Shown here: piece by piece, positions 1 to 64,000 of the stretch
Numbering within the stretch: position 1 is the first letter of the stretch
How the letters are laid out: every line of letters starts with the position of its first letter
The notes under the pieces: model-generated
Database searches by the model: none
Seen by the model: the letters and a program-made list of their open reading frames with translations, nothing else
What the model was told of the DNA's origin: nothing
Translations under genes and position numbers: made by a program
Origin: Mugil cephalus
Lineage: Eukaryota; Chordata; Actinopteri; Mugiliformes; Mugilidae
Length of the DNA stretch: 64,000 nt
Assembly: GCF_022458985.1 (NCBI RefSeq)
Contig: NC_061770.1
Location: 35,135,599-35,199,598 of the forward strand
Reading direction: 5' to 3'

Positions 1-694
1 TAGAGATACTGAGTGGGACCTAAATATAATAGGAGGGTTAAAATGGAACAAAATGTATTTATTTATTCATTTATTTATTTTTAATGTTTATGTTTTTATT
101 CAGTTTATTTTCTGTTTTTTATTTATTTATTTTTTTTAGTTTCATTTATTAAGTTTAATTTTGGCCAAGAAATTGTGATTAACCTGATAATAATTCTACA
201 CATGTGATTTAGTTTAGTGCTCAGCAAGTACAGAAAAATTTGACGTTGAATAATAATAACAGAGCATGTTTATGCCAAGTGTTGAGATCATTGTTAAAGA
301 TCTGATATATCAACACAGTAAAATCTATTTAAAAAAAAAAAACAAAAAAAAAACAAAACAAAAAACAAAATCATAAAGGATACAAAAGTGAAATGAGTTG
401 ATTTTTCTAATTCTAATTTTTTTTTTGTCCATCTTCCTCTGTGACAAGAATGTAGAGACATTATTATATCGTGATGAAAACATAAAAAGGGTTAGGACTA
501 ACGCACATTGAAGCTGTCAAACACTGAAGCTAACAGACAAATTAAATCTATAATTAGAATATTTAGCCAAAATAAACCTGTACACTGGCTTCCCAGCTGC
601 ATCCAGACTGTCCAAGTTATGCACGGGTATGAATATTGCACGGCATCTGCTCTGCAGCTTTTAAATGACTGCTTCTTTTTCGCAATCTTCACAG
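1..694. other. AT-rich flank upstream of the first recognised exon
   Basis: AT-rich sequence with A- and T-runs (around 60-150 and 330-370). I find no exon that reads like a signal peptide or like the short second exon of Eph genes. The pyrimidine-rich stretch at about 670-694, ending in AG, is the acceptor of the first exon I can read. The start codon, signal peptide and promoter of the receptor kinase gene are therefore missing from my model and probably lie before this window. Confidence 0.6.
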
Positions 695-3600
695 TGGGTT
701 GACATGCGGATGACGGTGGGCACTCAGGCCTCTGTGCCTGTGCTCCAAGCTTGTGCTGAAAGAAGAACGAGGACTTTTCTAAGCTCCTGGATGGAGCGTG
801 GAGACGCCAACTATCTCCTCATGGATGTTGCGTTTGCTCTGGAAGAGGAGCCCTCCGGTGAGGACAGCCCTCTGCAAGTTCACCTTTTCAACTCAGACAC
901 CTCCATCACAAGATTTCGCGACGGCTGGAAAGTCCTGGACCTGCGGACTTCCAAACCATTCCCAAGCAACTTCAAACCGAGCCAAATACCTGACTATCTG
1001 AATCGCAGCGTGGCGCTGAGCTTGGGCTCGGTCACCCACAGAGGATTTCATCTGGCCTTCTCCTACTCAGGAACATGCGCATTGTTAACCTCCATCAGGC
1101 TGTACTACAGGAGGTGCCCCGGCATCGTATCTAATCTGGTCTCATTCGGAGGAACAGTGGCTGGATCGGGGACCCTCCAGGGTTCTTGTGTGGAGGGAGC
1201 TGTGGAGGTTTCTCCTCCTTTTAGGCAGTGTGGTGTAGATGGAGTGTGGGGGCCACTGGAGGGGATGTGCACCTGCAAACCTGGGCATGAAGAAGTGGAG
1301 AACGCATGTCAAGGTACGGAAATAAAAGGAGCTGTTTCCCCTGCATGGATTTAATATATTAGCAAATATATTAAACTGAATGTGAAGTGGGCGGGAGTTG
1401 GACCAAACTAAAAAATTATGCACAGTGGTCACTCTTCAAAAGCTGGTTTGTGTATATGTGCGGGTGTTGTAAGTGCCACCGATTGTGCTCTGGCTCTGTT
1501 TCCCTTTCCTTGTAATCAGTGGAGGTAGAGCAGAGTGTAGTGTTAATTTAGCAAAAGCACGAGTGAGTCTGGAGGAAGTGTGGGCGGGGCATCAATATCA
1601 TGGCTCCGCCCTCTGACCGTACTGATCAGACTCTGGCTCCAAACTGACAAGATGGCAACGCTCAAATTCTGCAGAAAATACTGCAATGTTCACCAATGCA
1701 ACGCAGTAGAGACGTGTTTAGTCCATATTTATATACAGTCTATACTGTACTCAACAGAAACTAACATGACTCATGTCAGTTAACAACCAGATACATATCT
1801 GCCTCACAATAATGTGACTCCAAAACATTGAGTCATGCTGGAACTTTTTTTTTTTTCCAGTAAGCAGCTGGCAACTTGTTGAGAGATGAGGTGATCTAGT
1901 TTTTTGCTGATGCGTTTGGTATAAATATTTACATCCTGTCCTTCTTCCCATTAAGAAAGCTCATCACTTTCACATCCTCTTCCCCATAATCCTGTTCCTC
2001 CTCTCTAAGACTAACACAGTCTTATTTTTGGAGTCTGTCATTGCTCAACAGATATTATTCACAGCCTCACGTCTGAGTTTTGATGGGCTATATGTGTCAT
2101 TAATCCCATGACACACAAAGTTTATGGAGCCAATCATATACATATATATATACACACACACAAATCGAATATTGATAGAGATAGACAGATAAGCCTAGTC
2201 TGTGTTTCAAGTTTTATTTTTTTTTACTTTTTTTGTTGAAAGTCAAGTTCATAAGGAGTTAAATCAATTGCTTGCGTTACATCAAAATGAATCTGCTTCC
2301 ACAGGTCGAGCATTGTTCATAGTGATGCATGGTAATGGAAAAGGCAGATTTTGACAGCAGCTCAAGTCTACAAAATAATTAAATAACAACTTAAAAGCAA
2401 AAGGTTTAGTGCTTGACTTGGATGGTGGTCAATGAGTCCTTTCTACCAAATGTAGTAATACAAAAACAATTCACTGTTCCCGTGTCTCCAGCCTGCAGGA
2501 TTGGCTACTACAAGGCATCCAATCAGAGTGGAGGATGCCGGCTGTGCCCAGTGAACACCAGGACCCGTGGGGAGGGATCAGAGAGCTGTGAATGTGTCCA
2601 GGGTTTCAGCCGCCTGCAAACTGACCCCGATCACCTCGGTTGCACCAGTAAGAAGGAAGTGAATGTGATTCTGTAATGCAGCATTTATTTTGAGTTTTGA
2701 AATCATGGGAAAATGCACAGCACCATCTAATAAAAACAATAAACCCCACCAACCCCACCCAGCCTCTGACCAACACATTGCCTTCAAGGCTAAGTATCAG
2801 GTGTCAGCTAAGACACACCATACACAGCATGGATGTGATTCTGGATTAAACTGTACATGCTAAAGGCGCCACCCACTGGTGGTAGAGGGAAAGACAGAAT
2901 TTTATTTGCATTTTTTGGTATTTCTGCATGAAAAATAACTCAAACCCAGAACAAATGAAACTAAAATATAATGATTTTCTGTTTGTCTGTTGAAGGAAAT
3001 TAATCATTTGCACATATCTGTGAAGTGTAAAAGTAAATAAACACTTACTTTCAGCAGCATTGACAGCAGCTAAAGAGAGAACCTCTTCAGTTGTGAGATG
3101 TTGGTTTCCTCTCATCAACTGATGCTTCAGGTCCTTCCACAACATTTCTGTTGGGTTAAGGTCAGGACTTTGAGCTGTTCCTAAACATTCATCTGGATTT
3201 TCTTAAACCGTTCTTCTGGAGAACCACTTGTGTTCTTGGGTTTGTTGATGCATGACCCAGTTTCTGTCCTTCCTTCCTTGGACACATCGACACATATCCT
3301 AATATTTTCTTTTAGAGTTCACTGGTAGAGTTCAGAATTCATTGGTCCATCAATAATGACCAGATGCAGCAGAACAGGCCCAAACCAGGACACCAGCGCC
3401 CCCATGTTTCATGGCGGGATGAGGTTCTGATGCTGGAACATGACGATGCTGAAACATTTAAACCAAACTGTTCTACTCTGGTCTCATCTGTCCACTAAAC
3501 ATTGTCCCAAATGTTCTTTGTGGACAGAGAGCAGTGTCTTTGGTTGTTGAGTGGATTCATCAACATTAACATCAGCCAATGAGAGAGAGGCCTTTAGCTG

Positions 3601-6600
3601 CTTAGAAGTTCCCCTGGGTTCCTCTGGTTCCTCTCACACTATGATGGAGTGATGTTTGTTGGTGGACCACTCCTGTGGAGGGGAACAGTCGTCTTCAACC
3701 TGTCTGACTCTCTGTGGATTATTTGTGGCTTCCAGACTCTTTAGAGATGGTTTTGGAAACTTTTCCAGCCTGATGAGCAACAACAAATCTTTTTCTGAGC
3801 TCCTCAGATCAAAGTTCCTTTGTCTGTTGCCATCATTCACTTCAACATGTCCTGTGAAGATCAGACTGAGACAAATATTTGTTTTCCTTCAATAAAATTA
3901 ACTTCTGATCCTAGAGATGTACCTCACTGACATGTAATATTGGCTCATTTTCCTGAATAAACAAATACCAAGGCATAACATTTGATTTTCATTAGTTTGA
4001 TTTAATTTTCTTTGTCTTCTATGAGGTGCTGCTTGGTCGGTTTTTCTAATTCTAGACACGTTTTCTCTTCTCACAGAGCCGCCTTCTGCTCCAGTGAACC
4101 TAACAACCCACCACCTCAACGATTCTGTGCTGACGGTGACGTGGGACCCTCCTCACGACACTGGAGGCCGACCTGAGGTGAAGTATCGGGTCACATGTGA
4201 GAAGGCGGCAAGCTCTGGCAGGAAGTGGGAGGCGTGCGGGGACGTGTTTTTCCTTCCGGAGTGGCTAACCAACACATCAGTCAGCATCACGGGTCTGAAC
4301 CCACAGCTCGACTACAGGCTCTCAGTGCAAGCCTGGAACGACATTTCCACCCTGCAGGGGGCGCCACATTCATCCACCGCTACTGTTACCATTCAGAGAT
4401 GTATGTAAGCGTAAAGACAAAACGAACAAACAAGAAGTGACGTCATGTCTGAGCCTCTGTTGTGTTTCTTCCAGGGAAGGTTCCTCCTGTGGTGACCTCC
4501 ATGACCCCAGGCCTAAACACCTCTGGTCACGACCCAACCCATGCTCCTCATCGCGGGAGTCGCTCCCCGTCCGCGTGGCTCACGGTCGGTGCTTTGTTCA
4601 TTAGTCTCATGCTTGTGGCCGTATTCCTTATCGCATCTTACGTCCACTGCCGGAACCGCAACAAACGCAGGTAAAGAGGCCTCCAGCTTCTCTGTCTTCA
4701 TCCCGACTGATGCTCTTGTCATTATATTTTTGTCTTTGGGGATACAGATTAGTTTTAGCTTCACAAGCACCAGTAACTAAATACGTACTTCGTTAAAATT
4801 TTTATAAAATTCATATGTACAGTAGATTCTTTGTTAACATCAGGAATTATGAAAGCATAATTAGGCTCAGACACATGTAAAAAAAAAAAAAAAAACACTC
4901 TTGAAAATTACTAGTAAAAAAGTCAAATGTGTAAAATTAAAAAATGAGACTTCATTTAAAAATGTATCTAATTAATTAGAGGCTTTGTGATGAATTAATC
5001 TTGATTAATCGCATTTTAATCGCATACCTATATTTTTTCCAATTTTTCTTTTTTCAAATTTAAATGGATTTTAGTGGATGGCTAAATTTAAATAATAGCC
5101 ACAGACAAGAATATTTGAAACTCAAGCTCTTTTAATGACTCCGTAACACATTTCAATAATAAAAAAAAAAAGTAAAAAGTAAAAATAAATAAATAGGAAA
5201 TATCCCTGGCCAAAATTGAACGGACCTAAAGTAAAAGTGCCATTTTAAGTACTTCAAGTACTTTTTCAAAACAGTATTGACTTTAAATGGTAGAACAGCT
5301 CTGGTGGGAAACTGTGATCAAATGTGTTGTAATTAATTAATCATAATTAATGCGTTAAAGTCACACCCCTAAAAAAATATATACAAATAAAAATTAATAA
5401 ATGAAAATAAAATAAAATTATAGTATAAGCCAAGGCGATAATAATGAACTGCTGATTTCTTACAGGATGGACCAACCACTTTTGGTGGGCGATCCTGTTA
5501 TTTCTTATCGACAGCTACTAGGGTCAGATGCTGCAGCCCAGCCCGAAGGTAAGATTCATTTTCCCTGGGAGTGGGTGGATCAAACAGCTTCTTTTTTTAC
5601 TCTGACTATAGTTTCTCCTCCTTTGTGATTGTCCTAAACAACACCAGGTTTTAGGTATACAAAAAAAAAAAAGGGTGACTTATCTTCCAAGATTGGAGCT
5701 TGGCAACAGACGAGACAGGGGCATAGTCAAATCACCAACTGGATAGAAATGATGCACAAAAAGGGAGATCTTATTTGTTTTCCATGTGCTTCAGAGCCAG
5801 AGGGGGTTCTCCAGCTGTTGGGAGTACTCAGCGACCAGTTGCTGGACAGTCTGAGGGATGTCCTGGTTGAGAGACACCAGCTGACCCTGGGCAAGGAGCT
5901 GGGCAAAGGTCTGTTTAAAGGGTTCACAACAAAAATACTAATAGATGAACTTGATAAAGCAGCCCAGGATCAAAGATACTGGACTAACTTGATGATTACA
6001 CATAACAAGGGGCAATTCTAAACACTACTCACCAAATTAAAACCTTTCAACAGCTCTGAGGTGATGGATATAAAGGTAAATCAATGTTTCAATCTTGCGA
6101 CACAGGGGAGTTTGGCTCGGTGTACGAAGGCATCTTTACGCTACAGGAAGGCACTGACATCAGAGTTGCTGTGAAAACCATGAGAGGTTTGTACTGGAGC
6201 TCCAAGCCTTTATCAAAAAAACCTGGCTCTACTACTTCCTATATTTATTTATTCATTCTTTCTCTGTTCTTCTTGTACGTTCAGTCGGGATCCACAGCCA
6301 GCAAGACTTGCACGAGTTCCTGAGAGAGGCGGAGATCATGAAGAACTTTGATCATAAAAATGTTGTGGGGCTGCTGGGTAAGTGTTAAAGCTAAAACCCT
6401 GCAGGTCTAACACAGATGGACAGGCAACCATTCACACTCACACCTACGTCCAATTTAGAACATGCAAATTCCACATAGAAAGGCTTTGAATGGATACTTC
6501 AATTGAGTTATCTCTGCGCAGCTGCAGCAACTGTATGAGAGAGTGTTTTGTTTTTTGTTGCAGGGGTCACCTTACAGAGAGAGGAGGACTCTACTCTGCC

Positions 6601-9600
6601 GGTACCTTTGGTCATACTTCCCTTCTTGAAGCATGGAGACCTGCGGCGCTTCCTCATTGCTACCCGCTACGGTGATGTTCCTATGGTGAGATGCAGAGTT
6701 GTTCCATGGTGCTTCTAAAGAGCAGCCAATCAGCCACAACATTATGACCACTGACAGGAGAAGTAATTAAAATTTAAACCGTCTTGTGACAATTCAACGT
6801 TCTGCTGGCAAACGTTTGGACCTGGCATTCATTCATTCCTACAGATGTTACTTGGACATTTAGTACTCACCTAGACCCGACCAGACACCCCCACCCCATA
6901 GCAATGAAGACATTGCTGCGTGTGTTGGATTTAACCTTCCTTGGCCCTCCTCGAATGTTTCTATGTCACATAATTTGATATAAATGTGGTCTACTGCGCA
7001 TTGATTCTGCAAAGAAGACCATGCACCGCCCTAGACCAGACCACTCTATAGTAATGACACTCCTTGATGGTAGCAGCCATCCTCAACAGGATGCAGCCAC
7101 AAAAACACTTTAGGGACAAGTTGCTTGAGGTGACAAAGTAAATAGGAATTATGGAAATTAACAAAATGAACAGCTCCTTCTCAAAACCTTAGGGTCCCAC
7201 CAAAGATCACACCAGAATAATCAGAATCCCCCCACTGTGGAGTATGACAACAACAAAAACACAAACAAAGGGGATCTGAGTCCCACTAAACAAAAGAGCA
7301 AACTCAAAAGATGTGGTCCAGGCCGTTAACCCTAATGCCGTTGCAGCAGAAGTCCCGGCATTTATAGCGATGTATCATCCAAGGGCAAGAATTGGCCAGA
7401 GTTCGGCCAATAAGATCAGCAGCAGGTTGAGCTCCAATCGGGAGTTTCAGGGGCGGGGTTAAAGGGCCCAGCAGAGTGGAGGCAGGCTGGACCAGGAGGG
7501 AAAGGAGGATCACTGGGAGGAGCAAGGCTGCATCCGTAACAGGTGTTGACCTGGCCTCCGAATTCACTAGATCCCAAACTGATCAAGTATCTGTCGGATG
7601 ATCCTCTAAACCCTTAGGACCCAAAGGCCCCCCACTAACAAAATTCTCTCGCCAGACACCACAGGACACAACTGTTATGTAGGCACAAGGGAGACCTCAA
7701 CAATATCATGTCATAATGTTATGGCTGATTGATTTATGTATTTATCTATATCCACAATAAAAATACGTAACCTCAAAGGCTGCTCGGCAAGGAAGAAGCC
7801 ACTGCCCCAAACCCACCACCTTTTCACTGTTTTGGTCACAATGACCCTTCGAATGACAATCCAAAACAAACTGATACAGCATGTATGAATAAGGACAGAT
7901 CGACGTCCTTTAACGGCAGCTTGGTGAGAAAAACAATTCACAAACCATTAAGGCGTGCATATGTCTGTGAAGGTTCTCGTTGATGCAGGTCATGGTTTAT
8001 CTCCAAAGGCGTTTAAAAAAGGCAACTTTTTGAGGAGACGTTTCATCCGAGTAGCTTGTTCAGCTCCAAGGGACTGGTGATAAGTTCAAATAAATATTAA
8101 ATAACTATATATGTGGGTAAAAAAAAACCATCAGAAACTTGCTTGACTTGTTTCTATAGGAACCAGAAACTGGTGCAACTAATTCTAAATTAACAGCTAA
8201 ACCAGTCTTTTAGAAGCGTCTCCTCTAAACTCTATAAGACTAGTTGCCTTTTTTTTAAACTCCCTTTCGGATTTAAGTGTGCAGAGCGTGCAGGGGTGTA
8301 AGTCTAACACATATTCGCGGCCTCTCTTCCAGTTCGTGCCCCATCAGACCCTCCTGCGCTTCATGATAGACATCGCGATGGGGATGGACTATCTGAGCTC
8401 CAACGGGTTCCTGCACAGAGACTTGGCTGCACGTAACTGCATGTGAGAAAACCAAAGACTCCTTGTTCTTTATGACTGCGTCTCTGTGCCTCGGCTATTA
8501 GTATTCAAACATGGCTCGTAGCTGGGGAGGAAGCTGCTTATAGCGTCTCTGAGACCCAGACTGAAGGCCTCCCACTAGACTGTGTCAAGAAATATTACAA
8601 CACATATTCTATGCTTTCATCTGTTTCTTTTCTTTCTTTCTTTGCCCAGGTTGGGTGATGATCTCAGGGTGTGCGTTGCTGACTTTGGCCTCTCCAAGAA
8701 AATCTACAGCAGCAACTACTACCGACAGAAAATAGCCATCCGTGTGCCCATCAAGTGGATGTCCATGGAGAGTCTGTCCGAGTCCATTTACACCACCAAG
8801 AGTGATGTGGTGAGTTTGTGTTTTGAATTCGTAGGACAGACATGAGTACATTTACTTTAAAGCTGATCTCATGTTCCTGTTGCCTCAGTGGTCGTTTGGA
8901 GTGACCATGTGGGAGATTGTTTCCCGGGGGAGGACGCCTTATCCTGGGGTCTCCAATCACGAACTTCTGGACCTGCTGCTGTCTGGACACCGGCTGAAAC
9001 CACCCGAGGACTGTGATCAGAAACTGTGAGTTCCTGTGAATATTTAGGGACATTTCTTATTTGATGTGAGAGATTTACTTGATATATAAACCAATCAGCC
9101 ACAACATTATGACCACCGGCATGAGCTAAGTAAATAACATTAAAGCCATACACTGTTCTGTTGGGAAACTTTTGGACCTGGCATTAATTCGTTGGTGTGG
9201 ATGTTACTTAGACATAACAATGACTCTCCTTAATGGCAGTAACCAACAAAAACGGTTTAGGAACAACTCACAAAAAACATCAAAAACAGCACAAGGTGTT
9301 GACCTGGCCTCCAGATTCACTAGATCCCAAACTGATCAAGTATCTGTGGGAAGATCCACCATAGAGGCCCCTCCCCTCAACCCACAAATATTAACTTTTT
9401 TGTGCAAAAGTAGGGTGGATGTGCAACTGATGTAAACATAAACATACCTGACATAAACGTACATACATGCACTGTCAGCTTCTCTAATGCTAATATTGCA
9501 GCGTGCGTCTGGGATTTCATCTGGGGACAGAGTCAGAATGTGATTGGCTCAGCAGCGATGGGGGCGGGGCCTACTGTGGTGCAGGAGGCTCAGATTGACG

Positions 9601-10475
9601 GGCCCAGTGAGGCGTTCTGTGTGAAACTGTGCTCTGTTGAGACAGGTCCTGTATCACTGAATGAGTGAAGAGCTGCCATTTATCCCTCTACTAAAATGTG
9701 TTGGATTCATGTTAATGTGTATTAAAAGAAATCTAAATTTATGGGGGAAAATTGTGGGACAAATTTAAAAAAAATATATAGAATATATGACTAATCAACC
9801 AAAGATTGCACAACCCACTTGCAGTACCTCCACGGGCCCCCTAGGGGTCATGGACCCCCTGTTGAAGACCTAATGTCTACTGGTTATATTAAATGGTAAA
9901 TGGTCTTGTTTTTATTTAGAGCTTTTCTACTATAAATCCTCTCTATTAGCTGCATTTAATGAAAACATCAACCAATGCTGCAGATGCATCCATAGTTATT
10001 ATAAAGGTTAATTCAAAAATGTTCATTCCTTGATGAGTCACAACTGTTTTGGAGGCACACAATATTAGGAAAGGTGGTCATAATGTTATGCCTGATCGGT
10101 GTACGTAGAAATGCAAACTCTAAACCGACTCTACATCTCACCCCCGAACACAGTTATGAAGTCATGAGGAGCTGCTGGGACAGGGATCCGGCCCGGAGGC
10201 CTGACTTCAGGGCGCTAGCCGAAACCCTGAGAGGCCTTTTGTCCGAGCTGCCGGTCCTGGAGCCGAGCGAAGAGGCCAATTACATCAACCAGGGCCTGGA
10301 GGTCCTCACTCACTCTTCTCCTTCTCCTGCCTCTCAAGAGCAGCAGGCAGATTCTGGCGGACGATGGGAGAACGTCTACCTGCCTTCTCCCGTGGGAGCG
10401 GCTGCAGCCAGAGTCGAGGATACGGAAACAGAGGACGGTTACCTTAAGAGTGGTGTCTGCTCAGTAGATAAGTGA
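695..10475 (+). CDS. Chimeric receptor tyrosine kinase: Eph-like ectodomain joined to a TAM-like kinase (5' partial)
   Basis: Thirteen exons join in frame: 695-1313, 2492-2647, 4077-4400, 4475-4670, 5466-5548, 5795-5908, 6106-6186, 6285-6377, 6564-6685, 8333-8442, 8650-8809, 8889-9025, 10154-10475. They give 838 codons plus stop; the start is missing. Residues here are counted from the first readable codon. About 1-190 is an ephrin-binding domain ([20 protein letters not shown]). About 191-258 is the Eph cysteine-rich module ([15 protein letters not shown]); its 156-base exon in phase 1-1 is of Eph type. 259-366 is one fibronectin III domain starting PPSAPVNL; Eph receptors normally have two. 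401-423 is the membrane segment. The juxtamembrane [15 protein letters not shown] and the kinase are TAM-like: glycine loop G496-V503, K521, HRDLAARN 624-631, DFG 644-646, activation-loop Y652/Y656/Y657, KWMSMESL, then [11 protein letters not shown] and [15 protein letters not shown]. All catalytic residues are present. There is no SAM domain or Eph tail; the C-terminal tail carries YINQ, VYLP and DGYLK tyrosine sites. The role (a membrane receptor kinase sensing a cell-surface ligand) is inferred. Confidence 0.88.
2866..3900 (-). mobile_element. Tc1/mariner-like transposase remnant in an intron
   Basis: Read on the minus strand, this stretch carries Tc1-type transposase landmarks in order, but in different frames and separated by stops. 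These are a [17 protein letters not shown] block near 3460-3500, a [21 protein letters not shown] block near 3370-3415, and a C-terminal [18 protein letters not shown] block near 3105-3170. The last part remains open from 3145 down to 2846. It is a decayed copy lying in the intron between the cysteine-rich and fibronectin exons of the receptor kinase. Ends were not defined by terminal repeats, so the limits are approximate. Confidence 0.7.
6726..7733 (+). mobile_element. TA-type Tc1/mariner-like MITE, copy with internal insertion
   Basis: The left end reads CCAATCAGCCACAACATTAT and the right end is the inverted ATAATGTTATGGCTGATTG. The interior shares blocks with the full copy at 37701-38398, such as CTAGATCCCAAACTGATCAA and the AAACGTTTGGACCTGGCATT block. 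It is about 300 bp longer than the full copy. The extra sequence, roughly 6930-7540, is interrupted by unrelated and duplicated segments, which suggests later insertions. It lies in the kinase intron between exons 6564-6685 and 8333-8442. Confidence 0.75.
7975..8275 (+). repeat. Degenerate dispersed fish repeat (GAGACGTTTCATCC-type)
   Basis: The block around 8030-8070, reading GGAGACGTTTCATCCGAGTA and followed by a TTCAGCTCC-like run, matches a motif I recognise from highly repeated fish sequence. A related inverted fragment (GAAGAAGCTACTTTGATGAA) occurs near 52299. No coding potential. Family assignment is from memory only. Confidence 0.4.
9091..10103 (+). mobile_element. TA-type MITE interrupted by a second repeat, just before the last kinase exon
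   Basis: The left end is CCAATCAGCCACAACATTAT at 9091. The right end, ATAATGTTATGCCTGATCGG followed by TGTA, finishes near 10103. The interior carries the CTAGATCCCAAACTGATCAA block at about 9320. A GC-richer segment at about 9485-9850 splits the element and matches 46430-46840, so it was probably inserted later. The right end lies only about 50 bp upstream of the AG acceptor of the final kinase exon at 10154, so the branch point and pyrimidine tract sit beside transposon DNA. Confidence 0.75.
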
Positions 10476-10700
10476 GATGAAAATCACTGAAAGACGAGAT
10501 TATGACATGTGATTCTCTTCGCGGACGGTTTGTAAGTTGTTGGACGGTGTGGATGTTTTGTTGTGGATGTGTTGGACGGAGTTCTTCTTAAATAGCATGA
10601 GACAGCGAATGAAAGTCTTTATCTGTATATTTGGTACTTTAAACACTGTTACTAGTGAAGGTATGTGTCCATAAAAAGAAATAATAAAATCAATTGTTTA
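10476..10700 (+). other. 3' UTR and polyadenylation signal of the receptor kinase gene
   Basis: The stop codon TGA is at 10473-10475. A canonical AATAAA hexamer occurs at 10683-10688, giving a predicted 3' UTR of about 220-230 bases. The sequence between is AT-rich and non-coding. Confidence 0.7.
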
Positions 10701-11359
10701 TTTTCATAAAGATCACCATGAAACTTCTTAACTGGGTCCTTGGATTTCTTTTATTTTATTTTCTTTTACAAAACACAACCATTACCAGGTAAACCACACC
10801 AAACCGAAAATAAACAATGTAGTTTACAGTGGCCTCTTCTGTAGTGTTATTATAGTGTTTTTATTGTCTTTATTTTTCTGTCTATCTCTGCAGATTAGAC
10901 CGTGTATGAATAATTATAATAATAACGTAATAATAATCCTTATACAGCACTCACAGTCATGTTAAGAGATACACACTTATACATTCTTCATCCATCTGTT
11001 AATGAGCATAGATAATTTTTTTTTGATTTACTGTTACAATATCAATAAAAAATATAGTGTATTTTTAAAAAATTGTGTTTTTTCTTGTTTTCTGAAAACA
11101 TTCAAATACGATTTAGGAAATTATGCTGTTAGACTGACTATATGTGAAAAAAGATATGGACTACAAATCCCAGCACTCGTCTGGTAATGACGATGGCTGC
11201 ATATAAATAATATATATTATGTTTTTATAATAATAAAATAATAATAATCCCAATAGAGTACAGGGAGTTGTGTAAAGACAGTACAATACAGACGGTGTAG
11301 CCGAGAAATGCATAAGGACTACAAATACCAGCACTTCTTTCTCAATCGTCCGTTGGTAA
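10700..11359. other. AT-rich spacer between the receptor kinase gene and rab1b
   Basis: Short intergenic spacer with scattered ATAAT/TTATT runs. Two short similar blocks (ACTACAAATCCCAGCA near 11160 and ACTACAAATACCAGCA near 11318) look like a small direct repeat. I see no supported coding sequence. Confidence 0.5.
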
Positions 11360-11752
11360 TGACACGTCACCCTCCGTCACTTCCGCACCTGCGCAGCCAT
11401 CTTGGACCTTTTAACGAGCAACGGACACAGAGAGAGGGGGGCAGAAAACAGAGTAAAATACTAAAATACACCAACCCGAGTGGATTAAACGAGGGATATG
11501 TCCACGGGAATCAAGTCTATGTGAAGCAATAACAGCCGAACGGAGCAAAAACAACGACCAGGGAGCAGTAAAAGAGACGAGCGAACAACCATTTAAGTGC
11601 CTCGGGATACACGGACGTACAAGTCATCTTTTCTTTTTTTTTCTTTCTCTTTTTTTTTTTTTTTTTGCCGGACTAGGAAGGAAGGAAGGACGGAAGGAAG
11701 GAGCCTATTCGCCGACAGGAATACTAAAAAAAAACACATCTACAGTGAAACC
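11360..11752 (+). promoter_or_regulatory. rab1b: rab1b promoter and 5' UTR region with YY1-type site
   Basis: GCGCAGCCATCTTGGACC contains GCCATCTTGG at 11396-11405, the consensus of YY1 sites that often lie near starts of TATA-less housekeeping genes. CpGs are more frequent here than in the flanks. A long T/C tract (11631-11666) and a GGAAGGAAGG purine tract (11680-11702) precede the start codon and probably lie in the 5' UTR. The exact start of transcription cannot be read from sequence. Confidence 0.55.
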
Positions 11753-14503
11753 ATGAATCCCGAATAGTGAGTTTTTAATGTTTAAGCTAAACCGTGCGGC
11801 GGCCTCCGCTGTGTTTTATTGGTTTGAAACGGGGCTTAACGGTCGGTTGTTGTGGGGGTTAGCCGGCTAGCGGCTAGCGGCTAGTTAGCAGGGCGCGGAC
11901 GGATTTACGTTACAGCCTCGTTTATTTTCACGCGACACATATAATGATGACTCTCGATTAAAAAAAAAAAAACAAAAAAACAACACAAATAAATAAAATA
12001 AAATAGAAAAGGCTGCCATTGTTTAGTCCTCAATTAGAAGGTGGAGTTTTAGCGTTAGCTTCAGAGTAACAGATGTTAGACTTTTTTTATTGTAAATAAT
12101 ACTGAAATAAATTATTTATAGGTATCTGCTTGTATATGTGTATGTGTATATAAATAGTTTGAGCTCTTATTGCACATTGCGTGTTGTTCGTGTTTTTGGG
12201 AGTGGTGGGGGGGTGTTTTGAGTTGGGGGTGGGAGGGGTTGTGGAGGATGTTGTGAGTCCCTTTTTTCGTTGTTGTTGTTTTTGTTGCAGTGTCTGATGT
12301 TTAATGGATAAACAGCCCTGTCCCCCTGTCTTCTTCTTCGGACACATGCCTTTTTATTATGACCACGTGTGTGTGTGTGTGTGTGTGTGGGTTTCTAGGG
12401 GGGGTTTCTACTCAAATCAGGCATAACATTATGACCACCAGCCTAATATGTTGTGTAGTAGTTGTGACTTGTCAGGGAATGGACATGGGCCGTGTGTCCT
12501 GTGGTGTCCTGTAACAGGATGTTGTGTTTTGGGTCAAACTCATTTTTAGTTCAGGGGCCACATTTAAGCCAAATTTGATCTCGATGGGGCCGGACCAGTA
12601 ACACAACAGCTTATTAACTGGTAAATAACGACAACTCCAAATGTTTCCCTTTGCTTTGGTGCAGAGAAGTTACAGCTACGTGTGAGGAACAGCTGTGAAT
12701 TTCTTAAGAAGTGCAAGGTGCAAGTGCAATTTCCTATTTTATCAAATATCTTCAGTGTAATTTTTTTCCAAATTTATCCCACGGGCCAGATTGGACCCTC
12801 TTGGCGGGCCAGTTTTGGCCCCAGGGCCTTATGTTTGACACCTCTGGTCTAGTGTATATTGAGGCCAAGTCAACACCTTCCATGTTTTTCTGCTGCCATC
12901 GAGTTTCCCAGTATAATTGTCCCGGTGTCTCTCCAGTTCCAGTGTTGTTTTGGCGTCACGTTAGCCGATACGTCCGGCAGCAGATGTTTGACGGCCCTGA
13001 CCCTGCACCGGCTGAAACGAGAAGACACACTCGCGCTGTCACCCAATCCCCCGTCCTCCCCTCTTTTTAATATTCACACTGACGCGGCTCCTGAGGTTTC
13101 CCTCTGAATCCTGAATGAACGAACGAACGAACGAACCCTGTCGAACGAGCTCCGCCAACACCTCCACACCCTTAGCAGACAGTTTGCCTGCGTGTTTGCT
13201 CGCTCCGTCTGTCTGTTCTTATCTGGTTAACGTCACGCTGCTCGTCGGGATGTTTCAGTGAAACTTTATTTATTTTGTCTAAGTGTCTATAAGAGACATT
13301 TGCTAAAGCTGCAGGGAGCTGTAAGCGTCACAGAGCATCGGGGAGATGGTTAGAAAATCGATTCCACTGCTACATTTCATCCTCCAGCCTAAGACTTATT
13401 TAAACTTTCTTTTTATTGTTTGGGAAATTCTTCTCAAATAGGGCAACGACGAACAGGCAGGTATCAGCAGATCTGACTATTCTTCCATTAATTGGCACAG
13501 ATCAATTAGTGCTAATTATAGCTGGACTCTATGTAGACGTAATAGGTTGTTATTAAAACCCTTTATTAACGACTGATTACACACACACCTCAGGAAGAGC
13601 TTCTTAAATTTCTTCTAAGTATAAATTTCTAGTTCTTGCGTGATCCTCCTTTAGCAGCAACCTTCTTTCACCAAATATATCTCATCACCTGCATCATTGG
13701 ATCTGATCCTTTTCATCATTACTGACCCCTTGTGGTGTTAGTTGTTCACTGCGGTTCGTCGCCTTAATTAAAAAACGCTTCATCATATTAATAGAAATAA
13801 GAGCCGCGTTGCATAACACAGCTTGCAGGTTGTGGTGAAGTTGTTATTTTTTTTGCATCCTGCAAACACACAACTCTGGTGTTGACATATTTGTTGTGTC
13901 CGGGGGGGGGGGGGACGCCACAACGTTAACACACCTGTCATTCAAAATGAAGACAACTGTGGACTGGTTAAATATCAAGATCTGTGTCCAATTTATTGCA
14001 CTTGTGCAGAAAAGGTTGTAGTGGAGGTGTGGAAGTCGTTCAAGATCGGCGCAAAACATGACTTTATCTTTTTAAATCGATAAGATATGTCTTTATTCGT
14101 CCCGCAATGGAGGAATCTCATTGTAAACAGCAGCAGAGACATTGAGAGACATTGACAGTGCACATATGGGTGGAGTAAATAATGAAATATAAGAATATAA
14201 ACAACATAAAAAAAGATTTATTACAAACAAACAAGGCAGCGTTCAAGTAAGAAAATATGGAAAAGGAGTTTGCATATATATATATATATATTAACACACA
14301 TATTATACATACACACATAATATTGTGTTGGAAGAAAAAGTATTGCGATATATTTCCATATCGATATTTTTCCCACCCTCATTACCAGCCTTGAATTAAA
14401 CCATTAAACCGATAAGTTTAATTTTGAAGCCCAGCGTTATGACTCCGTTCGCCGCCATCTTGGAACTGGCACCTCGAGTCCTTCCTGTAAATGTATATAA
14501 ATG

Positions 14504-14534
<31 letters not shown>

Positions 14535-17500
14535 ATATATGTCAGGAAGAGTAAAGTTGTCTGACGTTGTGGCTCTTACAGGCGGTTTGTTGGTTTGCTT
14601 GTTGTAGTAAATATAAAGTGACCTGACGTCCTTTTAACATCAGTCAACACGAGCGTAAACAAGACTGATTGCGACATCGCTGTTGCGTCCAGACTTTTTT
14701 TTTTTTTTTTTTAGACAGATATTGTAATTTGATGGAGTGTGAAGTCTCAGTTTACTTGTGGCCCAGGAATAGAACGAGCGTTGGGAAATCGTCTGTGTCA
14801 GATTCATGTGATGTTTTCCTCCTTGTGATTGGACGGACGACGAGGTGATGTTGTTGTGTTGTTTATACTCACACAGCTTATACTGTATCAGCCATAACAT
14901 TATGACCACCTTCCTAATATTGTGCAGGTCTCCAAAACAGTTGTGATTCACCAGAGAATTGACATCTGAGGGTGTTTGTTGTGGGTCTTTTGGGTTGAGG
15001 GGAGGATCCCACAGATACTTGATACTTTCATCGTGTTTTTTGAGTTGTTCCTAAACCGTGTCATTGCTATGAGGTGGGAAACATCCGCACAAATTAAATC
15101 CAGATCCAAAAGTTTTCCAGCAGAACGCTGAATTGTTCCAAGATGGTTTAAATGTTATTCCCCTGTCGGTGGTCATAATGTTGTGGCTGTGTCCACTATC
15201 TAGTTCTGGGTATTGATTGATGTTTTCTGTTGCGTTCTTGTCCCAGATGTTTTCGTTGTTGCTCTCGGTGACATTTTATCACCATGAACTGTTAATATGC
15301 AGCAGTTTATCGTCTTCTCCTACAACCGTTGCCTCTTAATGTTCACTACAGCGCCACAAATGGATTAAGTTGTTATCTGAGCATGAATGAATCGAGGTAT
15401 TGAAACATTTCAAGCCCACGCTTTGTTTTTTTTTTTCAGCGACTATCTGTTCAAGCTGCTGCTTATCGGAGACTCTGGCGTCGGGAAGTCGTGTCTTCTG
15501 CTGCGTTTCGCCGTGAGTGGTTCAGTCTCACACTGTTACACAGTTAATGTCTTTGTCCCCGGTTGTGATCTCTGGTCTTTGGTCTGACCTCGTCTCGTCG
15601 TCCCGTCCTTTTATCTGCTGCTCTGCTCTGCTCGGCAGGACGACACCTACACGGAGAGCTACATCAGCACCATCGGGGTGGACTTCAAGATCCGCACCAT
15701 CGAGCTGGATGGAAAGACCATCAAACTGCAGATTGTGAGTCCTGAGTCATTGTTATCAAAACACGTGAAAGGCTTGTTGTGCGACATGTGTACGTTTACC
15801 CTGATGCCATAGACTCACAAATGTAAATATCAGAGCTTAAAGGATTCTAGCACAAACTAAAACGCTAAAATACACGTCACATATTATTTTTCAGGCAGTT
15901 TCACTTTAGTTAATTATTTGACACTATAGAAACAGGATGGGACATCAACTCTTACTGATCAGACTCCCCTCTGAGTAGCAAAACACGGCTAAATGTAGTA
16001 AACACAGCGAGACCAGGAAAAATGTGGATTATTAGATCAAATTAAGGACAATTGGACTCAACAATGATCCATATGAACTAGTGTAGGTTTGGAAAAGTGG
16101 ATTAACCTCAGTTTCAGTTAGTTTTAGTTCACTTCATTATGATAAATGTGGCTAAATAAAAGATGCTAATGCTAAGAGCTTCATTGAGAAGTAACGTCAG
16201 CCAAACAATACTGCAGAGTTAAAAGGATGATGAGTGATCACAAATATTCAGTTTATTGTTTTATTGTTATTTATTGTTGGAAGTGAAATAGTTACTCTCG
16301 ACATCCACAAACTTATCTGACAGCCTCCACAACGTAACTTAAGAATTAACTTAAAATACAGCATAAATTAATATAACCTGACACTAAATGTGAACCACAA
16401 CACCAGGTTTCTGTGTCTGGATTCCAGTTGTTTCTTCATAATGCAGTGAAACATTTACTTCTCTATTCTCTTTATCTTTCTGTAAAAATATAAAAATATA
16501 TCTCTGACTGCTTCTCAAATCTGTTGGCTCAGTCAATCACACAACAGCTTCACCTTTTTTTAATTTAGTTTTACAGTTTAGATGCTATTAAAGTCTATGA
16601 TTCGAGCTAATGCTGCTAATCTTCATGTTCAACCGTCACTTTTTGTCACTCAGTGGCCGTAACCATGGAGACGTCCACTGGCTGTGACGTCACGTTCACA
16701 CCCTCTGTTGTTTCATTTCAGTTAATTATTTAGTGGAAACACTGCATCCATATTTATATACAGTCTATGTGAGTAGGATGTAGTGATAGATTCACTGACT
16801 GACTGGTTAAAATATAATATAAATGTCATATTCAGACGCTTGGTGAGTAGTGTTGTATCAGAATTGTGTTGATTTCTGATGCCTTGTCCTTTTCTGTGTG
16901 TGTGTAACGTAGTGGGACACTGCAGGTCAGGAGAGGTTTCGTACCATCACCTCCAGTTATTACCGCGGAGCCCACGGCATCATAGTCGTATACGACGTGA
17001 CGGATCAGGTGAGTCTGAGGAGGAAGACGACGTCGCTCTCAGTGAGATAAACCATTAATAGAATATGAATAACGTGACTGTTTCCTCCAGGAGTCGTACA
17101 ACAACGTGAAGCAGTGGCTGCAGGAAATCGACCGCTACGCCAGCGAAAACGTCAACAAGCTGCTGGTGGGAAACAAGTGCGACCTGACCACCAAGAAGGT
17201 GGTCGACTACACGACGGCTAAGGTACGGCTACTTCCTGTTCACTGTTCAGCGGTGAAAACATGAAACGTGGATCAACAATCATCCATACGAACTAGCGTG
17301 GATTTAGCTTTAGTTCATCTAGTTATGATAAATGTAGCTAAATAAGAGACGCTAAGAGCTTTACATCATCTAGCAGAGATGGAGGAAGCAGGCTACTAGC
17401 TAGTGGACGTAGCTATGGTGTTAACAATCATTTAGTTAGTTTTAGTTCATTTCAGTTATGATAAATGTAGCTAAATGAAAGATGCTAACGCTAAAAGCTT

Positions 17501-17820
17501 TACTGAGAAGTTACGTATCCGCTCAAAACAGTCACAAATAGCAGAGATGGAGGAAGCAGGCTACTCGCTAGTGGACGTAGCTACGGTGTTAAACTCACGG
17601 TTTCCTCCCGTCCTCCGTCCTGCAGGAGTTCGCCGACTCCCTGGCCATCCCCTTCCTGGAGACCAGCGCCAAGAACGCCACCAACGTGGAGCAGGCCTTC
17701 ATGACCATGGCGGCCGAGATCAAGAAGCGAATGGGCCCGGGGGCGACGGCCGGCGGCGACAAGCCCAACCTCAAAATCGAGAGCACCCCCGTCAGGCAGT
17801 CGGGTGGGGGCTGCTGTTAA
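11753..17820 (+). CDS. rab1b: Rab1B small GTPase, complete
   Basis: Six coding exons, 11753-11766, 15440-15512, 15639-15734, 16913-17008, 17091-17222 and 17626-17820, give 201 residues, the same length as human RAB1B. Motifs are all intact: P-loop GDSGVGKS 15-22, switch I T40, switch II WDTAGQE 62-68, NKCD 121-124, ETSAK 149-153, and a C-terminal CC for double geranylgeranylation. Rab1 controls ER-to-Golgi vesicle traffic and early autophagy steps. I call 1B rather than 1A because the protein begins MNPEY without the extra MSS, and has [14 protein letters not shown] and [10 protein letters not shown] neighbouring Pellino3-type gene and rce1 agree with the 11q13 synteny of RAB1B. NKCD (Cys123) resembles RAB1A, so this is not a perfect diagnostic set. 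The start ATG is in good context (AAACCATGAA) and the next exon begins at a T-rich acceptor. Confidence 0.95.
12361..12389. repeat. (GT)n microsatellite
   Basis: About eleven GT units in rab1b intron 1, directly upstream of a G-run and a MITE fragment. Confidence 0.9.
12416..12500 (+). mobile_element. Left-end fragment of the TA-type MITE
   Basis: ATCAGGCATAACATTATGAC and the following CACCAGCCTAATAT are the terminal repeat and subterminal sequence of the family, in the variant also seen at 14888 and 50373. Only about 85 bp is recognisable. Confidence 0.6.
12535..12847. mobile_element. Short MITE with GTCAAAC-type terminal inverted repeats
   Basis: Begins GGGTCAAACTCATTTTTAGT and ends GGCCTTATGTTTGACACCTC, that is, inverted GTCAAAC ends around a GGGCCACATTT / CGGGCCAGTTTTGGCCC interior. 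Related copies are at 49862-50112 and 62634-63005. This 'grey-zone' repeat with its GGCC-rich core is common in fish genomes, which I know from general familiarity. The three copies differ in internal sequence, so they are old or belong to subfamilies. Confidence 0.65.
14276..14292. repeat. (AT)n microsatellite
   Basis: Short run of AT units in rab1b intron 1. A second (AT)n run follows at about 14502-14530. Confidence 0.85.
14886..15191. mobile_element. Shortened TA-type MITE (about 300 bp)
   Basis: Left end ATCAGCCATAACATTATGAC and right end GGTGGTCATAATGTTGTGGC are inverted copies of each other. The interior lacks about 400 bp relative to the 37701-38398 copy. It lies in rab1b intron 1. 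Confidence 0.75.
16600..16775. repeat. Dispersed fish repeat ending in a TATATACAGTCTATG-type tail
   Basis: The block ending CCATATTTATATACAGTCTA in rab1b intron 3 is repeated at about 1722-1745 (also CCATATTTATATACAGTCTA). The preceding part contains GTCACTCAGTGGCCGTAACC. Shared tails with different bodies suggest a repeat family with a conserved 3' end. I cannot name the family with certainty. Confidence 0.45.
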
Positions 17821-18690
17821 AGGACCCCCCCTCAAACACACACCTACACACACACCTTCACACATCACCTCCTCCTCCAGCATCTCCATTCACATCTACC
17901 TTTCTTCTCCTGTGCTCCCTTTCCACCCCCCCCCCACCTGACCATTCACCTATAACACCCTGTAACCCACCACCTCCACCTCCTCCTCCACCTCAACCTC
18001 AGCCTGAGCCTGGACGTCACAGGACGGCAACAAACAAAAAAAAAAACGAAACTGCTGAGAGGACATGAGGAGCAGATTGGTATTGATTAATGTTGGGGGG
18101 GCGGGGCTTAGATCCACACACTGAGACACTGTAATGGGGGTTTGCATGGTTTGTGTCTGTCTTTTCCCAAACGTTCACATAGTCACAGACGGTAGAAGCT
18201 CAGTAGGAAACGATCGTGGGCATCAGCAGCAGCAGCTTCTTCTTCTTCTTTTATTATATAGTGTGTTCAGACAAAAATCAGATTCATCACGTTCGCATAC
18301 AACAACTGTACAGACATTAGCTGTGAGCTAGCTAGAAAACAAACCCCTCCTCCTCCACTTCTTCTTCTGCTGCTTCTTCCATCCTGACGCTGTATATTCA
18401 CGAAGCAGTTTTCACCTTTAACTGTCTTTTTTCTGTCTGAACACGTCTTTTAAAACTCCTCCTCCTCCGTCCAGGGTTTATTTTTTTTTATTTTTTTGTT
18501 TTTTTGCGAGGGGGGGAGGTGCCTTTAGTGCCTAGTGGTTAAATCGAGATTTATTTGCATTCTCACGCAGCGCGCTAACAGTCGTTAGTCTCTTCCGGTT
18601 GGTCGGTCGGTGCTAATTAACACAACGGAGAGTCACCAAAACTTTACCGAAGCTTTGTGCACGTGTTCGAATAAACTGGTTTGACCAAAG
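17821..18690 (+). other. rab1b: rab1b 3' UTR with proximal polyadenylation signal
   Basis: After TAA at 17818-17820 comes a C-rich stretch with CCACCTCCACCTCC-like simple repeats (about 17830-18010). A canonical AATAAA is at 18670-18675, followed by a GT-rich region. A second AATAAA at 21229-21234 could be a distal site giving a 3.4 kb UTR, but a MITE lies in between, so I favour the proximal site. Confidence 0.55.
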
Positions 18691-21240
18691 CCTCAGTGTG
18701 TTTGCACCAACAAAAAAACACCTGTAAGGAAGCGAAAGGTTTCCTGAGACTAGAGAAGAACAGCAGGTCAGAGGTGGAGGGTGGAGGTTGTTATTGTGAG
18801 AGTTTGTTTTTTAATTTATTTTTTATTTTTTAAATTTAAAGTCTTTCAAAGACTCGGCTGAGACACGTCCTGGGGGGGACACTAGATCTTTACGGCCTGA
18901 GGATAACGGCAATACTCTACGCATCGTGTTTTTACTGTTGAGGTTCGTTCACAAATCAGTGCATGGCGGTAGTCGCTAGTTTTGCGGATGACGCTGGGGT
19001 GGGGGGGTCTGGTGTGGGGGTGTAAGGGGGCAATAATCGTCCTGTGAGCGTTCCAGTATGTGCCTCTTTGTCTTTGTGCCTCCTCCTTTTTTATTTCTGT
19101 TTTAACAAGGCCTATTTAAATCAGCCACAACATTATGACCACCTGCTGAGACCCGGCGTCCTCATATGGGGACATAACGTTTTAGGTTTGTTGCAGCTTC
19201 TTATTCTGCTTCATAATGAGACACTTTTATCTGTCTGGCAGTGAAGGGTCAATACACTTGTTTGTTTATTCTTATTAACTTTTCTAGTTTGATTTGACAT
19301 GAAAATTTTAAAAAAATTCACACGTACACGTTTGAGGACGTTGGGATTTCATCGTTTCCAGTTTTATATTTTGGTTCATTATTTGGTGGCTTGAACTGTA
19401 AAATACGGTGAAATAATCCATGTGTTATTTCATAAACTACTTCCAGTTCAAACATGATGGTTATTTTTTTGTACATCGTAGGTCCTCTTAAAGTTAAACC
19501 ATCTTGTGACAATTAATTCTGATGGGAACCTTTTGGACCTGGCATGTTACTTAGACATGTAGCACCCACCCAGACCAGACCAGACCAGACCCCCACCCAC
19601 CACCACCACCCCATACAAATGACACACAAAAACGGTTTAGGAACAACTAAATTCACTAGATCCCAAACTGATCAAATATCTTAGTTGATCCACTGTAGAG
19701 GCCCCTCCCCTCAACCAATAGGACCCAAAGACCGACCCCCCCACCCACCAACATGAAGGCCCATGTCCATCCTCTGATGGGTCACAACCGTTTGGAGGCT
19801 TAAGGTCGATCTACACAATATTAGGTCATAATGTTATGGCTGTTTGTTGTGTAAATATTATAGTGCTCTTCATCGTACGCTTTCCGCGGTTCTAAGTCAG
19901 TTCTTGAAAGAAAACGCGTTAACGACAACCGATGAAAACGAGGAGATGCGACTGCAGGCGTTTAAGGTTTTAGGTCAGAATGTTTTGTTTTATATATATA
20001 ATCAGTGAATAAAGGAAGAAACTGGAGCAGCAGCGGTTCAGGTTCCAGCCTAAAGTCTTTATCTGGTGGAATCAGGAGGAGGAGGAGGAGAGTGGTAGCT
20101 TTTATTTCCAGGGCAACTGGAAGGAATGTGAAGAAAAGATCATCCTATAACTCCTTTAACGCGGGGGCCTCGACTCGGAGCTGAAACTAAATCACTCTGA
20201 GCTTCTTTGTTTTTTATTAATGGAGCTGAAAAAAAGAAAAATATGCTTGTGGGAAGCTGCTCCCTCGTGCATTGTCGTCGTCGTTGCCGCCACCGTCGTC
20301 GTTGTTGTTGTTGTTGTCGTCGTCGTTGTGGGGGTGTTAGTAGAGGTCCTGGGACTGACTGGTCTGGGTTTTTACCTGGATCGGATATGAACTCCCAGCT
20401 CTCAAACCCCCGGTCTTTGCTCCCAGTGGTTCCTGGTTCCCTCCAGACAGGATGAAACCTCTTGAGCCTCTTCACCGGTTCAGGAAGCTTCGGAGGAGTT
20501 TGTGTGCGCTTTCTTTTTTTTTTTTTTTCCTTTGCAGAACCAAACCGGAGCGCTGCTGTGTTTTGTAGGAATCCGTTGAAGGGAGGGGTGGGGTGTGTGT
20601 TTGTAGAGCTGCAGGGTCATGTGTAACATTCCTGAGCTTTTCGGACCCACGTCGTTTGGCTTCACACCAAGTCTCACTTTAGTAGATGCAGAACAAGCAA
20701 TCATACAAAACCCGACACAAAAACACACACACTGAATGTTTCTGCTCTTTTTTTTTTTTTTTTTATTCCTTTGCTTTAAATTCTACTGTTTTATTTTTAA
20801 GTATTCACTGAATGCTTTGTTGTGAAGAGTCGACACCAGACAGTCTAATGAAGGTGGGGTTAAACACATGTAGTGGGGTGGGATTTTATTATTATTATTA
20901 TTATTTTTATTTTTTTTGGTTTTGTTTCTGAATGTTCCGACGAAACGATGATCGACTCGTCTCTTCATTTTTTCGTGTCCTTTCGGTTGAAGGTGGTTTC
21001 TTCCTTAGTCATGTTTGCGCACTCGTTCAGTGGCTTTTAATGAAAGACTCGTTAGAGGGGGTTAATTAATAGTAATTATCATAAGAAGAATAATTCAAAA
21101 GAAAAAAGCATTGGGCTGGAGCTTGCCTGTCACTTTGTCTTTTATTGTTTGTTTTTTTTTGGCTTGTTTCTCATTTGAGTTTGATCATGTTGTTTTTATT
21201 TCTGTACATATTATAAATATATATATATAATAAAATGATG
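18691..21240. other. Gene-poor stretch between rab1b polyadenylation sites
   Basis: No coding exon recognised. Contents: T- and A-rich runs, a MITE (19119-19845), a CGTCGT/TTGTTG trinucleotide microsatellite at about 20275-20330, and a distal AATAAA at 21229-21234 just after an AT microsatellite. It may be extended rab1b 3' UTR. Confidence 0.4.
19119..19845. mobile_element. TA-type MITE copy with replaced left interior
   Basis: Left end AATCAGCCACAACATTATGA at 19119 and right end TTAGGTCATAATGTTATGGC finishing near 19845. The right interior (from about 19490) matches the family, including TTCACTAGATCCCAAACTGA and an AGACCAGACCAGACC run. The segment at 19145-19490 does not match the other copies and looks like an insertion or exchange. 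Confidence 0.7.
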
Positions 21241-21689
21241 CAAAAGATCAACGTCACCATCAGAGCTGGTCTCATATTTGTTCTTATATAATACTGAAAT
21301 CTATCTACAATTTAATGCCCGAGGTTTAAAATACATAGCAGACATCAAAGCATTAAAACAAGTATAAGACACTGAAAAGATAAAAAGATAAGAGATTTGG
21401 TTAAAAAAAAAAGGCTAACGAAACATTTTTATATGTAAAACATGTACTGTAACTTGAACCAGCTAAAGTTCTGCTCCTTTAAAGTGAAGCCAAAGCAAGT
21501 AGAGCTCCCCCTTGTGGCTGGAGGCTGCAGTACAGATCATAAGCTCCACCCCTTCCCTGTTAACGAATGGGGAAAAAACACTAAAATTCATGTCAATTTT
21601 TTTTCAAGGAAGTTTTCTGTTATTTTAGATTAGTCAATATAATGTTTATGAATGTTTTAAGCGTTAAGTGAAAATTTTTGTTTTAGTCA

Positions 21690-22060
21690 TTTGACACTGA
21701 CCCCTTCACCAGTTTGTAAACAATGTGACGTTTTCTGAGGGGCGGGGCTTAGCTGGAGGCAAAACATCTGAAACACTACAGCCTGTACGCTGTGGTTAGC
21801 ATATTTCAACTGACTGTTTTAGCAACAAGGGGCGAGGAAAACACATATTTTAGAGAATGTACTAATACACTCACTCTCGGAGACCGTGAGTGTCATTTTA
21901 AAAAGTTGACTCTGACTGATGGGACTATATTCACTGACCCCTGCACTCTCACTCACTGGATGGACAATTTGACCAAAGGAGGACACAGAGGGGACGAATT
22001 CTGGTCTGTCTTTATCAGGTGAAGCCTCTCCAACAAAGATAGTGGAACCACTTTGGAGGG
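21690..22060 (+). repeat. Dispersed repeat with a conserved 76-codon ORF (copy 1)
   Basis: Contains GAGGGGCGGGGCTTAGCTGG, then an ORF at 21792-22022 with the peptide blocks YFRECTNTLT, ECHFKKLT and TLTHWMDNLTKGG. An inverted second copy at 60370-60735 encodes a closely similar peptide without internal stops. The protein function is unknown to me. This may be a transposon exon or a dispersed gene fragment. Confidence 0.6.
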
Positions 22061-24450
22061 TAATGTAGCAAATGCAACATGAGCTTGTGTTTCATCCCTG
22101 AAACACACAACTAATGTTGTGTTAGCTAGCAGTTAGCATTAGCATGTATCAATAATATTCCAAGAGAAATTAGGTAACAGAGACTGGACATTCCCTTCCA
22201 GACGCATCAAACTCAAATGTAGTTGTAAATGTTGTTTTTTTAACCCATAAATGTTGTAATCCATCTCAAACTACATTAATTTAAAGTATAAGAAAGTGTC
22301 GGTGAAGCGTAGAGATCAGTGGGCGCCGACTAAATAAAAAGATGACAAAAGTAAAAAGGTAGTTCATCTATGTGTTATTTCTTTGTCTTTAAATATAAAG
22401 GCTTCTTGCACCACAAACATTAATTTGGTGTCCTCTAAAGTTGACATCTCCATGGCACCGGTCCCTCATTGGTCCAAATGGAAAGTTTAGTTGTCGTTGC
22501 CATTTTCTGTTTGGGCCAAATCAATCATTTAATGGCACCTAATTTATTTTTAATCTTCTAAAAGTCGTGACCAGGTTTTAAATTATATACGTTACCTGTT
22601 GGATGTCATAGCATACATGATCCCTGTCACACCTGTAAAACTACAAGAAATGTACAAAAAAGAAACAGACAATGACGGATGGTAAGAACATTCTGGGTTT
22701 GAATCCCAGGAAACTGCAGTACCGTGTGTTGCCACAGTGTGTCACCGTCAGTCCACTTTTCTTTTTTTTTGTAGTTTTACACTGGACCTAAGCAGAATTT
22801 AGTTTCCTCAATGAAAAACATCCACAGATCTTAATGCAATAATGTTACTATAGTAGAATGGGAATCAAATAGATTAAAGATATAAGATTCTACATTATTA
22901 TCAAAAAAAAAAGTCTCAATAAGCTTATCAGTCCCTATACAAAACACTAAAAACAAAAGAAAATCACCAGACAAGGACAGGGACAAATAAATCTCTGTAA
23001 ATAAATAGTCTAAACATGCTAGAACAAAAAAAGACATTTGTCTCTATAGTTTTACCTGTTATCGACCCACAACGCATTGATTTTAAATTATATTAAGGCT
23101 AAAGTTACAGTATGTGTAATTAAAGGCACGGCAGTCACACCTGCTTGTGATGAAAGTGATGAACTCTACAAGACCACACGAGGCAGAAATTTATATATAT
23201 AAAAAAAATATTCAAAAGTTTTAATTGCTATTAATCACATTTTGGTTTTGTAGGCTAATGTTTTTAGCCATTGTTAGCCCATTGTTGGAATTGTAGATCC
23301 CATAGAGGACACGACAAACTTAAATTACACTAAAACAGCATTTCAATGTATGTATGTGGAAAAATAATGTCTGTACAACCGATTTAATGTAACAAAAACT
23401 AATCGGAAGTACTAATAAATGAAATATTACAGGAGCTGCTAATTATATTTTACACACAGGGCGGCCATCTTGGAAACTCAACACTAGGGAAATGAGGAAA
23501 TTCTACGACTTTCTGGGTAGAAAATCCAACTTCGGTGGGATGTTAGTGGAACACACTATTAATCCTCGTGGTGGGGGTTTGCATGATAGGATTCAATGAA
23601 CATCTAATCGCAAATCTCACTGCAGTAGTTCAGATTTGTACCAAGCTACAGATTGAGGAAAAGTCTGGACAAACACCAGGTTTCATTAGAGGAGGTGGTT
23701 TCCTCTGGGGGGTTTTCTTCTGAGCTGTTAACTGGGGGGATGGAGGGTGTGCAGCTCCTCTGATGACTAAGCTGTTGTTCTTCAGTCTCTCTCCCGGCAG
23801 GTTGGCATGTTGTTGCTGCTGACCTTGAGTTATTTATAGCACATCGGGGGGCGCTGCAAACTGGGGGCAAGGCTTAGGGACACTCGGTGGTGGAGTATCA
23901 CGAAGTACAGGCTGGTAGAGGTGGAAGCCTTCCTCTAGCTACATGTACAGCCTTGTTACTAAAATAACGCTGCTTTGTTAGTATTCATGTATTTACAGCG
24001 TCTGGTTGAATATTATTGTTTGCCCCGCAGTACTTAATGTGTTGTATAGGTGGCATCACTCTCTCTCACAGTTTTTTCTTTAGATTTTATGTTTTCATAT
24101 GTTCTTTTTATATTTAATATTCAAATTTTCAAATTCTTTTTTATTATATTGTGCAATGAGACAATACAGTGACATGGACAGACAAAAAAAGAGGTTTGAA
24201 TATCAATGTTTATGGTCATGTGTGCAGGTGTGTGTATTTACGATAGTAATAATAATAGTTATAAAGTTTGTGATAATAATAGTAATATCAGATAGTCAAA
24301 AGCATCAATAATAACTATAAAAGCAAATAAATAAAGATGAATAAGTAATTAACAATATCATCTTAATATATTTGTTATAATAATACTAATAATAACATTT
24401 TCTTATATTTATATCCTTATTATCTTTCTTTTACAAAAACATTTTTATGA
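22061..24450. other. Intergenic stretch without recognisable genes
   Basis: AT-rich and repeat-poor to my eye. It has a T-arm-like GGGTTTGAATCCC at about 22697 without a matching tRNA body, scattered (AT)n and ATA-rich stretches (24240-24420), and no ORF with recognisable similarity. Confidence 0.45.
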
Positions 24451-24454
24451 TAAA

Positions 24455-24560
24455 AAGTGCATTTTCTGCACAGTGCTGCCACCTACTGTTTAGTTCCGGG
24501 TCTTAGTGTATGTCTGCAACTCTAACTAGATCGGCGCGACACCTTGTGGACAAATTAAGA
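24455..24560. repeat. Short dispersed repeat (CTGCCACCTACTGTT-type)
   Basis: TGCTGCCACCTACTGTTTAG, followed by a GTGGACAAATTAAGAAC block, matches 62780-62890 (TGCTGCCACCTACTGTTCAG, then GTGGACAAATTGGGAAC). The second copy lies inside a MITE, so this is a mobile or nested unit. Confidence 0.6.
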
Positions 24561-24585
24561 ACAGCAGTTACTTTTATTAAATAAA

Positions 24586-25578
24586 TTGCAAATTGATTTT
24601 ATGTTAAAAAAAAATAAAAATGATATGATGGTGATTTGTAAACAGATCTCAGATTCCCGGGGGAACCTATGGCGTAAGATTTTTGTGCAGTTGCCAAAGA
24701 ATTGTTGCGCCATTGGGTGCAGTAGCCGACGTGGAGACAAATTTGTGATTTGTTTTTACGGAATAGGAGGACAAACAACATCAGTCGCACAAACATAAAG
24801 GAGTTTTACAGAAAACAGTTCATCACCAGTAAAATGAAATGCTCAAAATATTAACCCCCTGTTATGTTGGCTTCTCAGGAACAGCAGTGATGTTCCTGGG
24901 TAAATATGCTTGATTATCTAAAAGTGCAAGACACCAAACAAAATCAAAAATACTAATATTTATTGTTTATTTCCAATTCATTTCAATTAATTGCTGTATT
25001 CCCTTCGGCAGTAATTCTTATTTTTACATAATTGTTCCCACTGCAGTGGAGTCTGAGTTAGCTTTAGCTTAAGTTAGCTAGCAAAATAAATAGTTGGATT
25101 GGATTTATGTTACATAATTTTAACCTAAAGAATTAATTGCAGTCCTCTGGATTGAAATTTGTAATTTTTTCGTGAATAATATTGGGAGAAAAAAAACTTT
25201 AAGCTGTTTTGGAGGCATGTGTTGTTCAGACTCTTTGATTTTAACAGAATTAAGGCAAATCCCAATGAAACATTTATCATATATCAGAAATTTTACATTC
25301 ATACAAGAAAAGCCTTCAGTTATTGCTTTTACGGCGAGGTTCAACAATACTTTGTTTCTAATTAAGTCCTCCCTTAATCAGGACGCGATCAAAACTGTTA
25401 ATGTTTGTGAGCAATATATTTTCCTGTAGACATACTCACTGGCAAGATATATGTTATTTCATTTTATTTTATTTCATTAATTTTATTTATTTATTTTTGA
25501 TGTAGTTGTGTTGTATTATGATTTATATGCTCTGTATTTGATACGTTTGATAAATAAAGTTGTTGGGGGAAAAAAAAT
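24586..25578 (+). pseudogene. THAP-like zinc-finger fragment, possibly retroposed
   Basis: The frame through 24586-24798 contains LPKNCCAIGCSSRRGDKFVI, which has the CxxxC spacing and the basic-aromatic layout of the start of a THAP DNA-binding domain, followed by FYGI where THAP domains often have F-x-F/I-P. The frame then stops, and the expected downstream C-x2-H is not seen in frame. An unrelated-looking 85-codon ORF follows at 25172-25429. An AATAAA at 25552-25557 and a run of eight A at 25570-25577 end the segment, which resembles a reverse-transcribed copy. THAP domains occur in host genes and P-element-like transposases; I cannot tell which this is. Confidence 0.4.
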
Positions 25579-25610
25579 GAAGCTTAAAGTGGGCGGAGCT
25601 CACTGTCGCC

Positions 25611-25696
25611 ATGTTGGATGAGCTCTACTCCACCGACGCGGATATTCCAAATCTGGACGTGGATGGTCGTGCTCTCCGCTACCTGTTACCTCAAAG
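25611..25696 (+). other. Candidate isolated first coding exon (28 codons)
   Basis: GTCGCCATG gives a good start context. The ORF reads 28 codons (MLDELYSTDADIPNL near the start) and ends at TCAAAG before GTAAGC, a strong splice donor. I found no continuing exon before the peli3 polyadenylation region and no family match. It may be a first exon whose gene was lost, a transposon exon, or chance. Confidence 0.25.
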
Positions 25697-25834
25697 GTAA
25701 GCTAACTCAAAGCAGGAACTCCCTTAATGATGCTGAATTTTAAACCTTAATAAAAAAATAAATAAATAAACGATCGAGTTAGAAAAAGATTCACCCCTGT
25801 ACAGTTGTCATGAGTAGTGAAATAAACTATTGAC

Positions 25835-26035
25835 ACCACAATATTTTTTTGTACCAGGCTGTAAACATGTTTAATAATGACTGTGAAGTTGGGCTTTTTA
25901 ACATGGAGGTCTATGGGGATTTGCTCCCTTTTGGAGCCTCAAGTGGCCACTCGATGAACTGCAGCTTTTTGCACTTCCTCATGGGCTTCATTGTTCAGAC
26001 CTGGAAGTTGACGCTTGGTTCTTACGTACATTAGA
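25835..26035 (+). repeat. Common fish dispersed repeat (ACCAGGCTGTAAACATG-type)
   Basis: GTACCAGGCTGTAAACATGT, then TGGAGCCTCAAGTGGCCACTCGATGAACTGCAG and a CACTTCCTCATGGGC block. The inverted relative sits at about 40430-40570 inside another element. I recognise this as a very frequent fish repeat. The 61-codon ORF across it is incidental. Confidence 0.7.
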
Positions 26036-26284
26036 TATGGATCGCAGATGCCCACTACTTGCAGTTTTGTCTTTGTGTTGTATTCTTTCCTAAGTTAACG
26101 AATCATGTAAATATTCTTGGGTTAAAAATCAAAGGGAAATTAAATGGGCTTCTGCCCTCCAGGTCCAGGAACTCCAGTGTATCTTAGAGTTGTTTGAGGT
26201 GCAAACCCTATGAGTAACGTGGAGGCTTAGAAAAAAGAAAAAGGAGAACAAAAAATAACTAAAGACATGTTCATTTCAACACAA

Positions 26285-26290
26285 TTTATT
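26285..26290 (-). promoter_or_regulatory. peli3: Polyadenylation signal of peli3
   Basis: TTTATT on the plus strand is AATAAA on the minus strand. It lies about 190 bases past the peli3 stop codon, giving a short 3' UTR of about 215 bases. Confidence 0.65.
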
Positions 26291-26482
26291 TACACATTCT
26301 CCATAAACCTTATATTTGATGTGAAGCCTTGGCATCTACTATTGCATGTTGCTTTCAGTCCATCATGTCAACCATCTTTCTCCTGCACCAGTGGTTGTAG
26401 CACTCTTTAGTCTTTAGTCTGCAGGCCCTCTGTACGATCCACCGACACTTTTCCTCTGAGCGGCGTCCACGTCTGGGCTTCT

Positions 26483-29400
26483 TCAGTCGACGGGGCCCTG
26501 GAAGATGAGTTTGATGTGGCCCTGCTCCCCTGTCAACCAGGTACCACAGAAGGGGCAGGCAGCATGAAAGGCGTGGGTGCCGTGTGGTAACGGGATCTGG
26601 CTCCACCCCACTACTGTCTTTTCTGAGCATACGTGGCCACAGGGACAGAAAGCATGGGTGGGTGGACCCGCATCAAGGTACAATCCGCCCTCACAGCCCA
26701 GCCACAAGGGCACATAGGGGCCTACTCTCCGGCACATGGGGCACTCCCTTTCCCCAGTGCTGGCCGGCGCTGTGCCCCCGGGGCCGGCGGGGCCCTTCTC
26801 CTTGCGGTAGCCCCAGTTATGGTATCCGTGTACATGCCCGCAGTTGACGTAAACCCAGGGCTGTTTCTTGTCGACGATCTCGCGCTGGGCCAGACTGGGG
26901 AAGGCCAGGGTGTTGAAGCCGACGGGACACTGGGGCCGGGCGGCGTTCAGCTCCTGGCGAAGGGACTCCAGCTGTTTGAGGGTGGGGGTGTGGCGCAGTC
27001 CGGCGGGGGTCCTCCACAGCAGCGTGGCCCCGCAGAGGTCGATCAGAGAGCCGTCTTGGAGGGTGTTTGACTCGTTTTCGACCTTCGGAACAGAAGATGG
27101 TAAATTAGCGCTGTGAAGACCAGGGATGGGATGGAAACATCGTTATTATCGAGAGAATGAAGCTGTGAACACATCTGCAGGACGTCGTAGTGTTACACTT
27201 TGATACCGCCACATGATGGCACTATGAGCAACTAGTATATTAGAGAGAATTTATCCATCACTGTCACTGCTGTCGCACTCCATATAAATATCGATAGTAT
27301 CGATACGAGGCCAGTATCGGTATCGGATCGATACTAGTGTGATGAGACTGATACTAAAAGTAAATACAAAGGAAAGAGACTCTTCATTGTATTGTCTTGA
27401 ACTAGAGAATGGACCGTCTGAGCTGTCCCTCTATGCTGATTGGTTCTGAGCTGGTCACATGTTTCATGGGCGCCATGTTTGCTACATCTAACAAATATTC
27501 ACCCATAGAGAAGTGGCAATAACAGAGAATAAAGCTGGATTAAGAGTTAAAATATGCCACAGTGCTCAGCCTATGGCTCCATCACAGGATCAGGAAAACA
27601 CTGAGGAAACTCCACCTTTTCCCCAGTGCACAAAAACGTTATGGGAGTTATGAGAGAAGAAAATTAAAAGGAAGAACTGGATGTCAACTGATTTCCCTGT
27701 TATGTAATGAGGTCAATGTCAATGTTTCCCTTTGACATTTGTCAAGATTTTATATAGAAAAAATAAAGTCATACCATCATTAATGTGAACCTTGATCTCA
27801 AAACCATCGACCTAGCCTTGTGCTAGCTAGTTATCTAGACTAAAGGCTAAAAATAGCAGCTAGCATCATATATACTGTGTGTGAATGTAATTTACAGCCA
27901 TGTAGATAGTCGGGACTGTGCTGCCGTGACGGACCAATTTTCTTGCGCACTTACCTCAGCGCCATGTGAGGCCAAAATATGACAAATGTATCCCATCAGC
28001 CCCCTCTCCCCTTACCAGTTTCCCCCTCTGTTGGGCTGAACGTGTCTCTCTGAGGGCAAAGACGTTGCCACAGACCGAGATTTCCCTCCAGACGCCCGGA
28101 GCCGGCTCAGACACGAACTCCCCCGCCGGGTGCATCACCAGCACCCCATTGGTGGTCAGGCCGTCCATTAAGCCGTCCGATGTCCTCCATTTGGCAGCCC
28201 GCTCCTGAGAAACCGCCACACAAATAAGGCAGACATAAATGTTAGGGAAACAATGGGGAGGCGCAGCGGGATGATAGTGTAGGTGGATCTCAGTGGGGGC
28301 TGGAGGGGGAAAAAAAAAAAGACCAAAAACGCTAGCGTTGCTTTTCTCTGCTGCTATATTTAGCTCGGTACAGAATGACTACTGTACTGACTAGCGCACA
28401 GTGATGCACCCACGCCTAAGAATAACCTCATCCCTGAGAGAAAGAAAGCCTGGATTATGAACAAAAAAATAGCCCAGATGGAATGAAACAGCAGAATTGC
28501 ACCAGGCTGGGGATTTTGCTCAATAAATATGTGCAGTATCAGTGAGTAAGGCCAAACAACCGACAAACCTTTTACATGTCAGCAAAGCTTAAGCTGCACT
28601 TTTTAACCCTAAGTTTAAAGTGAACGCTGTGACTTGTACGGACTCATCCACCAACTCTCCACAGCTCTGATTTAGGAGTCCATTTGTAGAGGTTTGCTGC
28701 ACCAAAGTTCCACATTGTTTAGTTAGTAGCTCTATACATCCACTAAACACAAATAAATATGTGAATTACTGATCATGCCAAATGTTGACCCGAAGCTAAA
28801 AATATCACGCTAGCAAACCACTGAAAGACGAGTCCAATCATAATCAAATTTAACTCTTTGCTAAGGTGCAAATCAGTTGTTTGTGCATGAGTAGTGGGCG
28901 AAAACTTATCGTACACAATGAAACGCCAAAAACAATCCGCCATCTCACGATAAATATGATGGTTGGGATGTCGTACTCAACAGCTGTAGCTCAATTGTGG
29001 CTAACAAGGCTCCTCATCAATAATGTGGAGCTGGTTCAGATATCTGAAGGTGCATGTGGAACAAACTTGTCCCACATGCAAGGTTTGCAAAAAAATATAA
29101 AGGCTAAGGATAGCAACACAAAAGATTTATTCCACCCCCCGAAGTACAACTACAAACCAGAGCCAGCAAATGAGTCAGCCACATCCTCCGGTAACCAGAC
29201 CAGACATCCCCGATTTCTGGGGACAGACAGTCCCCGTTTTTGGATGACCTGTCCCCCGGCTAAAGCTGTCCCGGAAAATGTCCCAGATTTTAACGTTTTG
29301 TGAATGAGAAGAAAAAATGTTGCGCTTAGACTACAGTTATTACGGTATCCGGTCGCACTGCTATTAACATTAGAGACACAGCAGTTTAAATGTGTTTAAA

Positions 29401-32400
29401 TATTAATAAATATGATGAAATGACGAAACAGGAACAATTTCTTTATTGTCACATATTTATTAATATTTAAACATATTTAAACTGCTATGTCTCCAATGTT
29501 CATTCCGTACGATAAGCAAATCAAGCCACGGAAAGATAGAACCAAAGGGAAGTTTTCACATGTCAGACTTGTTTGATTAGTCACTACAGTTTTCTCCATA
29601 ACTCCCTACTTAAACCTGTAGTTAAGTAGCTCATTTGACTATAACTGGCCTCATCTTGGAGCACCTAAGAGACAACATAGAGACAGACTGAGTCAAAAAC
29701 ATGGACTGGGATTATGATATTTCTATATTCTGTGACAATGAAAACAGACTGTGAATAAATGATGACATACAAGAAGCACGAGCTTCAACAAATGAGTCAA
29801 AACCTCAGGGGAAACCTTCCTCACATTAATACGTAATGTTAAAACAGAAATGCCACATTTTGACTTGACTAATTGATGCAACTTCACCGTTTACATCCTG
29901 ATCTTAAATTACACTATGAAGACACCGCTGTATGTGAAGGACTGAACCTTCCTGGAACCGTCTAGAATGTTTCTAAATCACAGAATATGGTAGAAATGCA
30001 AGGTCATGGTCTACTGCAACAAGGGAGACCTACATAATATCAGGTGCGTGGTCATAATGTTATGCCTGATCAGTCTAATTATGGGACAAATGGAACCCCA
30101 TACACTTCCTGTGTACGTGAACATAATACCCCACTAAGTGGTGAAGAGTGCTATATGTGATTACAGATGTTCAGTATCATGACTGCTGCTGGAAATTCAC
30201 CAGAATCTCAAAGATTCTCCCCAATATAATTAATTAGCCGTATAATAGTTGTTCTGTGGAAACGTAGTCTCGATAGTTCTGAGGGTTTCACATGCCGCAG
30301 TCAGTTTGTTTTTACGGGAGGTCCCGATGAATCTTTTATGGGGTGAAGTCATGCATCCATGAGAAACGTTGTTGTTGGTCTTTGTGTTAACCCAGATGTC
30401 TCTGACCGAGTTAGGAAATTTATATAAAGAAGAATATCTGACTCTCTTTTAAATAATAAAAAGGATTAGTAAAGGCTAGCAGCATGGTGGTTGTGGAAAG
30501 AAAAGGTCTTACACTGAACCAAACACCAGGAGTCAAAAATATAGAATACTGAATAAACAGACGATCTACTAGTGTCAACCAACATTACTTTAGAAAAATC
30601 CCACAACACAGCACCAGATAAAAATGTCACAAAAAGTATAAATAACACAAGAGGAGTCAGCTCAGTTGGTTCCCCAGTAAAAGTAAATGAAAAGGAAAGA
30701 GAACCTTCATTGTATTGTCTTGAGCTCATCTTTTTTGCTTTCTTCTGACCACTCCTCACACTAGGACCTTCATTTGGGTCAGGACGTATCGATCTAAATA
30801 TCGATAGTATTGATACCAAGGCCAGTATCAGCATCAAATCGATACTAGATGTAGTGATGAGATACTTTTGTTACGGTTTCTTTTCTGTGCGTCCAGTAAA
30901 TTACTTCTCAGGAGTTCATACAAGAACAGCTTCTCTCTAAGTCTGTGCGCGGCAAGAGCGATATCGGTAACGCCGATGCTAGCCCTGTATTTACTTGGTA
31001 TCAGATCGATACCAAAATTCCCAGAATCGTCCATCCCTGCTCCAAGGAAGCATCATGACTTATTCTGTTGTTTGAATGACAACAGGTAGATACAGGTTAA
31101 TTATCTACTTTCTGCCATCTAGTGGATAAGGATGTAATTGTTCTCCCTGTCACTATATGTTGCTCAGATAGACCAACAAAGACTAATTATTTGCAGTGAA
31201 CCAATGATAATCTTCGGGCCAATTAAGTGAAATTGGATAATTTTCCGCCAGCACAGTGGTTGGGTGTCACTGTACTAGAACATATCATGATATTAAAAAC
31301 GTATGAAACATTACGATAACCGTGTTTCCCCACAAGATTTCGTAAGACCCTGACATTTTTCTCAAAGTGCATGATCGACGATACTAGCCTTGTATTTACT
31401 TGGTATAGGAACGATACCAACACTCCAAGTATCGGCCGCCCTACCAACTATCTGAACTATCTGAACCTTCTTGAGTTTAACTTAAAACGAATCTTGCATA
31501 ATTTAGCTTGGGAAGACCCTTATATTGCCTTCCCCTCGTTTTTCTAAACTAGTCACTATAATACTGTGCACTTCTTTGCAGAATCCATGGGCCACAGTAG
31601 ACCACATATATGTGATTACGTGCTATAGACGGGGAAGAGACAGGTCAAATTTGACCTGGAGGACGATAGGAAGGTTGAACCAAGACTGCTGGAGAACTCT
31701 GCCTCGTGTTTCATGCCGGGTCACGTGCGCTAACACAATCCCGAGGCCGTCCTCACAGCTCCCATGTCTCATGTGGGTGGCACAGCCATGTCCCCTGCTG
31801 TCGCTCTCGCCGCGATCTCCATGGTTACCAGTCCCTGAGCATTTTTTGCCGCCCACGGGGGAAAAAAGCGAACACTCACCCCCAGGAAGATGTTCTTGGA
31901 GGAGTCGAAGCCGGCGGCGTAGATGCGGGCCGTGTAGGGAGCGCTGCGTTCGCACATGATGCGGCAGGCGTAGCGGGAGATGGTGCTCTGGGCCGACTGG
32001 CCTCCTCCTCCTCCTCCGCCACCACCTCCTCCTCCACCTCCACCGCCGCCGTCCCCCGCCGCGCCCACGCCCTGACCACCGCCGCCGCTGCTGCTGCTGC
32101 CCGCTGTGTCCGTCACCACAAAGTCAATCATGCTCTCTGTGGACCGGCCGATCTACAAAAACCAGGAGAACATGTAGTTACTGTTGATGAAAAAGACTTA
32201 AATATGCAACCGTTCACTACAGCATAAGAAGAGAAAGTGTTTGTGCACTTGACACTAACCTGGAACATGTCTGTGTTGGTGTCATGGGTGTACTCCACAA
32301 TGACAGAGTGGCTCCGTGACAGTGTGTACGAGATGCTGTGCTGGCTTTTGTTGCTGAGTGCCTGCCAAATGGGAAAAAGATATTAGCCGGGTCGCACGAC

Positions 32401-35400
32401 AAGGAGAGTTGAAGGTCTCGAAGCCTGCGGAGCAAATGGGCTCAGAGGACGTCTCCTGTTCTAGACAAACGTGATTTATAGTTTTATTACCTGAATTATC
32501 ATTATTATGATCATGGAAGGAGAGGATATATCACAATACGGATCAGTCTGTATGTATGTAATGTATGACTGCTAGATCCTGGTGGATCTGTGTGAATTCC
32601 ACACATTCATGCTGTTTTTATCTATCATTTCTGTATCTATACTGTTTTTATTTAGTACCTATGTACTATAGTTACTTATGGGAAATAATCCAGGACCTGA
32701 GTGCATGATTTTGTTCCATCTCATGCTTCTGTATGGTTGTGAATGACAAATAAAAATCCTTGAATATACAGTTTATAATTAGCATTTAGCATAAACCGTA
32801 AATACTGTGAAGCACTACTCTACTTGACACTCCTCACACAGTCCAGCTGAATCCTGGTCGCTGTTTAGACTCCAATTGCAAAGAAAATTACAGATTTCTT
32901 TTAAAAGGTGACTTCTAACCTTTGACACCAGCGGAGTTGAGACATTATGGATAACATCAGGTTTGACCCCATTGGCTTTGGGTCTCTTGTAAAGGGCCAG
33001 GCGACTTCTTCTGCGACCTTTGTCTCCACTGGCCAGTGACCCATTGTGCCTGTGAAGAACAAAATGGTGAGAATAATTGAATTAAATATGTAGGTGCATG
33101 TGACTATGGTCTAGCAATGCAGACTCATCAGAATACAACAAAAAACAAACTGCAAACTACATTTAATGACTTTTAGTTGATGTGTAAGGGTCCCAGAGTT
33201 GATCCATGTGGAACTCCACATGTGACCACTTCCAACAGTATTTTTAAACAATGAATACTGTTTCTTAAAGGTTATAGTCCCCAATAGCCTTTGGTCTATT
33301 GAATAAAACAGAACTAGTTCCTCTATTAAATTGCCTCCTGAATGCAAATCAGCATCACGCCTGTTATTCACTCCCTTATCTGTAGTGAACATGGTTCCAT
33401 CTGTGAGGTAAGAAATTACTCTGTATGAGTTTCTAACCCCTGCTCCTCTTTATCAACCATGTATATTAAGAACAGAGAAAAACCATAGAATTATTCCATT
33501 AAAAGTTTATTTGTTTATACAATTTCGTTGACCATGACAAAAAAATATTCGTCGACGACCATTTTTTCTGCGACTAAAACAACGATGACGAGCTAAAACT
33601 AAGATCTTCACTTCATCATAACAACTGTAATGAAGTGATGGGAGTACAGTATTATTTGATAAGTGATCTGATCCCAGGCATTTATGTACAAGTCCAAATA
33701 TGAAGTAGTACTGTAAACCATTCAAGCTGAAAGTCTACAATTTACTTTTTTAAGAATTTAAATGTTGCTTCAAAATGTGTTCACACCAAATCAAAAATGG
33801 CTGCCACTTCTCTAACCACTAGCCTCATTGGTTTGCATACAAGGAATATGCATGTAAGTGAGCACACTGTGGATGAGTTAGGCGGTCCGGCATTAGCAGC
33901 CATGATTTTTGCATTTATAACAAACAACACACACACACACACACTGCAAATTGTTCCTCTGGCCCCCGAGAAGCTATGATTAAATGGATGTTGTAAAATG
34001 CCTGGGACAGGTAATCTACTTTCTCTCCAAACGATTCGCATCAACCATCAGACCACGGATCAATAAGCTGAGGAGTGGAAAGCATATGTCTGTGTCTCGG
34101 CCAGCAATAGCACCATACCATGCCCTTGGGAGTGATTTCCTTCTCTTCTTATATATGCAATCTATAGTGTCTGTCTTGGTGTGTTTTTTCTTTGGTGTTC
34201 CTGAGAAAGGTTGTAGTTCAGTGCGGTTGTACTACTACAAAACTAAAATAGCACAGGCAAAACCAAAATTGTAGGGTGTAGGGATTATGATGCAGAAAAT
34301 TAAGATGCAGAGATGGAGCCTATATGTCGTCACCAAAGCCAGCAAGTGACTAACTGCAGTGGTGAAGATGAGCTATTTTCTTATCACCGTCCGTAGCGGC
34401 AACATCCTCATTCAGAGGTGGAGGGTGTAATTCAAGACTAAGGCTTGAGTCCTTTCTTTAAATGTATATTTTGAGATACAGTTTGACATATAATGACCAG
34501 CTTAGGCCTTCTGAGGGGGTCCTGTGGTGTCTGGCTTTGGGTCCTCTATGGTGGATCATCTCACAGATGCTTGATCAGTTTGGGATCTACTGAATTTGGA
34601 GGCCAAGTCAACACCTTGTGCTGTTCTTCATGTTTTTTTTTTGAGCTGTTCCTAAAGTGTTTTTGTGGCTGCTGCCATCAAGGAGTGTCATTGCTATGGG
34701 GTGGGGGTGTCTGGTCTGGTCTAGGTGGGTGCTACATGTCTAAGTAACATCCACACCAATGAATGAATGCCAGGTCCAAAAGGTTTTCCTGCTGCAGCCC
34801 CTGAACCTGAGATTGGTCGCTCATAAATTCAGTAAAACTCAATTCAGTTTAAAATACAATACTCCACCTCTTTTACATCTGCCCAGTGTATCGCATTTCA
34901 AGATGTCATTGGTTTTATGTTTTTTCTGAATGCTTGTGATTGTTTTACACCCGCCATTCAAGAACTAGTCTGCTTACTCTGACTCTGTTTGGCTAAATTG
35001 AGGTTTCTGCCTGTTCTGGCCAAGATGTATTTTAATTGACGACTTTAACAGTTCCTATATATTCTGTATTTAGTTGTTCTGTGGAAATATAAATCCACAA
35101 ACTACAGGTCTTCATGGTAGAAAATTGTGGACCAGATCCACAACCTACAAAATTCCTACAGGCACAATTGCTGATAATCACCAGGAGCCGATGGTTGAAA
35201 TGACAAATGATGATCTGCGGTTCCTACTCAACCAGATTAGACTGAAGCAAATGAAGAATAGCACAGGCAGACATTTACAGACGACACACATCGGCATCTC
35301 ACCCCAAGACGATGAGCTCGCCGTACTTGACAGGCTCCTTGTCCTCAGGGAAGACTCCGTCGTGAGGTTGTGAGCTTGAGCCCAGAAGAGGCGAGGGCTG

Positions 35401-35475
35401 GCTCTTGTTGCAGGACGGGCGCAACTCCAGAGATGGGGGGGGACACAGCGCCTCTGAGCTACCCTCCAAAACCAT
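26483..35475 (-). CDS. peli3: Pellino-3 type E3 ubiquitin ligase, complete
   Basis: Six coding exons on the minus strand, 35475-35303, 33049-32920, 32361-32260, 32152-31880, 28204-28016 and 27082-26483, join in frame to 488 residues; human PELI3 is about 20 residues shorter. Pellinos are scaffold E3 ligases in Toll/IL-1 and NOD signalling; they bind phosphorylated IRAKs through an FHA domain. The FHA region covers about residues 50-290 (KYGELIVLG at the start, then SYTLSRSHSVIVEYTHD, IGRSTES, STISRYACRI, AARIY-like and GLTTNGVLVMHP blocks). The last about 90 residues form the RING-like CHC2CHC2 module (CGHVHGYHNWG, CPMC, CGHVCSEK, HAACPFC). Pellino-3 is chosen over 1/2 from the MVLEG start, STPLVSKALSN, VENESN and the 11q13-type neighbours. 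The start is the first ATG in its exon. Oddity: 17 straight glycines at residues 170-186. Confidence 0.93.
27285..27355. repeat. peli3: TATCGATA-rich dispersed repeat, copy 1
   Basis: AAATATCGATAGTATCGATACG, then GGCCAGTATCGGTATCGGAT, within peli3 intron 5. Sister copies are at about 30795-31040 and 31375-31435. The flanks at 27121 (CAGGGATGGGATGG) and 31030 (CCATCCCTG) suggest one transposon family with inverted CAGGGATGG ends. Confidence 0.55.
29367..29499. repeat. Long near-perfect hairpin in a peli3 intron
   Basis: Arm 1 at 29367-29415 and arm 2 at 29451-29499 are inverted copies: 49 positions with about four or five mismatches, around a 35-nt loop. The arms share CAGTTTAAAT and TTTAAATATTAATAAATAT. 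The length and loop fit a small MITE with long terminal inverted repeats; a precursor-RNA hairpin is possible. Confidence 0.7.
30795..31040. repeat. TATCGATA-rich dispersed repeat, copy 2
   Basis: TATCGATCTAAATATCGATA and CAAGGCCAGTATCAGCATCA near the left, GGTATCAGATCGATACCA near the right, closing with a CCATCCCTGC end. It is AT/CG-palindromic and non-coding, and lies within peli3 intron 4. Confidence 0.55.
32000..32050 (-). repeat. peli3: Poly-glycine trinucleotide tract inside peli3
   Basis: Seventeen consecutive glycine codons (mixed GGC, GGT and GGA) in exon 32152-31880. An (SSSS)(GGGG)QGVGAAGD run precedes it and QSAQSTISRY follows. The mixed codons suggest an older expansion rather than a fresh slippage tract. 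Confidence 0.9.
33050..35302. other. peli3: peli3 intron 1 (coding) with repeat fragments
   Basis: The intron between the first and second coding exons. It contains a (CA)n run at about 33927-33945 and an inverted copy of the TA-type MITE (about 34488-34800). No further exon recognised. Confidence 0.5.
34488..34800 (-). mobile_element. TA-type MITE fragment, reverse orientation
   Basis: On the plus strand this reads as the reverse complement of the family: CACAGATGCTTGATCAGTTT, GGGATCTACTGAATTTGGAG, TGTCATTGCTATGGGGTGGG and AGTAACATCCACACCAATGA. The terminal repeats are worn; the left end keeps only ATAATGACCAGC. Confidence 0.65.
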
Positions 35476-36114
35476 GCCCACCGGCCGCAACTGGGGCTTG
35501 CTGCTGGGGAGGAGAGGGAAGGGAGAAAGAAAGAGTCAGAAATTCAGTTTAAATGTGTCTGGATATATCTATAAAATGCTGGATGATATGTCCTCATATC
35601 AGTTGTTCCTCCCTATGAGTAAAACAAAACGGTACTTTGTAATCTCACTCGTGAACATGCACAAGAACAATGGGAAGAAACCAGAGAAAAGTCAGATGGA
35701 GATCAATGGCCTCCTTGAAAAACAAAACATAAATCTCACAAGAATTTCTTGACTTATTTTGGATGCAAATTTGATGATGATAAATGCACTAAGAAGTTTA
35801 TGGTTGTGCAAAAGTAAGCATCAGAGATTGGAACGGTATCCACTGCAGCGTCGGCTCAATGAGTCTAAACCCTCAGCCAGAGTCGTAAAGAACTTTTATT
35901 TGGTCAGATGGACAAAAAAAAATAAAAAAATATAGTTATCTTTTGGCACATTTTACAAACATAAACCTTTGTAGGTCCCAGGGGTCCCTTTTATCCACCT
36001 TATTACAGATGTTCCTTTAGTGTCAAATATCTTGAACACGCACCAGTATTAAAGCAAACATCCAAAATTGTTTGACGTGTAGGTAAGAGTTTTTGTTTTA
36101 GGCCCAAGTCTTAC

Positions 36115-36300
36115 CTAACCCTAACCCTACGTTTGCTGCCAATCCCCCAGTTAACATTTCCTCGATGTGTTCCACCTTTATTGAAAACTAAAACGCAAAC
36201 GCACTACAACCAAGTGGACCAATCACAGCTATTGTGCTGTGCAGCTTCCAGCCACCAGGGGGAGCTCTACTTGCTTAGGTTTCTCATTTAGAGGAGCTGG
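36115..36300. repeat. Repeat block shared with 21480-21560
   Basis: CCACCAGGGGGAGCTCTACT at about 36253 is the reverse complement of AGTAGAGCTCCCCCTTGTGG at about 21500, with surrounding similarity. A short CCTAACCCTAACCCTA telomere-like run lies at about 36114-36130. Confidence 0.5.
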
Positions 36301-37700
36301 TCTGGCTTGACTCCCTATGCATAACCTCTCTTTCAAGATGATTCAGAGATGTCAAATATACAAAGACTGTTTGGTAATTGTCCTTACATTCTTATGTTGT
36401 CAACATGTGCACACCCTGTCCTCTGTGTCTTACTGTTTAATCTCATTGGTGCATCTATTGTACATGATCTGTCATTTGAAGGGGAGACAGCATCAGTATC
36501 AGTAAATACTCAAATTTAAGAACTTGTACCATAACATGTAAAGACATTCATTCGGCTGACCTGATCACAGCTGCATGTTGGTTTGTATTTTGAGTGTGAA
36601 ACTAGCTCAATTAGTACATTACAGCTGATCCAAATTAAGAAGACCGCCGATCACATTATTGTGCATATCATATCTGTGCCAGGAGTGCTATTTGTTATCA
36701 CCAACCACGTACCTTTAATTTATTTGTCATTAATATTAAACCCATTCAGAAACAACCCGTAGTTTTTAAATTGTCTGAATGTTTGTTATTATCCGGTGCA
36801 TGGTGTGTGCCCAGCTTCAGTGTTTGTGGACAGTGCCATCCACTTAAAGTCACTTTCTGACCCAGACTCTTTACAGAAGAGTCATCCCGTGTTAATATAC
36901 TATGACACCTGCAACTCTGAACCCATTTAATGGTTTGAACTCGCATAACCGCTAATAGGGCAGAGCATTCTGCAAATGCTGCAAATGTGTCACCTTCATA
37001 GCTCACAGAGACCAGATAGCAATCAGCTGACATCTTCTTACCGAAGAACATGTGCTGCAAACAGAAAGGTGGAGCAGTTTAACATTGACCGCCTTTCATT
37101 TACAGCTTCGTTACGTTTCAAAGCTTGTAGAGGAATTATAAATACTATCAAATCTACCACGTACAGATGAGTCACTGAATATTTTGAGGCCGTTTTGTCT
37201 TAAAGCAAGTCAAATAAAGCTAGGCTCTTGTGTCTGCACACAGGTTCTGAGCCAGGTTTTAATGCTCAAGCCTATTATTAATGGAAAGTGGGCGACAACA
37301 CCTACGTGGAGGTGGTAAGTGAAAGCATGACAAAGCCCTACAACAAGCTTTGTTCTCCCTTCGAGCAGATTAGATAATCACTGTGGGAAACGTAAACGTA
37401 ATAATACCGAAAACACCACTCCAAATTTGGATGGTCTCCTCTAGCTTCCTGTTTGTTTAATCTGTGCGGCAACAAAGCATTTGTGATACAGCGGCTTCTG
37501 TTCCCACGCCCGATTAGCTTCTGATTAACCGGTGAAGGTGATGAAGTCACCACAAGAGTTCTGACCTCTCTAATTTCCTTTAAACTTCTTTGAGAGACAC
37601 GTTGTCGATCCTGTCTCTCTGGAAATAAGTTCTGAGGAGTCGCCGTTCAAGTCACAAGCCAGATAACCAGTCATTAGCCTGTTGAAGGACCAAACAATTA

Positions 37701-38398
37701 CACCGATCAGCCACAACATTATGACAACAGGAAAAGTAAATAACATTAAACCACCTTGCGACAATTCAGTGTTCTGCTGGGAAACGTTTGGACCTGACAT
37801 TCATTGATGCGGATGTTACTTAGACATGTAGCACCCATCTAGACCAGACCAGACACCCCCACCCCATAGCAATGACACTCCTTGATGGTTTAAAGCAGCC
37901 ATCCCCAACAGGATGCAGCCTGACACATGCGCTTTAAGAACAACTCAAAAATAAATAAATAAATCATGAAGAACAGCACAAGGTGTTGACCTGGTCTCCA
38001 AATTCACTAGATCCCAAACTGATCAAGTATCTGTGGGATGATCCACCATAGAGGCCTCTCCCCTCAACCCATAGGACAAACGAGCATCAAAGATTGAGAC
38101 AGCGTCCATTGTAGAATGCTGGATACCTTCTATCCATCTTGTTACAGATGTTTTATGGCATCAAATAAATAACTAAAGCGAAAAAATGGACCCTTGAACT
38201 TGCCCCAGCATTATACTAACTACCTGAAATGAGACCCCCATAGACCACAATAGAGACCCCTCACCTCAACCCAAAGACCCCCCCACTAACAACATTCAGG
38301 ACCCATGTCCATTCTCTGATGAGTCACAACTGTTTTGGATCCAATAAGGGAGACCTACAGTGTTAGGAAGGTGGTCATAATGTTAAGCCTGATTGGTG
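37701..38398 (+). mobile_element. Full-length 698-bp Tc1/mariner-like MITE with TA flanks
   Basis: Left end CACCGATCAGCCACAACATT and right end AATGTTAAGCCTGATTGGTG are inverted copies, with TA immediately outside on both sides (37699-37700 and 38399-38400). TA duplication is the hallmark of Tc1/mariner insertion. No transposase ORF is present. The interior carries the blocks seen in the partial copies (GACCAGACCAGACACCCCCA, CTAGATCCCAAACTGATCAA, CATTCTCTGATGAGTCACAA). It is the best reference copy in this window. Confidence 0.85.
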
Positions 38399-38754
38399 TA
38401 TGTGTTCACTGCATATTCTTTTGTCTTTTCGTCTTTGCACAACATAATGTCCAACTAGGTCCAACTGTTTCCTTTGTCGTCCCCGGTCTGTGTGACCAGT
38501 CAACATCTTCTGTTCTAATTACGATACGCCGACCATGTCGACATAGAAAGGTCCGATACAGGTGAAATTTGACGCGGTGGACAATAGGGAAGGTACAACA
38601 ATGATGTGATTAAAACATATTTCAATGTAAATGTCACGCCTCCTTTGCAGTTTCCTGACTCTCTGCACTGTGAATGGTCCAAGAGAGCGGAATTACCATG
38701 AGGATGATCTATTAAAGCAAAAGAGGCATGACTGCCACGGGTGGATGAGCGGAG

Positions 38755-39300
38755 ACCAGATGGAGGAGGAGGAGGAGGGGGAGGAGGAGGATTGTAGTAG
38801 TAGTAGTAGGAGGAGGAGGAGGTGGAGTGGGTTTGAAGGGCAGGGAGAGGTGATGGAAGGAAATAAAAGAAGGGAAACGTGTGAGATGCTGCTAGTCTCC
38901 CAAGGGGGGAGTGATGGAAAAAAATGTGAATTTATCTGTGCGGGTGATGAAGGAAGAAGAGGAATCTGGGAGAAGGAGGGAGGAGTGAGGAGAAGGAGGA
39001 GGAGGAGGAGTGTGTGTCTGTGTGAGTGTTTCGTTATGTTCGTCGGGAGGCGCATGCGCAGAGGCAGCGCGCTTTGGCAGGGTGATGGATTGCCTGTTCT
39101 GTGCCATGCATTTTCTAATCAACCCACAGCCACATCCTAACGGGTTGGAAGAGGAGGGAGGGAGGGAGTAGAGAGAGGAGGAAGAGGGAGTGATGAAACA
39201 AAGGAAACTGTCTGACAATGGAAGACAAAGGGAGGGGAGAATAATGGAGAGAAATAGATGGAGAGGAAGGAAGTCTATATGAGCAGGGGCCAGTGGTAAG
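38755..39300. repeat. Polypurine tract with embedded NRF1-type site
   Basis: Long GGAGGA/GAAGGA runs on the plus strand (about 38763-38825, 38990-39012 and 39150-39260). Between them GCGCATGCGC at about 39050-39059 is a palindromic NRF1-type motif, in a short CpG-richer stretch. It lies in the upstream region of peli3 and might be a regulatory element or alternative promoter on the minus strand. The overlapping 169-codon ORF is a by-product of the low-complexity sequence. Confidence 0.45.
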
Positions 39301-39390
39301 AGTGAAACAAGCGGTGGTGTTACACGACACTACACAAATAACAATAGCGCACCACTTTATATCACAATGCAGCACAGACTGTATGCACTA

Positions 39391-40810
39391 GTCGACTAGT
39401 CTCTGATCACGTGACAATAAAAACATGGACGCCTCCCAGGAGACAGGTGAGGAATCCAGTGGGTTGTTGCAGCAAAGTAACCCTAACTGCTAACCCTAAC
39501 CCTAAGGCCTAACCCTAACCCTAAGGCCTAACCCTAAGACCTAACCCTAACTCTAAGGCCTAACTCTAAAGCCTAACCCTAAGGCCTAACCCTAACCCTA
39601 AGGCCTAAGGCCTAACCCTAAGGCCTAACCCTAAGGCCTAACCCTAACCCTAAGGCCTAACCCTAACTCTAAGGCCTAACCCTAAGGCCTAAGGCCTAAC
39701 TCTAAGGCCTAACCCTAACCCTAAGGCCTAAGGCCTAACCCTAAGGCCTAACCCTAACCCTAAGGCCTAACCCTAAGGCCTAACCCTAACCTTAAGTGTG
39801 TTACTGAAGACGGAGCCCATACTACCTTGACATGTCAGTACTGAAACACAACTAAACTACTACTGCAATGCATCTGAAAAGGCATCTGCTAACGCTAGCT
39901 TCACCAAATGAGAGCGAAGGAGGCTGCACATCAACTATTAGATAAAGTTATTAGACTATTTAGGTGCAGAGAAATAACCCGGCTACACTATCCCATCTAA
40001 CAACACCCTGTGGAGTACTATTAAACGCTATTGATGGTACTAAGTTGCTGCCTGTTTTTATACAGGCTATACATATCTGCACATATACGATTTTTTGGGT
40101 GAAACCACCTTGTTTCTGCCGACCGTCATGATGAATTTTTCGGTGAGTGGAACCGCACCTTTTTGAAAAAAACAAAAAAAAATATGGAGCCTGATACGAA
40201 CATGATGATGTCATCGCTCCACCCCTCTAGTCTGGCTAGCGCCCGACATCTCATAACAACAACAGCATCAATGGTGGACTGCAGGCGTGTGATGGCGCTG
40301 CATCAGATATTGACCCATGTTGGGTGGCTAGGTTAATATATACTGTTGCTTTGCCACTACCATGAGCTATAAAGGATTATGAACTATAGTCTGGACTGAC
40401 CTCCAGGTCTGAGCGATGAAGCTCATGCAGAAGTACAAAAAACTGCAGTTCATTTGAGTGGCCACTAGAGGCGCCATAAGGAAGCAAATCCCCATAGACC
40501 CCCATGTTAAAAAGCTCAACCTCTACAGCATTATTAAATATGTTTACAGCCTACAGCGCCACACATAGGCCTGGGATATGTACTACAGCCTTTCTACAAC
40601 TAGATGCGTGTTTGCAGTGGATCCATCTTTATGGAGAAATTCTCAAAAACAACATCAAGGAGAAAAAAAGATTGTTTTCGTAAAGTGTGGACGTGGTCTA
40701 TGTAGTGTATGAGCTGTCTGATCTCAGCATATATATATTCAGCTCAAGAATATAGATTTCATTACTTTCTACTGTGTTTTTATTTGTGACGTCATCGGAG
40801 ACTAGTCGAC
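39391..40810. mobile_element. DNA element with palindromic GTCGACTAGTCTC ends and telomere-like core
   Basis: The left end is GTCGACTAGTCTCTGATCAC and the right end is the inverted GACGTCATCGGAGACTAGTCGAC. Inside are a telomere-like minisatellite (39478-39795), a unique section to about 40100, and an apparent nested insertion at about 40100-40690, which includes a reverse copy of the fish repeat seen at 25835. A partial inverted copy at 44438-44855 lacks the nested part. I cannot read a clear target-site duplication. Confidence 0.7.
39478..39795. repeat. Telomere-like CCCTAA / AAGGCCT minisatellite
   Basis: Alternates CCTAACCCTAACCCTAA with AAGGCCTAA joints for about 318 bp. The vertebrate telomere unit TTAGGG reads CCCTAA here. 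The regular AAGGCCT spacers show it is not a plain telomere insertion. Confidence 0.9.
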
Positions 40811-40940
40811 CTTAATGAATTAATACCAGGTCCAGAAGTTTCCCAGCAGAACCTTGAATTGTCTCAAGATGGTTTAAATGTTATTTTATTTCACCTGTCT
40901 GTGGTTTTAATGTTGTGGCTGATCAGTGCATGATGTATAT
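40811..40940 (-). mobile_element. TA-type MITE terminal fragment beside the GTCGACTAG element
   Basis: AGGTCCAGAAGTTTCCCAGC, then TCTCAAGATGGTTTAAATGT and TTAATGTTGTGGCTGATCAG are the reverse complement of the left 100 bp of the family. It abuts the end of the preceding element. Confidence 0.65.
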
Positions 40941-43900
40941 ATATATATATTATATATTATAGCTCAACCTTAATCCCCCTCACTCTGTTTCGCTTTTGTT
41001 TTATATGTTTCTGGTTTTTCCACTACGAGCTTTGTGTAGCCGCCCACTGCAGAGAAAGAGGAGTGAGTGTGTGTGGGAAAATAAACAAATAAATAAATAA
41101 AAAAAGACAGAAAAGGAAAGAGAGACAGAAAGGAAGAGTGGAATTTGTCTCTTCCAGAAACAAATGAAAAGAGAGCTAAATATATCCCCCCGGTGACAAA
41201 TGAACTCTGGGTGAGTTATGGCCTCATAACAGAACTAATCACACTGTCCCCCCAGTTCAACCCGTTTAAATAAAGATTTTCTAATTCTGTCCTCACGTCT
41301 GCTCCAGTCGCTGAACACTTGGTGCTGCATCCATTTGAAAAGCAAACAATGCATACGCAGCAGCCAGAGTATTTTATTTATTTATTTGTTTAATATTTGA
41401 GAGCGCGATAGAGAGCCAGATCCTCCACGTTACGTAACACTTTGTACTGTTCATATCCTACAAGTCGTGTTATGAACGGTTCCCCCTCCCCCGCAACCAG
41501 ATACAGCCTCTGCTACTTTCATGTCTTTTCTGTTTCTGCTTACATTCTGACTCTACTCGGTTATTTTTTTCCCCCTGAATATCATTTATGGAGATGTAGG
41601 ATTTGCTTCTAGACTTTTAAATATTCCTGCAGATTTTCGGCGTCGACTGTGAAGCATCTTCATACGATTCGAGCTGATACATATAGTTCAAAGTTGAAAC
41701 CAAGGTTTCATTGAGATAGCATCACCTGTGGAAGACCTTGAGACGTTCACAGTGTTGGGAAATGAAGAAATATCTGTACTGACGCTTAAAAATTATCATA
41801 TTTTGACCAAAACTATATAATAAAACAATTTGGGGGAAATCAACTACAGCAAAAGCGTAGATCCTAACGTCGTATCCTGGCCTGCACCTACTCAAAAATG
41901 TAGCTACGCATTACTACAAGAGCGTGTCTCTGCTTTACTTTATTTCAAACAAAAATTGATTGTTTTGGATTAGGGGTGGGAAAAATTTGTGATATGGCAA
42001 TATATCACAATATTCTTTCTTCCGATACAATATTGATTTTGAATGTCTTGATATCGATTTTAAAAGAAAAAGTCAAGTTTTGGACCAATCGTGACTTTGT
42101 CCAATTAATTATCACTGTCATGAGATGAAGCTGCATTTAAAATTTCTCAGTGAACTGTGTAGAACATATCGCAGTATCATAATATCACAATAATGTATCG
42201 TATCGTGACTCAAGTATCGTGATACGTATTGTATCGTGAAGTTCTTGCCAATACAACATAGCCAATATAGCCAAAAAAAATTGTTAGATATTAAATTATA
42301 TCTGTCTGCATCTAAAATCTCTGATGTAAGCCGACTCTGCTCCACTCAGACCCTAACCCACGTGATCGCAACAACAACAGCATATGCTAACAAAGTAGCA
42401 AGGAGTAGGAGTGATGTTGTTGAAGTCCAAAAAAGACGTTGCATCTGAGTCTATAAAACAGCAGCAGGGTTTGGTTTACTGTGTTTTTTTTTATGCTAGC
42501 ATTTGCAAATTAGAGCTGAGTGCTAGAGCATCTTGGTTAGCTAATTTGCACTCCCTCCAACACGCTCCCTTGCTCTAATGAATGTCCTTTATCATGCAAA
42601 ACTGGCCTAAAGACAACAACGTGGCGTCATTTTAACCATTCGTAACGACACATTTGCAGGATTTAATGTGCAAAAGTATGTGTGTGTGTTTTTTAAGTTG
42701 TACAGGATAATATTTGTCCTTGTGGGGCCCTTTTTTTCTGTGCTGTTTAGGGTAAAGGTGCAATTACTTGAGACGGCGAGGGCTGGGGCAGAGGGCTAGG
42801 TGGATTCATTATGTCAGAGGAAAGTCATTCCAAAGACAGAAACACACACGTTTGTTTGTTTGTGCTGGCTGCTGTGTGGTGGCGATGAACTGTGTCCTGC
42901 AGTCCTGTCTGTTCCTGAACAACCCGGCTGTCTGGGATACAGGACAGCGACAAGAGCAGAACAGAAAAGAGGAAGCGCTAGAGGAAATGGACTCATGACA
43001 CTCGCCAGCTCTATTTGGATATCAAAGAAGCTGGTTCACATGACCCTGGGAGTGCAGGCGAAAGCGAAAGCGAATGTTTAGGCCTCTTGTCTTCGTTACT
43101 AGATAGTGTCACTGCACATGAACCACCAAGAGACAGCAGGTACACACCAGCCACAGCCTCCTGAAGGTCACTCTCGGGGCGTTTACACCGACTCAGTGCT
43201 TTTCTAAATTATAGCCCAGGCACTGGACTCACGGTGTGTATGTGTCGGGGTGCGGCTCACTCAGCATTCTGGCCCAACTCCAGTTGTGAATGATACCGGT
43301 GACTCAGTTATCGCTGTCCGGTGCTGACCGCACAAGTCACAGAAGGGACTTACATCATGCCTGTTGCTATGCAACGCTAAGGATGACAACTGGTTGCGAA
43401 ACTGTCCCATGGAGCCGTGCGGTTTGTAATTCTAATAACCGGAAATGAATCAGCAGTTTTCAAGCATCCACCCACACGTCTCACTCCAGGAAACATGTAG
43501 AGGCGGTATCACATAATAGGTGTCCTCCACCCAAAATCCACGTATGGCCTGTAAAACACAGCTGAGGGCAACAATTTCAAGGCAGTTTTATTTAATTAAC
43601 CCTTTAGAACTGAACATATTGTCAGCGATCCGTTAAAGCATGCGGTTTTTGAACTATCGTAACTCACAATGGACAAAATTGAAAGTGTGGCTGAACCCTG
43701 GGAAGTTGTGCTTCTGTCTGGAAGACCTTTGTGACATCTCAAGGGTGTAACTAACTTCATTTCAACAAATTCCTGGGTCTCCTCAGTCTTGCATCATCAT
43801 TACCTTAACGGCAGCTTCTTTTCTCCAGAAATCTCAACTTCACAAACTTCCACCGAAACCTTTCTTTTTTTTTATCTGTGGGCGGATGTTTAGGTCTTAC

Positions 43901-44437
43901 GTTTAGTTTCACTTTCATTTATGATCACAATCAGTGCATTTACATGCGCAGCCTAAGGGAGCCATGCTCAAAATTCGACATTTTGATTGCAGTTCTTGTC
44001 CCAGTTTAAATCCAACAACTGACGGGAACACGTCCTCCTCCAACTCCACACTAGGTGGCGATATGTGTCTTTTCAGTGGCTTAATACGGCCCCTTTTCCT
44101 TTTGACAAACAACTGGAGGATTTCAAACAACAACAACATGGATAATAGTACAGTACGTAATGTGCGCGCTACGTATGGTGGAGGGAGAGCGCACAGGTGA
44201 AGCGTTGTCTAGTTAAACTCAGATTAAGTGTATACATGCCAGTGAAAACCAATTTCCAATCGCATTATTTGGGTGTCTTTGTGCATGTAAATGAGATCTG
44301 AGAACATAATGACACTCAGTAGAAGTCAGAAGGGTCAAGAAAAGCTTTGTCTGAACTGAATATGACAAGGGTTGTACGGAAAATATTGCAGAAAGGTCCA
44401 GAAAGGCTGTTGCACGACTTCTTTTTTAATACGACAC
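40941..44437. other. Upstream region of peli3 without recognisable coding sequence
   Basis: Contains a (TA)n run (about 40937-40962), a TATCGTGATA-rich repeat at about 41985-42240 with inverted CAATATATCACAATATT-like segments, and unique sequence. No exon or ORF with similarity to a known protein was seen. Confidence 0.45.
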
Positions 44438-44855
44438 CGACTAGTCTCTGATGACGTCACTAATGAAAATCCAGTAGAAAGTAATGAAATCTATATTCTT
44501 GACCTGAATACACAAACTGAGGACAGACAGCTCCTGTGCTATGTACTGTGAGCTGCAGATATGTATAGCCTGTATAAAAACAGGCAGCACCATCAATAGC
44601 ATTTAAGAGTGTATTTCTCTGAAGCCGCCTCCTTGTACTGCAACTAAAGGTCTAATAACTTTGACAAATCGATGTTTTTCAGATGCACTGCAGTAGTACT
44701 TTAGTTGTATCCCAGCACTGACATGTCACAGTAGTGTGGGCTTCATCTTTAGTGAAGTATTTCCACACACTTAGGGTTAGGGTTAGGCCTTAGGGTTAGG
44801 ATTAAGGATTAGAGTTTTAATTTGCTGCACGCAACTGAAATGGATCCTGAGCTGT
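44438..44855 (-). mobile_element. Partial inverted copy of the GTCGACTAG element
   Basis: Starts CGACTAGTCTCTGATGACGTC, then GAAAGTAATGAAATCTATAT, TATGTATAGCCTGTATAAAA, CAGCACCATCAATAGCATTT and a short TTAGGGTTAGGG run (44771-44800). This is the reverse complement of 40810 down to about 39450, without the nested 40100-40690 segment and with only about 40 bp of the telomere-like array. Confidence 0.7.
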
Positions 44856-45457
44856 GCATTTATCGAGCACATTTCTACCTGTAGGCTCTCAAAGCGTTTT
44901 ACAGTTAAAATCTATCTACGCAGCGTCCTTCAATATTAAAGCAAATAAGTAATGCACTCAATCAGACCCAATATCAGACCATTTTGATTGTTTCAATGCA
45001 AAGAGCCCTTAAAATACCGTGTGTTTGAGATATTTGAGATATTATACAAGCATTTACTCCAAAAATTTCACATCACAGTGGCCTGATGTTTTAGGGATAA
45101 GATACTGAAAAGGTGTAATACCAATGTGGAGAGGAATCTTCTTTAAATTTCCACCTGAAATGTGGGAAGAAATATCCAAATTATGAGGACACTTTAATGG
45201 ACATTTCGTAAGAAATTCCACATCAGAATAATCGAGTATTTCCTGGGGTGACCGACCTACTGAGGTTGTGAACTATCTGCTTGACACGGATTTAGTTTCT
45301 GGAAACAGGGAGTTTCCTTGAAATGCATTTGCGTAGTAAGTTAGTCCATGCAGACATACCGAGGCTTAGGTGTTAAAGAGTTCCATCAGCTTAGTGCTAC
45401 AAATATCACAGCTTGGTCGCACCCTCAGAAAACTCCTTCAACTCCGGCAACTTTAAC

Positions 45458-45484
45458 TATCAGGCATAACATTATGACCACCTT
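45458..45484 (+). mobile_element. Solo terminal repeat of the TA-type MITE
   Basis: ATCAGGCATAACATTATGACC followed by ACCTTT; no interior or second end was found nearby. Confidence 0.5.
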
Positions 45485-46429
45485 TCTGGTGCATAAAGAA
45501 CAGTTTCTACCAAGAGAACAAGGAAAAAGCTTGGATGGAAAGAAGACATGTTTTCACTTGTAACTAGTCTGAAACCTTCCACAGACGCACAAAGCAATGA
45601 ACACTGCTACACTGAGACCAAGCAAATGTTGTTGGCAGAAAGCCAGCAGGAAGATGCAGCTGCACCGATCTTGTCTGAAACGTAGCAACCTCTAACCGCT
45701 AACACCCTCGGCGGTGTAGGTTAGCGCTACCTGGAGTTTCAGAGTGCACGGACGGATGCACGACACAGTGTTTTTGCTGCTGCTCCAAACCCTCCTGAGT
45801 GCACTCAACTCAGAGTAAACATGCAGTTGTTTTGTTTTTTTTATTGCAAATGAATTCAGCTATTCATTTGTGAGAAGAGAGGAAGAGGCGGTTTCAGTTT
45901 TACTCAAGGTCTTTGATGCAACACCTGTACGTGTAAAGGCTCAAGCATTAAATCAGACTTCTGGGTTAGGTTAATGCAGGAGCTGATAGCTGATGGACAC
46001 CTCCACAGAAATATAACTAGACGTCCACAAGCTGTGAGCATGTTTCCTCTTTAGTATTTCCAGCTGCTTCTCCATCTATGCAATTTACTAATTGATTGTT
46101 TTGGATCAATGAGGAATAGCCTAGGTCACAGCAGTACTATAGTTTTTACTTAAAGGGATACGCCACCCCTGTGTGAAATTTAGTTACTCGGCGTATTCTC
46201 CAGACTTGGCTAAGTGAGGAAAAAGCGTTTTTAAATCTGTCCAGGCATTGTCCTAATCCAGCAGTGCAGCTGTTAGCTTTAGCTTAGCACAGACGCTGTA
46301 ATGTAGCATTGCCAATTAGCCAGTTCTTCGCAAAAGTGATAAATAAACCAATATTATCATTTTGCATTCAATATTAGCCTATTCAGATAATACACAGGTG
46401 CAACATACCTATATGAACCAAGCACTGTT

Positions 46430-46840
46430 AGCTTCTCTTTTGCTAACACTGCTGCGTGCGTCTAGGATTTCACCTGGGGACTGAATAGGATCTTGGCCAA
46501 TTTTGGGGAACCCGACGGAGTCAGCGTGTAATACCCAGCCTTGTGATTGGCTCAGCAGCTATATGGGCGGGGCCTACTCTGTGCAGGAGGTTTAGATTGA
46601 CGGGTCTAGTGTGGCGCTTTGTGCTTGAAACAGTGCTGACTGAAAGATAACGTCTTCTGCTTCCCTTTTCTAAAATATATTGGATCAAATGAATGTGTAT
46701 TTAAAGAAATTTCACTTTGTGGGGGGAAAACTTAGGAAAAAAAATAAAAAATATAGAAAAATGTCTAATCAACCAAAGAGTTTGTGACACTGTAGGAGTC
46801 TGTAGATTCCCTAGGGATCACGAACCCACCATTGAAGAGC
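46430..46840. repeat. Dispersed repeat shared with 9485-9850
   Basis: CTGCGTGCGTCTAGGATTTC, TGATTGGCTCAGCAGC, GGGCGGGGCCTACT and AGATTGACGGGTCTAGTGTG all recur in the same order at 9485-9850, followed in both by the TCTAATCAACCAAAGA block. The 9485 copy sits inside a MITE, so this family has been mobile more recently than that MITE. Confidence 0.7.
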
Positions 46841-47269
46841 TAAGCCTTAGACAATCCCTTCGTAACTGCATTAGCATTTCTACTCAAAGTGAATGTACAG
46901 ACCACAAAAAGGAATCAGGAAAATTCTTATCACTTGTTTATCACTTTTGCGAACGACTGGCTAATTGGTAATGCTACATTACAGCGCCTATGCTAAGCTA
47001 AAGCTAACAGCTGCCCTTTAAAACTGACATTGTGTCGTCTTCCCAGTGTTCTTCCGATCTCTTCGTTCTCCCTGTAGGTCTCAGCCACTGCTGCACGCTC
47101 TAACTTTCTAGTTTGAATAGTTTGAACATTGTGTTTGTACACATGTAAATGCCACCTCCCTCTTATACCTTTTCCACTGTGTGTGTTTACGCGCTGGATT
47201 GTGTTGCAGATCCTATTTTATTATTATTATTACTATTATTATTTTTAGTATTTCTGGCTGCTTCGCCAT

Positions 47270-47950
47270 CTTTGCAATTTACTAATTGATTATTTTGGAT
47301 CAATAAAATATCAGTAACTGAGGAGATTCAAACATTTGTACGATAAGTCTGCGAAAGTTTCAGTCGCAATTGTTGAAACTGAAGCAGGAAGTGGACACAA
47401 AAATTAACCTGATAAGTAAAAAAAAAAAAAAAAAACAGCGCCCTCTAGTGTTTGGGTGGAGTTGTTACAGAGTGAGCCAGGTACAAGTAGAAATGACTCA
47501 CACTGGCGTAGGCTACGTATGTAGGTTACAGAGTCTAGACGTCACAGCAACGCAGATCATAAGAGCTGTGACCGGCCCGCTTGCTAGTAGCATGTTTACA
47601 GTTTATTATTTTTATTTCCATATGGTGGTCAGACATCCTCTCCACTTTAGGATCCTCTTTTAGCGACCTAAAAATTATTACTTATTTTCCGTCTGCTTCT
47701 ACATCTTCACGATTATCAAAATGATTGTTTTTGGATCAATAAAGACGGTTCACATGGAGGAAAGGTTAACTGAGGACGTTTCGTACGACTCGTCTTAGAC
47801 AAAAAAATCTGCAAAAGTTTCAGTCTCCATTGTTGAAAGTGAAGCTGGAAGTGGAAACAAAAGTGGAAAACAAAAATTAACCCGGCTGGTACAAAAAAGA
47901 CGCAGCGCCCTCTAGTGTTTGGGAGGAGTGAACCAGACTGTACGTACGTC
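47270..47950. repeat. Two tandem-like copies of an AGCGCCCTCTAGTGTTTGG repeat
   Basis: TTTCAGTCGCAATTGTTGAA ... AGCGCCCTCTAGTGTTTGGG at about 47355-47460 recurs at 47817-47925 (TTTCAGTCTCCATTGTTGAA ... AGCGCCCTCTAGTGTTTGGG). A third copy is in an rce1 intron at about 55585-55675. The TTGATTATTTTGGATCAATA leader also repeats (47285, 47720, 55498). Confidence 0.65.
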
Positions 47951-48163
47951 GGTGTCTGTGTCCCGCAGTTCTTTAACTGTATCACGTTCACTAACGCAGC
48001 AGAGACGGTAATTTACCGTCATATAAACATCCCGGAAACTCACAAACTCATTACTCTGCAAAAACATAAATAAATCAAATGAAACTAATATATGGTTAGG
48101 TCATGGGGAACATGGATGCACCGCTGCCACTGTTTACGTTGTGAGCCATTTTGAGCTCCCACC

Positions 48164-48205
48164 TCAACCCCCTCCTCCTCCTCCTCCTCCTCCTCCTCCT
48201 CCTTC
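48164..48205. repeat. (CCT)n trinucleotide microsatellite
   Basis: CCTCCT run of about eleven units. The poly-proline ORF across it is incidental. Confidence 0.85.
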
Positions 48206-48690
48206 CTCTTCAAGGAGGAGAGAGGATTTGGAATCCTCTAGAAGCAATGAAGAGATGATACGTGGGCCCCAACGAGTTATTATTGAGCTACAGGAGGATT
48301 TAAACGCGGCCTCAGTGCCCTCTTATTATTCACGGTCTGTCTGTGGAAGGATTGCAGAGGATTGCGTTTTTTTGTTTGTTTGTTTGTTTTGTTTTTTTTT
48401 TTTAGGGGGGCCACGCTGTGTGTGTTTGCGCGTACGGACGCGTCTTTTTCTTTCTCCCCGTTAAGACGTGATGTAGTAACTTGATTTTGCCTCATAAAAG
48501 GAAATATGTGACATCTCTTTCTCTCCGTGTTTATCAAACGACGGCAGCTTTCACTTGTCTTTCATTTTCTTCGTCTTCTTTTTTATTCCTGGTGACATAA
48601 ACAGACACGTTTCTAAAAAGGCTCGATTTGTACACGGGGGGATTCCTCCGAACACGCAACACACACTGGCGCACACCCTTTCCATTCACC

Positions 48691-48692
48691 AC

Positions 48693-48726
<34 letters not shown>
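48691..48726. repeat. (CA)n microsatellite
   Basis: About seventeen CA units, followed by TAAACATATT. Confidence 0.9.
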
Positions 48727-48728
<2 letters not shown>

Positions 48729-49121
48729 AACATATTTTTTCCTTTCACGTTCAGTAAATCGTAGCAGATTTGTTCGAGGTGATAAATAAAAACCAATCCT
48801 CTCCTCTTTAAATTTGAACCGACCCATTTACCCCATAAGGATTGAAACACCTCGAATAAATGTAATAAACTCATCCAAAATATAAATAATAATAATAATA
48901 ATCTAAATAACAAGGGGGCGACTTCAGCCTCCATCACCTCCCTCCGGGGGAGCAGCAGAGCAATCAACAGGCCAACTCGCCATCTACTCCTTCTTTTTCT
49001 GTTCTTTTCTTTCTCCCTTTTTTTTTTTTATGATGGTGATGATGCGATAATGGAGACGCGAGAGGGGGTGATGCGGGAGAGAAAGAGAGACGGAGAGATG
49101 GAATAAAAACAGGGCCCGTAC

Positions 49122-49500
49122 CCGCTGATGTTCGCCAACGGAGGTCCGGGACCTTCTCTCGGATCTGTCCGTGCGTTATTCCTTCTGCGGATGAGAGAAA
49201 GAGTGCGCGTGCGCGTGTCCGTGCGCGTCCGTCACTCCCCGTGTCGCCTGGGAAGCGTAAAGGGCAGCTTGAAAGAAAAGGAAAAAGGAGAAGGAGAAGA
49301 AGAAGCAGAAGCAGAAGAGGAGGAAGAAGGAGAAGGAGACGAAGACGCGCAGAGCATCAGGAGCGGTGGCATCGCCTCTCCTCCGCTTGCGCTACACTGG
49401 AGACGTTCCCGGATATAGAAGCAGACAACCCGGTGGCACGCCTACGTCTTCCTCTCCCTCCTCTCTCTATCTCGTTCTTTCTTTCTTTCTTTCTTTCTGT
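49122..49500 (-). promoter_or_regulatory. peli3: Candidate promoter and non-coding first exon of peli3
   Basis: A CpG-rich island-like stretch (GTGCGCGTGCGCGTGTCCGT, GCGCGTCCGTC) in otherwise AT-rich DNA. On the minus strand a strong donor CAGCGG|GTACGG is at 49122/49121. The first peli3 coding exon is preceded by a pyrimidine-rich acceptor near 35500 and therefore needs an upstream untranslated exon. This would give a roughly 13.6 kb first intron. The link is inferred; GCGCATGCGC at 39050 is an alternative promoter. Confidence 0.4.
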
Positions 49501-49861
49501 TTTCCCCTATGTGATCAAAAATGATATATATTTAATACATTGCTTTTAAAATGATCCTGGTAAATCCCCAACTCCTAATTCAAAGATCCCACCCAAATAC
49601 GTCCTAATGCGCCACTGGCCCCAGGTCGTGCCTCCACAATAAACATCCCCGAGGAGGTAGGTAGGTAGGTAGGTAGGTATCCCTTACAGGAGGTGTGTCC
49701 TTTTTTATTTATTTATTTTTTTATTTTATTAACCTTCCCGTCATCCTCCGAGTCAAATTCAACCCGTCACGAATGTTTCTGTGCCACGTAATTCATGAAT
49801 TCTGCAAAGATTTTTTTTACTATTTATAGCAAATAAGTTGAGAAAAAGTTTACTAAAAACA

Positions 49862-50112
49862 CAGGTGTCAAACATAGGGCCCCTGGGCCTAAGGTGGCCC
49901 GCCACAGGGTCTAATCTGGTCCACAGTATGAAGGATGTTTTATTATTGTAAACATTCTCCTAATTTACTCGTTCTTCTTCTTTGCACTAAAACAAATGGG
50001 GGAAAAAAATCTGGAGTTGTCGTTACTTATACTGTAGGTTATTGTGTTGTTATGTTAGCTAAGTCCAGCTCCCTTTTGGTCAAATTGGGCTAAAATGAGT
50101 TTGACCCCCTAT
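49862..50112. mobile_element. GTCAAAC-ended MITE, second copy
   Basis: CAGGTGTCAAACATAGGGCC at the left and AATGAGTTTGACCCCCTATG at the right, with GGCCCGCCACAGGGTCTAAT inside. It is inverted relative to the 12535 copy. Confidence 0.65.
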
Positions 50113-50370
50113 GCTTTATAAACAGTCAAACAGCCCAGAGGACGAAGGTTACATGGTTGAAATAAATAACAGCTACTGGCTTATTATAGCGGAGCTGTTT
50201 TGTTATAATCCCCAAATCCAAAAAGTCGTCATCCTGAGCTTAAATGTTGTGCAGCAGAAAAACTCCCATGGTGTAAATCTCTGGCCCCCTGCTTCATTGT
50301 CAACACCCGTTACTCTGGTGCCATCTGGTGATAGTCAGGCCCTGTAGCAGACAGCCACGCTACAACATTC

Positions 50371-50890
50371 ACCGGTCAGCCATAACATTGTGACCACCTT
50401 CCTAATATTGTGCAGGTCTCCCTTGTGCCTCCAAAACAGTGTCGACATTTTGAAATCAACACCTCCATGATTGGAAAGGAGCAGCAAGAAGAAAATGGTT
50501 CTTATACTTGTCTTGACTTAGCCCCCTACTTGAAAATTTTTAAAAGAAGAAAAGATGGTTTGACATCACATACAGTTGATTTTCAGTAGCCTCCTGCACC
50601 AAGAACACAAACAAACAAACAAACAACAACAAAAACCCAAACAGCTACAGATTTACAAGATCAAAACAATTAATCATTAACATCCAGTTTAAGTTTCCAG
50701 TGCATATTTTATTACTTTTTAGTGGCTTTGAACATAATTAAGTCTGAATGTCTCAATAACCCTGATGTAATAAATAAACTAGTGGTATATTCTCTAAATT
50801 AAACTTTGTGGAAAAGTCGGATCACCCTTTTCTGCAATAGTTATTCACTTCTCGTGTCCGTGGTCGTAATGTTGTGGCTGATCGATGTGT
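50371..50890. mobile_element. TA-type MITE with unrelated interior
   Basis: The left end GTCAGCCATAACATTGTGAC with CTAATATTGTGCAGGTCTCC, and an inverted right end GTCGTAATGTTGTGGCTGAT near 50865-50885, bracket about 400 bp that does not match other copies. They may be the two ends of one old element or two fragments. Confidence 0.5.
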
Positions 50891-51097
50891 ATCGCTGCTC
50901 GTTGGACCGTATATGAATATGCACGTCTACATAACAAAGAGCGCTGGCAGCAGTTCAACAGCAGCTCTGTTTCATAACTGTAGTGGAGGTGAAGAACCCA
51001 CTGGAGTGGGAGTAATATGTGGCTGTGGAGTGGCAGGTAGGCAGACGAGGAAAAACCTGCAGGACGACAGAGGAACACTGTAAGTAGTCGAGGAGCT

Positions 51098-51775
51098 TTA
51101 TTGACGGATGAGTCGCAGGTGGACAAGTGACAAGCAGCACCACCCAGAGACACAAATATACAGAGAGAAGACACATGAGCACAACCGGTACTGACGGAGA
51201 GAGATGCAGACATTTATCTCGTAAAAACTGAATTTGATCTTGAATTTTCCACAAATAGGATCAGGGCTCTGTGGGGGCCATGCCAACACTTCAAAGAAAA
51301 CTTCCTTGGCTGTATGTTTGGGCTCTTTGTCCTGCTGCAGAATAAATTGGGGACCAATCATACGACTCCCTGATGGTATTGCATGATGGATAAGTATCTC
51401 CCTGTATTTCTCAACTCCATTTGCGGAAATGCAGCACCAGACTTGCAAAGAACCTCCACCGTGCATTACTTTTACATGCAGACACTCATTGTTGTAGTTC
51501 TCTCCAGTCCTTTGGTGAAAAAACTGCCTTCTGCTACAGATGAATATTTCAAATTTTAACTTGGCCTTGTTTCCATGTCAGAGGGATGGATTTTTGGCTG
51601 CAACTCTTCCATAAAGACCACTTTTGGCCAGATTCTCCAGACATTAGATGGGTGAACCTGGGTCCAACTGGTTTCTGCCAGTTCTGAGCCGATGGCTCTG
51701 CTGGACATCTTCAGATATGGAAGGGAAACAAACTTGATGTGTTTTACATCAGCTGCTTTAAGTTTTCTTGGCTCC
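51098..51775 (-). pseudogene. Tc1-like transposase pseudogene
   Basis: Minus strand. The open part at 51466-51098 contains GGGSLQVWCCISANG, FILQQDKEPKHTAKEV and LAWPPQSPDP, the landmarks of the DDE domain of Tc1-type transposases (D of QQD, and PPQSPD before the final E helix). It then loses the expected NPIE and continues into unrelated residues, so the last catalytic Glu is missing. Upstream (to about 51775) a recognisable N-terminal part (MSSRAIGSELAETSW-like) has stops. It is not functional. Confidence 0.8.
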
Positions 51776-52430
51776 TACAAAATCCCTGACTTTGTACACC
51801 TAGCAGTTGGCATTAGCATTAACATAACGTAACAAGAATCCCCCGAATAATGATTAACGTAACGTAGTTTCAGTGACGATTTATTCTAACCTATAATATT
51901 ATCCAGGCTGAAACTGTTAATGCATTACATATTAATCCGACTGGATATGAAGTGCGCACATTTATGATCGTCTCACTCCAATCCTTTCTGTTAATTACCA
52001 AAGCTAAACCAAAGTTGTCTACAACTGGCAGTGGCTGGTATGTGATAAAACTTCAAGTTAGTGTTTTTGTTTTTTTCGTTTTGGCCCCAAAAAATACAGC
52101 AAGTGACAGCGTTTGCCGCTTACTTTGCATTTGTAAATTGATAAAAAGTCATTTTATATTTATAATCATTTATATTTTTGAAAGCATTCTTAGTTTACAG
52201 CATTTGGAATTGAAATTTAATGACACCGGTTTCTGGTGTGTTATTAACCACAGAGTTTCCTGTTGAAACCTCAAGTTCCCATCAATTTCTTAGAACTGAA
52301 GAAGCTACTTTGATGAAACATCTTCCAGTTCCCTTTATTTGAAATGTCTTTTGGGTTGTTTTATTGTATGTTTCCATTGATGTTTTCATCCACTGTATTT
52401 GTCCATTTTATCCATTGTATTTGTCAAAAA
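51776..52430. other. Spacer without recognisable gene
   Basis: AT-rich, with a GAAGAAGCTACTTTGATGAA repeat remnant near 52299. No supported coding sequence. Confidence 0.45.
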
Positions 52431-52635
52431 AACACCAAATTCACTAGATCCCAAACTGATCAATTATCTGTGGGATGATCCACCATAGAGACCCTTCCCC
52501 TCAACTCACAGGACCCTAACCCCCCCACTAACAATATTCAGGACACCCTCATGTCCATTCTCTGATGAGTCACAACTGTTTTGGAGGCACAAGAGAGACC
52601 AACCTATTAGGAACGGCCATAATGTTATGTATCTA
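52430..52635 (+). mobile_element. Right-half fragment of the TA-type MITE
   Basis: ATTCACTAGATCCCAAACTG, GTGGGATGATCCACCATAGA, CATTCTCTGATGAGTCACAA and CGGCCATAATGTTATG match the right 250 bp of the 37701 copy. The left half is absent. It lies about 150 bp from the rce1 promoter. Confidence 0.75.
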
Positions 52636-52779
52636 TACTAGGCTCTATACTAGAGTTATTTGTGTGTTATTCTTATGTAAAGTGTCACGGAGTGGCTTTA
52701 AAGGCGCTTTTAAAATAAAAAATATCATAATTATGTTATTATTATTGTTGTTGTTTTGCTATTGTTGTCGTTATTATTG

Positions 52780-53014
52780 CCTCCACAAGATGGCGGTAAC
52801 AGGAAGCAGTACGTTGAAGAAGAAGAGGCGGTTGAGCGTGATGACGCAATCACAATGCGCCGCGGCAGCTAGCACTCCGGCTAGCTGCGTTAGCTCACGA
52901 TTTTGAAAGGAGACTAAATACTATGGAGGCCGCGCATGTTTCATATCGTTAGATGGTCGAGGGACCGTCCCGGTGACCAGTAGTTGTTCGGTTCGGTCTC
53001 AGCCGGGAGTCGTT
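52780..53014 (+). promoter_or_regulatory. rce1: rce1 promoter and 5' UTR with YY1-type site
   Basis: CAAGATGGCGG at 52786-52796 is a consensus YY1 site, followed by an ETS-like ACAGGAAGC and a TGACGCAAT motif at about 52842-52850 that resembles a CRE/C-EBP composite. CpGs are enriched up to the start codon. No TATA box, as is usual for housekeeping genes. Confidence 0.5.
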
Positions 53015-56000
53015 ATGGCGGAGGAGGGGGATTTATCTCCAAACCTTCTGGGGGCAGAGGAGGCGAAACACGGCAGCGGCGACTTCGTGGCCCCGGATGG
53101 TCTGTGCTGGATGTCGGTGCTCGTGTGTCTGATGCTGGCTTGCTCCTATGTCGGTAGTTTGTACGTGTGGAGGAGTGACCTACCCAGGTGAGCCCCACAG
53201 GACCCGGGGGACAGAGGGACAGATGGACCATTTGTGTTAGGACAGGAGGAATTAGTCCCTAGTGTTGTCGGAGGAGTCGGTTACTTTGCACTGGTTTAGT
53301 CTTGAAGTTTGCGGATACTTCTGCTTCGGCTTTTCAGGTCGCATAAATACACTTTACTCTTCATTCAGCGGTTCACAGTTGCACATTCACACAGCTGCTT
53401 TAAAATATTGTAAATATACGTATAAATACCATTTACCCCCTTTAAAGTTTACATCTCAAGTTTACAGTTTAAGATAAAATATGCAGAAACATACAAAACA
53501 GTGCACAAATAAAAAACAATATGAAATATATTACAAGCAGGCAGTGCAGTAATGCAGATATAAATATATGTACTGTATGAGTATATGTGGTACACACAAA
53601 ATAGTGAAGTTGTGAATAGGAAAATAGTATTGCACATATGTTGTTGTTGGTCTCCTGGGAGCAGCACCTGGTTGAAGAGCCTGACAGCAGAGACTCCAGG
53701 CCACAAAGTTCTGGTCCAGCTCTCGGTACTTCTTTATCGTCTCTGATGTTAATGAGACCGACAATGTCTGAGTCGTCTGAGAACTTTTTTTAGGTGGCAG
53801 TTTGTTGTGTAGAGGGTGAAGTCAGCTGTGTAAATGGTGAAAAGAGAGAGGATCCAGGACAGTTCCCTGTGGCATCCCTGTGATCCCTGCAGATCAGTCT
53901 TTTGTCCTGTCCAGGAGCCAAGTTGACAGTTTCTGTTTTATTTTATTTTTCATTTTATATTTCTCAGTCATTCATCTATATATACCTTGTACTTTATCGT
54001 GTCTGCTGTATCACTGTTTCTACTACTCGTTTTTTTCTTTCACTATATCTACTGGCAGCAGGCACAACAATAAGTTTCACCGTGCGTTGTACTATTGCAA
54101 CTGTGCATGTGGCAATTATTATCTTATTGGTGTGGCCAGTAACGAGGCAACGCACCAGTAGCTTTCACTGCACTTCAGATTTATAATACATATTATGTCA
54201 TCAAACCCGTTTATCCGTCTCCACGTATTTTAATAATGTGAAAGTAGCCTAGTAGATTCTTTACAGGTGATGTGCGGTAAAACTCAATTTTACTCATGTG
54301 AAGTCCTAAAATGTAGGCAGAACCCAAACCACCACACTGTACATACAGCATGTCTTTATATTTCTATTTTTGTATATTTTTCTTACAATATTTCTGTTAA
54401 ATTTGTTTCTTGTATATATTCTTGCTCACCAAATTCATAAAGCCTTTTATTATCTTCATGAGAGGCAGACATGTTTAGTCACATGATTCTTATTCCTCTT
54501 TTGATGATGATGAGGAGGAGTTTTTGATTTGTTTCATGGCAGACCTAAAATAAACAACTCCCAGTTAGTCCCCAGTAATTTACTTGCATGCACAATATTG
54601 TCATATCCTCTTTCCTTCGTCTTCAGGGACAATCCTGCGGTGATAAAGAGACGCTTCACCAGCGTCCTCATTGTGTCCGGTCTGTCGCCGCTCTTTGTCT
54701 GGGCATGGAGAGAGTTCACAGGTGTCAGGGTGAGTTCATGTCCAGCCACTTCTTCACCCGGCCGTCCTCTTGTCCAACAACATCAAGATTAAATGGAATA
54801 AACGTTCCTGTTTCCCTGCTTCATGTGTCAGACGGGTTCGTCGTTGCTGGCTCTCATGGGGATCCGGTTTGAAGGCCTCATTCCTGCTGTTGTCCTTCCC
54901 GTCCTCCTAACTATGGTGAGAAACACACACACAAACAAACAGCTTAAACTGGTTAGTGTGAAATTTGAGCCCTTTTCCTAATTTTAAAATACACGAAACC
55001 TTTATTTTTTTCATGGCAAGGTATGGGACCTCGTCCACCTCTGTCCATCACTTATAGTATGAGATCTATCTAAGATCAGGTCGCAGTCTACGGAAGCCCT
55101 AAGCAGCCATGTGCTCAGTGTCCTCTGTTTTCTTGAGATCTCGTTGTATTTAATTCGAGAGAGTTCAGTCATGCTGAGCAAAGCACTGCTGGAGACACAA
55201 AGACACCACGCAGCACCTGAAAACCAGTCACACCGGTGTGTTGACGGACGTTAGGAGTCCAAGTCCCAAGTCTGTGTCTAGTAGAGAACACAAAGGTTTT
55301 TCTGGAGCCATCTGCCTTGACACTAATGTGTGGTTTCATGCTTCTGCATCAATTTGTAAGCGTTTCTACGGCAACAGCCCAGGCCCTACGTAGACCCAAC
55401 GTAACTGCGCTTTGCAGAGCTGTGATTAGTCGACTTGGTAGTAGTGTGTTTATGCTGTAGTATTTCCGGATGCTTCTCCATCTCTGCAGTTTTATAGTTG
55501 ATTGTTTTGGATCAGTAAAGATGGGACACGTGGAGGGAAGGTTCACTGAGGACGTTCAGAGATACAAACATTTCTATGACTCGTGTTCGGTGAAATTTCG
55601 GCGGAAGTTTCGGTCTTCATTGTTGAAAATGAAGGAGGAAGTGGAAACAAAAATTAACCCTAGTGTTTGGGTGGAGTTGAGTAAGACGGACTGACAAGTA
55701 GAAATGTGTCCTCTATATCTTCCCTGGGTTCTTTCGGGTTCTTCATTCCCAGCCACTTTTGCACGCTCTTACTTTATAGTTTGAATATCACATTTGAACA
55801 CATGCAACCTACAGTTGCCTCCACCATCATATACCTTTTCAACAGTGTGTGTTTATGTGCTGTCTTGCGCTGCAGGTCCTGTTTCTGGGCCCCCTCATGC
55901 AGCTGGCCATGGACTGTCCATGGAGCTTCATAGACGGCGTGCGGGTCGCGTTTGGTAAGAAAGTCAAACATCTGATTTATTAAAAAAAGAAGAAGAAGAA

Positions 56001-58272
56001 ATCCACATCCTGGTCTGTAACCTATGTGTGTGTGTGTCCTCCTCCAGACCCCTGGTTCTGGATGCTGTGCTTCAGCGACATGCGCTGGTTGAGAAACCAG
56101 GTGGTGGCGCCGCTCACAGAGGAGCTGGTGTTCAGGGCCTGCATGCTGCCCATGTTGGTGCCGTGCGCCGGCCCCTCCACCGCCATCTTCATCTGCCCCC
56201 TGTTCTTCGGAGTGGGTGAGTTTGAGCTTTAGGTGTTTTCTGCTATGAGCCTCCGCTGAATGAAAGAGTTTTTTTAAGGAGAAAAGTGTGTGAACATTTA
56301 TAAGTTTGGCTCCAGAAGTGGTTTTGGTTTATTGCAGACCTTTGAAATTAGAGGGTACGAACTGAAGGGAACAGGTGTAATAATAATAATAATAATTTAC
56401 GCCGCATTTTTTCCTGAATATTGCCGTGATGTTGGAGATAAATGCTAGAAAGCAAAAATAAAACAAAAAAACATGACACTTCCTTTTTCCATTGGTGGAA
56501 AAATGCATCCCATCAGCCAATCAGGAAATGATGTGTCAGCGGTTGCTAAGGAAGAGGGAGAAGTTGTGATCAGGTTCTACCAGTTATAGTTTTGTGAATG
56601 AACTCCTATCAGTGAATCAATCTGCTGGAGTGGAGAGAAGGCCAGTTTAGCAACAGTCACTATTCTGTGATTGGTCAGAAACTGGAAGTGGGCGTGGTTA
56701 ACCCTCTGGAGTCCAGAGAATAATTGGATGTCTTTGACTCCTTTTGGTTTTATCTCTATATTTCATCTTCATCTTGTTCCTTGTTTGGTTTCATTTTCTT
56801 CAGCTCAACCCCACATGTGTCACTTTGCAGTTATCTTTTTATTTTGACAATCTGTATTAACACATTGGACCTAAAACGACAATAAAATCATCAAGACCCG
56901 GTAGGAAAAAGTTAAAATTTTCACTCTGAAAACCACAAATATGTTTAACGGACCATTTTTACAACTTAGAATGTAAAACTAAAGTGTAAATTTCAAAAGC
57001 TTATAAACAAATTTAACAAACAACAAGGCTATTTATAACTATTTACATTAAAGTAGGAAATGCATCACACATTTTTGTACAACTATTTACAAAACTATCA
57101 GGTGTAACAATAAGTAGTAATATCTAAATGTCATCTACAGTCTACACTATCTACAGTCACTCCACAGGGTGAATATAGCCTCACCGTCACAACTTCCCCT
57201 GTTCCTTAGCAACCATTGACACATCATTTCCTGATTGGTTGATTGGATCGATTTTTCCACCAATAGGAAAAGGAGAATTTCTAGCATTTGAAACTAGCTC
57301 AGGGTTTTCTCCTGCACCAACATGAAGACAATATTAAAAAAAAAAAAGACTTTAATTTCTAAATAGTCTAGTTTTACTTGGCCTATCAACACAATTGAAG
57401 TTAGCACTTTCTATAAAAGTTGAAACGGAGACTTGGCGACGCTGCGTCTTGATGCTACGTCGTCATGTGATTTGGACGAGTTGACTCCAGATGATCAAAC
57501 GTAAAAGCAGGAAACGCTAGCAGCCTGCTGTGACCACTAATCCAACGACCTCGATTTCTTTCTTTCCGTTTTTCTTCAACACTAACCTTCTTCTATCTAA
57601 TGTTACTTGTCCAGTTTTTTATTTTTAATTTGTTTTGTGACGTGACTGTTCCAGCTCACTTCCACCACGTCATCGAGCTGCTGAGGTTCAGACAGGGGAC
57701 TCTGTCGGGGATCTTCCTCTCCGCGGGTGAGGAGCCGACGTCTTTAACGATGCGTTTTCACGGTAAAAATCTGTAAAAAAAAAAAACGTAGGAATCGACC
57801 CGTGACACATACCCCCCCCCTTTTTTTCCCCCCTCCCCCACAGTGTTTCAGTTCTCTTACACCGCGGTGTTCGGGGCCTTCACTGCCTTCATCTTCATCA
57901 GAACAGGTGAGGAGCTTTTCATTTGATGGTATTAGGAGAACATTGAGTTTTGGGTTCCGTTAAATGGATCTAAAGACTTTTCCGGTTTTGTGTTGTTTTT
58001 ACTATTATCGGTGGTAATAGCTCCGCCCCTTTTTTGTTGCAGGTCATCTGATAGGTCCAGTCCTCTGCCACTCCTTCTGTAACTACATGGGTTTCCCTTC
58101 CATCAGCACAGCCATGGAGCACCCCTACCGCCTCACCATCCTCTCCTCCTACCTGCTGGGGGTCTTCCTCTTCTTCTTCCTCCTCTTCCCCTTCACCAAC
58201 CCCTCGTACTACGGCCTCCCCACGCCGGTCTGCACCCTCACCTCGTCCCCCAGCTCCCTCTGCCTGTCCTGA
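53015..58272 (+). CDS. rce1: CAAX prenyl protease 2 (Ras-converting endopeptidase), complete
   Basis: Eight exons, 53015-53187, 54627-54729, 54832-54915, 55876-55954, 56048-56215, 57655-57726, 57844-57906 and 58043-58272, give 323 residues; human RCE1 is 329. The enzyme sits in the ER membrane and cuts the last three residues from prenylated CAAX proteins such as Ras. Several hydrophobic segments are visible, starting about residue 27. The CPBP/ABI catalytic motifs are intact: E171-E172-xxx-R176, FHH around H206-H207 after GVAHF, and H257-SFC-N261. The C-terminal about 80 residues are less conserved. The start ATG is chosen at GTTATGGCGGAGG, in a good context and matching the length of other family members. 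All junctions follow GT-AG. No frame damage. Confidence 0.95.
55349..55700. repeat. Third copy of the AGCGCCCTC-type repeat in rce1 intron 3
   Basis: TTGATTGTTTTGGATCAGTA leader, then GTTTCGGTCTTCATTGTTGA and TTAACCCTAGTGTTTGGGTG, matching the pair at 47270-47950 but without the central CAGCGCCCTC. Confidence 0.6.
56479..57275. mobile_element. Inverted-repeat element in rce1 intron 5
   Basis: Arm 1 (56479-56553, extending to about 56575) and arm 2 (about 57181-57275) are reverse complements over about 90 bp. The shared core is AATCAGGAAATGATGTGTCA and GGTTGCTAAGGAA. They enclose about 630 bp with no ORF, which includes a GGACCTAAAACGACAATAAA stretch. The arrangement suggests a foldback or long-TIR DNA element. 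Confidence 0.6.
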
Positions 58273-59900
58273 TCCAGGCCCGCTTTAGTCCACCGACACC
58301 ACCCGCCGCACGTCTCATCTCCTTCTACCGATGAAGCGGTCGAGGGTGTTGGGTTGGGTTCGTTTCCCTTTTTTTTTTTTTTTTCCACTTTGAAGTTAGA
58401 CTTCAGGTTCCGGTCCTGTTTGGGCCAACAGCGCTGACAACCACATGGGCTCTGATGCCACGGTGAGGTGAGGAACTCTGTAGCCATTTTCTCATGGTCT
58501 ACGGGCCCCTTTACATATTAGATATATATATATAAATACATCTCTACATTTATATGACATCACATTAATTGTTGGTGCTCATTTCAGAGAAGTGAAGGGT
58601 TTTGTTTGACGCCCTATGCTGCCACCCAGATATGTGACACTGGTTTAACACTGAAACGCTCCTCAGATCGTCTAAATGCTGGTGGACCATTCTGGTGTAC
58701 GTTTGTTTTTTGTTTTTTTTAAGGATGATTGTGGTCTACTGCAACTTAGGTCTTGGTAAAATCAAAGTTAGAGACTAACCCCCTTCCTCAAATAGAGCTG
58801 GATAAACATATTTTCTTACTTGCTGCATCTACCTTTGACCTCCTAAACCTTGTAGTTCCTGGGTGGTTCATTGGTTCATCTAAATCAGATAAGTGGAGAC
58901 ACTAGGACGCTAGACTTTGCTGATTTTAGTGTATTTATCAATGAATGTCTTTGGGTCTTTATTCCAGAAGAAGTGAAGTCTGCTTGCATCTTAGTTTGCA
59001 AACTAGCCAAGATCTTAGTAGCTTCTCATAAACGTGGTGGACGGCATTGGACAAGTATTAGTTATGATTCCTGTGCTCTGATTTAGCTTTGTATTTGCTA
59101 CAATTGCTCAAAACTAAGTAAGTAAGTAAGACCTAAGTTGTTTAGCAGTTCTGCTTCCCGTCACCTTCCCCTAACATCCCAAAACACCGTTAGACCCTCA
59201 AAGCTTTCAGATTTATTCAATTTAATTAGAAAGTTTATGTGTTTATGAAGAGTAAAGACCAGGGTGAGGGTAAAGACAGGCCTTTCTTCTCCATTAAGTA
59301 TTAAATTACTGATAAGATGTTGGTGCATTTGCGAGACGATCATCTGTTATCTGTGGTCGTCTCTTATGCCTTTTCTCTAGACGACTGTAGCTGCACTAGA
59401 GCCTTGACGTTGAAGTATTAAAACCAAGGAAACACATCCACGTCACCTTTTAGTTGTTTTTTAATGTTTTAATTTGACCTGTGTTGACATATGTATGTAG
59501 AGAGGTAATAGGTTGAGAGTTATGTTCAGTGTTGGTAGTTGGTTTCGTTGTTGTTGGGTGTTTGTTGCAGCTTGGGTCGCTGTCTTAATGAATGAGCATA
59601 AAAAAAGCAATTGTACGTAGTCGGTTGTGACCAGGCACAAATTAAAAGTCGTTTCTCACCAGCACAGCAGCAACAATCAGTCAGTGTGATAAAACTTCTC
59701 TTATTTGCTTCACGTGAAATCAGCTTTGCGTTGTCCAAAGACCATTTGTGGTTAGCGTTGTAGTTTTTATTTCCTTTTCCATTCCAGGTCACAAACAGTT
59801 CTCCATTCAAAATCTGGTGCTACGATTTCTTAGCATGTTCCCAGCTCAGAATCTATAGGTTGGCACGTTATTCTGCCCACTGCTCTTATAGACCCCTTCA
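58273..59900. other. rce1 3' UTR and downstream spacer
   Basis: TGA is at 58270-58272. A run of about 16 T lies at 58369-58384 and a (TA)n run at about 58523-58534. I see no canonical AATAAA near the gene, only an ATTAAA variant at about 59302, so the 3' end is not resolved. No further exons seen. Confidence 0.4.
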
Positions 59901-59916
59901 TGGCCTACGTCACAGT

Positions 59917-60012
59917 GACGTCACATTGTTAGCTGGAGGCAAAACAGAGGGAAGCTTGACTCAAAACAGACAGAAGCTTGACTCAAAACAGACAGAAGCT
60001 TGAGGCAAAACA
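59917..60012. repeat. Short tandem repeat AAACAGA(G/C)GGAAGCTTGA-type
   Basis: Four or five imperfect copies of a 21-23 bp unit containing CAAAACAGAC and AGAAGCTTGA. It begins with GTTAGCTGGAGGCAAAACAG, a motif shared with the ends of the repeat at 60370-60735. Confidence 0.65.
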
Positions 60013-60369
60013 GAGGGAAGCTGGAGAACACTGTCACTATCAACCAGGAAAATATCATCTTGCTGTATTTGAAAAAGCAAAAAAACACTTACTTGAGGTT
60101 TGGTCACATGCCAGCCACTGACAGTCGTAGTTGACTTGGGTTGAACGCGATTTAAAAGAAAAGATTGAAGTCAGACAATCATCAACAACTCTTGTGTTTG
60201 CAACACACTTGATATTAGGTAAGGTTAGTCTGTAATGCATCATCAGTTTCAGCAGGTTAAGTTGATCAGTATTTGGTGGACTTACATGTTAGTGCTAATG
60301 CTAACTGCGAGCTAACTCAGCATTAGTTGTATGTTTCAAGGGTGTCTCAGCTGAAGTTGCATTTACTAC

Positions 60370-60735
60370 GTTCCCCTCCACAATGTACTTCCTTCTTGTA
60401 ATATCTTTGTAGGAGAAGCTTCACTTGATAAAGACAGACCAGACTTTGTCTCCTCTTTGTCCTCCTTTAGTCAAATCATCCATCCAGTGAGTGAGAGTGT
60501 AGGGGTCGGTGAATGTAGTCCCAGTCAGCTTTTTAAAATAACACTCATGGTCTCTGGGAGTGAGTGTATTAGTATATTCTCTAAAATATACGTTTACCGG
60601 GGCCGTTTTTAGCAAAACAGCCCGTTGAAATATGCTAACCGCCATTTACAGGCTAATGTGTTTGAGACGTTTTGCCTCCAGCTAAGCCCCGCCCCTCAAC
60701 AGACGTCACACTGTTTACAAACTGTGAAGGGGTCT
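60370..60735 (-). repeat. Dispersed repeat with conserved 74-codon ORF (copy 2)
   Basis: Inverted relative of 21690-22060. The minus-strand ORF at 60645-60421 has YFREYTNTLT, ECYFKKLT and TLTHWMDDLTKGG. The flanks share the GCCTCCAGCTAAGCCCCGCCCCT block. No internal stops in either copy. Confidence 0.6.
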
Positions 60736-62630
60736 ATACTATAAGCCCCAGTTATATGTTGCAGCTAATTGAAGAGACTGTTAAATAAACGAGGACCAGA
60801 AAATCAGTTTTTACACCGGCCACAACCGAAGTATGATATTTATTTTAGTTTGTTTTGTACGGGCAACGTGTTGCATTCACTTGAGAAAAGAAAAAATGGT
60901 GCAAATTGCATGTTATAAGGACGCTGCAGTATTGCCCACCAGAGGAAATAATTATCTTATGTGGTTCCATTCATTGATCCAGAAAGTCTTAGGTGTCTGC
61001 AAGTGGACAAACTAATAAAAATACCATCAGTATAACTTAAAGATTGAAGTATGTCTCTGGGTCTAAAGAACTTTATCTATATTTATTAAAAAATAATTCA
61101 ATAAATCAATAATCTTGCAAAAACTGAATTTATTTTTGCTCAGAATTTTTTTTTTATTATTATTCTCTTAAGTGAATGCAATGCTCTTACATAGTTTCTG
61201 AACCATGGTAAATCATAGGAATATTATTAGTCAACAACTCAAGCAGGTTTTTAAATACAGTAAGTTATATATATTCAGACACTGACACTTTGTTGTTGCT
61301 GTTTTTTTCCAAAATGTATCATAATTTCACATTAATCTTGGACTTAAAGTGCAGATTTAATTCAAGGGATTGAAAAAAAAAGAAATATTTAGGAATTACA
61401 AACTTCTTTATTCACCGGCTCATGTATAATTCCACAAATGGGAATTAATGTTAAAAATTGGCAATTTTTTCTGGATTGGCTTGATTGATGTAGCCACTGT
61501 AGGATATTTTACTTTCAGATTAATTTTCAAATTAATTTTATTTTGAACATTAAGACTATGTGTTAAAATATGTAACCATTGGTATATATAAAAAACACAG
61601 CCCATCTCTTCTTAGTTTTTTAGTTTAGTTCATTTCGAACACGTAAAAAAACAATCCCTCTGTAGTTTAGGTAGATAAAGGCCTCAGTCACATTTCGGTA
61701 AAATAATCCTATTTCTAAAATTGACTTTTTTTTTCTTCTTTTTTAAAGGATATTTTATTGTTACGGACCCCTTGCAATTACATCAGAAGACCACTAGGGA
61801 TCAGCGAACCCCCTGTTGGGAGTCACTACTGTACATGTCTGAAAAAAACTTTAACAACAACAAACGGTCCTCAAATTACAGAGGAGAATGTGAATTCAGG
61901 TTCACATTTTCATAAATGGCTAAAAAAACAAAAAAATTGTGCCAGTGTCCAAAAAATATATAAATATATATATATATAGATGCAAATGTTTTTGGATGCC
62001 TGCTCCAAGCTCATACTGTGAAGAAGACGACGACGTAGTGGACTGATTGGATCTGAAGCAATAAATGCTGAAACAGAACCATATCTTTATAAAGGTTGTT
62101 ATTTTTATTATCAGGCTTAGAAACCTTAAGTAGACTTTATGGATGTTGTGTACCTCCGTGGAGCTGCCAGCAGAGGGCATCAGGACACTTGAAGCGAGAC
62201 ATTTATTACTGCAGACTGTCTGACATCAGTCATCCGTCTCCTGAAAACCAATTCACTCCTAACTTATTTTACCTTTAGCTTCCACACGATTACGCCTCAG
62301 TGTGAGAGACAAATTCAGACTCCACTGCTTCTAGTTTCCTATTTGACATTTTGCACCTTTTGTCTTTATTCTGCCTCTTATTCTGGAAACTGATGACTCC
62401 GTTTTATAGTGCTGTAGGGATATTAACCATCCTGTTTTGGCCTTTTTTATTCCTCATGTGAGTCACAAAAAAGTAAATACTACTACTAACAATAATAATC
62501 CTGTCCCAAACACAGTCATTGGAAAAGGAGCAGCTGTCGTTCCCCATTCATGTGTTAGTTTGTCTAGTCTATATCTGAACACCTAAATACCTCACTGGGG
62601 GAGTTTAGGAGCAGTTTACATTTAAATCAG
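60736..62630. other. Downstream spacer without recognised genes
   Basis: AT-rich with (AT)n around 61962-61977. A CCCTTGCAATTACATCAGAAGACCACTAGG block at 61772 resembles dispersed repeat sequence. No ORF I can assign. Confidence 0.4.
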
Positions 62631-62633
62631 AAG

Positions 62634-63005
62634 GGTGTCAAACTCATTTTAGGTCATACCAGTAACATCATACGATAATAAGCTAATAAATACCAACAAC
62701 TCCACATGTTTACCTTTGTTTTAGAGCAGAGACGTAGAAGAAAATCATGAAAACCAGACTTTTTGAGAACGAAGAAGTGTAATTTTTCTGCTCATTGCTG
62801 CCACCTACTGTTCAGTTCTGGGTCTGAGTTGCGTTTTGTCGACAAACCTGAGTGAACCGGGGCGACCCCTAGTGGACAAATTGGGAACGGGTGCAAAATT
62901 GAATGTCTTCTATGTAATCTTTGCACTTCCTTGTTCTCATCTTCTCCCTTTTTGAATTTTAAAAATCTTTCCTTTCGATCTGGTTCCGCTGCGTTTGACA
63001 CCCCT
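62634..63005. mobile_element. GTCAAAC-ended MITE, third copy, with nested repeat
   Basis: AGGGTGTCAAACTCATTTTAG at the left and GCGTTTGACACCCCTG at the right are inverted ends. The interior at 62780-62890 holds a second copy of the CTGCCACCTACTGTT repeat of 24455-24560, and the GGCC core is reduced. Confidence 0.65.
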
Positions 63006-64000
63006 GATTTAAAACGAACGAGGCGCCAACTTCCGAATCGATGCCGCGTGCTGGCCTGGATGACGTGGTTGGACTTGTGGAAGTGTTTGATAACAGCTCT
63101 AGGCAGTAACTTTATTTTTGTCGGTTTTATGGATGTATATTTTTATTGTCGTATAAGGATGCTGTACAAAAATTGCCAAACTAGACAAAGTCATTGTCTG
63201 CTGGAGTAGAGTTTTGCGTTCTTAAAGGTCCACTTAGTTTTGTCTCCTTATACGATATTGCGTTCAATCCATATTTGAAATGACTTCCTGTACTTTAAAC
63301 CCCCATCTAAAGCCCCGCTGTCAAATTTTGCCAAAGTGTCACCATTGAAAGTAGCTTTTAGAGAACATGCGGGACTGGACGGCGTGACCTAGCTACGTCG
63401 CCTACGCCGCTGTGAGCCATTTATACTCATGCCAGTCGTCGCCGTCGACTTATCGTTGCGGAAGCTCTGCAGCTCAAAGCTAAAACTGAAGCGTCCTCCA
63501 CGGTGTCATCTTCTTTGATGAGGCCACTGCATGACATTAGATACTCACATGAGAAAAAAAGCAAAGTTTGATAACTATAAATATATATATGTGTGTGTTA
63601 ATTTAAAATCTTGTGGGTGGTAATAACGGGTTCTTGGCCTGCAACAAGGTACACGTTAAGTTTCTTTTTTCAGTTCCCTGCCACCGACCTGACCTCATGG
63701 GGACACGTAGAGGACGATCAGACTGAAAACCAGTTCCTAATCATCAGTCCCTCGCGGGCGTTTGCTGCTGAAGATGCGAAACCTAATAATATGCAGAGAG
63801 CAGCACTGGCAAGAGTCTATTTTTGCAAAAGCTGGAGCGTCTCTTGTTATTTTCTTATAAAAACACCCGGTAGGAACAACTCAGACGTACGTTTCCAGAA
63901 CTCGTGGAGACACGAGGCGGCTGGTGGACACAGATGTTTATACTGAGCGCTCTATTTTCTAATCAGATATATTTTGGTGACAGGAACAGAATGTACAGAC
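63006..64000. other. Window end: probable repeat-derived sequence, no assigned gene
   Basis: Contains GGCGTGACCTAGCTACGTCGCC-like CG-palindromic repeat text near 63380 and a (TATA)(GTGT) run near 63580. An open stretch at 63611-63946 begins near a T-rich AG acceptor (about 63661-63673). I could not match its product to a family and it lacks a matching donor, so it is not called a gene. Confidence 0.4.

Follow-up and report, generated by a model that had tools for sequence, protein, structure and literature searches.

A probable Eph–TAM chimeric receptor tyrosine kinase gene in bowfin and teleost fishes

In vertebrates, each receptor tyrosine kinase (RTK) subfamily is usually recognised by a set combination of ectodomain and kinase. 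A locus in Mugil cephalus, known here from genomic sequence (positions 35135599–35199598; hereafter the window, the whole 64,000-nucleotide stretch that was analysed), raises the question of whether an Eph-type exterior and a TAM-type kinase can be parts of one gene, where the two were joined, and what such a receptor would sense. The preferred reading, to which we assign a probability of roughly 0.85, is a single RTK gene of a neopterygian lineage that arose once. Eph exons 1–5 (signal peptide, ligand-binding domain (LBD), cysteine-rich modules, and first fibronectin III (FN3) domain) would have been linked, within a phase-1 intron, to those exons of a TAM-family gene that encode the transmembrane helix, the juxtamembrane segment, and the kinase.

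The exon reading identified 13 exons in the window, all in frame and encoding 838 amino acids, with AG preceding every exon and GT trailing every exon save the last. Because two further 5′ exons fall upstream of the window start (−998..−911, signal peptide; −408..−347, start of the LBD), the whole protein is 888 amino acids long, and the complete receptor comprises 15 exons with one terminal stop. The features within the window are:

695..1313, + strand: exon 3, Eph ligand-binding domain and Ephrin_CRD, phase 0 to 1
2492..2647, + strand: exon 4, Eph-type cysteine-rich EGF-like module (Ephrin_rec_like, Pfam), 156 bp, phase 1 to 1
4077..4400, + strand: exon 5, one FN3 domain, aligning with the first FN3 of EphA2, phase 1 to 1
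4401..4474, + strand: putative fusion intron of 74 bp in phase 1, separating the Eph-derived exons from the TAM-derived ones
4475..4670, + strand: exon 6, linker and transmembrane helix, phase 1 to 2, phases as in the mertk transmembrane exon
5466..5548, + strand: exon 7, juxtamembrane segment, phase 2 to 1; the mertk juxtamembrane exon likewise begins in phase 2
5795..5908, + strand: exon 8, kinase start (LGKELGKG), phase 1 to 1
6106..6186, + strand: exon 9, kinase, VAVKT lysine
6285..6377, + strand: exon 10, kinase, alpha-C glutamate
6564..6685, + strand: exon 11, kinase, hinge ([11 protein letters not shown])
8333..8442, + strand: exon 12, kinase, HRDLAARN catalytic loop
8650..8809, + strand: exon 13, kinase, DFG and activation loop NYYRQ
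8889..9025, + strand: exon 14, kinase C-lobe ([10 protein letters not shown])
10154..10475, + strand: exon 15, kinase end, tail tyrosines in YINQG, NVYLP, and DGYLK, then stop

The junctions 4400/4475, 4670/5466, and 5548/5795, the open frame of 838 codons, and the catalytic motifs were all present as the first-pass annotation had given them; its count of three Eph-type exons held, while its nine kinase-side exons are in fact ten. With the frame open and the catalytic and docking residues intact, the locus may well be, as that annotation supposed, a single functional gene.

The best match of the ectodomain in a PDB sequence search was EphA2 (E 1e-56), with rows 1–11 all occupied by Eph receptors, and Pfam (E 0.01) matched Ephrin_lbd, Ephrin_CRD, fn3, and tyrosine kinase families in all 53 orthologues scanned. 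The LBD exon starts at AG|TGG in phase 0, as do 12 of 13 Mugil Eph LBD exons; the probable Eph origin of exons 4 and 5 rests on their sequence. Pfam detected a single fn3 stretch and no second one in the window's protein, no Ig family in that protein or listed for the 53 orthologues, and no SAM family in the scans of either. Since no Ig domain was found in the ectodomain, GAS6/PROS1 would not be expected as its ligand. A tandem copy (P0001) lies 18 kb upstream of the gene and is 91% identical overall. Its AF2 model (mean pLDDT 77.6) has a low pTM of 0.45, at which the mutual arrangement of the halves is not readable; searched with Foldseek, the model returned Eph ectodomains in rows 1–11 and TAM kinases in rows 12–50 (nearly all MerTK, with two AXL chains).

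Against the PDB, the kinase half matched TAM entries at 377–387 bits (E 5e-115), and among the best 60 of 2527 matches the highest non-TAM kinase reached 308 bits (one EGFR entry) and the next 235. The E values of both halves, 1e-56 and 5e-115, are well outside what chance would give. Identity was 50–60% to TAM kinases compared to 34–39% to a lamprey Eph kinase, and the intron positions and phases were of the TAM type at the boundaries read in the fetched parts of Mugil mertk, axl, and tyro3. In the kinase tree, where the outgroups are distant and support for the chimera clade is weak (56/91), the chimera branched beside the AXL/MERTK/TYRO3 trio and outside all three. Grouping of the kinase with Eph, the arrangement that the first-pass annotation had set against its own reading, was rejected (AU p 0.005). 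Direct nesting in AXL, MERTK, or TYRO3 was weakly rejected (AU p 0.018, 0.034, and 0.046, respectively); the bowfin kinase gets its top score against AXL (404 vs 381 bits), which opposes placement outside the trio. The catalytic K, E, HRD, N, and DFG and the activation-loop YY are kept in 53/53 orthologues, and the YxN tail site in 52/53, with one gap. An Eph-type outside and a TAM-type inside, as first annotated, are thus each supported by Pfam, PDB sequence search, fold search, and trees, the former also by the LBD exon start and the latter by intron positions.

The gene is best explained by the proposed exon shuffling, through a phase-1 intron adjoining the transmembrane exon. As intron phases match those of TAM genes from the transmembrane exon onward, and the Mugil mertk transmembrane exon also begins in phase 1, we infer that the fusion lies in intron 4401–4474. 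The probable TAM origin of the transmembrane exon rests on its phases, compared with those of Mugil mertk. In the LBD tree, the 14 sampled chimera ligand domains formed one clade (support 100/100), for which reason a single fusion predating the bowfin–teleost split fits best. Placement of the LBD with any particular Eph failed, the chimera LBDs making their own long branch.

The first-pass annotation had suggested looking for the architecture in other teleosts, and it was found widely, in bonytongues, eels/tarpon, and many teleost orders, and also in bowfin. The 53 proteins scanned were drawn from about 152 listed; the region search that gave the bowfin, bonytongue, and eel copies shows no gar, sturgeon, shark, or tetrapod copy among the best 120 of 4866 matches, which is the range it covers. 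One profile search listed 118 proteins, of which 11 had the chimera architecture and the rest were mostly unrelated kinases. Eight chimera proteins of 887–903 amino acids sit in entries whose longest contig is 2.8–3.9 kb, a length that in most cases leaves no room for 14 introns, and therefore look like spliced transcripts. Databases name the fish chimeras TYRO3, Mer, UFO, Eph, or hypothetical, usually wrongly; each such receptor name reflects just one half of the protein. The chimera is an old shared lineage and not peculiar to the mullet genome. Its recurrence in fishes as far apart as bowfin and the modern bony fishes suggests a type of vertebrate receptor that has been overlooked, and not a local accident.

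That two adjacent genes were run together by a gene-model or assembly artefact is scarcely credible: the order is identical in both tandem copies, in over 100 of the listed proteins, and on contigs about 3 kb long, and the crucial intron measures 74 bp. Equally improbable is an Eph receptor that acquired its TAM-like kinase motifs by convergence, a reading for which no supporting point was found and against which stand the kinase identities, the TAM intron phases and positions, the AU rejection of an Eph grouping, and the missing SAM family; both readings were rejected. A more open, if tentative, proposal, somewhat short of even odds, is that the kinase stems from the fourth 2R ohnologue of TYRO3/AXL/MERTK, located in the counterpart of human 11q13 and lost in mammals, whose Ig-FN3 ectodomain was exchanged for an Eph one. 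The neighbouring genes are pellino and a Ras-family gene (Pfam), with frames read as KCNK7/6-like, CD248-like, and, less surely, EHBP1L1-like, a set that presumably resembles human 11q13.1–q13.2; the branching of the kinase beside the TAM trio also favours this origin, but a position outside the trio could equally mean a pre-2R duplicate. Such an origin is compatible with the preferred reading of a single Eph–TAM fusion.

The first-pass annotation had further proposed that ephrin-like cell-contact sensing could be linked to TAM-type output. In a reading on these lines, an altered LBD would still bind a fish ephrin in some other way and cell contact would drive TAM output; this differs from the preferred reading in the ligand only. 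The Pfam recognition of the LBD in 53/53 proteins, the match of the tandem-copy model to Eph ectodomains, and the retention of the other LBD cysteine pair in 53/53 chimeras are in its favour. Arg103 latches ephrins in EphA2/EphB2 (PMC10647059). This arginine and the adjacent cysteine pair were present in 13/13 aligned Mugil Eph LBDs but in 0/14 aligned chimera LBDs, 13 of which carry Glu at the latch position. In the larger alignment the position was Glu or Asp in 47/53 chimeras, reversing the charge of the Eph Arg, and the latch segment held a cysteine in 0/53. Median identity across 190 pairs of 20 orthologues was 44% for the ectodomain compared to 77% for the kinase. With the LBD fast-evolving, the latch mostly Glu/Asp, and one disulfide missing, ephrin sensing is not supported, and we consider it unlikely.

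Under the preferred Eph–TAM fusion, the chimera is most likely, judging from sequence, a TAM-type signaller whose ligand is not an ephrin bound in the canonical way. Such a ligand would engage the fast-evolving Eph-type domain and cluster the receptor, whereupon the TAM-type kinase would autophosphorylate on the activation-loop YY pair and the conserved YxN tail site would recruit adaptors, as in AXL/TYRO3. TAM receptors have survival, migration, phagocytic, and anti-inflammatory roles, and the output could be similar. It is slightly more likely than not that the gene represents an unrecognised vertebrate RTK subfamily. In this fourth lineage of TAM-type kinases, a single replacement before the bowfin–teleost split would have brought in an Eph ectodomain, which has since lost canonical ephrin binding, its latch being charge-reversed, and is evolving rapidly toward a different ligand, perhaps a cell-surface or non-self one.

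No description of an Eph–TAM chimera was found in the literature searched; Brunet et al. 2016, who reportedly described five extra vertebrate RTKs, may include the gene. The available portions of four other papers make no mention of such a gene (PMC6993872, PMC8662651, PMC5940169, PMC10970190), and a trout egg study, in the portion available, names a ‘TYRO3-like’ gene that may or may not be the chimera (PMC7459965). The swap is a natural one between two of the best-studied RTK subfamilies, kept in bowfin and the sampled teleost groups, and offers a built-in test of the modularity of ligand input and kinase output. A further implication is that many fish records labelled TYRO3, Mer, or Eph belong to another gene, and studies of expression and orthology in the TAM/Eph biology of fishes could be misled by this.

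The fish entries under their various names are taken as orthologues by sequence and architecture, and differ in name only. With Eph receptors, of which EphA2 is the nearest in the PDB, the chimera shares the order LBD, cysteine-rich, EGF-like, FN3, the start and phase of the LBD exon, and the fold of the model. Eph receptors, in contrast, have two FN3 domains, the latch Arg, and the disulfide adjacent to it, whereas the chimera has one FN3, neither of the other two features, no Eph kinase, and no SAM family found. The TAM ectodomain consists of two Ig and two FN3 domains, while that of the chimera, with one fn3 and no Ig family found, is not of the GAS6/PROS1 type. TYRO3/AXL/MERTK resemble the chimera in kinase sequence, in the positions and phases of those kinase introns that were read, in the activation loop YYRQ, and in the YxN tail site past the kinase. 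The chimeras have KWMA(I/M)ES and variants in place of the KWIAIES or KWLALES of the PDB TAMs, and their kinase forms a branch beside the TYRO3/AXL/MERTK trio.

The chimera, a receptor tyrosine kinase gene with an Eph-type ectodomain and a TAM-type (TYRO3/AXL/MERTK family) kinase, is a real fusion-receptor lineage shared among fishes and apparently overlooked; a literature search found no description of the receptor, with Brunet et al. 2016 beyond the scope of that search. The fusion had been proposed in the first-pass annotation, and an intact gene, the Eph and TAM family assignments, intron phases, trees, and distribution all agree with it. The window corresponds to C1:35135599-35199598 of Mugil cephalus. 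In its sequence, 13 exons (695-10475) give 838 codons in frame, with AG preceding every exon and GT following all except the final exon. Because two further exons immediately upstream of the window (signal peptide, -998 to -911; start of the ligand-binding domain [LBD], -408 to -347) add to these 13, the gene is complete at 15 exons and 888 aa, with a single stop at the end; the earlier reading of 838 in-frame codons stands, while its count of 3 + 9 exons becomes 3 + 10 in the window.

Pfam matches in the window protein were Ephrin_lbd, Ephrin_CRD, Ephrin_rec_like, one fn3, and tyrosine kinase, with Ephrin_lbd barely above threshold (27.3 vs a cut-off of 27; bowfin, 62.6 bits). The best solved-structure relatives of the ectodomain were EphA2, EphA4, and EphB2 (E = 1e-56 to 8e-46), and those of the kinase TYRO3, MER, and AXL (377-387 bits). 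Outside the TAM family, one EGFR entry scored highest (308 bits), followed by MET (235), among the best 60 of 2527 kinase matches. The closest protein to the window gene is P0001 (database name 'TYRO3-like [Mugil cephalus]'), which maps to an upstream tandem copy and is 91% identical over 96% of the window protein. A search of its AlphaFold model (mean pLDDT, 77.6; pTM, 0.45) against PDB agreed with the Eph-type outside and TAM-type inside, the best 50 rows comprising Eph ectodomains (1-11) and TAM kinases (12-50; almost entirely MerTK, plus two AXL chains).

C1:35116668-35127678 (L011, L012): upstream tandem copy of the chimera, exon order the same as in the window copy

The two copies are 97% identical in DNA across the 5' part, introns included, and about 92% across the 3' parts, with LBDs 95% identical. 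The dN/dS between copies was 0.20 for seven kinase exons, 1.45 for the transmembrane exon, and 0.65 for the LBD plus cysteine-rich domain, the last from 12 changes only. The upstream tail diverges past the YxN site, inside the last exon, and has neither NVYLP nor DGYL, which makes the window copy the complete member of the pair.

The chimera LBD exon starts at AG|TGG in phase 0, and the LBD exon has this same start in 12/13 Mugil Ephs (loci with a one-piece LBD, out of 33 matches; the 13th was unresolved by script). Eph genes typically have an exon 4 of 156 bp and an exon 5 of about 336 bp, both in phases 1-1. From the transmembrane exon onward, intron positions and phases equal those of Mugil mertk, axl, and tyro3 over the parts compared (transmembrane, juxtamembrane, and kinase exons of mertk; parts of axl and tyro3). 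The 74-bp phase-1 intron at 4401-4474 would be the natural Eph/TAM junction. The sequence CAGCCACAACATTATGACCA (up to 3 mismatches) occurs at 16 sites altogether (0.01 expected), and facing pairs that resemble DNA transposon ends flank stretches of about 1 kb in two introns of the window copy (6731-7727 and 9096-10094).

Nearly all rows in two homologue listings (best 120 of 159 matches and best 120 of 4866) were taken to be the chimera, under database names including TYRO3, Mer, UFO, Eph, Tie-1, and hypothetical. Among the matches listed, it occurred in percomorphs, salmonids, pikes, smelts, hake, herrings, catfishes, characins, loach, suckers, milkfish, eels, tarpon, bonytongues and elephantfishes (P0255, P0258-P0260), and bowfin (P0257, Amia), with no row of this architecture from gar, sturgeon, shark, or tetrapods. 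All 53 members chosen for spread from about 152 such rows in these and one further listing, bowfin included, matched Ephrin_lbd, Ephrin_CRD, fn3, and kinase (E 0.01; Ephrin_rec_like, 52/53). Eight listed proteins of 887-903 aa (P0002, P0051, P0066, P0074, P0075, P0080, P0084, and P0234) have a longest contig of only 2,841-3,910 bases, and most look like spliced transcripts, since most such contigs are too short for 14 ordinary introns. The Conger conger orthologue (P0253, 1243 aa) carries the EGF-like + FN3 unit three times consecutively, through either duplication of exons in tandem or the merging of gene models.

A tree that compared 15 chimera kinases with six TAM rows and five further kinases placed the chimeras (56/91) beside the AXL/MERTK/TYRO3 clade (99/96). 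Placement with Eph, which would have undone the earlier proposal, was rejected (AU p = 0.005), and joining to AXL, MER, or TYRO3 weakly so (AU p = 0.018, 0.034, and 0.046), but the bowfin kinase scores AXL highest (404 vs 381 bits) and the outgroup branches are long, which counts against a position beside the TAM trio. In an LBD tree with 14 Eph sequences, the 14 chimeras grouped in a single clade (100/100), the pattern expected of one fusion.

Window 26483-32152, minus strand: pellino gene, with RING and FHA Pfam matches

Other neighbours include a Ras-family (RAB1-like) gene by Pfam and frames interpreted as KCNK-, CD248-, somatostatin-receptor-, and perhaps EHBP1L1-like, a set resembling human 11q13 and its paralogues, which hold TAM genes; the neighbourhood counts as a lead toward a possible fourth 2R TAM and no more. 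On the minus strand outside the window, L021 (from about 4256) and L022 (from about 450) each hold a single-exon frame; the two are almost identical, lie about 6 kb from each other, and were read as somatostatin-receptor-like.

The ephrin-like sensing suggested earlier fares poorly. One Eph cysteine pair is kept in 53/53 chimera LBDs, but the ephrin-latching arginine (Arg103 in EphA2/EphB2; PMC10647059) and its adjacent cysteine pair, both present in 13/13 aligned Mugil Ephs, are missing from 14/14 chimeras in that alignment, and 0/53 chimeras have a cysteine in the segment; a lamprey Eph also has the arginine, its cysteines falling in other alignment columns. Glu occupies the latch position in 13/14 chimeras (smaller alignment) and Glu or Asp in 47/53 (larger alignment), a charge reversal. 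Over 190 pairs of 20 orthologues, kinase identity (67-95%; median, 77) always exceeded ectodomain identity (31-87%; median, 44). All 53 chimeras have the catalytic residues and the activation-loop YY; the YxN site after the kinase is present in 52/53 and a second tail tyrosine in 51/53, the remainder being gaps. Because the kinase and YxN residues are kept, the latch is acidic, and the cysteine pair is absent, the output is expected to be TAM-type under a non-canonical ligand. The YxN site aligns to YIN of TYRO3, and Mugil axl has YVN; in AXL, adaptors such as Grb2 use this site.
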